A program made the position numbers and the translations under genes. From Actinomycetota bacterium (GTDB taxonomy: Bacteria; Actinomycetota; Actinomycetes; Mycobacteriales; SCTD01), in NCBI GenBank assembly GCA_019348355.1, contig JAHWJP010000008.1, positions 1 to 41,814 on the forward strand: a stretch of DNA of 41,814 nt, read 5' to 3'. The notes beneath the pieces are model-generated. The model had not been told where the DNA came from. It saw only the letters and a list, made by a program, of their open reading frames with translations, and did no database searches. Shown here one piece after another: positions 1 to 41,814 of the stretch. The first letter of the stretch is position 1, and every line of letters begins with the position of its first letter.

Positions 1-522
1 GACCAGATATCGCTCGTCGGCCTCGAAGACGAAGTGATCGCACCCGCCCCGGTGCACTCACCAGGGAACCTCCACGGCCGGGCTTAGCCGGCAGCCCGAC
101 AGCGCGTCGCTGCGGGAGAAGCCCGCGCATCTCTGCCCGTTCTGGCCGCAAGCGAGCGCGCGCCGGTGTTGTGCGCTCATCAAGCAAGAGCGCCATCGCG
201 GCAGATGAGGACGTTGCAGACTGCGACCGGTTCCGATGAGGAGGTTCCCGCATTCGCTCGCGCGCTCAACCTCGCTAGCCTCCTGGCGCGGCGGATGTGA
301 ACGGCGCAGAAGCACCCGCTCGATGCGGGCCAGCCAAGCCGTCGATGCGTTGTTTCTGAACCATGCTCAGGCGGGGGGCGAGCTACGCGGAGACGTCGGG
401 TTAGCCCGCGCACCTGCGGCGGAACCTGCTACTGCCCGGAGCGGGCCACGCATGGTCCTGACTCGTTATAGCGTCCCGTTACCAACGGTGGCCGCCAGGG
501 CTTGCGACGGGGGGGTGGTTCT

Positions 523-1707
523 GTGCCCACTGGATCCGCTCATTCTGCTGCGGGCCAGGCTCTTGGATACTTTCAGCAATGTATGCGCGCTCTTGCTGAG
601 CTCGGCCGTCGGGGGTCAGTTAATCCGTCTGTCGAGATGCGCCTCGAAACACTTGACGACATAGATTTCAGCCAGGGTGGCTCCCCGACCGAGTTACTAC
701 AGACGAAACACCACATTGGTCCGAGCACGCTCACGGTCAACAGTGTCGATCTTTGGCGAACACTCAACGCCTGGATGGATCTCTCTCCGGAGGCACGGCC
801 CGTCCTCAGGCTGGTGACCACGCAGATTGCAGACGGCGACGTGGCCCTTCTCCGTGAAGGGGATGGGCGGGACCCCCTGGCGGCCCTCGAGTCGCTGCTT
901 AGCGCGGCAACCGATTCTGAGAACTCCACCTCAAAGGTTTGGCGTGACCGGTTCCTTGAACTTGAGGACGACGTCCAGATCTCATGCGACCCCTGCCGCT
1001 GGTGGTCTCGATTCCGAACTCGTGCGGGTGTTCCGATACGCGATGACGCCGGGCAAGGAGGCCGCATTCCCTGGTTCAACAAATCGTCGTGGACGATCCT
1101 TGCCCTCCTCAAGGGCTGGTGGGCAGGCATAGCGGTTCGACTGCTCGATAGATCCTTATCTGCCGTTACAGGAAACGACCTGGCGGTGCAAGTCGCTGAC
1201 ATAATCGATCAAATGCGCGCAGATAGTCTTCCTGTCGACCCGGAAGTTCTGCGACGATTCGACGAGTCGATCACGGACGGTTACCAAGACCGTCCATTCG
1301 TCCATCAGCTCGCATGGATTGCGCTGGAGAATGAACGCCTATGGAAGGCGATTCGCGACTACCACCGCGCGTACACCCAGCGGTCATTCTGGCTCCGGTA
1401 TCAACTCGTGGGGGAGCAAGAGTTAGACCGGTTCGCCTTTAAGCTGCACGACGAGTGGGAGCAGGTCTTCGACGAGGAACTCGCCCGCATGGCTGGCGAC
1501 GGCCGCCCAGGTGAAGCCGTCGGTCAGGAGATCCTGAGGCGAGTTGCTCGAGAATGTCGCTCGCGTCTGCGCGAACGATTCGACGAGCCATGGTTCAACC
1601 GCGGCATGCTGCACGCCCTGGCTGACGGGGAGTTGGGACAGCTGGTTGGCTGGCACCCGGAGTTTCAGACCCGCCTAGAAGGGCTATTAGGCGATGTCGC
1701 AATCTGA
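523..1707 (+). CDS. ABC-three component system protein: N-terminal restriction-endonuclease-like domain plus ABC-3C C-terminal domain
   Basis: N-terminus AAGQALGYFQQCMRAL...VEMRLETLDDIDF...ELLQTKHH resembles the DUF4297/PD-(D/E)xK-like D...QxK pattern. C-terminus AIRDYHRAYTQRSFWLRYQLV...ELDRFAFKLHDEWEQVF resembles the ABC-3C CTD. Track ORF starts at TTG 502; GTG 523 after a G-rich SD-like stretch fits the family N-terminus better. Confidence 0.78.
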   Translation: MPTGSAHSAAGQALGYFQQCMRALAELGRRGSVNPSVEMRLETLDDIDFSQGGSPTELLQTKHHIGPSTLTVNSVDLWRTLNAWMDLSPEARPVLRLVTTQIADGDVALLREGDGRDPLAALESLLSAATDSENSTSKVWRDRFLELEDDVQISCDPCRWWSRFRTRAGVPIRDDAGQGGRIPWFNKSSWTILALLKGWWAGIAVRLLDRSLSAVTGNDLAVQVADIIDQMRADSLPVDPEVLRRFDESITDGYQDRPFVHQLAWIALENERLWKAIRDYHRAYTQRSFWLRYQLVGEQELDRFAFKLHDEWEQVFDEELARMAGDGRPGEAVGQEILRRVARECRSRLRERFDEPWFNRGMLHALADGELGQLVGWHPEFQTRLEGLLGDVAI

Positions 1708-2197
1708 TGGGCCACCCCGGAAACGCCGCCGAGCGCCCGAAGCCATCGCGTTGTTCAACGAGGCATTCACGTCCGAGCTCTTGGTCAACGCTGCCTGGGC
1801 GAAGGAACAGGACAGTGGGACGGGGCTTAGCTGGCCCGCATCCTTTTTGATTCTGCCACTCGTCCTGCACCCGCCTACACGCGAGTCGCTCCCGCGGTCG
1901 CCGAACGTGACACTTGCTGCGTGGGCGCTGCGGCACCCGAGCTATTCGCAGGCCATCGACAGTCGAGTCGCGGCTCTCGCCGACGTGACCAAGCGCGCCA
2001 TCCGATTTGGCATGCGGTTCGAGCGTCTCGAGTTGCGCGGGACCGAAGTGGTCGCTACGGCGCGACCTAGGAGTCCGAACGTGCAGACTTGGCCCGAAGA
2101 TCTCACGGGCGCCACTCGGGCCGCGCGCGTCGCAGGCCGGTGGTTTCGTTCGACCGACGTCTACACCGCGTTCAATCTGCTGGGCATCGGAGGCTAA
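1694..2197 (+). CDS. Three component ABC system middle component
   Basis: RAPEAIALFNEAFTSELLVNAAW...GLSWPASFLILPLVLHPPTRESLP...RVAGRWFRSTDVYTAFNLLGIGG matches the middle-component pattern. Overlaps the upstream gene and abuts the downstream ATPase. Confidence 0.82.
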   Translation: MSQSDGPPRKRRRAPEAIALFNEAFTSELLVNAAWAKEQDSGTGLSWPASFLILPLVLHPPTRESLPRSPNVTLAAWALRHPSYSQAIDSRVAALADVTKRAIRFGMRFERLELRGTEVVATARPRSPNVQTWPEDLTGATRAARVAGRWFRSTDVYTAFNLLGIGG

Positions 2198-4159
2198 ATG
2201 CAGATCCTGTCAGTGGGCGTTTATGGGCACCACGGTCGGACGCGGCAAGTCGATTTCGTCGCTGGGAAGCTTAACATTCTGACTGGCAAATCGAAGACTG
2301 GCAAGTCCGCACTTCTGGACATTGTCGAGTTCTGCCTAGGTCGAGACACAGTCACGATTCCAACCGGTGTCATCAGCGACAAAACGGCCTGGTACTCGAC
2401 TCTCGTTGCCTTCGGTGAAGAACGCGTGCTCATCTGTCGACCGAACCCGGAGACGGCCAGTACTAATCGCGGCATGGTCACCATAGGCGGTCGCGACCTC
2501 TTCGCGCCGCCAGATAGTTCGGGTCTAGAAGTGAACGCGGACACTGACGTCGTCAAAGACATCTTGACCGAACGTCTCGGAATTGATCGTTTCACGGTCG
2601 ATGCCGATCAGGGCTCGCTCAGGGACTCCTTCGCCGTGTCCAGCAAGCAGGCGATCTTCTTCAGTTTCCAGAACCAGAATGAGATCGCGAACCGTTCGGT
2701 GCTGTTCCACCGCCAGGTTGAGACCGACATCAAGCCCACGATCAGGGGGGTATTGCCCTACTTCCTCGGTGCAGCAACGCCGGAGCAGTCCGCCATCCAA
2801 CGCCAACTCCTCCAGGCCCGCCGGAGCCTCCGCAGGATTGAGATGGATATCCGTTCGGCGGAAGCTCACTTCAGTCAGCAGAACGACCGGGTGTTCCAAC
2901 TGGTGCGTTCCGCGGTCTCGCTGGGCGTCCTGGACGAGACGGACCAGGTCGTCGGGGACCCGAGCCGGCAGCGCGAAGTCTTGGAACGTGTTGCGGCTTA
3001 TCGGTTGGACTCGGCCGGAGGCGCCACTGGAGATGTCGGGGCGAGGCAGGCGGAACTCCTCGGTGAGGCGACGTCTCTGCGGAGACGGTTGCAGGAACTC
3101 GATGATCAAATCGGCGTCGTTGCCCTTATCGATTCCGAGCAGTCAGATGCCACCTCAGAGCTCGCCATTCAACGGGACCGGCTAACTGCGCTGAACTTGA
3201 TGTTGCCGCGGTCGAAGCAGAATAGCACCGACGTGAGCACGTGCCCTCTTTGCGACCAAGACTTACCGAATCCTGACGAGTCGGTCCAGGCGCTCCAGGT
3301 GCTTCTTGTGGAACTCGATGGAAGGCTCACCAGCTCGCGGAGTTCCTTAGCTCGACGTGAGGCGCTGCTCTCTGAGCTTCGCCGGTCTAGGGATCGCATG
3401 CGAGACGCACTTCGCGAGAACGTTGCCGATCTCGACGCAGCCGCGAATCAAAATCGTGCGCTGGCAGACGGACGCGCGCGCCGGGAGCAGATCGCCTTTC
3501 TTCAAGGCCGTGTCAGCCAGGAACTCGGGGGCGAGGTGCACCTTGTAGGCGGAGTAGGCGATCTTCGCGCTGCAGAACGGCGGATCCGGGGTCAAGTGGC
3601 CAAGTTGGAGGAGTTGTTCGAAGCCGACGATCCGACGGACTCGCTGCGCCGCGCCGTCGACGGTCTGAGCGAGCTAATCACGGACTACGCGCGCGCCCTT
3701 CAACTTGAAGGCTCCGGGTATTCGGCTCGACTCGACCCGATCGAGTTGACCGTGTCGTACCTGCGCCCTGGCGGCCGAGTCACATTGGCGCGCATGGGCA
3801 ACGCTGAGAACTGGGTCGGGTACCACTTAGCTGCACACCTGGCACTTCATCATTGGTTCGTGACGCACGATCGCCCGACGCCCCGGTTCCTCATGCTCGA
3901 CCAGCCGACGCAAGCATTCTTTCCCGAGGAGATAGTTGACGCCGCCGAGGACGAAGACGCGGATTGGTCAGCGGTTCGACGACAATTTGAACTTTTTCGA
4001 GATGTCGTCGCCAGCTTGAACGGCGAACTCCAGGTCATCGTGTGCGATCACGCGAACCTTGCCGACGACTGGTTCCAGGCAGCGATCGTTGACAACTGGC
4101 GGAACGGAGTGGCACTGATTCCGGACGGTTGGCCTACCAAAGACGAGGTCGTGGCTTGA
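2198..4159 (+). CDS. DUF3732-type SMC-like ABC ATPase (ABC-3C system)
   Basis: Walker A LTGKSKTGKSALLDIVEFCLGRD; coiled coil with zinc-hook-like CPLCDQDLP; Walker B-like RFLMLDQPTQAFFPEE; VIVCDHANL near the C-terminus. Confidence 0.87.
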   Translation: MQILSVGVYGHHGRTRQVDFVAGKLNILTGKSKTGKSALLDIVEFCLGRDTVTIPTGVISDKTAWYSTLVAFGEERVLICRPNPETASTNRGMVTIGGRDLFAPPDSSGLEVNADTDVVKDILTERLGIDRFTVDADQGSLRDSFAVSSKQAIFFSFQNQNEIANRSVLFHRQVETDIKPTIRGVLPYFLGAATPEQSAIQRQLLQARRSLRRIEMDIRSAEAHFSQQNDRVFQLVRSAVSLGVLDETDQVVGDPSRQREVLERVAAYRLDSAGGATGDVGARQAELLGEATSLRRRLQELDDQIGVVALIDSEQSDATSELAIQRDRLTALNLMLPRSKQNSTDVSTCPLCDQDLPNPDESVQALQVLLVELDGRLTSSRSSLARREALLSELRRSRDRMRDALRENVADLDAAANQNRALADGRARREQIAFLQGRVSQELGGEVHLVGGVGDLRAAERRIRGQVAKLEELFEADDPTDSLRRAVDGLSELITDYARALQLEGSGYSARLDPIELTVSYLRPGGRVTLARMGNAENWVGYHLAAHLALHHWFVTHDRPTPRFLMLDQPTQAFFPEEIVDAAEDEDADWSAVRRQFELFRDVVASLNGELQVIVCDHANLADDWFQAAIVDNWRNGVALIPDGWPTKDEVVA

Positions 4160-4375
4160 CACACCGAAGGACCTTTCGAGGCGCTGCCGGGTCGGCCGTA
4201 GGACCTGCTGAAACCGCCGTGGCTTCGAAGGATAGGAACGTCCTCGAATACGTCGACGAGCTGTGGCGTGGCGTGGCAGACCCGGAACGTCCACACATCG
4301 GCAGTAGCACGCGACACGCGGCATGAGCGCGCGTTCGCGGTCCGGTCCTAGCTGGACGCCGAATGAGGCCCGGGA

Positions 4376-4393
4376 CGGTAACGACGGTTACCG
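4376..4393. repeat. Inverted repeat CGGTAAC-gacg-GTTACCG upstream of the STAND-like gene
   Basis: Perfect 7-bp arms, 4-nt spacer, about 120 nt upstream of ATG 4516. Confidence 0.4.
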
Positions 4394-4515
4394 GGGACGA
4401 GGGCATGCGTGACAGTCAAGGAGGCTTCGTCACGAGGTGCAGCCAGGAATGGCTATCCCGTGGATTGAGCATGACTGGGCCCACGAGACCAGCGTCGCCA
4501 GGGTAATCTCCCTGC

Positions 4516-7500
4516 ATGTCAGTCCTTGGCCCATTTGACGTGTCCGCGGAACACGTTGCTCGATTGGGCGACAATTTCACGATTTTCATGAATGCGTTAC
4601 TAGAAGCTGAGAAAGCCGCAGCGGAGGCAACGTTTGATTTACAGGTCGACATCCGCCAGACCGTTCCCGACGGCGGAGTGGACGCACTCTCGTTGAGCAG
4701 CACAGGTTCCCTGACCATTCCCACGGGGGACACGGTTTGGCAGTACAAGCGAAGTGATCTCACCCAAAGCAAGGTTAAGGCCGAGTTAAAGAAGGCAAAG
4801 TTTGCCAAGAAGCGCCTCAAGGCAGGCGCCAGCTACCGTCTGGTCCTAGGTGTCCCGATCGGGGGTAAGCAGTTAGTCGCCCGCCGCCTCGGGCTAGAAG
4901 AAGGCCTAGCAACACTGGGCGTGACCTACGATGTGGATTTGCATAAGATTATTGAGGGGAATGAACTGGCGAGATGGGCCAGCACCTTTCCCGCTATTTC
5001 GGTTCTTCTTCAGAGGCTCATACATGGCGCAGGGCCATCCGCCGTCGATTACGACCAGTGGTCATCAAGCAGCACCCATCAAGCACCGTGGGTGACCGTA
5101 AGTTCAAGGGAAAGTACCCGACTTGCCCTTATTGATGCGCTGCAGGATCGAGCGGTAAAGAGCGTTCGTTTAGCGGCTGTCACTGGGGTGGGTGCAACCA
5201 GAGTCGCGTTAGAAGCCGTGCGCGGAAGCGGACTCGAACGCCTTGTGGCCTATGTCCTTAACTCGGACGAGCTGAATACCGACTACCTTGCGAGCCTGTC
5301 GTACGGGAAACGCAAAGCAATCATTGTTGCTGACAATGCAAGTCAGAGCAGACACATGCGACTACTCGAAGCGCTCCCAGTGGACTCGGACATCCGCCTC
5401 CTGACTATCGGGCGCGCCGACGCCTTTGCGGACTTGTCGGGTGGCCCGGTGTTGCCAGTGGAGGCCCTTCCGGAGGACGAGCTTCTTCAAATCCTCGAGT
5501 CAGAAGATCTTTTATGGCCGGAGGCCAGGAGATTCGTGGCTGCCTTCTCTTTTGGAAATTTGTCTTTCGCCAGGCTGATCGCGCAAAGAGTTGCTCATGA
5601 CGACAGCCTGTCCGCAGCAACTGTATTTAGTGAGTCTCTACTGCAGCAGCTGTTCGAAAGTTCACTTCCAGTGGGTGCCGATTTTTTAGGAGCGGCGGCG
5701 CTGGCGCTCTTCACCAGAGTTGGCTTGCGTCAAGAAAAAGCCTTTGAAGCAAGGATCATCGCCGAGGGACTTGGGATTGATCTTGCCTTAATCCAGAGTG
5801 CCGCGAGGACGCTCCGATCGGCGGGTTTTCTGACCGACCGTGGGCGGTTCAGTTTAGTCAGTCCGGAACCAGTCGCTGTTTACCTAGCGGCAAGAGCCTG
5901 GGAAGAGCTTGGCGAGCAGGTCACGCATAGCTTGCTTCCGCTGCTCAAGCCTGACATGGCATACGCGCTATTCGGCAGGCTCGCGAGCCTGGGAACTGTA
6001 GGCAGTTCAAGTATTTACGTACGTGACCTGTTTGCTGATAGTGGCCCATTTGCGTCTCTGTCTTCGCTGTCAGCAGGTACGAACGCAGAAAGTCTTTCCC
6101 AGCTGGCTGTTGCCATGCCGGGAGAGGTGTCGCGGCGCCTGTCCGCACTGATCACCGAGAGTTCGATCGAAGTTTTGAGAGATAACCGACCTGTGCGTCG
6201 GGGGCTCGTTAATAGTTTGCTGAAACTTGCCTGGCGACAGGAGTTCTTTGCCGATTCGGCGGATTCCTTAATGCGACTCGCGGTTGCCGAGAATGAAACC
6301 TACGGAAACAATGCTACAGGCGTTTTCGTGAGCCTGTTCGGCGCAGTTCTGCCAGCCACGAGCGCGTCTCCCGCTCAGAGGCTTGCCTACCTCGGGTCAC
6401 GCGTTGCTTCTGCTGACGTCGCATCACTGACAATTCTCACAGACGCTCTCGGTAATAGTCTGCAAGCGAACGAGTTTGTGATGGTCTCTGGAGAACTGCA
6501 AGGGGGTTCAGTCGCTGCTCGCAGAGGATCCACGTCTACCCTTGAAGAGTTGCACGCATATCGGGCTGGGATTCTTGACATCTTGCTCGCTCTTTCAAGC
6601 TCTTCCCACAATCAGGTCGCCGAAAGGGCACGAACCCTTATTCTGGCTGCTACCCACGGACTGCTCTACGACCCAGACCTCTTGGACGCAGTTGTCGCGC
6701 AAGCGCTAGCAGTGGGCACTGAAGACTTGTTGAACGGGTTACGCCGCGAAGCTGATGAGCTCGGCCGACTTTTCGAAAGGGTCGAGGATCAGGATGATCC
6801 GCGCATATATGGCCTCGACCGGTTGAACATGGTGTTGCCGTCGCCAAACGACGAGCAGGCACTCGATCTTCTCCTGCAGACTGCAAGTTGGGATGCGGAG
6901 GAGACGAATCTGGAACAGAAGCTGCTAGATCTCATTACGCCATCACCGTCGCTGCGAGACGACTTGCTTAATTTGCTGCGAGTCGCAGAGGTCCCTGCTG
7001 CATATTTTGCTGGTCGCGTACTCTGCCGGCTGGACAGTGGTTGGTTTCAGGCAGAGGACGGGCTCGTCGCTCAAGACGTCGCCGTGAGGAATATTCCAGC
7101 CATCGTGGGCGCGCTTTGGTTCATTCATGACACCGCTAGTGCGGACGCCTTCGACCACTTCCTGGCCCAGGATGTCGGGGCTTCTCTTCCGTTGGACACT
7201 CAGATCCAGATTATGGTGCGCGGGCCCATGTCTGACGCGGGACTAGCAAGGTTGCTTGACGCTTCATTAGAACTGAGGCCCGGGATCCTCACACGCCTCA
7301 TATTCGGCTGGCATGGCAGGTTGCCAATTGACAGCCAGGTGTGGCTCCTGAATCGGTGGCTTGTAGGCATCACTGACCAATTTGACTACAGCATGGTGGT
7401 CGACATGGTCAGCATGTGGCTTCATAAGGAAGCCGAAGCGCCGCCGCAACTTATCTTGCCCCTTGACGAGCTCGTTCTAATGCGACGCAGATTCCCAAGT

Positions 7501-8112
7501 GTGGGGCAGGAGGCTTGGGATTGGTCACGGCTCGTCTCGAAGCGGCTGCCAGAACTTGCTCCGAGTGTTATGGATCTCCTCTTCGACTTGATGGTCTCGG
7601 GTGAAATCTATGCGTTTGACGGCAGTCAGGACGGCAAAACACTTCGGGAGTGCGTTGCGGCTGCACCGTCCGCGGCATGGTCGCGATTGGCATTACAGCT
7701 CGAGAGTCCGAAAAGGAGAGCTTTTGTTGGGCTCTCTTTGCGCGGCTGGGCTTTAGATGCCATTCCGGTGAGCGAGATCCTCGATTGGGTAGGCAATTCC
7801 ATCGAGCGTGCTCAGTCTGTCGCGAATCTCGCGCCGGTTGGCGATAAGGAACTTCACCCGCTCGCTAATCATCTGCTCGACAGATTCGGCGACGATCACG
7901 GTGTCCAAGGAAGTCTCTATGGGACGCTGACTACCGGGATTTTCTCGGGCAACGAGTCTGACCGGCTGCTGCGGTTTCAGGAGCAGGTCACGAGTTGGCT
8001 CAGCAGCCCGGATATCACAGCTGGTGCCACGGCTTGGTGTCGCAAGATGATCGAAGTCTTCAAGCGTCAGCGGGAACTAGCCCTTCAGCGGGAAGCCGAG
8101 CGCGACCTGTGA
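4516..8112 (+). CDS. Large STAND-like NTPase-fold protein with N-terminal PD-(D/E)xK nuclease-like domain and long alpha-helical C-terminus (putative anti-phage protein)
   Basis: N-terminus ...VPDGGVDAL...DTVWQYKR (D...QxK). Central VRLAAVTGVGATRVALEAV aligns with G.xGKTRxALEA but with K to A. Walker B-like KAIIVADNA; LLTIGRADAF; long helical C-terminal region. Confidence 0.62.
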   Translation: MSVLGPFDVSAEHVARLGDNFTIFMNALLEAEKAAAEATFDLQVDIRQTVPDGGVDALSLSSTGSLTIPTGDTVWQYKRSDLTQSKVKAELKKAKFAKKRLKAGASYRLVLGVPIGGKQLVARRLGLEEGLATLGVTYDVDLHKIIEGNELARWASTFPAISVLLQRLIHGAGPSAVDYDQWSSSSTHQAPWVTVSSRESTRLALIDALQDRAVKSVRLAAVTGVGATRVALEAVRGSGLERLVAYVLNSDELNTDYLASLSYGKRKAIIVADNASQSRHMRLLEALPVDSDIRLLTIGRADAFADLSGGPVLPVEALPEDELLQILESEDLLWPEARRFVAAFSFGNLSFARLIAQRVAHDDSLSAATVFSESLLQQLFESSLPVGADFLGAAALALFTRVGLRQEKAFEARIIAEGLGIDLALIQSAARTLRSAGFLTDRGRFSLVSPEPVAVYLAARAWEELGEQVTHSLLPLLKPDMAYALFGRLASLGTVGSSSIYVRDLFADSGPFASLSSLSAGTNAESLSQLAVAMPGEVSRRLSALITESSIEVLRDNRPVRRGLVNSLLKLAWRQEFFADSADSLMRLAVAENETYGNNATGVFVSLFGAVLPATSASPAQRLAYLGSRVASADVASLTILTDALGNSLQANEFVMVSGELQGGSVAARRGSTSTLEELHAYRAGILDILLALSSSSHNQVAERARTLILAATHGLLYDPDLLDAVVAQALAVGTEDLLNGLRREADELGRLFERVEDQDDPRIYGLDRLNMVLPSPNDEQALDLLLQTASWDAEETNLEQKLLDLITPSPSLRDDLLNLLRVAEVPAAYFAGRVLCRLDSGWFQAEDGLVAQDVAVRNIPAIVGALWFIHDTASADAFDHFLAQDVGASLPLDTQIQIMVRGPMSDAGLARLLDASLELRPGILTRLIFGWHGRLPIDSQVWLLNRWLVGITDQFDYSMVVDMVSMWLHKEAEAPPQLILPLDELVLMRRRFPSVGQEAWDWSRLVSKRLPELAPSVMDLLFDLMVSGEIYAFDGSQDGKTLRECVAAAPSAAWSRLALQLESPKRRAFVGLSLRGWALDAIPVSEILDWVGNSIERAQSVANLAPVGDKELHPLANHLLDRFGDDHGVQGSLYGTLTTGIFSGNESDRLLRFQEQVTSWLSSPDITAGATAWCRKMIEVFKRQRELALQREAERDL

Positions 8113-8734
8113 GCTTCGAAACGACAGTCGGCGCCGGCACCGCTGCAATCCGCAACCCCACCTCTTCCACCATTGAGATAGGGCCCCGACGCTGGACTTG
8201 CTTCCGCCGCGGAGCGGCCTAGAGGGTCGTCGTCCTTGGCCCGCCGAGCAGCGAGTTGGCAATCTGGCCGTGGACGAATCCCCGGTCACCGCCAGTCTTG
8301 TAGCAGCTCCGCTGCTCATGGAACTTGGCGCTGCTCGGCACTCGGGCATTCTTCACTGCGATGGCGCGCAGGCAGCGCCCGGCGGACGCGACTAGCAGCA
8401 TCAGGATGCACACGACGTTCACCCGCACGGCCGTCGTGAAGTCGATCGCCGGCCGAGCGCAAAGTCCGCCGGCAGCAGCGCCGTGCCCGCATCCGCTTCT
8501 CGGCATGAGCGGTCGCTTGGCTAGCTGCGGATGTGCCGGCCGTAAGACCGGCTACGGACGCCCCGAGCCAGCCAACGCCGCCCCCATGCGCCAGATCTGA
8601 CGCGGCAGCCCGGTGCATCGGCGGTTCGGATTCTCGAGCCTGCTGCCCGAGGCTGCCGCAGGGCGAGGTTCTCGTACACGAAGGGCGTGTCGCCTCCGAG
8701 ACCCGGCTGGGGCCCGCCGAAGGCGGACGCGGTC

Positions 8735-8965
8735 TCAGTCGTTGCCGAAGCTGAACGCCGCCCACGGCCGGGCGATGATGACCTCCTCCTTCACCCCGGG
8801 CGGGACCGAGCCGTCGAGCTGCTTGGGCGTCCACGACTCGGTGCGGACCCACTGGGAGCCGCAGCTGCCGCAGGCGAACAGCGGCTTGTCCTCGTACACC
8901 TCGTCCGTCGGACCCCAGTTGCACTTGTCTTGACAGGGGGAGCTCTTCAGGGTCACCGGGGTCAT
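8735..8965 (-). CDS. Small zinc-ribbon-like conserved actinobacterial protein
   Basis: 76 aa with CQDKCNWGPTDEVYEDKPLFACGSCGSQWVRTESWTPKQLDGSVP; Cys pairs CxxxC and CxxC. Confidence 0.65.
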   Translation of the reverse strand: MTPVTLKSSPCQDKCNWGPTDEVYEDKPLFACGSCGSQWVRTESWTPKQLDGSVPPGVKEEVIIARPWAAFSFGND

Positions 8966-8982
8966 CCTCTCGTCGGAAAGCC

Positions 8983-9306
8983 ATGCTTACTACCCTGCGA
9001 GCCGTGAGCGCCACTCCGGACCTACAGCCGGACCGGCCGGCCCGTCTGACCGCCCACGTGAGCGGGCGTGTCCAGGGCGTCGGGTTCCGCTGGTGGACCC
9101 GGTCGCGGGCTCTCGAGCTCGGCCTTCGGGGGACTGTCGCCAACCTCGCCGACGGCCGGGTCGAGGTCGTCGCCGAGGGGGAGCGGCCCACCCTGCAGGC
9201 GCTGCTTGACCTGCTGCGCGGACCGAGGGCGCCTGGCCAGGTGGCGAACGTCGCCGAGCGCTGGTCGCAGCCGGACGGCCGATTCGAGGGCTTCGCCGAG
9301 CGCTGA
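8983..9306 (+). CDS. acyP: Acylphosphatase
   Basis: ARLTAHVSGRVQGVGFRWWTRSRALELGLRGTVANLADGRVEVVAEG is the acylphosphatase signature. A downstream GTG at 9004 could be the true start. Confidence 0.9.
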   Translation: MLTTLRAVSATPDLQPDRPARLTAHVSGRVQGVGFRWWTRSRALELGLRGTVANLADGRVEVVAEGERPTLQALLDLLRGPRAPGQVANVAERWSQPDGRFEGFAER

Positions 9307-9416
9307 CAAGGGGCCCGCGACCTTGACCCGAGAGGGTACGCCTGGCATCCTGGGAACACCGCCCCGCCGGCCATCGCCGAGGGAGCCGCTCACCTCAACG
9401 TGGAGGAATCGCATTC

Positions 9417-9620
9417 ATGGCCAAGGCCCTGTTCGGTCATGTCGGTGCCGGCACCGACCTCCGACTCGCCGAGGAGGTGCGCCGACTGCGACGCCGGGTC
9501 AGTGAGCTGGAGACCGAGCTGACCCGTGTGCGCGAGGCGCACCACGAGCTGGTCGCCTCGGTGACCGTCGCCGACGACATCCGTACGCTGCTGCTGGACG
9601 ACCAGCCGGCCCTCACCTAG
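9417..9620 (+). CDS. Small coiled-coil protein, conserved upstream of actinobacterial smc
   Basis: MAKALFGHVGAGTDLRLAEEVRRLRRRVSELETELTRVREAHHEL; heptad-like pattern. Confidence 0.65.
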   Translation: MAKALFGHVGAGTDLRLAEEVRRLRRRVSELETELTRVREAHHELVASVTVADDIRTLLLDDQPALT

Positions 9621-9717
9621 CCGGCTCGCTTCACCTCGAGGGCGCCCCCGTACGCAACGGTGGCGCCCTTCGTGCTGCCGGAGATCGGCACGTCCGGTAC
9701 CCCGCTAGCCTCGCGGA

Positions 9718-12700
9718 GTGCACCTCAAGACCCTGACGCTGAAGGGCTTCAAGTCCTTCGCATCCCCGACGACGCTGCGCTTCGAGCAGGGCATCACCTG
9801 CGTGGTCGGCCCCAACGGCTCGGGCAAGAGCAACGTCGTCGACGCGATCGCCTGGGTGCTCGGCGAGCAGGGCGCGAAGGCGCTGCGCGGCGGCAAGATG
9901 GAGGACGTCATCTTCGCCGGCGCGCCCGGCCGCCCGCCGCTCGGCCGGGCCGAGGTCACGCTCACCATTGACAACAGCGACGGCGCGCTGCCGATCGACT
10001 ACACCGAGGTCAGCATCCGCCGGCTGATGTTCGCGGGCGGCGCCAGCGAGTACTCCCTGAACGGCGCCACCTGCCGCCTGGTCGACGTGCAGGAGCTGAT
10101 GAGCGACTCGGGCATCGGCCGCGAGCTGCACGTCGTGGTCGGCCAGGGCCAGCTCGACGCGGTCCTCGCGGCTCGGCCGGAGGACCGGCGGGGCTTCATC
10201 GAGGAGGCGGCCGGCGTCCTGAAGCACCGCAAGCGCAAGGAGCGGGCGCTGCGCAAGCTGGAGTCGACGGGCGCCAACCTGCACCGGCTGACCGACCTGA
10301 CCGCGGAGCTCCGGCGCCAGCTCAAGCCGCTCGGCCGCCAGGCGGAGGTCGCCCGTCGCGCCGCGCAGGTGCAGGCCGACCTGCGCGACGCCCGGCTGCG
10401 CCTGCTGGCAGACGAGCTGCTGCAGCAGCGCTGTGCCCTCGACGCCGAGATCGCGGACGAGACGGCCGTACGCGCGCGGCGCGCCGACGTGGAGCGCGAG
10501 CTCGCCGCGGCGCAGGCTCGCGAGGGGGAGCTCGAGGCGGCCGCGTCGGCTCAGGCGCCGGCGCTGGCTCGGGCGCAGGAGACGTGGTACCGCCTGTCAG
10601 CGCTCGAGGAGCGGCTGCGCGGCACCGCCACCCTGGCTGCCGAGCGGCACCGCCACCTCACCGGTGAGCTGCCCGAACAGCTCGCGACCGGGCGGGACCC
10701 CGAGCAGCTCGAGCTCGAGGCGGCCGGGGTGCGCGAGCAGGAGGCGCAACTCGCCGGCCAGCTCGCCGCCGACGGCGAATCCCTTCGCGACGCCGTCACC
10801 CGGCGCACCGACGCCGAGGCGGCGCTGGCCGCCGAAGAGAAGGCGCTGGTCGCGGCCGTACGCGCCATCGCTGACCGGCGGGAAGGCCTGGCCCGGCTGA
10901 CCGGTCAGGTCGGGGCGCTGCGCTCGCGGGCCGGCGCCGCCGAAGCCGAGCTGGGCCGCCTCGCGACCGCGCTCGCTGAAGCCCACGCCCGCGCGGCCCG
11001 CGCCCAGGCCGACCTGGAGCAGGCGCAGGCCGAGGCCGGCGGGCTCGACGCCGGCGAGCTCGACCTCGACGATCGGCACGGGGCCGCCGCCGCCGCGCTG
11101 GAGCAGGCGCAGCGCCGGCTGGCCGCGGCGCAGACCGGCGAGCGGGAGGCCGAGCGCGAACGGGGGACGTGGGCCGCCCGCCGCGACGCGCTGGCGCTGT
11201 CGCTGACCCGCGAGGGCTCCGGCGCGTTGCTGACGGCCGGGCTGCCCGGCGTGCTCGGCACGGTCGCGACGCTCGTCCGCGTCGAGGCCGGTTTCGAGGC
11301 GGCGCTGGCCGCGGCCCTCGGCGCGGTGGCCGACGCCGTCGCGGTCGCCTCGCCGGGTGACGCCGCCGCGGCGCTGGCGCGGCTCAAGGCCGACGACGCC
11401 GGCCGGGCCGGGCTGCTCGTCGGCGGAGCCGGCTATCGCGACGAACCGCCCTGGCCGGCGCTGCCCGACGGTGCCCACTGGGCGATCGACCTGGTCGCTG
11501 CGCCGCCGGCCCTGCGGCCGCCGCTGGCCCGGGCCCTGCGCCAGGTGGCGGTCGTGACCTCGCTCCAGGACGCGACCGAGCTGCTCGCCCAGCAGCCCGA
11601 TGTGCGTGCCGTGACGGTGGAGGGCGACCTGCTCGGAGCCGACTGGGCGGTCGGCGGGTCCGCGTCGGCGCCGTCGCTGCTGGAGGTGCAGGCGGCGGTC
11701 GACGAGGCCACCGCCGCCCACGACGACGCCCAGCGGCGGCAGGAACGGCTCCGCTTCGAGGTGCAGTCGGCGCGTACCGAGGTGGAGCACGCGACCGGCG
11801 CCGAGCAGGCCGCGCTCGCCGCCCTGCACCGGTCCGACGCCGCCATGGCGGCTTTCGCCGAGCGGCTCGGGCTGCTCGCCTCCGTCGCCCGCGCAGCCGC
11901 CGCCGAGGCCGGCCGGCTCGAGCAGTCCCGGGTACGCGCCGAGCAGGCCCACAACGGCGACCTGTCCGGGCTGGCCGAGCTCGAGCAGCGGCTCGCCGCC
12001 GCGCAGGCCGCGGGCGGTCCGGAGACGGCCGGTGAGCCGTCCACGGACCTGCGCGACCGGCTGCTCGCGGAGACCACCACGGCCCGGGCCGCCGAGGTGG
12101 AGGCGCGGCTGGCGGTGCGTACGGGGGAGGAGCGCGCCCGGGCGCTGGCCGGCCGGGCCGAGGCGCTCGAGCGCGGCGCCCGCGAGCAGCGGGCCGCTCG
12201 CGAGCGGTTGGTCGCTCTGCGGTCCGAGCGGTCGCGGGGCGCTGCCGTCGCCGAGCAGGTCGCCCGCGGCGCCCGGGAGGCGCTTCACCGCATCGCGGTC
12301 TCGCTGGCCGCCGCGGCCGCAGAGCGGGACGGCGCCGCCGCGGCCCGGACGGTCACGGACGGCGAGCTGCTCGCGCTGCGTACCCGCCTGCGCACTGTGT
12401 CAGCCGACCTCGACCGGCTCACCGACGTCGTCCACCGGGAGGAGGTGGCCCGCGCCGAGCAGCGACTGCGGATCGAGGCGCTGCAGGAGCGGGCCGTCGC
12501 CGAGTGGGGGGTGCCGGTCGACCGGCTGCTCGAGGAGTACGGCCCGCAGGTCCCGGTCCCGGTGACCAGCGAGACCGGGGAGGTCGACGCCGAGGCCGAG
12601 CCCACGGCGTACGACCGGGAAGCGCAGGAGAAGCGGGCGGCGACGGCGGAGCGGGCCCTCGCCCTGCTCGGGCGGGTCAACCCGCTGGCCCTCGAGGAGT

Positions 12701-13275
12701 TCGCGGCGCTCGAGGAGCGCTCGGCGTTCCTCACCACCCAGCTCGAGGACCTGCAGCAGACCCGTCGGGACCTGCTCGCCATCGTGCGCGACGTCGACGC
12801 GCGCATCCACGAGGTGTTCTCGGTCGCCTTCGAGGACACGGCCCGCGAGTTCGTGCAGGTGTTCGCGACGCTGTTCCCGGGCGGGGAAGGCTCACTCGTG
12901 CTCACCGAGCCCGACGACCTGCTCGCGACCGGCATCGAGGTGCTGGCCCGCCCGGCCGGCAAGAAAATCTCCCGGCTGTCGCTGCTGTCCGGCGGGGAGC
13001 GGTCGCTGACCGCGCTGGCGTTCCTGGTCGCGCTGTTCCGGGCCCGACCCTCGCCGTTCTACGTGCTGGACGAGGTCGAGGCGGCGCTCGACGACCGCAA
13101 CCTCACCCGGCTGCTGGCCCTGCTCGAAGGCCTGCGCGAGGCCTCCCAGCTCATCGTCATCACCCACCAGAAGCGCATGATGGAGATCGCTGATGCGTTG
13201 TACGGCGTGACCATGCGCGGCGACGGGGTCTCGGCTGTCGTCAGCCAGCGGCTGCGCGAGCCCGAGTCGGCCTGA
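9718..13275 (+). CDS. smc: Chromosome segregation protein SMC
   Basis: MHLKTLTLKGFKSFASPTTLRFEQGITCVVGPNGSGKSN; long coiled coils; SLLSGGERSLTALAFLVALFRARPSPFYVLDEVEAALDDRN. GTG start. Confidence 0.97.
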   Translation: MHLKTLTLKGFKSFASPTTLRFEQGITCVVGPNGSGKSNVVDAIAWVLGEQGAKALRGGKMEDVIFAGAPGRPPLGRAEVTLTIDNSDGALPIDYTEVSIRRLMFAGGASEYSLNGATCRLVDVQELMSDSGIGRELHVVVGQGQLDAVLAARPEDRRGFIEEAAGVLKHRKRKERALRKLESTGANLHRLTDLTAELRRQLKPLGRQAEVARRAAQVQADLRDARLRLLADELLQQRCALDAEIADETAVRARRADVERELAAAQAREGELEAAASAQAPALARAQETWYRLSALEERLRGTATLAAERHRHLTGELPEQLATGRDPEQLELEAAGVREQEAQLAGQLAADGESLRDAVTRRTDAEAALAAEEKALVAAVRAIADRREGLARLTGQVGALRSRAGAAEAELGRLATALAEAHARAARAQADLEQAQAEAGGLDAGELDLDDRHGAAAAALEQAQRRLAAAQTGEREAERERGTWAARRDALALSLTREGSGALLTAGLPGVLGTVATLVRVEAGFEAALAAALGAVADAVAVASPGDAAAALARLKADDAGRAGLLVGGAGYRDEPPWPALPDGAHWAIDLVAAPPALRPPLARALRQVAVVTSLQDATELLAQQPDVRAVTVEGDLLGADWAVGGSASAPSLLEVQAAVDEATAAHDDAQRRQERLRFEVQSARTEVEHATGAEQAALAALHRSDAAMAAFAERLGLLASVARAAAAEAGRLEQSRVRAEQAHNGDLSGLAELEQRLAAAQAAGGPETAGEPSTDLRDRLLAETTTARAAEVEARLAVRTGEERARALAGRAEALERGAREQRAARERLVALRSERSRGAAVAEQVARGAREALHRIAVSLAAAAAERDGAAAARTVTDGELLALRTRLRTVSADLDRLTDVVHREEVARAEQRLRIEALQERAVAEWGVPVDRLLEEYGPQVPVPVTSETGEVDAEAEPTAYDREAQEKRAATAERALALLGRVNPLALEEFAALEERSAFLTTQLEDLQQTRRDLLAIVRDVDARIHEVFSVAFEDTAREFVQVFATLFPGGEGSLVLTEPDDLLATGIEVLARPAGKKISRLSLLSGGERSLTALAFLVALFRARPSPFYVLDEVEAALDDRNLTRLLALLEGLREASQLIVITHQKRMMEIADALYGVTMRGDGVSAVVSQRLREPESA

Positions 13276-13310
13276 GCTCGCTCCGCCCACCTCCGCCCTC
13301 CTCCGGCGCC

Positions 13311-13362
13311 GATCTTCGCCTTGTTGTGACCGACACGCCGACGGGAGCCGCCAGCTGACGAA
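13311..13362 (+). terminator. Possible terminator after smc: GATCTTCG...CGAAGATCTTTTGTT
   Basis: Perfect 8-bp arms (13311-13318 / 13349-13356) followed by a T-rich tail; long (30-nt) loop. Confidence 0.35.
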
Positions 13363-13372
13363 GATCTTTTGT

Positions 13373-13411
13373 TGGGTGTGCGGCGGCGAATCGGACTGGG
13401 TGTGCGGCGGC
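13373..13411 (+). repeat. Two direct copies of TGGGTGTGCGGCGGC, 24-bp period, upstream of ftsY
   Basis: Exact 15-mer at 13373-13387 and 13397-13411. Confidence 0.6.
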
Positions 13412-13451
13412 AGCCGGTCGGGATGCGCGCGGGCTGCGGTAGACACAGCAG

Positions 13452-14657
13452 GTGCTCGATCTGCTCGGCCTCGTGGTCGCCATCCTCGTCCTGACGGTCG
13501 CCGTCGCCGTCGCCCTCGTGAGCGGTCGCGGGACCCGCCCGGTCGCGCCGGGTCCGCCGCGTCCCGAGGTGGACGCCGAACCGGGGCTGGGCGACGACGC
13601 CGCGGTGCCACGGGACACGCCGACCCGGACCGTCGAGGTCGTGGCCCTGCCGGAGGAGGTCGCGGCGCCGACACCGGCCCCGGTCGTGACACCGGCGGTC
13701 GTACCGCTGGACGTGCCCGAACCGACCGCCGGCCGGCTGACAAGGCTGCGCGCACGCTTGTCCCGTTCCCAGACCACCCTCGGGCGGGGGCTTTTCGCCC
13801 TGCTGTCCCGAGACGTCCTCGACGAGGACGCGTGGGAGGAGGTGGAGGACACCCTGCTCGGAGCGGACATGGGCGTCGCTGCGGCCACTGAGCTCGTCAC
13901 CCGCCTGCGCACCCGGGTGCGGGTGGACAGCGTCCGCACGCTCGCCGAGCTGCGCCCGCTGCTGCGCGAGGAGCTGGTCCGCGCAATCGGGACGGACGCC
14001 GACCGGACGCTGAAGACGATGCCGCACGAGGACGGCGGGCCGGCCGTGGTGCTCGTCGTCGGCGTCAACGGCACCGGCAAGACCACGACCTGCGGCAAGC
14101 TCGCCCGGGTCCTCGTGGCGGACGGCCGGTCGGTGGTGCTCGGCGCCGCGGACACCTTCCGTGCCGCCGCGGCCGATCAGCTCCAGACGTGGGGCGACCG
14201 GGTGGGCGCCAGCACCGTGCGGGGCCCGGAGGGGGGCGACCCCGCGAGCGTTGCCTTCGACGCCGTCGCCCGCGGCATGAGGGACGGCGTCGACACGGTG
14301 CTCATCGACACCGCCGGGCGGTTGCACACCAAGACCGGCCTCATGGACGAGCTCGGCAAGGTCAAGCGGGTGATCGAGAAGCACGGCCCCGTCGACGAGA
14401 CCCTGCTCGTGCTCGATGCGACGACCGGCCAGAACGGCGTCGTACAGGCTCGGGTGTTCACCGAGGCGGTGACCATCACCGGCATCGTGCTGACCAAGCT
14501 GGACGGCACCGCCAAGGGCGGCATCGTCATCGCCGTCCAGCGCGAGCTCGGCATCCCGGTCAAGCTCATCGGGCTGGGGGAGGGACCGGACGACCTGGCG
14601 CCGTTCGAGCCCGAGGCGTTCGCCGACGCCCTGCTCGGCGACGAGGCAGCTCTCTGA
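13452..14657 (+). CDS. ftsY: Signal recognition particle receptor FtsY
   Basis: NG domain: [53 protein letters not shown]. Confidence 0.96.
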
Positions 14658-14717
14658 CGGCGAGGCCGCCCGGCCGGAAGAACCCGTGAGCGCCCGGTGA
14701 GCACGGGTCCGCCGGGC

Positions 14718-14798
14718 CCTGCACCGAAAACAGGTCGATCGCACCCTCTCCGGTGCACCCTGCACCGAAACAGGTCATTCGTCCTGTCCACGGTGCGC
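14718..14798. repeat. Tandem direct repeat CCTGCACCGAAA(A)CAGGTC with associated hairpins between convergent ftsY and methyltransferase genes
   Basis: Copies at 14718-14736 and 14759-14776; the second starts a potential stem CACCG..ACAGG..CCTGT..CGGTG. Confidence 0.5.
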
Positions 14799-14904
14799 AC
14801 CTCCACGGGAGACACCCTTCTCCGACGGCCATTGTTCACGGGCACCGCACCCAGCGTGTAGGGGCCGGCGGCCTGGGGGCTGGAACCGGGCGGCGACGGT
14901 GCGC

Positions 14905-15501
14905 TCAGCCGGCCTCTGCCCCGGGCCGCCGGTCCACCGCGACGCACCAGTCGGCGTCGTCGTGCCAGGCAGCGCCGTCCCAGGTGGCGTAGCGGGCGAC
15001 CGGCTCGAGCCCGGCCAGCAGCGTCAACGCGTCGTATTCCGCGAGTGACATGCGGTCGGTGCGCCAGCCGCTGACCAGCCGTCCGCCCGGGCGCAGATGG
15101 GCGGCGGCCCGCCGCACCACCTCGGCCTCGGTGCCCGGGGCGAGGAAGACCATGACGTTGCCGGCCATCAGCACGACCTCGAAGCGCTCGGCGAGGTCCA
15201 GCGTGGCCAGGTCGTCCGGCAGCCAGCGCAGCCCGGGCGCCTCGGCCCGGGCGACCTCCAGCATGGAGCTGTCGCTGTCCACGCCGACGACCTCGTAGCC
15301 GCGGCGGGCCAGCTCCCGGGCCACCCGCCCGGTGCCGCAGCCCGCGTCCAGGACGGGCGCTCCGGTGAACCCGGGTCGGAGCAGCCGGTCCACGAAGGCG
15401 GCCTCGCCGTGGACGTCCGTGCCTGATGCGGCCAGCTCGCGAAACGCCTGCTCGTACGCCGGTCCGCGCGACCCACCCGTCTCGTCCGTCCACCTGTTCA
15501 C
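14905..15501 (-). CDS. Class I SAM-dependent methyltransferase
   Basis: PVLDAGCGTGRVARELARRGYEVVGVDSDSSMLEVARAEAP motif I and following. Confidence 0.88.
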   Translation of the reverse strand: MNRWTDETGGSRGPAYEQAFRELAASGTDVHGEAAFVDRLLRPGFTGAPVLDAGCGTGRVARELARRGYEVVGVDSDSSMLEVARAEAPGLRWLPDDLATLDLAERFEVVLMAGNVMVFLAPGTEAEVVRRAAAHLRPGGRLVSGWRTDRMSLAEYDALTLLAGLEPVARYATWDGAAWHDDADWCVAVDRRPGAEAG

Positions 15502-15517
15502 CCCGCCAGTGTGGCGC

Positions 15518-15563
15518 GTAACGCGCCCGAAACAATTTGCGACATCTGTGACCCAGGCGAAAC
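15518..15563 (+). promoter_or_regulatory. GlnR-type nitrogen-regulation boxes upstream of amt
   Basis: GTAAC-n6-GAAAC at 15518-15533 and GTGAC-n6-GAAAC at 15548-15563, both exact matches to the actinobacterial GlnR consensus gTnAc-n6-GaAAc; 30-bp spacing. Confidence 0.8.
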
Positions 15564-15648
15564 ACGTCGAGGACCGACGAGAAACCTGGCCTCGGCACCC
15601 TCGTCACAAGCCCCGCCCCACCCGAGGTGCGGACAACCGAGGAGAAGC

Positions 15649-17722
<2,074 letters not shown>

Positions 17723-17728
17723 GTTTCG

Positions 17729-20041
17729 GTGCCTGAGCTCGACGGGGGGGTGCTGTCCGGGCGGGCAGCACTGCTGGCCGATGTCGGCCTGACCGGACCG
17801 GCGCTGCGCACTGCTCTGGCCGCGCTGTACGACGGCTGGCTGGCCGGGCTGCTCGGGAATCCCGGCCCGGGGGTGGCGCTCGTCGCCGTCGGCGGGTTGG
17901 GCCGGTGCCAGATGGCGCCGGGCAGCGATCTCGACCTGGTGCTGATGCATGCAGGTGTCGATGACATAGGGAAAGTCGCCGACGCGCTGTGGTATCCGAT
18001 CTGGGACACCGGCTTGGACCTCGATCACTCGGTGCGCACCGTCGCCGAGGCGCTGGCCGTGGCCGCGGGCGACCTCAAGGCGGCCCTCGGACTGCTCGAC
18101 ACGCGACACATCGCCGGAGACGCGGGACTGTCCGCCGAGCTGCTCACCCGGACCCGCGCCGCCTGGCGGGCCGGCGCCGCCACCCGGCTCCCCGAGCTGC
18201 GGACGGCGGTGCTGGAGCGGGCAGCGAGCGAGGGGGAGGTGGCCTTCCTGCTCGAGCCCGACCTCAAGAGCGCGCGTGGGGGGCTGCGCGACGTGCACGC
18301 CCTGCAGGCCCTCGCCGCGGCGCAGGTCGCCGACCCGCCGGGCGGCCAGGTGCGGGCCGCGGCGCAGGTGCTGCTCGACGTCCGGGGAGAGCTGCACCGC
18401 AGCACGGCCGGTGCCGGCCGCCGCACGGTGGACCGGTTGCTCCTGCAGGAGCAGGACGCTGTCGCCGCAGCCCTGTCCTACGCCGACGCGGATGCCTTGA
18501 TGGCGGCCGTGTCGGGCGCCGGTCGGGTCATCGCCTACGCGGGCGACACCACGTGGCGGCGGATCTCGCCGGCGCCGCCGCGCCGCCGGCTGTTGGGCCG
18601 CCGAACGGGTCGCACCGGCGCGGCGGGCGAACGGCGGCCGCTGGCCGACGACGTCGTCGCGCAGGGCGGCGAGGTGGTGCTGGCCCGGGACGCCGACCCG
18701 TCGAAGGATCCGGTGCTGGTGCTGCGGGTGGCGCAGGCTGCTGCCTGGGCCGACCTGCCGATCGCTCCGCACACCCTGGCCCGGCTCGTCACCGAGTGCC
18801 CGCCCCTGCCGGTCCCGTGGCCCCGGCCCGCACTGGACGCCTTCGTGGGGCTGCTCGCCGCGGGAGGGCCGGCCGTGCACGTCTTCGAGGCGCTCGACCA
18901 GGCGGGCCTGCTCGTCGGGTTGCTGCCGGAGTGGGCGTCGGTGCGGAGCAAGCCGCAGCGCAACAGCTACCACCGGTTCACCGTGGACCGCCACCTCGTC
19001 GAGGCGGCCGCCGCAGCAGCCGGGTTGACCCGTCGGGTAGCGCGTCCGGACCTGCTGTTGCTCGGTGCGCTGCTGCACGACATCGGCAAGGGCCTGCCCG
19101 GCGACCACACCGTCGTCGGGATGCGGGTGGTGGCCGAGCTGGCGCCCCGGCTCGGTCTGCCGCCGCCGGACGTGGACGTCCTGGTGGCGATGGTCGAACA
19201 CCACCTGCTGCTGCCGGACGTCGCGACGAGGCGGGATCTCGACGACCCGGCGACAGCGCGCGCCGTCGCGGACGCGGTCGGCTCCGGGCAGGTGCTCGAG
19301 TTGCTGCACGCACTGTCCGAAGCCGACGCCGCCGCGACCGGCCCGGCTGCCTGGTCGAGCTGGAAGGCCGGGCTCGTCGACTCCCTCGTGGCGCGGACCG
19401 CCGCGCTGCTCGCGGGCACGCCGCCGCCCGGTCCGGCGCCGCTCGCCGACTGGCAGGAGAGGCTGGTCGCCGGGCGGGTCTTCGCCCTGCAGGCCCAGGA
19501 CGACGAGGTCACCGTGGTCGCCCCCGACCGTCCCGGCCTGCTGGGGCTGTTCACCGGCGTGCTGGCCCTGCACCGCCTCGACGTGCGCTCGGCCTCGCTG
19601 TTTCCGCGCAACGGGACCGCCGTCAACGTCTGCCGGGTCGCACCCCGGTTCGGCCGGCTGCCGGACTGGACCGTCGTCCGCGACGACCTGCGGCGTGCCC
19701 TTGACGGAGAGCTGGACCTCGAGCCGATGCTGGCCGCCCGCGAGGCGGCCTACGCCCCCAGGCTCTTTCTGCCGCCGCTGTCGGCGACGGTGCACCTCGT
19801 CGACGATGCCTCGCAGACCGCGACTGTCCTCGAGGTGCGGGCCGCCGACGCGCTCGGGGTGTTGCACCGGATCACCTGCGCGCTGGCCCGCTGCGGGGTC
19901 GACGTGCGGACCGCACACATCTCGACGCTCGGGGCTGACGTCGTGGACGCCTTCTACCTCGTCGGGCCGGACGGCGGGAAGCTTCACGATCCAGTTCTGC
20001 GGGACGACGTGGAGCGCTCGGTGCTGGCCGCCCTTCGGTGA
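17729..20041 (+). CDS. glnD: [Protein-PII] uridylyltransferase/adenylyltransferase GlnD
   Basis: Nucleotidyltransferase motif GGLGRCQMAPGSDLDLVLMH; HD domain LLGALLHDIGKGLPGDH; C-terminal ACT-like domains. Confidence 0.93.
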   Translation: MPELDGGVLSGRAALLADVGLTGPALRTALAALYDGWLAGLLGNPGPGVALVAVGGLGRCQMAPGSDLDLVLMHAGVDDIGKVADALWYPIWDTGLDLDHSVRTVAEALAVAAGDLKAALGLLDTRHIAGDAGLSAELLTRTRAAWRAGAATRLPELRTAVLERAASEGEVAFLLEPDLKSARGGLRDVHALQALAAAQVADPPGGQVRAAAQVLLDVRGELHRSTAGAGRRTVDRLLLQEQDAVAAALSYADADALMAAVSGAGRVIAYAGDTTWRRISPAPPRRRLLGRRTGRTGAAGERRPLADDVVAQGGEVVLARDADPSKDPVLVLRVAQAAAWADLPIAPHTLARLVTECPPLPVPWPRPALDAFVGLLAAGGPAVHVFEALDQAGLLVGLLPEWASVRSKPQRNSYHRFTVDRHLVEAAAAAAGLTRRVARPDLLLLGALLHDIGKGLPGDHTVVGMRVVAELAPRLGLPPPDVDVLVAMVEHHLLLPDVATRRDLDDPATARAVADAVGSGQVLELLHALSEADAAATGPAAWSSWKAGLVDSLVARTAALLAGTPPPGPAPLADWQERLVAGRVFALQAQDDEVTVVAPDRPGLLGLFTGVLALHRLDVRSASLFPRNGTAVNVCRVAPRFGRLPDWTVVRDDLRRALDGELDLEPMLAAREAAYAPRLFLPPLSATVHLVDDASQTATVLEVRAADALGVLHRITCALARCGVDVRTAHISTLGADVVDAFYLVGPDGGKLHDPVLRDDVERSVLAALR

Positions 20042-20044
20042 GCA

Positions 20045-20596
20045 TCACGTCACGCCGCGGCGGTCGGCTGGAGTACGAAACGGTGCGGCCTCCACCGCTG
20101 ACCACGGCCCACCTTCGTACCGCCACAGCGCGAGTCCCTGCGCCGTCACGTCGAAGCGGTGGAAGCCGGCGCTCAGCTGCGCGTGCAGCCGTCGGGCAGC
20201 AGCCGGCTCGACCTTGTTCTGCACCGTCACGTGTGGTGCGAGCCGCTGACGGTCCTGGGCGGTGAGCCACGGCTGCCACTGTGCCGAGAGGCCGGCATGC
20301 AGGTCGCTCACCTCGGCCGCGGCCAGCTCGAAGGCCACCCCGCGGCCGAGCGACCGCACACCGGTCACGGCGAGGGGGAACGGTTCTCGCTCGGCGGCTG
20401 CCCGGATGTCCACGGTCACCTGCTCGAGCCGGTCCCCGGGCAGGGCGTGGAACAGCGTCACATGGGCGGCGAGGTGGTTGCGCTCCGGCGGGAAGTGCTT
20501 GCCGCGCAGGACGTCGAACCACTCCTGCGATGCGGCGTCGAGCATCAGCGTCAGGACCAGCGGCGCCGAGATCTGCAGCACGGGCGCATCGGTCAC
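20045..20596 (-). CDS. 2'-5' RNA ligase / 2H phosphoesterase family protein
   Basis: Two HxT motifs: AAHVTLFHALPG and APHVTVQNKV; about 183 aa. Confidence 0.82.
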   Translation of the reverse strand: MTDAPVLQISAPLVLTLMLDAASQEWFDVLRGKHFPPERNHLAAHVTLFHALPGDRLEQVTVDIRAAAEREPFPLAVTGVRSLGRGVAFELAAAEVSDLHAGLSAQWQPWLTAQDRQRLAPHVTVQNKVEPAAARRLHAQLSAGFHRFDVTAQGLALWRYEGGPWSAVEAAPFRTPADRRGVT

Positions 20597-21857
20597 GGCG
20601 GCTTGTCACCCCGCAATCGCTCCTGCTCGACGGTTGCCTCGAGGTCGCGCAGCCGGGCGAGCCCGGCCAGCGGCTGCCGCATCCGAGAGTTGTCGCGCAG
20701 GGCCTCGGCGTTGCGGTCGAGGAAAGCCCAATAGCCAGCCGTGTAAGGGCAGGCGGTGGGACCGACCCTGACCTTCGGGTCGTACGCGCAATTCCCGCAG
20801 TAGTCGCTCATCCGGTTGAGGTACGCGCCGCCGGCGGCGTACGGCTTGGTGGCCATCAGTCCGCCGTCCGCGTGCTGGCTCATGCCCGTGACGTTGGGCA
20901 GCATCACCCAGTCGTAGCCGTCGACGAACGCCTCGTGGAACCAGGCGGTGAGCTGCGCCGGATCCCAGCCCCGCTGCAGCGCGTAGTTGCCGAGCACCAT
21001 CAGCCGCGGGATGTGGTGCACCCAGCCCGCTCGCGAAGATCGCGCAGGACCGATGACAGGCAGTTCGCGACGACCTCTCCGCCCGCGTCGAGATCGCGAA
21101 ACCACGTCGGCAAATTTCCGCCCGTGAACAGGGCGTTGCCGAAGCGATAGTCGTCGGGGACGTGCCAGTAGATCGACCAGATGTACTCCCGCCAGCCGAT
21201 CACCTGCCGGACGTAGCCCTCGACCGACGACAGCGGGGCTGCCCCGTCGCGGTAGGCGGCTTCAGCGGCGTGCACGCACTCCAACGGGTGCAGCAGCCCG
21301 AGGTTGAGGGCGGGCGACAGCGCGCTGTGCGCCATCCAGGGGTCGGCGCCGAGCATGGCGTCCTCGGTCGGCCCGAAGTGCGGGAACCGGTGCTCGACGA
21401 AGTGGGCGAGTGCCGTCAACGCCTGGGTGCGGGTCGCCGGCGCCCAACGCGGTGCATCTTCCCCGACGAAGCTGACCCGGCCGTCACGTTCCCAGCGATC
21501 CAGGTCGGCACGGACCTCGGCGTCGATGTCGTCCTCGTCCGGGAGCCAGGGCCCGGTCAACCCCAAAATGGTGGTCCGCGGGGGCGGTTCGCGATTGTCG
21601 TGATCGAAGTTCCAGCGCCCGCCGACGGGGTCGGTTCCCTCCATGAGCAGGTCGTGCCGGGTCCGTTGCCAGCGGTAGAAGTCCTCCATCAGCAGCCGCC
21701 GCCGTCCGTCGGCCCAGTCGGCAAAGTCCTCCCGGCTGGCGGCGAAGCCGCGGGGCGGCAGAACCGGCAGACCACGGGCGCGTACGAACCGGTCGGCCGC
21801 CCAGGATGTGGTGCCCGCTTGACCTGGCCCCTGGGGCCAGATGTGGAGTGTGGTCAT
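20593..21857 (-). pseudogene. FeS-type cryptochrome/photolyase, frameshifted and N-terminally truncated
   Basis: Frame 1 (21000..21923 track ORF): MEDFYRWQRTRHDLLMEGTDPVGGRWNFDHDNREPPP ... ANCLSSVLRDLRER. Frame 2 (20593..21105 track ORF): GWVHHIPRLMVLGNYALQRG...WVMLPNVTGMSQHADGG...SDYCGNCAYDP...ACPYTAGYW. One extra C in the CCC run at 21026-21028 would fuse them. The N-terminal Rossmann/antenna domain is missing. Confidence 0.8.
21824..21840. promoter_or_regulatory. Perfect 17-bp palindrome CTGGCCCCTGGGGCCAG upstream of Cys-rich ORF
   Basis: 8-bp perfect arms around a single T, 43 nt upstream of ATG 21884, overlapping a TTGACC (-35-like) hexamer at 21819-21824. Confidence 0.45.
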
Positions 21858-21883
21858 GACCCGATCCCGGAGGGAGGTGACAC

Positions 21884-22027
21884 ATGACCACCACACAGCC
21901 CGAGGAGACCAAGGACGAGGCATGCGAGTGCGGATGCGCTTGCTGCGCAGCGCCGTCGAGCGACGAGCAGCAGCAGGCTCAGACCGATGAGGCCGCCGCC
22001 GCCTGCAACTGCGGCTGCGGCAAGTGA
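21884..22027 (+). CDS. Small cysteine-rich (metallothionein-like) protein, 47 aa
   Basis: Manual translation MTTTQPEETKDEACECGCACCAAPSSDEQQQAQTDEAAAACNCGCGK*; 8 Cys; strong SD GGAGGGAGGTGA at 21869-21880; terminator directly downstream. Absent from the supplied ORF track because of its length. Confidence 0.78.
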   Translation: MTTTQPEETKDEACECGCACCAAPSSDEQQQAQTDEAAAACNCGCGK

Positions 22028-22030
22028 ATC

Positions 22031-22075
22031 GTGCTCGGTGGCCGGCATTCCTCCAAGACTCCGGCCACCGAGCAC
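22031..22075. terminator. Strong (bidirectional) terminator hairpin
   Basis: Perfect 15-bp arms GTGCTCGGTGGCCGG / CCGGCCACCGAGCAC with 15-nt loop, followed by CTCTT; lies between convergent genes. Confidence 0.85.
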
Positions 22076-22082
22076 CTCTTGA

Positions 22083-23696
22083 TCAGGCCTTGAAACGCAG
22101 TGCCTTCCGCACCCAGTCGAGCGTCTGGTCGGCCCAGCCGAGGATGTCCAGTGTCGACCTCAGTAGCTGCGGCGGGTGCCGGACGAGAGTGTCCCGCAAG
22201 AGCAGACGCTCGAAGTCGACGGAGACCGGATCGGTGCGCAGGGCGCCGCTGCCCTGCAGGAACTCCACGCCGGCGAGCCGCATGATGTTGACCATCTCCT
22301 GCGCGATCATCCCGTAGCAGATGGTGGTCGGGTGCACACCGTCGAGCGAGAACAGCCCGCCGGTCGCCCGCCCGCCCTTGCCGTCGCCGGTCAGGAACCG
22401 CGAATCGGGTACGGGGTCCAGCGCGGCCAGCGACGGCGGCAGCGGATAGGGCGTCCACCACGAGGGGCGGGCGTTCGGGTCGTCGATGTAGCGGCGGGAG
22501 GCGAGCCGGTCCAGCAGCCCGGCGATGTCGAGCAGGTACCAGTCGCGGCCTGCTTCGCGGCCCTGCCGCACGTGTCCCTCGATCGCCTCGTTGTAGAGGT
22601 CGATGGCCGCGTCGACCGCTTGTGCCTCTGCGCCGGTGATGTGCTCGTCCTGTGCCGGGTTGAACGCCGACGCCGCGATCCAGGGGCGGCTGTAGTAGGG
22701 GAAGTAGGGCGAACCCGGCGTGGTCTTGCTGCCGAGGCCTCGGGCCACCGGCGCGATGGTCACGTGTGGCACGGTGCACCAGATGACGTGGCGGGCGTTC
22801 ACCGGCTCGACGGCCCGGACCAACTCGGCGTACTCGATCCGGAAGTGCTCGGGCTGCCAGACGGTGTAGGCGTTCTTGGCGGTCAGGTCCTGGAAGTCCT
22901 CGCCGCTCCAGGCGACCTTCAGCCTGGTCACGCTGCCCAGACAGTTGTTGGCGCCGAGGAACACGATGAGCGTCTCGATGCCGGGCTCGCCTGCGGCTGC
23001 GCCCTGCTCGCCGAGTGCCTTCGCCGCGTCGAGCAGGGTCTGCTGGCTGGTCGACGTCGACCAGTGCGGATAGACGTGCAGCGCGGCGCGCTGGACGTGG
23101 TTCTCGACGACCTGGGAGAGCAGATCGTCCTTGGGCGTCGCGACGGCCGCCTCGCAGCCGGCAGCGGTCGAGCTGAGGGCGTCGCGCAGATCCCACCCGT
23201 AGACCGCGAGTGCGTGGTTGTAGGCACGGACGACTGGAGCGACCCGACCCGGACCGCGCTCCCAGTAGTCCTCGACGCCGTCCATCCACGACCGCGCCCG
23301 GAACAGCGCGAGCGGCAGCTCCCACGGGCTCAGGTCGCGGCCGTACCGCTCCTCGAGCTCGCGCAGCAGGAACTCCAGGTTCAGCGGCAGCCCGCCGCCG
23401 GGCCCGCCGTACCGCGGGTAGCGGTAGGAGTCCGACCAGCCCAACTCGTGGGCGATGATCGCCGGGTAGGACAGGTCGGTGGCGAACACGGCCCCGCTCT
23501 GGAAGCCGTGGGTGAGCGAGTCGCCGAGAGCCACCAGTCGGTGCGGCGGGGTGGTCGTGCGTACGGGGCGGTCCACCTCGACGCCGAGCGTCGGGTCGAA
23601 GACCGGCGTCCGGCCCTCGCGGTCCAGCTGCTCGCGCACCTCCTCCGGGAGCCCAGGTGCGAGTCGCGCGTGCGTCCCGTGCGGTGTGTCAGCCAT
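22083..23696 (-). CDS. SGNH/GDSL-family hydrolase
   Basis: RLVALGDSLTHGFQSGAVF (GDSL block), FLGANNCLG (GxN block), C-terminal DGVHPTTICYGMIAQEM (DxxH). Start ATG 23696 preferred over the longer track ORF. Confidence 0.85.
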   Translation of the reverse strand: MADTPHGTHARLAPGLPEEVREQLDREGRTPVFDPTLGVEVDRPVRTTTPPHRLVALGDSLTHGFQSGAVFATDLSYPAIIAHELGWSDSYRYPRYGGPGGGLPLNLEFLLRELEERYGRDLSPWELPLALFRARSWMDGVEDYWERGPGRVAPVVRAYNHALAVYGWDLRDALSSTAAGCEAAVATPKDDLLSQVVENHVQRAALHVYPHWSTSTSQQTLLDAAKALGEQGAAAGEPGIETLIVFLGANNCLGSVTRLKVAWSGEDFQDLTAKNAYTVWQPEHFRIEYAELVRAVEPVNARHVIWCTVPHVTIAPVARGLGSKTTPGSPYFPYYSRPWIAASAFNPAQDEHITGAEAQAVDAAIDLYNEAIEGHVRQGREAGRDWYLLDIAGLLDRLASRRYIDDPNARPSWWTPYPLPPSLAALDPVPDSRFLTGDGKGGRATGGLFSLDGVHPTTICYGMIAQEMVNIMRLAGVEFLQGSGALRTDPVSVDFERLLLRDTLVRHPPQLLRSTLDILGWADQTLDWVRKALRFKA

Positions 23697-23837
23697 GTCG
23701 CCCCCCTGACGGCGCACCCCCCCGGCCCGCCTGGCACCTGAGCGTCCTCCGATGACGTCGCGCGCGTCAACCTCAGCGCCCTCGGACTAGGCTTCGACAA
23801 CCGCTTCCGACCGCCCACCTCGAAGTACTGGGGCCGC

Positions 23838-25403
23838 ATGTTCGACACGCTGTCCGACCGGCTCGACAAGGTCTTCACCTCCCTGCGGGGCAAGGGCCGA
23901 CTGTCCGACGCCGACATCGACGCCACCGCCCGCGAGATCCGCATCGCCCTGCTCGAGGCCGATGTGGCGCTGCCCGTCGTCAAGGCCTTCATCACCGCCG
24001 TGAAGGAGCGCGCGCGTGGCGTGGAGGTCAGCCAGGCGCTGAACCCGGCCCAGCAGGTCGTCAAGATCGTCAACGAAGAGCTGATCGGGATCCTCGGGGG
24101 CCAGACCCGGCTGATCCGCTACGCCAAGACGGCGCCGACGGTGATCATGCTGGCCGGCCTGCAGGGGGCCGGCAAGACGACGCTCGCCGGCAAGCTCGCC
24201 AAGCACCTCAAGGCCCAGGGCCACGCCCCGCTCCTGGTGGCCTGCGACCTTCAGCGCCCCAACGCCGTCCAGCAGCTGCAGGTGGTCGGTGCCCAGGCGG
24301 GGACCGACGTCTACGCGCCCTATCCGGGCAGCGGGGTCGGCGACCCGGTCGACGCGGCGCGCACGGCCCTCGAGCATGCCCGGCGGATGAACTACGACGT
24401 CGTCGTCGTGGACACCGCGGGCCGGCTCGGGATCGATGCCGAGCTCATGCAGCAGGCCGCCGACATCCGCGACGCCGTCCAGCCCGATGAGGTGCTGTTC
24501 GTGGTCGACGCGATGATCGGCCAGGACGCCGTGGTCACCGCCCAGGCGTTCCAGGACGGTGTCGGCTTCACCGGTGTGGTGCTCACCAAGCTCGACGGTG
24601 ACGCCCGCGGTGGCGCCGCGCTGTCGGTGCGGCACCTGACCGGCCAGCCGATCCTGTTCGCCTCGACCGGTGAGAAGCTCGGCGACTTCGACGTCTTCCA
24701 CCCCGAGCGGATGGCCTCCCGCATCCTCGGCATGGGCGACATGCTCACCCTGATCGAGCAGGCCGAGCGGCACTTCGACGCCGACGAAGCCGAGCGGATG
24801 GCCGGCAAGCTGGCCAGTGGCGAGAGCTTCGACCTCGAGGACTTCCTCGAGCAGATGATGCAGGTCAAGAAGATGGGCTCGCTGACGAGCCTGCTCGGGA
24901 TGCTGCCCGGCATGGGCCAGATGAAGGATGCGCTCGCGCAGATCGACGACAAGGACCTCGACCGCATCGCCGCGATCATCCGCTCGATGACGCCGCAGGA
25001 GCGGCGTACGCCCAAGATCCTCAACGGTTCGCGCCGCTCCCGGATCGCCAAGGGGTCCGGCGTCACGGTGACCGAGGTCAACAACCTCGTCGACCGCTTC
25101 TACGACGCGCAGAAGATGATGAAGCAGATGGGCGGCATGGCCGGGATCCCCGGCCTGCCGGGCATGGGCCGCAAGCAACGGTCGGCCAAGAAGCAGCAGG
25201 GGAAGAAGGGCAAGAAGGGTCCGGGCCGGGCCGGAGGCGGTCCCAGCTCGGCCGGTTCGCCCAAGGTGCCGGCCCAGCCGAAGGCACTGCCTCAGGGGAT
25301 GCCTCAACTGCCGCAAGGCTTCCCCCAACTGCCCCCGGGCTTCCCGCCGGCTCCCGGCGAGGATCTGCCCCCTGACCCGTTCGGACTGCGCCGCCCCCGC
25401 TAG
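23838..25403 (+). CDS. ffh: Signal recognition particle protein Ffh
   Basis: MFDTLSDRLDKVFTSLRGKGRL; MLAGLQGAGKTTLAGKLAKHL; DTAGRLGID; TKLDGDARGGAALS; M domain MKQMGGMAGIPGLPGMG. Confidence 0.97.
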   Translation: MFDTLSDRLDKVFTSLRGKGRLSDADIDATAREIRIALLEADVALPVVKAFITAVKERARGVEVSQALNPAQQVVKIVNEELIGILGGQTRLIRYAKTAPTVIMLAGLQGAGKTTLAGKLAKHLKAQGHAPLLVACDLQRPNAVQQLQVVGAQAGTDVYAPYPGSGVGDPVDAARTALEHARRMNYDVVVVDTAGRLGIDAELMQQAADIRDAVQPDEVLFVVDAMIGQDAVVTAQAFQDGVGFTGVVLTKLDGDARGGAALSVRHLTGQPILFASTGEKLGDFDVFHPERMASRILGMGDMLTLIEQAERHFDADEAERMAGKLASGESFDLEDFLEQMMQVKKMGSLTSLLGMLPGMGQMKDALAQIDDKDLDRIAAIIRSMTPQERRTPKILNGSRRSRIAKGSGVTVTEVNNLVDRFYDAQKMMKQMGGMAGIPGLPGMGRKQRSAKKQQGKKGKKGPGRAGGGPSSAGSPKVPAQPKALPQGMPQLPQGFPQLPPGFPPAPGEDLPPDPFGLRRPR

Positions 25404-25544
25404 CGTCTGGCAGACTGTCGGGCGAGCTACCGCTGTACGACGGCCCTCTACCCGACGTCGGCGTGTCCGCAGAACGTGTCCGGCCGCGCATCCCCACGCG
25501 CAGCGCCGGGTGCCACCCATCACACGACCGGAGTACCAGCGCCA

Positions 25545-26117
25545 GTGGCAGTCAAGATCAAGCTCATGCGCCTCGGCAAGATGCGCGCGCCCTACTACCG
25601 CATCGTCGTCGCGGACGCCCGCACCAAGCGTGAGGGGCGCGTCATCGAGACGATCGGCAAGTACCACCCCAAGGAGGATCCCTCCTTCATCGAGGTCAAC
25701 GGCGACCGCGCGGCCTACTGGCTCGGCGTCGGCGCGCAGCCGACCGAGCCGGTCGCGGCGATCCTGAAGGTCACCGGCGACTGGCAGAAGTTCCAGGGCC
25801 TGCCGGCCCCGCCGCCCATGCTGGTGGCCGAGCCCAAGGTGGACAAGCGGGTGGTCTTCGAGGCCGCGGCGCGCGAGAGCCTCGGCGGTAGCGGCGACGC
25901 CACGACGCCGAAGAAGAAGGCCGCTCCCAAGACGGTCGCGAGCGACGACACGGCTCCGGCCGGGCACGCAGCCGCGCCGGCCGACGCGACCGCCACGCCA
26001 CCGCCGCCTGCCGCGGAGGTTCCGGCGGCCGGCACCCCGGCTGCGGAGACGCCCCCCGCCGAGACGCCGGCTGCCGTGACAGACGCGCCCGCCGACACCG
26101 CCGCCGAGAAGGTCTAG
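25545..26117 (+). CDS. rpsP: 30S ribosomal protein S16 with long Ala/Pro-rich C-terminal extension
   Basis: [50 protein letters not shown] 25545. Confidence 0.96.
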
Positions 26118-26120
26118 CCG

Positions 26121-26357
26121 GTGCTCGAGAACGCCCTCGAGCACCTCGTCAAGGGCATCGTCGACAACCCCGACGACGTCGAGGTCGAGCTGGTGACCGG
26201 CCGCCGCGGCCGTACGCTCGAAGTGCGGGTCAACCCCGAGGACCTCGGCAAGGTCATCGGGCGCAACGGCCGCACCGCCAAGGCACTGCGCACCGTCATG
26301 ACCGCGCTGGGCGGGCGGGGCCTGCGGGTGGACGTCGTCGACACCGACGCCGTCTAG
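26121..26357 (+). CDS. khpA: KH-domain RNA-binding protein KhpA
   Basis: 78 aa; VNPEDLGKVIGRNGRTAKALRTVM KH motif; between rpsP and rimM. Confidence 0.93.
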   Translation: MLENALEHLVKGIVDNPDDVEVELVTGRRGRTLEVRVNPEDLGKVIGRNGRTAKALRTVMTALGGRGLRVDVVDTDAV

Positions 26358-26367
26358 CGCTCATCTG

Positions 26368-26913
26368 GTGGCCGAGCCGGACCTGCTCGTCGTCGGGCGC
26401 ATCGGCAAGCCGCAGGGGATCAAGGGCGAAGTGACTGTCGAGGTCCGCACCGACGACCCCGACGCCCGCTTCGCCGTCGGCGCCGTCCTGCTCACCGACC
26501 CGCCCGAGCGAGGACCGCTGACCGTCGCCAGCGCCCGGCTCCAGAACGGCCGGCTGATGGTCGGCTTCGAAGGGGTCGCGGACCGCAACGCCGCCGAGCT
26601 GCTGCGCCAGACGCTGCTGCAGGTCGACGCCGCGACGCTGCCGCCGCCCGAGGACGAGGACGAGTTCCACGACCACGTCCTTCGCGGCATGGCCGTCGAC
26701 CTGCTCGGCCACGGGCGGTGGGGGGAGGTCGTCGACGTCCTTCACCTGCCGCACGGCGACGTGCTGGCCCTGCGCCGCCACGACAACGGCGCGGAGGTGC
26801 TCGTGCCGTTCGTTCAGGCGATGGTGCCGCGGGTCGACGTCGCGGCGCGCACGCTCGTCATCGACCCGCCCGAGGGGCTGCTCGAGCTCTCGGACAGCGC
26901 CCCGGAGCAGTAG
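26368..26913 (+). CDS. rimM: Ribosome maturation factor RimM
   Basis: [30 protein letters not shown]; synteny. Confidence 0.95.
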
Positions 26914-27680
26914 TGCTCGTCGACGTCGTCACGATCTTCCCGGACTACCTGGCGCCGCTGTCGGTCTCGCTGCTCGGCAAGGCCCGCGAGCGGGGTCTGC
27001 TCGACGTACGGATCCACGACCTGCGCACCTGGACCAGCGATGTCCACCGCACCGTCGACGACGCGCCGTACGGCGGGGGGCCTGGCATGGTCATGACGCC
27101 GGGACCGTGGGGGGAGGCGCTCGATGCGGTGCTCGCGGCGGGCGGCCCGGCCGAGCAGCCGGTGCTGATCGTGCCGTCACCGAGCGGCCGGCCGTTCAGG
27201 CAGGCGCTCGCCGCCGGGCTCGCCGCCGAGCCGTGGCTGGTCTTCGCCTGCGGGCGCTACGAGGGGATCGACGCGCGGGTGCTGGTCGACGCGGCCGAGC
27301 GGTTCCGGGTGGTGGAGGTGAGCCTCGGCGACTACGTGCTCGCGGGCGGTGAGGTGGCGGTGCTGGTCATCGTCGAGGCGGTCGCCCGGCTGCTGCCCGG
27401 TGTGCTCGGCAACGCCGCCTCGCACCGCGACGACTCCTTCGCGCCCGGCGAGATGGAGGGCCTGCTCGAAGGCCCGGTCTACACCCGCCCGCCGGTGTGG
27501 CGCGGCCTCGAGGTTCCGGCGGTGCTCCAGTCCGGGGACCACGCCCGCATCGCCCGGTGGCGCCGGGAACAGGCCGTCGAGCGTACGGCGGCGCGCCGCC
27601 CCGACCTGCTGGCCGGGCCGACTGACACCGGCAAGCCGGACCAGGTCGCGCCTCGCCCACCGGGCGCTGTGGCAGAGTAG
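26913..27680 (+). CDS. trmD: tRNA (guanine-N1)-methyltransferase
   Basis: [81 protein letters not shown] overlaps the rimM stop. Confidence 0.97.
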
Positions 27681-27776
27681 AGGGCTGCTGCGCCGTCCTC
27701 GAGGACAGGCGCCAGACCCCACCAGCCCGGCGGCGCGTGCGCGTGCGCCCCGCCGCACGAGGAAGCGACGCACCCG

Positions 27777-28217
27777 ATGCACATCCTGGACGATCTCGAC
27801 GCCGCGCAGCTGCGCAACGACGTCCCTGACTTCCGTCCGGGCGACACGCTCGACGTCGGCGTCCGGGTCGTGGAAGGCAACCGGCGGCGCGTGCAGCACT
27901 TCCAGGGCGTGGTCATCCGCCGGCAGGGCGGCGGCAACCGCGAGACCTTCACCGTCCGCAAGGTGAGCTTCGGCGTCGGGGTCGAGCGCACCTTCCCGGT
28001 GCACACGCCGGTGATCGAGTCGATCAAAGTCGTCACCCACGGCGATGTGCGGCGCGCCAAGCTCTACTACCTGCGCGAGCTGCGCGGCAAGAAGGCCAAG
28101 ATCAAGGAGAAGCGCTTCTCGGTGCCTGCCAAGGTGGCCGCGACGACCGCGCCTGCCAAGCCTGCCGCCACCCCGGCTCCGCCGACCGCCGCACCGTCCG
28201 CTCCCGCCGAGGCCTGA
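27777..28217 (+). CDS. rplS: 50S ribosomal protein L19 with Ala/Pro-rich C-terminal tail
   Basis: [65 protein letters not shown]. Confidence 0.97.
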
Positions 28218-28258
28218 GTCGGCACGATCGGCGGCCCCGCTCCGTTAGGGTTCGCGAA

Positions 28259-29185
28259 ATGAGCAGCGACGAGCGCGCCACGGGCACAACGCAGTCTCCG
28301 GCTGCTCCGGGAGCAGCTGGCGGGTCACCGCCGGAGACCGGCTCGGGCAAGCGCGGCAGGCACGGCAAGGGCGAACCGGCCAAGAAGGGCAGCTTCTTCA
28401 AGGAGCTGCCGTTCCTCGTGCTCATCGCCCTCGGCCTCGCGCTGCTGATCAAAGCCTTCCTCCTGCAGGCCTTCTACATCCCGTCGGGCTCGATGGAGGA
28501 GACCCTCGCCATCCGCGACCGGGTGTTCGTCAACAAGCTCGTCTACGACTTCCGCGACATCCACCGCGGCGAGATCGTGGTGTTCAACGGGCTGGACTCC
28601 TTCACCCCCGAGACCCAGATCGCCGAGCCGACGAACGGCGTCCAGCGGGTGCTGCGGGCCGTCACCAGCGCCATCGGCGTCGGGGCGCCGGGGGAGAAGG
28701 ACTTCATCAAGCGGGTCATCGGCGTCCCGGGCGATCGGGTGGCCTGCTGCTCGAACGGCAAGGTCACCGTGCAACCCGAGGGCGCCGAGCGGCCGGTCGA
28801 GCTCGACGAGCCCTACCTGTTCGAGGACAACCAGCTGCCTTTCTGCGCCGCCGGGACGGGCGAGACGAGCTGCCCGACCGGGTCAGAGGGGGTGCTCGTC
28901 CCACCGGGGCGGCTGTGGGTCATGGGTGACCACCGCGGCGCGTCGAGCGACTCCCGCTCCCACATCGACGATCCGAACTCCGGAACGGTCCCGCAGGACA
29001 AGGTGATCGGCCGGGCCTTCGTCATCGTCTGGCCGGTGTCGAACGCCGACATCCTGTCGGTGCCGGAGATCTTCGACGGCAAGCTCGCCGCGCTGCCGGC
29101 GGCCGCGGCGGTCACCACGCCGTACGCCCTCGGTGTGGTCGGCGCCCTGCCGCTCGTGGCGCTGCGGCGTCGTCTTCGCCGCTAG
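28259..29185 (+). CDS. lepB: Signal peptidase I
   Basis: FYIPSGSMEETL (catalytic Ser), KRVIGVPGDRV (catalytic Lys), VMGDHRGASSDSR. Confidence 0.95.
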   Translation: MSSDERATGTTQSPAAPGAAGGSPPETGSGKRGRHGKGEPAKKGSFFKELPFLVLIALGLALLIKAFLLQAFYIPSGSMEETLAIRDRVFVNKLVYDFRDIHRGEIVVFNGLDSFTPETQIAEPTNGVQRVLRAVTSAIGVGAPGEKDFIKRVIGVPGDRVACCSNGKVTVQPEGAERPVELDEPYLFEDNQLPFCAAGTGETSCPTGSEGVLVPPGRLWVMGDHRGASSDSRSHIDDPNSGTVPQDKVIGRAFVIVWPVSNADILSVPEIFDGKLAALPAAAAVTTPYALGVVGALPLVALRRRLRR

Positions 29186-29215
29186 CTGCGCCAGGGCTCG
29201 TACGCTGGCTCGGCC

Positions 29216-29671
29216 ATGACGATCCCCCTTCAGCGCCGGGCCGCCCGGGTGCTGCTCGTGGACGCCGCCGGGCGGGTGCTGCTGTTCCTGGGCTGCGACC
29301 CTGACGACCGGGTCGCCGGCACCTGGTGGTTCACCCCCGGGGGCGGGCTCGAACCCGGCGAGAGTGCGCGCGAGGGCGCTGTCCGCGAGGTCTGCGAGGA
29401 GACCGCACTGGTCCTTCGCCCCGACGATCTCGGTGACGTGGTGCTCGAACGTGACGCCGCCTTCACCCTCGCGGGCGTCGACTACGCGCAGTCCGAGCAG
29501 TTCTTCCTGGCCCGCATCGATGCGCACGACGTCGACACTGCCGGCTTCTCCGACTTCGAGCGGCGGTTCGTCCTGGACCACCGCTGGTGGACCGTCGAGC
29601 AGCTGCGCTCGACGACCGAGACCGTCTACCCGGAGGGCCTCGCCGAGCTCGTCCGCCGGCTCACGACATGA
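29216..29671 (+). CDS. NUDIX hydrolase
   Basis: Nudix box GGGLEPGESAREGAVREVCEETAL. Confidence 0.92.
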   Translation: MTIPLQRRAARVLLVDAAGRVLLFLGCDPDDRVAGTWWFTPGGGLEPGESAREGAVREVCEETALVLRPDDLGDVVLERDAAFTLAGVDYAQSEQFFLARIDAHDVDTAGFSDFERRFVLDHRWWTVEQLRSTTETVYPEGLAELVRRLTT

Positions 29672-30339
29672 GGGCGCCCCGACCCGTCGTGCGGTCCGAG
29701 AACGGCCTGTGGGCGCTCGAGCGGGTGCTGCAGCGAAGTGGTTTCCCGCACGTCGCCGGCGCCGACGAGGCGGGCCGGGGCGCGTGCGCCGGTCCGCTCG
29801 TGGTCGCCGCCGTGGTCCTGCCGGCGGGCCGGCGGGGTGAGGTCCCCGGGCTCGCCGACTCCAAGCTGCTGACCGCGGCCGCCCGGGAGGCGGCCTACGA
29901 CGAGGTGGTGCGCCGGGCGCTGTGCTGGTCGGTGGTCGTCGTCCCGTCCGCCGAGGTCGACCGCTGCGGCCTGCACGTCATGAACGTCCGGGCGATGCGT
30001 CAGGCGGTCTGTCGGCTGGCGCCCAGCCCGTCGTACGTCCTGACCGACGGTTTCCCGATCGGCGGGATGCCGGCACCGGCGCTCGCGGTCTGGAAGGGCG
30101 ACCGGGTCGCGGCCTGTGTCGCGGCCGCGTCGGTCGTCGCCAAGGTCACCCGCGACCGGCTGATGCGGGAGTTGCACGAGTGCTGGCCGGAGTACGACTT
30201 CGCCCAGCACAAGGGCTACATCACGCCCGAGCACACCGCCGCGCTCGCCGAGCACGGCCCCTGCCCGCAGCACCGCTTCTCCTACGTCAATGTCCGGGCC
30301 TGCATGCGGCAGACTGAGTCGATGCAGGTTCCCGCATGA
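29668..30339 (+). CDS. rnhB: Ribonuclease HII
   Basis: VAGADEAGRGACAGPLVVAAVVLP; DSKLLTAAAREAAYDEV; ASVVAKVTRDRLM; start overlaps NUDIX stop. Confidence 0.96.
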   Translation: MRAPRPVVRSENGLWALERVLQRSGFPHVAGADEAGRGACAGPLVVAAVVLPAGRRGEVPGLADSKLLTAAAREAAYDEVVRRALCWSVVVVPSAEVDRCGLHVMNVRAMRQAVCRLAPSPSYVLTDGFPIGGMPAPALAVWKGDRVAACVAAASVVAKVTRDRLMRELHECWPEYDFAQHKGYITPEHTAALAEHGPCPQHRFSYVNVRACMRQTESMQVPA

Positions 30340-30650
30340 GCGCAGAAGAGCTCGAGAAGTACGAGACCGAGATGGAGCTGCAGCTCTACCGGGAGTACCG
30401 CGACATCGTCCGGCAGTTCGACTTCGTCGTGGAGACCGAGCGGCGTTTCTACCTGGCCAACGCCGTGGATGTCCAGCCGCGCACGGCGGAGGGGGAGGTG
30501 TGGTTCGAGCTGACCCTCACCGACGCCTGGGTGTGGGACATGTACCGCCCGGCCCGGTTCGTGAAGTCGGTACGCGTGCTGACGTTCAAGGACGTCAACG
30601 TCGAGAAGCTGGAGAAGCCCGACCTCGAGCTGCCCGAGGGGCGGCCGTAG
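30336..30650 (+). CDS. DUF2469 family protein
   Basis: MSAEELEKYETEMELQLYREYRDIVRQFDFVVETERRFYLAN; synteny after rnhB. Confidence 0.92.
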   Translation: MSAEELEKYETEMELQLYREYRDIVRQFDFVVETERRFYLANAVDVQPRTAEGEVWFELTLTDAWVWDMYRPARFVKSVRVLTFKDVNVEKLEKPDLELPEGRP

Positions 30651-30666
30651 GGCTGGGCTGGGCCGG

Positions 30667-30924
30667 TCAGGGGTGTGGAAAGACCGCCTCGACCCGCGGC
30701 CCCCGTGCAGACCAGAAGATCTTGTAGGGCGGGTGCCCGGCCACCGGCAAGCGCAAGACCACACCGTCAACGGTGGTGATCGCCGTCGACCTTCGTTGCG
30801 CTTGCTCGGGGAACTCCAGGATCAGTGCCACGGCATCCAAAACAGCGTTGTAGAGGTCAGTGTCCGGCCCCGCCTCCAGGGCATCGAGCTGGTCGTCGGC
30901 AACCTGTGAGTAAGCGTCGCTCAC
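30667..30924 (-). CDS. ParE/RelE-like toxin
   Basis: 85 aa; AVLDAVALILEFPEQAQRRSTAITTVDGVVLRLPVAGHPPYKIFWSARGPRVEAVFPHP resembles the RelE/ParE fold. Confidence 0.65.
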   Translation of the reverse strand: MSDAYSQVADDQLDALEAGPDTDLYNAVLDAVALILEFPEQAQRRSTAITTVDGVVLRLPVAGHPPYKIFWSARGPRVEAVFPHP

Positions 30925-31154
30925 TGAGTGCGGCGGGTTCGGCGCGGACGCCGCACGGTGGGCGAGGCCGCAGCGCGGGCCAAGAGCTCGCGGAGTTCGG
31001 GATTGGCGTCGTACTCGTGCTGCGCCTCGGTGACCACCCTTGCGGGCTGCAGGAGCAGGCTGCCGTCAGCGAGCTCCTCGACCACGAAGCGCTGGTTACT
31101 GTGGCCGGGAAGCACGACCCGACTCCGGTCGTCGGTCTCGACGGTGATGCCCAT
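30921..31154 (-). CDS. AbrB/SpoVT-like antitoxin
   Basis: MGITVETDDRSRVVLPGHSNQRFVVEELADGSLLLQPARVVTEAQHEYDANPELRELLARAAAS; 4-bp overlap with toxin; ATG 31154. Confidence 0.65.
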   Translation of the reverse strand: MGITVETDDRSRVVLPGHSNQRFVVEELADGSLLLQPARVVTEAQHEYDANPELRELLARAAASPTVRRPRRTRRTQ

Positions 31155-31256
31155 GGTCCCCGCCTCCTGCCTGTTCTTTGGTACTCCACACCGTAGCCCA
31201 TTATCCCATTCTGGGCGAGGCTGAGTGTTGGGCCGGTGATCGGGTAGGAAGGGCGG

Positions 31257-31814
31257 ATGACTGACGCCGCGCAGGACGACGCACCGGCCGGGACCGAGCC
31301 GGGCGCGCCCAGCCAGCCCACCGACACGACCGGGGGCGGTCCGGTCACCCTCGGCGACCGCACCGAGCCCGGTGGCCAGGGCAGTCCGGACACCAACCAG
31401 GCCAAGGCGGAGCCGATCGCGGAAGCAGCCCCGGAGCCGGAGGAGCCCCCTGAGCTCTCGTCGATGAACGTCGGCGCGGGGGACCCGCAGGCGCCGAGCC
31501 ACGACGCTGCTGCTGCGCTCCCGACCGCGCCGTCGTCCCCTGAGCCGACAGTGGGGCTGCCGGGCGGCACGTCGCACAAGGCGCCCGGGCTGCAGGGCAC
31601 GACGCCTGCGGGCGAGGCGGTCGAGAGCGACGTGGCCGCCGGCGCGCGGCGGATGGACCCGCAGCTGGCCGAGCCGTTGGCAGCGGTCTCGGCGGACGGC
31701 GGCAACGAGGGGCAGGGCGACCCCGCCCCGTCACCGGCCGCCGGTGACGGGGCGGCCCCCGGCACCAGCGAGGAGCAGGGCATCGCGCGCGGGAGCCGGC
31801 TGCCGCAGGAGTGA
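31257..31814 (+). CDS. Hypothetical acidic Pro/Ala/Gly-rich, probably disordered protein
   Basis: Open frame of 185 aa preceded by GGAAGGGCGG (SD-like); composition strongly D/E/P/A/G; no recognised domain. Confidence 0.5.
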   Translation: MTDAAQDDAPAGTEPGAPSQPTDTTGGGPVTLGDRTEPGGQGSPDTNQAKAEPIAEAAPEPEEPPELSSMNVGAGDPQAPSHDAAAALPTAPSSPEPTVGLPGGTSHKAPGLQGTTPAGEAVESDVAAGARRMDPQLAEPLAAVSADGGNEGQGDPAPSPAAGDGAAPGTSEEQGIARGSRLPQE

Positions 31815-31830
31815 CGGCGGCGGGCCCGCG

Positions 31831-31862
31831 AGCTGTGGACGCTGGAGCGCTTGTCCACAGCT
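31831..31862. promoter_or_regulatory. Inverted repeat AGCTGTGGAC/GTCCACAGCT containing a DnaA-box-like TTGTCCACA
   Basis: Perfect 10-bp arms, 12-nt spacer; TTGTCCACA at 31851-31859 equals the Streptomyces DnaA-box consensus. Confidence 0.4.
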
Positions 31863-31926
31863 GGCTCGCGACCGCTCGCCCAGGCGCGCCCGGCGGCGGA
31901 GCATCGGTGCCGGAGGTGGTCGACCG

Positions 31927-32301
31927 ATGCGCGACACCGAGACCGCGACGCAGGCGCTGGGGCGCCACGGCGAGGAGCTGGCTGCGCGGCACCTGACTGC
32001 GGCAGGCATGGTGGTGCTGGCCCGCAACTGGCGGTGCGCGCAGGGCGAGCTGGACCTGGTGGCTCGGGACGTGGACGGGACCGTCGTCTTCGTCGAGGTG
32101 AAGACCCGGGCGGGCACCGGGTTCGGTGAGCCGGCGGAGGCGGTGGGGCGGGTCAAGGCCCGCCGGCTGCGGGTCCTGGCCTGCCAGTGGCTGATCGAGA
32201 ACCGGCAGGCCGGGTCGGGCGAGCTGCGCTTCGACGTCGTCGGCATCGTGCGCCGCCGCGGGGAGCAGCCGCGCCTGACGCATCTGCGCGGGGCCTTCTG
32301 A
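31927..32301 (+). CDS. yraN: YraN family (UPF0102) endonuclease-like protein
   Basis: LGRHGEELAARHLTAAGMVVLARNWRCAQGELDLVARDVDGTVVFVEVKTRAG. Confidence 0.95.
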   Translation: MRDTETATQALGRHGEELAARHLTAAGMVVLARNWRCAQGELDLVARDVDGTVVFVEVKTRAGTGFGEPAEAVGRVKARRLRVLACQWLIENRQAGSGELRFDVVGIVRRRGEQPRLTHLRGAF

Positions 32302-32361
32302 CGGCTCCGACCGTCGGGTGCGGTTCTGTTTCTGTCAGTACAGCCCGGGCAGGGCCGCCGT

Positions 32362-32910
32362 GTGCCCGGCCCCAGGATCACCAGCAGCCCGCCCCGGGCT
32401 GTCCTGTTCGACCGGGACGGCACGCTGGTGCACGACGTCGCCTACAACGGCGAACCCGCCCTGGTCCGGCCGGTCGACGGCGCGGCGCAGGCGCTCGCCT
32501 GGCTGCGCGCGGCCGGGATCCCGACCGCCGTCGTGTCGAACCAGAGCGGCATCGCCCGCGGCCTGCTCACCCGGGCTCAGGTGGACGCCGTCAACGCACG
32601 CGTCGCCGAGCTGCTCGGCCCGCTCGGCCCGGTCTTCGTCTGCGAGCACGGACCGCAGGACGGCTGCGCCTGCCGCAAGCCCGCTCCCGGCATGGTGCTG
32701 CAGGCCGCCGAGGCGCTGGGCGTGCCGCCGCAGGACTGCGTCGTGATCGGTGACATCGGTGCCGACATCGAGGCGGCGCAGGCCGCCGGCGCCCGCTCGG
32801 TGCTCGTCCCGACGCCGCGCACACTCCCGGCGGAGGTGACCGCCGCTCCCCTCGTCGCGAACAACCTCGCGGGCGCGCTTCGGGCGCTGTTCGCCGGGGC
32901 GCCGGAGTGA
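32362..32910 (+). CDS. gmhB: HAD-IIIA phosphatase, GmhB-like (D-glycero-D-manno-heptose 1,7-bisphosphate phosphatase)
   Basis: VLFDRDGTLVHDVAYN; VVSNQSGIARG; Cys/His zinc loop CEHGPQDGCACRKPAPGM; VIGDIGADIEAA. Confidence 0.85.
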   Translation: MPGPRITSSPPRAVLFDRDGTLVHDVAYNGEPALVRPVDGAAQALAWLRAAGIPTAVVSNQSGIARGLLTRAQVDAVNARVAELLGPLGPVFVCEHGPQDGCACRKPAPGMVLQAAEALGVPPQDCVVIGDIGADIEAAQAAGARSVLVPTPRTLPAEVTAAPLVANNLAGALRALFAGAPE

Positions 32911-33944
32911 CGCGGGTTCTGCTCGCGCGGCTCGACAGTGACGGCGACGTGCTGCTCGCGGGGCCCGCCGCCCGGGCCGTCGCCGCCGGGGCCGACGAGG
33001 TGGTGCTGCTCGCCGGCCCCCGGGGCGCCGCTGCCGCGCGCCTGCTGCCGGGCGTCGACGAGGTGCTGGTCTGGTCCTGTCCGTGGATCGAGGCCGACCC
33101 GGTGCCGCTCGACCCGGGCGCGGTCGAGCGGCTGGTGGGTGACCTGCGGGAGCGCCGCCTCGACGCCGCGCTGGTGCTGACCTCGTTCCACCAGAGCCCG
33201 CTGCCGCTGGCCCTCGTGCTGCGCCTGGCCGGGGTGCCCTGGGTCGGGGCGGTCAGCGAGGACTACCCCGGCTCGCTGCTGGACCTGCGCCACCGGCTGC
33301 CCGACACCGGACTGCACGAGGCGGAGCGGATGCGCTCGCTGGCAACCGCCGCCGGCTTCCCGCTGCCGAGCGCCGACGACGGCGGCCTCGCCCTGAGACG
33401 CCCGCTGCCCGACACCCGACACCTCACCGGTGACGAGCCCTACGTGGTTGTGCACCCCGGCGCGTCCGTGCCGGCGCGGGCCCCTTCACCTGCCTGGTTT
33501 CGCCGGCTCGTTCCGGCGCTTCGGCGCTTCGGCGTCCGCGTCATCGTGACCGGCGGACCATCCGAGCGGTCGCTGACCCGCTCGGTGGTCGCCTCATCAG
33601 CCCTCGACCTCGGCGGCCGCACCGACCTGGCCGGCCTCGCCGATGTGCTCGACCGGGCCGAGGCGGTGGTCGTCGGCAACACCGGCCCGGCCCACCTCGC
33701 CGCAGCGGTCGGGACGCCGGTCGTCTCGCTGTTCGCCCCGGTCGTGCCCGCCGAGCGCTGGCGGCCGTTCGGCGTGGAGCACGTCCTGCTCGGCGACCAG
33801 CTCGCCCCGTGCGCGGCCACCCGCGCCCGCGCCTGCCCCGTCCCTGGCCACCCCTGCCTCGACGGGATCGACGTCGGCGAGGTCGTCGACGCGGTGCGCC
33901 GGCTGACCCGCGTACCAGCCCGGAAACTGCAGGTGACCGCATGA
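32907..33944 (+). CDS. Glycosyltransferase family 9 (heptosyltransferase-like)
   Basis: VVVHPGASVPARAPSPAWFRRLVPAL; VIVTGGPSERSLT; VVGNTGPAHLAAAVGTPVVSLFAPVVPAERWRPFG. Confidence 0.87.
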   Translation: MTRVLLARLDSDGDVLLAGPAARAVAAGADEVVLLAGPRGAAAARLLPGVDEVLVWSCPWIEADPVPLDPGAVERLVGDLRERRLDAALVLTSFHQSPLPLALVLRLAGVPWVGAVSEDYPGSLLDLRHRLPDTGLHEAERMRSLATAAGFPLPSADDGGLALRRPLPDTRHLTGDEPYVVVHPGASVPARAPSPAWFRRLVPALRRFGVRVIVTGGPSERSLTRSVVASSALDLGGRTDLAGLADVLDRAEAVVVGNTGPAHLAAAVGTPVVSLFAPVVPAERWRPFGVEHVLLGDQLAPCAATRARACPVPGHPCLDGIDVGEVVDAVRRLTRVPARKLQVTA

Positions 33945-35179
33945 GGATCGCGATGGTCTCCGAGCACGCGAGCCCGCTCGCCGTGCTCGGCGGCGTCGAC
34001 GCCGGTGGCCAGAACGTGCACGTGGCCGCCCTGGCCGAGGCGATGGGTCGACGGGGCGCGGACGTGGTCGTACACACCCGTCGTGACGGCCCCGACCTGT
34101 CACGTCGGGTCCGCCTCGCGCCGCACGTCACCGTCGACCACGTCCCGGCCGGGCCGGCCAGGCACGTGCCGAAGGACGACCTGCTGCCGATGATGGACGA
34201 CCTCGCGGCCGATCTGCGGCGGCAGTGGCAGACCCACCGACCGGACATCGTGCACGCCCATTTCTGGATGAGCGGCTACGCCGCGATGCAGGCCGCCCAG
34301 CCGCTCGGCATCCCGGTCGCGCTGACCTTCCACGCGCTCGGCGTGGTCAAGAAGCGACACCAAGGCGTACGCGACAGCAGCCCGGTCGCGCGGCTTCCGG
34401 TCGAGGCCGAGCTGGTGCGCACCGCTGACCGGATCGTGGCGACCTGCACCGATGAGATGTTCGAACTGCTGCGGCTCGGCGGGGACCGCCGCCGGATGTC
34501 CGTGGTGCCCTGCGGTGTCGATCTCGGCGCCTTCCATCCCGGCGTGCCGCAGGAGCCGCGGCCGGACGGTCGGCACCGGATCCTCAGCGTGGGCAGGCTG
34601 ATCGAGCGCAAAGGCGTCGGCAACGTCATCGTCGCGCTCGGCCGGCTGCGGGCCGCCGGCGGACCGGACACCGAGCTGATGATCGCCGGGGGCCCGGACT
34701 CCAGCGAGTTGTGCGGGCACCCCGAGGTCACCCGGCTGCGCGAGATCGCCGAGCAGGCCGGGGTCGGTGATCGGGTGTTCTTCCGCGGCCGGGTCGGGCG
34801 CAAGGAGCTCCCGGCCCTGATCCGCTCGGCCGACCTGGTCGTGTGCGTGCCGTGGTACGAGCCGTTCGGGATCGTGCCGCTGGAGGCCATGGCCTGCGGT
34901 GTCCCCGTGGTGGCGGCCGCGGTCGGCGGGATCGTCGACAGCGTCGTCGACGGCCGGACCGGGCTGCACGTGCCGCCCCGCCGCCCCGACCTCATCGCCG
35001 ACGCACTGGCCGCGCTGCTGCCCGACCCGGCACGCCGGCGGGCCCTCGGCGAGGCGGCGGCGCGCCGGGCCCGCACCCGCTACTCCTGGGACCGCGTCGC
35101 CGCGCTCACCTTCTCCGCCTACGACGATCTGCTGCCCCTGCCCTGCGCCCAGCTGCTCACCCAGGAGGTGTTGTCATGA
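33941..35179 (+). CDS. Glycosyltransferase family 4
   Basis: MRIAMVSEHASPLAVLGGVDAGGQNVHV; VGRLIERKGVGNVI; VCVPWYEPFGIVPLEAMACGVPVVAAAVGGIVDSV. Confidence 0.93.
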   Translation: MRIAMVSEHASPLAVLGGVDAGGQNVHVAALAEAMGRRGADVVVHTRRDGPDLSRRVRLAPHVTVDHVPAGPARHVPKDDLLPMMDDLAADLRRQWQTHRPDIVHAHFWMSGYAAMQAAQPLGIPVALTFHALGVVKKRHQGVRDSSPVARLPVEAELVRTADRIVATCTDEMFELLRLGGDRRRMSVVPCGVDLGAFHPGVPQEPRPDGRHRILSVGRLIERKGVGNVIVALGRLRAAGGPDTELMIAGGPDSSELCGHPEVTRLREIAEQAGVGDRVFFRGRVGRKELPALIRSADLVVCVPWYEPFGIVPLEAMACGVPVVAAAVGGIVDSVVDGRTGLHVPPRRPDLIADALAALLPDPARRRALGEAAARRARTRYSWDRVAALTFSAYDDLLPLPCAQLLTQEVLS

Positions 35180-35784
35180 CGCCGCTGCTGTCCGGAGCCG
35201 CCCACGTCTCGGCCCTGCTGACCGCCCTGCCGCTGCTCGACGTCGACCGGCTGGACGCGTGGGGCCGGCACCTCGCCGGCGCGCTGGTCGGGGGCAGTCG
35301 GCTGCTGGTGGCCGGCAACGGTGGCAGCGCCGCCCAGGCCCAGCACCTGACCGCCGAGCTGGTCGGGCGTTACCGCGACGACCGGCCGGCGCTGTCGGCG
35401 CTGTCCCTGCACGCCGAGACCTCCTCGCTGACCGCGATCGCCAACGACTACGGCTGGGACCACGCCTTCGCCCGCCAGGTGCAGGCGCACGGCCGCCCCG
35501 GCGACGTCTTCCTCGGGCTGTCCACGAGCGGGCGGAGCGGCAACGTGCTGGCCGCCATGCGGGCGGCCCGTGAGGGCGGCCTGACGGTCTGGGCGTTGAC
35601 CGGCGGCGGACCCAACCCGATGGTGGAGGCTGCAGACGAGTCCGTCACGGTCGTGGCTCCGGCCACCGCCACGGTGCAGGAGGTGCACCAGGTCGCGGTG
35701 CACCTGGTGTGTGCAGCCGTCGACCTGCAGGTCGGAGCTGACCGGTCGAGCAGCGCCGTCCAGCCGCAACGGGTCTCGCCGTGA
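35176..35784 (+). CDS. gmhA: SIS-domain sedoheptulose-7-phosphate isomerase, GmhA-like
   Basis: LLVAGNGGSAAQAQHLTAELVGRY; FLGLSTSGRSGNVLAAMRAAREGGLTVWALTG; EVHQVAVHLVCAAVD. Confidence 0.87.
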   Translation: MTPLLSGAAHVSALLTALPLLDVDRLDAWGRHLAGALVGGSRLLVAGNGGSAAQAQHLTAELVGRYRDDRPALSALSLHAETSSLTAIANDYGWDHAFARQVQAHGRPGDVFLGLSTSGRSGNVLAAMRAAREGGLTVWALTGGGPNPMVEAADESVTVVAPATATVQEVHQVAVHLVCAAVDLQVGADRSSSAVQPQRVSP

Positions 35785-37178
35785 CAGCACGTCCGCTGGT
35801 CGTCGTTGGCGACGCGCTGCTCGACCGCGACCTCACCGGAACCGTCGAGCGGCTCTGCCCTGACGCGCCGGTCCCTGTCGTGGACGAGGCCGTCGACGTC
35901 CCCCGCCCGGGCGGCGCCGGCCTCGCGGCTCTGCTCGCCGCGACCGACGGCCGGCAGGTCGTGCTCGTCACGGCCCTCGCGGTGGACGCACCGGGACGCG
36001 AGCTCGCGACGCTGCTGAGCCGCGCCGGCGTCGAGGTCGTCGACCTTGGCCTGTCCGGTGCGACTCCGGAGAAGGTACGGGTTCGCAGCCAGGGCCGGTC
36101 GTTGCTGCGACTCGACCGCGGCGGGGCACCCGGGAAGGTGGGCTCGATGACCGCCGAGGCGGGTGCGGCTCTGGTCGGTGCCGGCGCCGTGCTGGTCGCC
36201 GACTACGGCCGGGGGGTGTGCTCGGCGCCCGGCCTGCGCGAGGCACTGACTGCCGCGGTGGCGCGGCACACTCCTGTTGTCTGGGACCCGCACCCCCGCG
36301 GCCGGGAGCCGGTGCCCGGGGTCACGCTGGCCACCCCCAACGGCGCCGAGGCAGCGCACTTCGCGCCCGGCCACAGCGGCGCGCTGCTGACCGCCACCAC
36401 CGCCCGCGCCCGGGAACTGCGCGAGCGCTGGCAGGCCACCACCGTCGCCGTCACCCTGTCCGGGCGCGGCGCCCTGCTCGTCGGAGGGAACGGGCCGCCC
36501 TCGGTCCTGCCGGCCCCGTTGGTGCCGTGCCCCGACCCGTGCGGCGCCGGGGACCGCTTCGCCTCCGCGGCCGCCGGGCTGCTCGCAGACGGCGCACTGC
36601 CCTCGGAAGCCGTCGCCGGCGCGGTGGCGGCGGCGAGCGCGTTCGTCGCCGCCGGCGGGGCGGCCGCCGTCCAGGTCGGCGATGGGGCAGCTCCCGCCGA
36701 CGGAGCTGCCGAACAAGCCGATGCGGTAGCACTTCTGGCGAGGGTGCGTGCCGCGGGTGGCACGGTGGTCGCGACCGGTGGCTGCTTCGACCTGCTGCAC
36801 GCCGGGCATGTCGCGGTCCTGTCCCAGGCGCGGGCGCTCGGCGACTGCCTGGTCGTCCTGCTCAACTCCGACGACTCGGTCTGCCGACTGAAAGGCCCGT
36901 CCCGCCCGCTGCAGTCGCAGGACGATCGCGCCGCCGTCCTGCTCGCTCTCGGCTGCGTCGACGCCGTCGTCGTGTTCGACGAGGACACCCCGTCCGAGGC
37001 CCTGGCTCGGCTGCGCCCTGACCTGTGGGCGAAGGGCGGGGACTACGCCCTGACCGACCTGCCGGAGGCTTCGGTGGTCGCCGGCTGGGGCGGCCAGGCG
37101 GTCGTGCTGCCCTACGTCGCCGGCCACTCCACGACCGCCCTGATCACCACTGCCAGGAAGGCCCTGCCCCATGTCTGA
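35781..37178 (+). CDS. hldE: HldE-like bifunctional PfkB heptose-7-phosphate kinase / heptose-1-phosphate adenylyltransferase
   Basis: N-terminal PfkB domain (GDALLDRDLTGTVERLCPDAPVPVVDE, DPCGAGDRFASAAAG); C-terminal cytidylyltransferase-like TGGCFDLLHAGHVAVLSQARALGDCLVVLLNSDDSVCRLKG. Confidence 0.87.
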   Translation: MTARPLVVVGDALLDRDLTGTVERLCPDAPVPVVDEAVDVPRPGGAGLAALLAATDGRQVVLVTALAVDAPGRELATLLSRAGVEVVDLGLSGATPEKVRVRSQGRSLLRLDRGGAPGKVGSMTAEAGAALVGAGAVLVADYGRGVCSAPGLREALTAAVARHTPVVWDPHPRGREPVPGVTLATPNGAEAAHFAPGHSGALLTATTARARELRERWQATTVAVTLSGRGALLVGGNGPPSVLPAPLVPCPDPCGAGDRFASAAAGLLADGALPSEAVAGAVAAASAFVAAGGAAAVQVGDGAAPADGAAEQADAVALLARVRAAGGTVVATGGCFDLLHAGHVAVLSQARALGDCLVVLLNSDDSVCRLKGPSRPLQSQDDRAAVLLALGCVDAVVVFDEDTPSEALARLRPDLWAKGGDYALTDLPEASVVAGWGGQAVVLPYVAGHSTTALITTARKALPHV

Positions 37179-37183
37179 GTCGC

Positions 37184-37894
37184 ATGTCTGAGCCGCTGTC
37201 CGATGACCGTTCGCTCGGGACCGTGCTCGTCACCGGCGCCGCGAGCGGACTGGGTGCGGCGGTCGCCGCCGCCGTCCGCGACGCCGGCGGCCGGCCGATC
37301 GCCTTGGACCGCGTCCCGGTCGAGGGGACGCCGCACGAGGTCGTCGACCTGTCCGACACCCGGGCAGCCGAGGCGGCGACCAGACGCCTCGTCGACCGGG
37401 CGGGGGGCGCTCTGGATGCGGTCGTCACCGCTGCCGGGACAGACCGCTGCGGCGCGCTCGGCGACGTCGACGGCCAGGACTGGGACCGGGTCGTGCTGGT
37501 CAACCTGCTCGGCACGGTCGCGGTCGTGCGGGCCTGCCTGCCGTACCTCCGGCGCAGCGACAACCCGCGCGTCGTCACGGTCGCCAGCACCCTCGGCCAT
37601 CGCGCCGTCGGGGACGCAACCGCCTACTGCGCAAGCAAGTTCGGCGTCGTCGGGTTCACTCGGGCCTTGCAGGCCGAGAGCAAGGGGCAGCTCGGCGTGA
37701 CCTTGCTGACTCCCGGCGGGATGTCGACGGCGTTCTTCGACGACCGCGACGAGCAGTACAAGCCCGGACCGGACGCGAAGCTCAACCGGCCTGAAGACGT
37801 CGCCGCCGCTGTCATTTTCACCCTCCGCCAGCCGCCCGGCTGCGAGATCAAGGAGCTGGTCGTCGCATCCGCCGAGGAAATCAGTTGGCCATGA
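37184..37894 (+). CDS. Classical short-chain dehydrogenase/reductase
   Basis: VLVTGAASGLGAAVAAAV; VASTLGHRAVGDATAYCASKFGVVGFTRAL (S...YxxxK). Confidence 0.88.
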   Translation: MSEPLSDDRSLGTVLVTGAASGLGAAVAAAVRDAGGRPIALDRVPVEGTPHEVVDLSDTRAAEAATRRLVDRAGGALDAVVTAAGTDRCGALGDVDGQDWDRVVLVNLLGTVAVVRACLPYLRRSDNPRVVTVASTLGHRAVGDATAYCASKFGVVGFTRALQAESKGQLGVTLLTPGGMSTAFFDDRDEQYKPGPDAKLNRPEDVAAAVIFTLRQPPGCEIKELVVASAEEISWP

Positions 37895-37904
37895 GGCAGC
37901 TGCC

Positions 37905-39557
37905 GTGAAAGTCCTCGGGATCAACGCCGTCTTCCACGACCCGGCGGCCGCGCTCGTCGTCGACGGCGTGACCGTCGCCGCGGTCGAGGAGGAGCGCTTC
38001 ACCCGCCGCAAGCACGGCCACGACAACGTGCCGTTCGCCGCCTGGGAGGTGCCGCAGCAGGCCGCCGCCTGGTGCCTCGCGCAGGCCGGGCTGCGACCCG
38101 AGGACCTCGATGCGGTGAGCTACTCCTACGACCCGGCGCTGTGCGCGCCGGTCGAGGGGATGACCGTCGACCGGCTCGTCGAGGACGCCTGGGAGCCGAT
38201 GCGGACGCTGTACGCGCAGCGCGCCCCGCTGTTCCTGCGCACCGCGCTGCCGGGGCTCGACCCGGGGATCGTCCGCTACGTCCCGCACCATGTGGCGCAC
38301 GCCGCATCGGCCTACCTGGCGGCGCCCTACCCGGACAGCTCGGTGCTGGTGCTCGACGGGCGCGGCGAGACCGCCTCGCACCTCGCCGGGCGCAGCATCG
38401 GCGGCGACCTGGAGATCCTCGCCTCGCAGTCGCTGCCGCACTCGCTCGGGCTGCTCTACGAGGAGGTCACCGAGCACCTGGGATTCCGGCGCAGCAGCGA
38501 CGAGTACAAGGTGATGGCCCTCGCGTCGTACGGCACACCACGGTGGCTGGCGGAGTTCCGGTCGCTCGTGCGCACGACCGGTGACGGTGGCTTCGTCGTC
38601 GAGCCCATCGAGTGGGGTGCGTTCGTCAAGCCGGCACGCGCCGGTTCGCCGGCCGCCGCCATCGACCCGGACCAGGCCGATCTCGCCTCCACCGTGCAGA
38701 TCCGCTTGCAGGAGGTGCTGCTCGAGCTGGCGGCGTGGCTGTACGCCCAGACCGGCGACACGGCCCTGACGATGGCGGGCGGGGTGGCGCTCAACTGCGT
38801 CGCCAACAGCGTCCTGGCTGCGCGCGGGCCGTTCGAAAAGGTGTGGGTGCAGCCGGCGGCCGGCGACTCCGGGACAGCGCTCGGCGGCGCCATGTACGTC
38901 GCGCATTCGCTCGGCGACGCCGTCGCGCCGATGGCGACTGCTGCGCTCGGCCGCTCCTGGAGCGACGATGAGCTCGAGGCGTGGCTGACGACGGCGCAGG
39001 TGCCCTACACCCGCCCAGACGACATCGCCGAGACCGTCGCGGAGTGCCTCGCGGCCAACGGCATCGTCGCGTGGTTCCAGGGGGCCGCGGAGTACGGCCC
39101 GCGGGCGCTGGGTCACCGGTCGCTGCTGGCGCACCCGGGGCATCCGCAGAACCTCGAGCGGATGAACGACGTCAAGGGCCGCGAGCAGTTCCGCCCGGTC
39201 GCGCCGATGGTGCTGGTGGAGCGGGCCCACGAGATCTTCTCCGGGCCGGTCCCCTCGCCGTACATGCTGTTCACGCACGGCGTGCGAGCCGAGTGGCGCG
39301 AGCGGATCCCGGTCGTCACGCACATTGACGGCAGCGCCCGCATCCAGACCGTCGACCGCGCGGACGAGCCGCTCGTCGCCCGGATGCTCGCGGCGTTCGC
39401 CCGGCGCACCGGCATCCCTCTCGTGGTGAACACCTCGCTCAACACCGCCGGCCGGCCGATCGTCGACGACCCGCGCGACGCGCTGGAGTGCTTCGGCTCC
39501 GGGCCGGTAGACCTGCTCGCGCTCGGTCCGTTCGCCGTGCACCGCCAGCGGTCGTGA
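37905..39557 (+). CDS. NodU/CmcH-family carbamoyltransferase
   Basis: VLGINAVFHDPAAALVVDGVTVAAVEEERFTRRKHG; HHVAHAASAYLAAPY; AGGVALNCVANSVL; AEYGPRALGHRSLLAHP. Confidence 0.94.
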   Translation: MKVLGINAVFHDPAAALVVDGVTVAAVEEERFTRRKHGHDNVPFAAWEVPQQAAAWCLAQAGLRPEDLDAVSYSYDPALCAPVEGMTVDRLVEDAWEPMRTLYAQRAPLFLRTALPGLDPGIVRYVPHHVAHAASAYLAAPYPDSSVLVLDGRGETASHLAGRSIGGDLEILASQSLPHSLGLLYEEVTEHLGFRRSSDEYKVMALASYGTPRWLAEFRSLVRTTGDGGFVVEPIEWGAFVKPARAGSPAAAIDPDQADLASTVQIRLQEVLLELAAWLYAQTGDTALTMAGGVALNCVANSVLAARGPFEKVWVQPAAGDSGTALGGAMYVAHSLGDAVAPMATAALGRSWSDDELEAWLTTAQVPYTRPDDIAETVAECLAANGIVAWFQGAAEYGPRALGHRSLLAHPGHPQNLERMNDVKGREQFRPVAPMVLVERAHEIFSGPVPSPYMLFTHGVRAEWRERIPVVTHIDGSARIQTVDRADEPLVARMLAAFARRTGIPLVVNTSLNTAGRPIVDDPRDALECFGSGPVDLLALGPFAVHRQRS

Positions 39558-40516
39558 GCGAGTCGCTGGTCGCCGTGGTGATGCCGACGGTGGGGCGGGC
39601 GTCGCTGGCGCCGGCGCTGGCGCCGCTGGTCGGTCGGCTGCCCGTCGTCGTGGTTGACGACCGGCCGGGAGAGCCTGCCCCGCTGGAGGTTCCCGCGGGG
39701 GTCACTGTCGTCCACGGCGGGGGCCGCGGGCCTGCGGCCGCGCGCAACGCCGGCTGGCGGGCGAGCCGGGCGACCTGGATCGCGTTCCTCGACGATGACG
39801 TGCTCCCACCGCCCAACTGGGTCGAGGCCTTGCATGGCGACCTCGCCCGTTGCGCGGCCGACGTGGGAGGCAGCCAGGGACGGCTGGTCGTCCCGCTCCC
39901 GGCGGGTCGTCGACCGACCGACTGGGAGCGCAGCACCGCCGGGCTCGAGTCCGCGGTGTGGGCGACGGCGGACCTGGCCTACCGGCGGGCGGCCCTTCTG
40001 TCGGTGGGCGGCTTCGACGAGCGGTTCCCGCGCGCCTACCGGGAGGACGCCGACCTCGGCCTGCGGGTGGAGGAGGCCGGCTGGCGGATCGTGCGCGGCG
40101 ACCGGCACGTCCACCACCCCGTACGCCCTGCGCACTGGACTCAGAGCATCCGCAGCCAGCGCGGGAACGCCGACGACGTGCTGATGCGCGCGGTGCACGG
40201 CCGGCGCTGGCGGGCCCGCGCGCACGTACCGCCCGGTCGTCGGCGCTGGCACCTGGCCACCACCGCTGCGCTGGCCGTCGCTGCGGCCGGGGCAGCGCGG
40301 GGTGACAAGCGCACGGCGGTGACGGCCGGGCTCGGATGGCTGGCGCTCACCGCCGATCTGACCGCCCGCCGGGTGGCGCCCGGGCCCCGCACGCCCGCCG
40401 AGGTGGGCACGATGACGGTGACCTCCGTGGCGCTGCCGGTCGCGGCCGTGCGGTGGTGGCTCTCCGGGTGGGTGCGGTTGCCCGCGCTGCTGCGCCAGGG
40501 TGGTCCGGCGCCGTGA
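39554..40516 (+). CDS. Glycosyltransferase family 2
   Basis: VMPTVGR...VVVVDDRP...GPAAARNAGWRASRATWIAFLDDDVLPPPNWVEAL; FPRAYREDADLGLRVEEAGW; hydrophobic C-terminal region. Confidence 0.9.
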   Translation: MSESLVAVVMPTVGRASLAPALAPLVGRLPVVVVDDRPGEPAPLEVPAGVTVVHGGGRGPAAARNAGWRASRATWIAFLDDDVLPPPNWVEALHGDLARCAADVGGSQGRLVVPLPAGRRPTDWERSTAGLESAVWATADLAYRRAALLSVGGFDERFPRAYREDADLGLRVEEAGWRIVRGDRHVHHPVRPAHWTQSIRSQRGNADDVLMRAVHGRRWRARAHVPPGRRRWHLATTAALAVAAAGAARGDKRTAVTAGLGWLALTADLTARRVAPGPRTPAEVGTMTVTSVALPVAAVRWWLSGWVRLPALLRQGGPAP

Positions 40517-41448
40517 GCACCTACCGGATCCTGGTCCTACGGGCGCTGGGGCTCGGCGACCTGCTCACCGCTGTGCCCGCACTTCGAGCGCTGCGCCGGG
40601 CCCACCGTTCGGCCCACATCACCCTTGCCGGCCCCGTCGCGTTGGCCGCGCTGCTTCCTGCGGGACTGGTCGACGAGGTCCGCGACGCGCGGTCACTCGC
40701 ACCGCTGGATGCGGACCTGGCGGGCGCCGACCTCGCGGTCAACCTGCACGGACGCGGCCCGCAGAGCACCACGGTGCTCGACGACATCCGGCCGCACCGC
40801 CTGCTCGCCTTCGGCCGCACCTCGACGTGGCGGGCGGACGAGCACGAGGTGCACCGCTGGTGCCGGCTGCTGAGCGAGTCCGGTTTCCCGGCCGACCCGT
40901 GCCAGCTCGACCTCGACGTACCCGACGACCCGCCGCTGGCTCGCGGCGCGCTCCTGGTCCATCCCGGGGCGGCGCAACTTTCGCGGCGCTGGCCGGTCGA
41001 GCGGTGGGCGCAGGTGGCCCGCCGGCTGCAAGGGTCGGGTCGGGTGCTGGTCACCGGCAGTACGCAGGAGCGCCCGCTCGCCCGGCAGGTCGTGGCTGCC
41101 GCCGGTCTGCCGTCTGCGGCCTGTGTGGCCGGTGCCACCGATGTACGCGGCCTGGCCGCCCTCATCGGGTGTGCCCGGCTGCTGGTGAGCGCCGACACCG
41201 GTGTGGCGCACCTCGCCACGGCGTTGCGGACGCCGTCGGTCGTGCTGTTCGGCCCGACATCGCCGCAGCTGTGGGGGCCGCCGCCAGAGCGGATGCAGCA
41301 CCAGGTGCTGTGGGCCGGCCGGGCTGGCGACAACTTCGCCGGCCGGGTCGACCCAGGTTTGCTCGAGCTGACCGTGGACCAGGTGGTGGACAGCGTGGAC
41401 GCGCTGCTGTCACACCCCGCGAGGATCCCGGAGCCCATGCCCCGATGA
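40513..41448 (+). CDS. Glycosyltransferase family 9 (heptosyltransferase-like), second copy
   Basis: ILVLRALGLGDLLTAVPALRALRRAH; LLVHPGAAQLSRRWPVERWAQVARRL; VSADTGVAHLATALRTPSVVLFGPTSPQLWGPP. Confidence 0.93.
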   Translation: MSTYRILVLRALGLGDLLTAVPALRALRRAHRSAHITLAGPVALAALLPAGLVDEVRDARSLAPLDADLAGADLAVNLHGRGPQSTTVLDDIRPHRLLAFGRTSTWRADEHEVHRWCRLLSESGFPADPCQLDLDVPDDPPLARGALLVHPGAAQLSRRWPVERWAQVARRLQGSGRVLVTGSTQERPLARQVVAAAGLPSAACVAGATDVRGLAALIGCARLLVSADTGVAHLATALRTPSVVLFGPTSPQLWGPPPERMQHQVLWAGRAGDNFAGRVDPGLLELTVDQVVDSVDALLSHPARIPEPMPR

Positions 41449-41516
41449 GCGCCACCGACTGTCCCGACGATGCGGCCGTCCGCGGCGCCGGCCCTTCCTG
41501 ACGATTCACCTTCCGT

Positions 41517-41538
41517 GCCGGCCCACCGGATGGCCGGC
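41517..41538. terminator. Hairpin GCCGGCC/GGCCGGC downstream of the glycan operon
   Basis: 7-bp perfect arms, 8-nt loop, no T-tract. Confidence 0.3.
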
Positions 41539-41662
41539 AACCGGTTGTCGGGGAGCGCCACGCAAGCGAAATCGGACTCTGACACCAGGCCGCTGGTCTG
41601 ACGCCCGGCGGGGATGCTCTGACCGTCGTCGCCGGCTGGTCTCGCCAGCATGGCGGACCGGC

Positions 41663-41814
41663 TCAGCGCGAGGAAGCCGAGGATATCTTTCGGTATCCCA
41701 GGACGGCCGCCGCGACGATGAGGCCGAGGACGATGAGAAAGCCCCAGGCCAGTCCTTCGAGGACACTGCCGACGCCGAAGATGAGCGCTAGGACGATGAG
41801 CACGATGATGAATC
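41663..41814 (-). CDS. Small hydrophobic membrane protein (C-terminal part; runs off window)
   Basis: Reverse-strand translation FIIVLIVLALIFGVGSVLEGLAWGFLIVLGLIVAAAVLGYRKISSASSR*; two hydrophobic stretches. Confidence 0.65.
   Translation of the reverse strand, partial: FIIVLIVLALIFGVGSVLEGLAWGFLIVLGLIVAAAVLGYRKISSASSR

Follow-up and report, generated by a model that had tools for sequence, protein, structure and literature searches.

The gene at 4516–8112 on the forward strand of the window (the whole 41,814-nucleotide stretch of DNA that was analysed) encodes a predicted nuclease-STAND protein resembling PD-Lambda-4_A, in which the Walker A lysine is naturally replaced by alanine. The intact reading frame starts with ATG and specifies 1198 amino acids, and the assignment draws on this frame, the PADLOC profile PDLC03991 and an AlphaFold2 model. 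The gene encodes either an immune switch that can do without the usual binding of ATP or a copy that was disabled only recently. We put at about one half the probability that the receptor is intact and that its switch has given up canonical ATP binding, the nucleotide step being non-canonical or absent.

The codons act ggg gtg ggt gca acc aga at 5182–5202 read T223-G-V-G-A227-T-R229, as the sequence-only reading had reported, and codon 227 is gca (5194–5196). Instead of GxxxxGK[ST], the degenerate Walker A segment on the forward strand (A221-V-T-G-V-G-A227-T-R, 5176–5202) gives A221-VTGV-G226-A227-T228. Two further near-invariant residues of the site were also replaced, the first Walker A glycine (G221A) and the cysteine that follows the Walker B aspartate (C275A). 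The Walker B region itself, IIVADNA (5320–5340, forward strand), retains the hhhhD pattern as IIVAD273. Among 81 aligned relatives, lysine occupies position 227 in all, glycine position 221 in 79 and cysteine position 275 in 79, and the Walker B acid is aspartate in 74 and glutamate in 6. Asparagine after this aspartate is frequent in the family (37/81 relatives), so the DN of the window protein is ordinary. A scan of the whole 1198-residue protein found no second GxxxxGK[ST] motif, and we rejected the idea of a P-loop at another place in the protein; no relocated compensating lysine was visible in the sequence around the loop. An arginine near the sensor-1 strand, R300 (5413–5415), is unusual for the family and could sit near the phosphate site; we make no claim on it because its alignment to the TTR arginine of NB-ARC proteins was not clean. 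Two other members (L083 and L086) carry alanine at the first Walker A glycine and keep the lysine, so the truly unique change is K227A.

AlphaFold2 modelled the full-length protein with a mean pLDDT of 88.3 from a 40-sequence family alignment and confidently predicted four parts, a restriction-endonuclease-like domain, a STAND/AAA+ NTPase, a winged-helix region and an alpha-solenoid, all encoded on the forward strand. The first (residues 1–170, 4516–5025) is recognized by its D..D..QxK motif and by the way helices and strands follow one another in the models, which together point to a nuclease of the PD-(D/E)xK type; the motif residues D52-G-G-V-D56 and Q76-Y-K78 (4669–4749) were verified at the codon level and are invariant in a 38-row alignment (A5). 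The NTPase domain (residues 206–330, 5131–5505) was delimited by profile and fold matches. It is followed by a helical and winged-helix region (about residues 331–450, 5506–5865), placed by secondary structure in the models, with all six conserved columns of residues 331–480 kept, and by a long, nearly all-helical solenoid (residues 451–1198, 5866–8109), the presumed sensor, whose Foldseek matches are mostly HEAT-type solenoids. As these solenoids dominated the full-length Foldseek search, we modelled the N-terminal 462 residues alone (pLDDT 90.3, pTM 0.88). This model matched Cdc6/ORC, Apaf-1, CED-4 and NRC2/NRC3 at E values of 1e-7 to 1e-5, and also RPP1. Among PDB entries, the family profile matched the NB-ARC of NRC1 at E 2e-6 and PH0952, a STAND protein, at E 8e-5, and both searches support the P-loop NTPase plus winged-helix fold of STAND/AAA+ proteins. 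Residues 222–226 form the loop joining beta1 (216–221) to alpha1 (227–235) in the AlphaFold2 models, which places GATR at the true P-loop position, and the confident model predicts an undisturbed P-loop fold. The sequence-only reading had proposed a nuclease-STAND architecture, an intact fold with a Walker B-like segment, an N-terminal D...QxK pattern and a long helical C-terminus, and each of these agrees with the models, the fold searches and the intact motif residues.

The Walker A survey covered 82 aligned sequences, with GKT in 58, GKS in 23 and GAT in the window protein only. Adding six further close actinobacterial relatives to the 81 aligned ones brings the relatives with lysine at column 227 to 87; some relatives, L021 and L044 among them, are truncated and lack the P-loop region. 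The nearest relatives share 33–36% identity with the window protein, and most family members about 20%. In the phylogeny the window protein forms one branch, 1.08 substitutions per site in length, whose sister group, with support 1.0, is an actinobacterial clade that includes Leifsonia sp. Root4 (L018), Okibacterium (L020), Nocardioides zg-1308 (L022), L103–L106 and L108, with L111 placed there by identity. The clade members are full-length colinear with the window protein and have the nuclease motif and the solenoid in common with it, whereas every one of them that spans the P-loop keeps the canonical GK[ST]R that the window protein lacks. The suggestion that GATR might mark a conserved subfamily was consequently rejected, as none of the 87 relatives carries it and the window protein stands by itself on a long branch beside a canonical clade. 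The comparison of homologues that the sequence-only reading had proposed thus found the canonical GK[ST] at the same column and GATR in one protein alone; its central observation, a natural lysine-to-alanine change at a genuine P-loop, held. Judged from the alignment, the substitution is real, lineage-specific and so far unique.

The PADLOC PD-Lambda-4_A profile PDLC03991 matched the protein at E 6e-27 (91.7 bits; residues 7–715, profile positions 4–747 of 1283), and the same model matched all 40 members of the family alignment (A4). Pfam and NCBIfam gave no match to the protein. The PADLOC Avs models gave none at E up to 1 for the protein and none at E 0.001 for the 40 family members, and by these models the protein is not an Avs member. 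The PD-lambda-4 system has been described (Vassallo et al. 2022, PMC9519451). We did not find a second PD-Lambda-4 component, as implied by the _A of the name, beside the gene; the three genes that share its island matched LmuA, LmuB and LmuC only. With no adjoining second component, we file the protein in the A protein family and not as a complete PD-lambda-4 system. Since PADLOC assigns it to PD-Lambda-4_A, the protein is a variant within a described family and not the member of a wholly undescribed one; what is new within the family is the natural and possibly functional loss of the ATP-gripping residues.

Relatives are spread over many bacterial phyla and the archaea, and the D..D..QxK motif is present in 70 of the 82 aligned rows, the window protein included. 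Twelve relatives have no nuclease motif (L045, L051, L052, L066, L068, L075, L077, L085, L086, L088, L092 and L094), and in those that were scanned an alpha/beta hydrolase, a TIR-like domain or a calcineurin phosphoesterase replaces the nuclease. Such modular swapping of the N-terminal effector is typical of immune STAND receptors. No conserved partner gene adjoins the approximately 85 relatives, so the family looks single-gene. A Haloarcula marina relative (L010, 2713–6490) is divided into two overlapping genes, one for the nuclease and NTPase and one for the remainder, and adjoins an LmuB-like gene. A search of phage records gave no match.

Directly upstream of the nuclease-STAND gene lies a complete-looking Lamassu (ABC-3C) operon of the order CTD7, MC3, DUF3732 (502–4159), also on the forward strand. 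It encodes an LmuA-like protein with a CTD7 domain (502–1707, start codon uncertain; Pfam CTD7 5e-32, PADLOC LmuA 5e-39), an LmuC-like middle component MC3 (1694–2197; Pfam MC3 1e-24, PADLOC LmuC 0.003) and an LmuB-like SMC-type ATPase with DUF3732 and an intact Walker A, GKSKTGKS (2198–4159; Pfam DUF3732 9e-44, PADLOC LmuB 1.5e-109). A QTKHH stretch at the N-terminus of the CTD7 protein is suggestive of a Cap4-like nuclease. The GC content of the first 8 kb of the window is 0.56–0.64, compared to about 0.68–0.80 rightward. In three genomes of the same genus, the DNA upstream of the acylphosphatase gene (acyP) has no match to the island and a GC content of 0.70–0.76, and in one locus (L133) a MutM-looking protein adjoins acyP. 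In the source genome, contig C73 carries the mutM region and, after it, DNA of lower GC content, and acyP is on contig C136. These data are most simply read as an island of lower GC content, specific to the lineage, that separates mutM from acyP, made up of window positions 1–8900 and the C73 DNA and split over the two contigs, with the nuclease-STAND gene belonging to this insertion. On the C73 side (G000, L140) there are ABC-transporter-like, methyltransferase-like and glucokinase-like ORFs.

The main competitor of an intact receptor is a recently inactivated allele that ceased to bind ATP, and hence to work, so lately that stops and frameshifts have not yet gathered; we regard this as a serious contender, somewhat less probable than the preferred reading. 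It would fit a substitution seen in a single sequence, the death of related systems upon engineered K-to-A change (PaAvs5, LypB) and the decay known within the family: an actinobacterial relative, L110 (G168), apparently decaying, has several broken frames and retains GKTR, and the L105 (G882) copy has an in-frame TGA. The single occurrence of the change and the loss of function in the engineered mutants likewise count against our preferred reading, as does the lack of a close relative that would permit a selection test. Against recent inactivation, however, the three separate site losses required at least five base changes, and yet the 1198-codon frame is intact. Of the 46 columns outside the NTPase with conservation of at least 85%, 43 were kept, compared to 7 of 10 inside it, where the three lost ones are all site residues; this clustering is only suggestive (hypergeometric P = 0.06). 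By region, conserved columns were kept at 11 of 12 positions in the nuclease, 6 of 6 in the winged-helix region, 19 of 20 in the middle and 6 of 7 at the C-terminus. Identity to the sister clade is 0.29–0.33 in the NTPase versus 0.39–0.41 in the nuclease, and the same proportion holds between clade members (for example, 0.41 versus 0.57), so there is no domain-wide decay of the NTPase. Neither the conserved columns nor the domain identities showed decay of the whole gene. Under modelled neutral drift, the probability that K-to-A arises and that 1198 codons acquire no stop is at most about 1e-5 and decreases over time, which makes inactivation improbable unless K-to-A was a single tandem mutation; one tandem double mutation could have produced K227A recently, and this would weaken the argument.

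An error of sequence, an objection already raised in the sequence-only reading, or of assembly is very improbable. The assembly is of the metagenome type and the genome is a draft (259 contigs, 88% complete), but K-to-A needs at least two base changes within one codon, which makes a simple base error unlikely; two more site residues are altered in separate codons, the frame is unbroken across 3.6 kb, and the insertion between mutM (C73) and acyP (C136) is consistent with both contigs. Dependence on a partner, with sensing or recruitment left to the P-loop-less protein and the ATP-driven step to another cellular protein that has a canonical NTPase, we consider unlikely. It would resemble sensor/helper NLR pairs, with LypA/LypB and NLRC4/ADR1-L2/Pb1 as natural precedents, and the Lamassu operon, which encodes an ATPase, ends about 360 bp before the gene on the same strand; that ATPase is, however, SMC-like and not STAND, and the relatives are without a conserved partner gene. 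A same-family helper was sought in the source genome (88% complete) and none was found, and the nSTAND_NTPase5 search of this genome returned only matches below the cut-off, as it did in control genomes.

For the preferred reading of an intact receptor, we propose that the protein would be an NLR-like receptor of the PD-Lambda-4_A family that acts against phages as a one-gene system, in which the STAND NTPase and winged helix may restrain the N-terminal PD-(D/E)xK-type nuclease and the C-terminal alpha-solenoid may detect a phage product. Oligomerisation and activation of the nuclease are presumably controlled in canonical relatives by the exchange of ADP for ATP at the P-loop. The window lineage has lost the phosphate-gripping site (K227 and G221, with C275) and has retained the predicted fold, the nuclease and the presumed sensor, and activation would for this reason most likely proceed without canonical nucleotide binding or hydrolysis, through a ligand-driven rearrangement that is nucleotide-free or involves weak non-canonical nucleotide binding. 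The more extreme form, a stand-alone immune nuclease without any nucleotide cycle whose STAND module is a purely mechanical, ligand-driven scaffold, is possible but rather doubtful. NLR/STAND immune receptors are thought to require P-loop ATP binding for activation, and mutants with an engineered K-to-A change usually serve as the inactive control. The same change, arisen naturally in an otherwise intact bacterial receptor, offers a direct test of the need for nucleotide, and the canonical relatives at 33–36% identity serve as matched comparisons.

Compared to known systems, the window protein differs from the PD-Lambda-4_A members in having lost the Walker A lysine, the first glycine and the Walker B cysteine together. 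It has the layout of effector, STAND NTPase and C-terminal repeats in common with Avs (AVAST) proteins such as PaAvs5; Avs5, however, needs its Walker A lysine, an engineered K-to-A change having abolished PaAvs5 immunity (PMC12931631), and no PADLOC Avs model matches the window protein. The CARD-NLR-like LypABC system is also of the immune type, and its LypA, like the window protein, has an ATPase-like domain naturally without Walker A/B residues, which nonetheless appears essential, whereas engineered K-to-A in LypB abolished lysis (PMC13236601). LypA differs in that it is a peptidase and works with LypB, a canonical partner, whereas for the window protein, a predicted nuclease, we found no partner. 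Natural loss of the P-loop in a receptor of the NB-ARC type is also seen in plant Pb1, where the P-loop is absent, and in other NLRs with a degenerate P-loop (PMC3478704); these are eukaryotic, with effector and sensor domains other than those of the window protein.

Follow-up and report, generated by a model that had tools for sequence, protein, structure and literature searches.

A 47-residue cysteine-rich open reading frame at a rearranged actinobacterial locus as a candidate gene for a metallothionein-like peptide

Results and Discussion

The analysis of a stretch of 41,814 nucleotides from an Actinomycetota bacterium (contig JAHWJP010000008.1, the whole stretch being called the window) points to a small Cys-rich open reading frame, hereafter the Cys ORF, at positions 21884..22027 of the + strand, recognised from its sequence, codon choice and rarity. 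We propose, at a probability of about one half, that it is a real, translated and stand-alone gene for an orphan, lineage-restricted and cytosolic peptide binding metals by its thiolates (Cu(I), Zn or Cd). The reading frame is intact from the ATG to the TGA and its translation is MTTTQPEETKDEACECGCACCAAPSSDEQQQAQTDEAAAACNCGCGK, which confirms the peptide, the coordinates, the start and the eight Cys in two clusters of the original prediction. The Cys residues are found at positions 14, 16, 18, 20, 21, 41, 43 and 45 (8/47, 17%) and form five CxC and one CC motifs. The first cluster, CECGCACC, covers residues 14-21 and the second, CNCGC, residues 41-45, both being separated by an acidic Gln/Ala linker with 19 Cys-free residues. 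As counted by eye, His, Phe, Trp and Tyr are absent from the peptide, whose net charge is approximately -7, and no targeting signal is evident by eye at its N-terminus.

The main rival explanation, which we consider rather unlikely, is that the Cys ORF has no function, being a fortuitous or decaying ORF left at a rearrangement scar and translated little or to no effect. A strong and well-placed Shine-Dalgarno sequence argues against it: GGAGGGAGGTGA is found at 21869..21880 on the + strand with a GGAGG core (21873-21877) placed 6 nt ahead of the ATG, the spacing from the end of the whole string being 3 nt instead of the 4 nt first given. The frequency of comparable ORFs argues in the same direction. 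A filter retaining ORFs of at most 60 aa with at least 7 Cys and at least 5 CxC, chosen after the Cys ORF was known, selected one ORF in the window and none in 400 random windows from an order-2 Markov model (16.7 Mb); among 107 real control loci not picked by any Cys pattern (484 kb), it selected a single ORF, devoid of a Shine-Dalgarno sequence and made of (CP)n.

The codon choice was evaluated on synonymous codons alone, a test which is blind to an odd amino-acid make-up. The synonymous codons of the Cys ORF differ from the background (p 0.0024, or p 0.011 with different training genes) and are not unlike those of genes (p 0.29 and 0.086). The two competing ORFs, at 21841-21990 on the + strand and 21854-22075 on the - strand, gave p values of 0.91 and 0.27 against the background and of 0.000 against coding sequences for both. 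Only the frame of the Cys ORF, among the overlapping frames tested, has thus a gene-like codon choice, and this is modest evidence for a gene which counts against the absence of function. On the other side, the bare Cys pattern in DNA was found in 1/397 genomes of the order and the reversed control gave 3 hits, so the pattern by itself is not rarer than when reversed, as the rival would have it. Since the filter was post hoc and the bare Cys pattern does not stand out from this control, the weight rests on the ORF, the Shine-Dalgarno sequence and the codons together. Given the rarity in random windows and the gene-like codons in one frame only, a chance origin of the Cys ORF is unlikely, and we infer that its translation is likely. 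The proposal of a real, unannotated small gene is therefore fairly well supported by the Shine-Dalgarno sequence, the codon choice and the rarity.

The searches for relatives of the peptide are more favorable to the rival without function. No Pfam family (E<=1) and no PDB chain (E<=10) matched the 47-aa peptide, and NCBIfam gave nothing beyond noise, the sole match being a putative sactipeptide (E 0.87, 9.7 bits for a cut-off of 60). No match was obtained by tblastn of plasmids and phages, and two scans of viral contigs for the exact peptide gave 0 and 0. Six-frame searches, each of which took in the own genome, were performed on samples partly overlapping for the class, the phylum and the order. 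In 41 relatives, 29 genomes (29/41) had something at E<=10 with a best non-self E of 0.013, and the translation of 19 non-self loci (L002-L020) from the start of the match, a rough check in which some frames were printed without the match, gave no similar small Cys-rich ORF. The class (394 genomes) gave the own sequence only. In the phylum (386 genomes), one match besides self (E 8e-4) falls inside a dnaX-like gene and its translated frame does not reproduce the alignment, and in the order (387 genomes) three matches besides self, all in one genus, are antisense to a TetR-type gene with loss of the Cys pattern. As these four are the only non-self matches of the phylum and order searches, the Cys ORF is an orphan at this sampling; the search for a homologue in actinobacteria, planned as a check of the original prediction, returned no acceptable one in samples from the genus to the phylum of up to 394 genomes.

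In DNA of the genus, the Cys pattern itself was found in 1/9 genomes, the four other matches falling in a repeat of low complexity within the own genome. It was found in at least 116 stretches of bacterial genome contigs and in 42 stretches of viral contigs; 142 in-frame readings (many of them repeats) among the matches listed were overwhelmingly low-complexity or in the wrong frame when judged by eye, none being a comparable small ORF, and the one notable exception was the tail of a MerR-like protein (L126, described below). Across 85 locus records, five small Cys-rich ORFs with a Shine-Dalgarno sequence were found, namely the Cys ORF and four in which the Cys are spaced less regularly, and a literature search by titles and abstract openings gave no bacterial peptide with such a Cys pattern.

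The genomic context is also in agreement with the rival, the left neighbour of the Cys ORF being a broken gene. A remnant of a photolyase-related gene (DPRP, PF04244), identified by Pfam and by alignment to relatives, lies at 21003..21857 on the - strand and its C-terminal part is found in another frame at 20593..21021 (- strand), with a frameshift near 21020. Approximately the first 95 residues are missing, since the full-length proteins of relatives begin to align only at 21809. An error in the assembly of this fragmented genome (259 contigs) could account for the frameshift and is harder to accept as the cause of the missing N-terminus. The DPRP gene is common elsewhere (99/249 genomes of the order, own included) and intact copies exist in the order. 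On the other side, a GDSL-like lipase/esterase gene with a weak Pfam match (22083..23717, - strand) is convergent to the Cys ORF and is found in 1/40 other genomes. The left side of the locus carries ligT (2'-5' RNA ligase) and, before it, the DPRP gene, and the next listed + strand gene past the Cys ORF is ffh at 23838, 1.8 kb away. The loci of relatives were collected around ligT, ffh and the GDSL match, some of them extending only 1.5 kb past the match; by tblastn (E<=1e-3) in these loci, DPRP is never beside ligT or ffh, the Cys ORF is absent and the GDSL gene is present only in one of them (L051) and in the own locus. The Cys ORF sits at a rearranged spot, the break marking where this ORF with its upstream DNA starts. 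When an ORF at such a scar is strain-specific, it could have arisen by chance or be dying.

Elsewhere in the window, a low-GC island at 502-8112 (approximately 56-64%, the remainder of the window having 67-80%) holds three large ORFs, encoding an LmuA-like protein with an ABC-3C CTD7, an LmuB-like protein with DUF3732 and a 1198-aa PD-Lambda-4_A-like protein, and resembles an anti-phage defence cluster of the Lamassu/ABC-three-component type. At 17049-17722, two adjoining and highly similar PII-type (GlnB/GlnK) genes are flanked by amtB-like and glnD-like genes (named by eye).

A sigma-70-type promoter scan upstream of the Cys ORF found none, which again favors the rival without function; by eye, a weak -35-like hexamer TTGACC is present at 21819..21824 (+ strand). 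A perfect 17-bp palindrome, CTGGCCCC-T-GGGGCCAG (that is, CTGGCCCCTGGGGCCAG), is found just upstream of the Cys ORF at 21824..21840, approximately 15 bp from the end of the DPRP homology, and is a possible operator. The exact sequence does not recur in the own genome and is absent from 8 other genomes of the genus; with one mismatch allowed, the own genome has one further such place and these 8 genomes have none. Downstream, an inverted repeat with a perfect 15-bp stem (22031-22045 / 22061-22075) around a 15-nt loop begins 3 nt past the stop of the Cys ORF, and RNA folding of this hairpin gave -35.5 kcal/mol with a z of -5.5. The strong terminator attributed to the Cys ORF alone is in part retained: the perfect hairpin after the stop is present, but a scan for the terminator consensus found none there and a T-run is absent on either strand. 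Moreover, because the hairpin sits between the Cys ORF and the convergent GDSL gene ending at 22083, it is not clearly that of the Cys ORF and is possibly a shared bidirectional terminator without a T-tract.

Returning to our proposal of a metal-thiolate peptide, metallothioneins in the broad sense are small proteins with approximately 15% Cys or more, CxC and CC motifs and few or no aromatic residues. The peptide corresponds to this composition with 47 aa, 17% Cys, five CxC, one CC and neither F, W, Y nor H. The metallothionein-like character originally attributed to it holds for the composition (Cys-rich, CxC and CC, no His or aromatics, acidic Gln/Ala linker), and no known metallothionein model was matched. 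The product would be an intrinsically disordered, cytosolic thiol peptide, the two CxC clusters and the flexible acidic linker of which could wrap ions of soft metals, Cu(I) being the most likely one and Zn(II) and Cd(II) the alternatives, and it would act in metal buffering. Translation of the peptide, its binding of metals, the metal chosen and a role in buffering are all inferred. Cu(I) is a first guess based on the Cys order, the absence of His and metallothionein chemistry, and the function is a guess since no relative was found. Among the genes of the window, several of which were named by eye, no metal gene was recognised, so nothing local hints at a particular metal. Points against the metallothionein reading include no family match, no homologue or conservation, no metal gene recognised in the window and a palindrome that is not repeated as a regulon.

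SmtA/BmtA-type bacterial metallothioneins, cyanobacterial and from Pseudomonas, which we take to be those of Pfam Metallothio_Pro, are like the Cys peptide small and Cys-rich, and a metal-thiolate chemistry would be expected for both. The Cys peptide differs by the lack of His and by eight Cys in another order, and it falls outside this family with no Pfam or PDB match at the thresholds given above. MymT, with 53 aa, is also a short actinobacterial Cys-rich peptide of similar size, whereas its Cys order, as generally described, is unlike that of the 47-aa peptide, for which NCBIfam gave no MymT-type match. The fungal copper metallothioneins of the Neurospora type are of the CxC type and, from their general descriptions, share with the Cys peptide the CxC clusters, Gly/Asn between Cys and the absence of aromatics, whereas the Cys peptide is longer and bacterial, with two clusters and a 19-residue linker. 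One published account describes metallothioneins as low-molecular-weight Cys-rich metal sequesterers, with a conserved Cys distribution shared by those of Pseudomonas and cyanobacteria, a Cys9His cluster in the Pseudomonas one and a role in copper detoxification for MymT of Mycobacterium tuberculosis (PMC7387436). A further resemblance was observed in a Chloroflexota MAG (L126, 2749-3336, - strand), where a MerR-like regulator (domain assigned by eye) carries a metallothionein-like Cys tail, CDCGCGGSGCNCGCSCC...ACGCGCC, and adjoins a gene that looks, by eye, like one for a P-type metal ATPase. This location indicates that such Cys clusters occur in bacterial metal circuits; the match to the 47-aa peptide is weak (7.2 bits), and the two sequences, which are unrelated, resemble each other without being homologous.

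In a second rival explanation, in our opinion improbable, the peptide is a thiol redox buffer or a Zn/Fe-S binding adaptor and not a detoxifying metallothionein. The same composition would serve, with eight Cys, an acidic character and no hydrophobic core, but no fold or partner is suggested, and CxCxC clusters that lack His and aromatics are seen more typically in metallothioneins. A RiPP precursor with an acidic leader and a Cys-rich core is very improbable: its leader-like N-terminus and the noise-level sactipeptide match are countered by the distribution of the Cys over the middle part and the end of the peptide, with no single core, and by the genes of the window (several named by eye), among which no radical SAM, YcaO, lanthipeptide synthetase or RiPP peptidase was recognised. 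Least probable of all is a leader attenuator in which ribosomes stalling on Cys codons would control a downstream gene, as suggested by the hairpin just past the stop and by the small Cys-rich uORFs, also in high-GC DNA, reported to precede cysteine or hypothetical genes in mycobacteria (PMC4633059), because unlike these leaders the Cys ORF has no co-directional gene next to it, the convergent GDSL gene at 22083-23717 being followed by ffh (+) at 23838, 1.8 kb off.

Conclusions

We put forward only tentatively that the metal-thiolate peptide proposed here represents a new type of bacterial metallothionein with its own Cys order (CxCxCxCC-19-CxCxC) and no His, recently born or acquired at a scar of the genome, confined to a single lineage and unannotated because of its size below 60 aa. 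If the peptide does not bind metals, the Cys ORF is one more orphan small ORF. If it does, an unclassified, His-free Cys order would join the few bacterial metallothioneins, a group in which, according to one account, the biological function had been investigated for only two members as of 2020 (PMC7387436). Metal binding would further suggest that rearranged DNA can give rise to metal-thiolate peptides which are restricted to a lineage and escape annotation.
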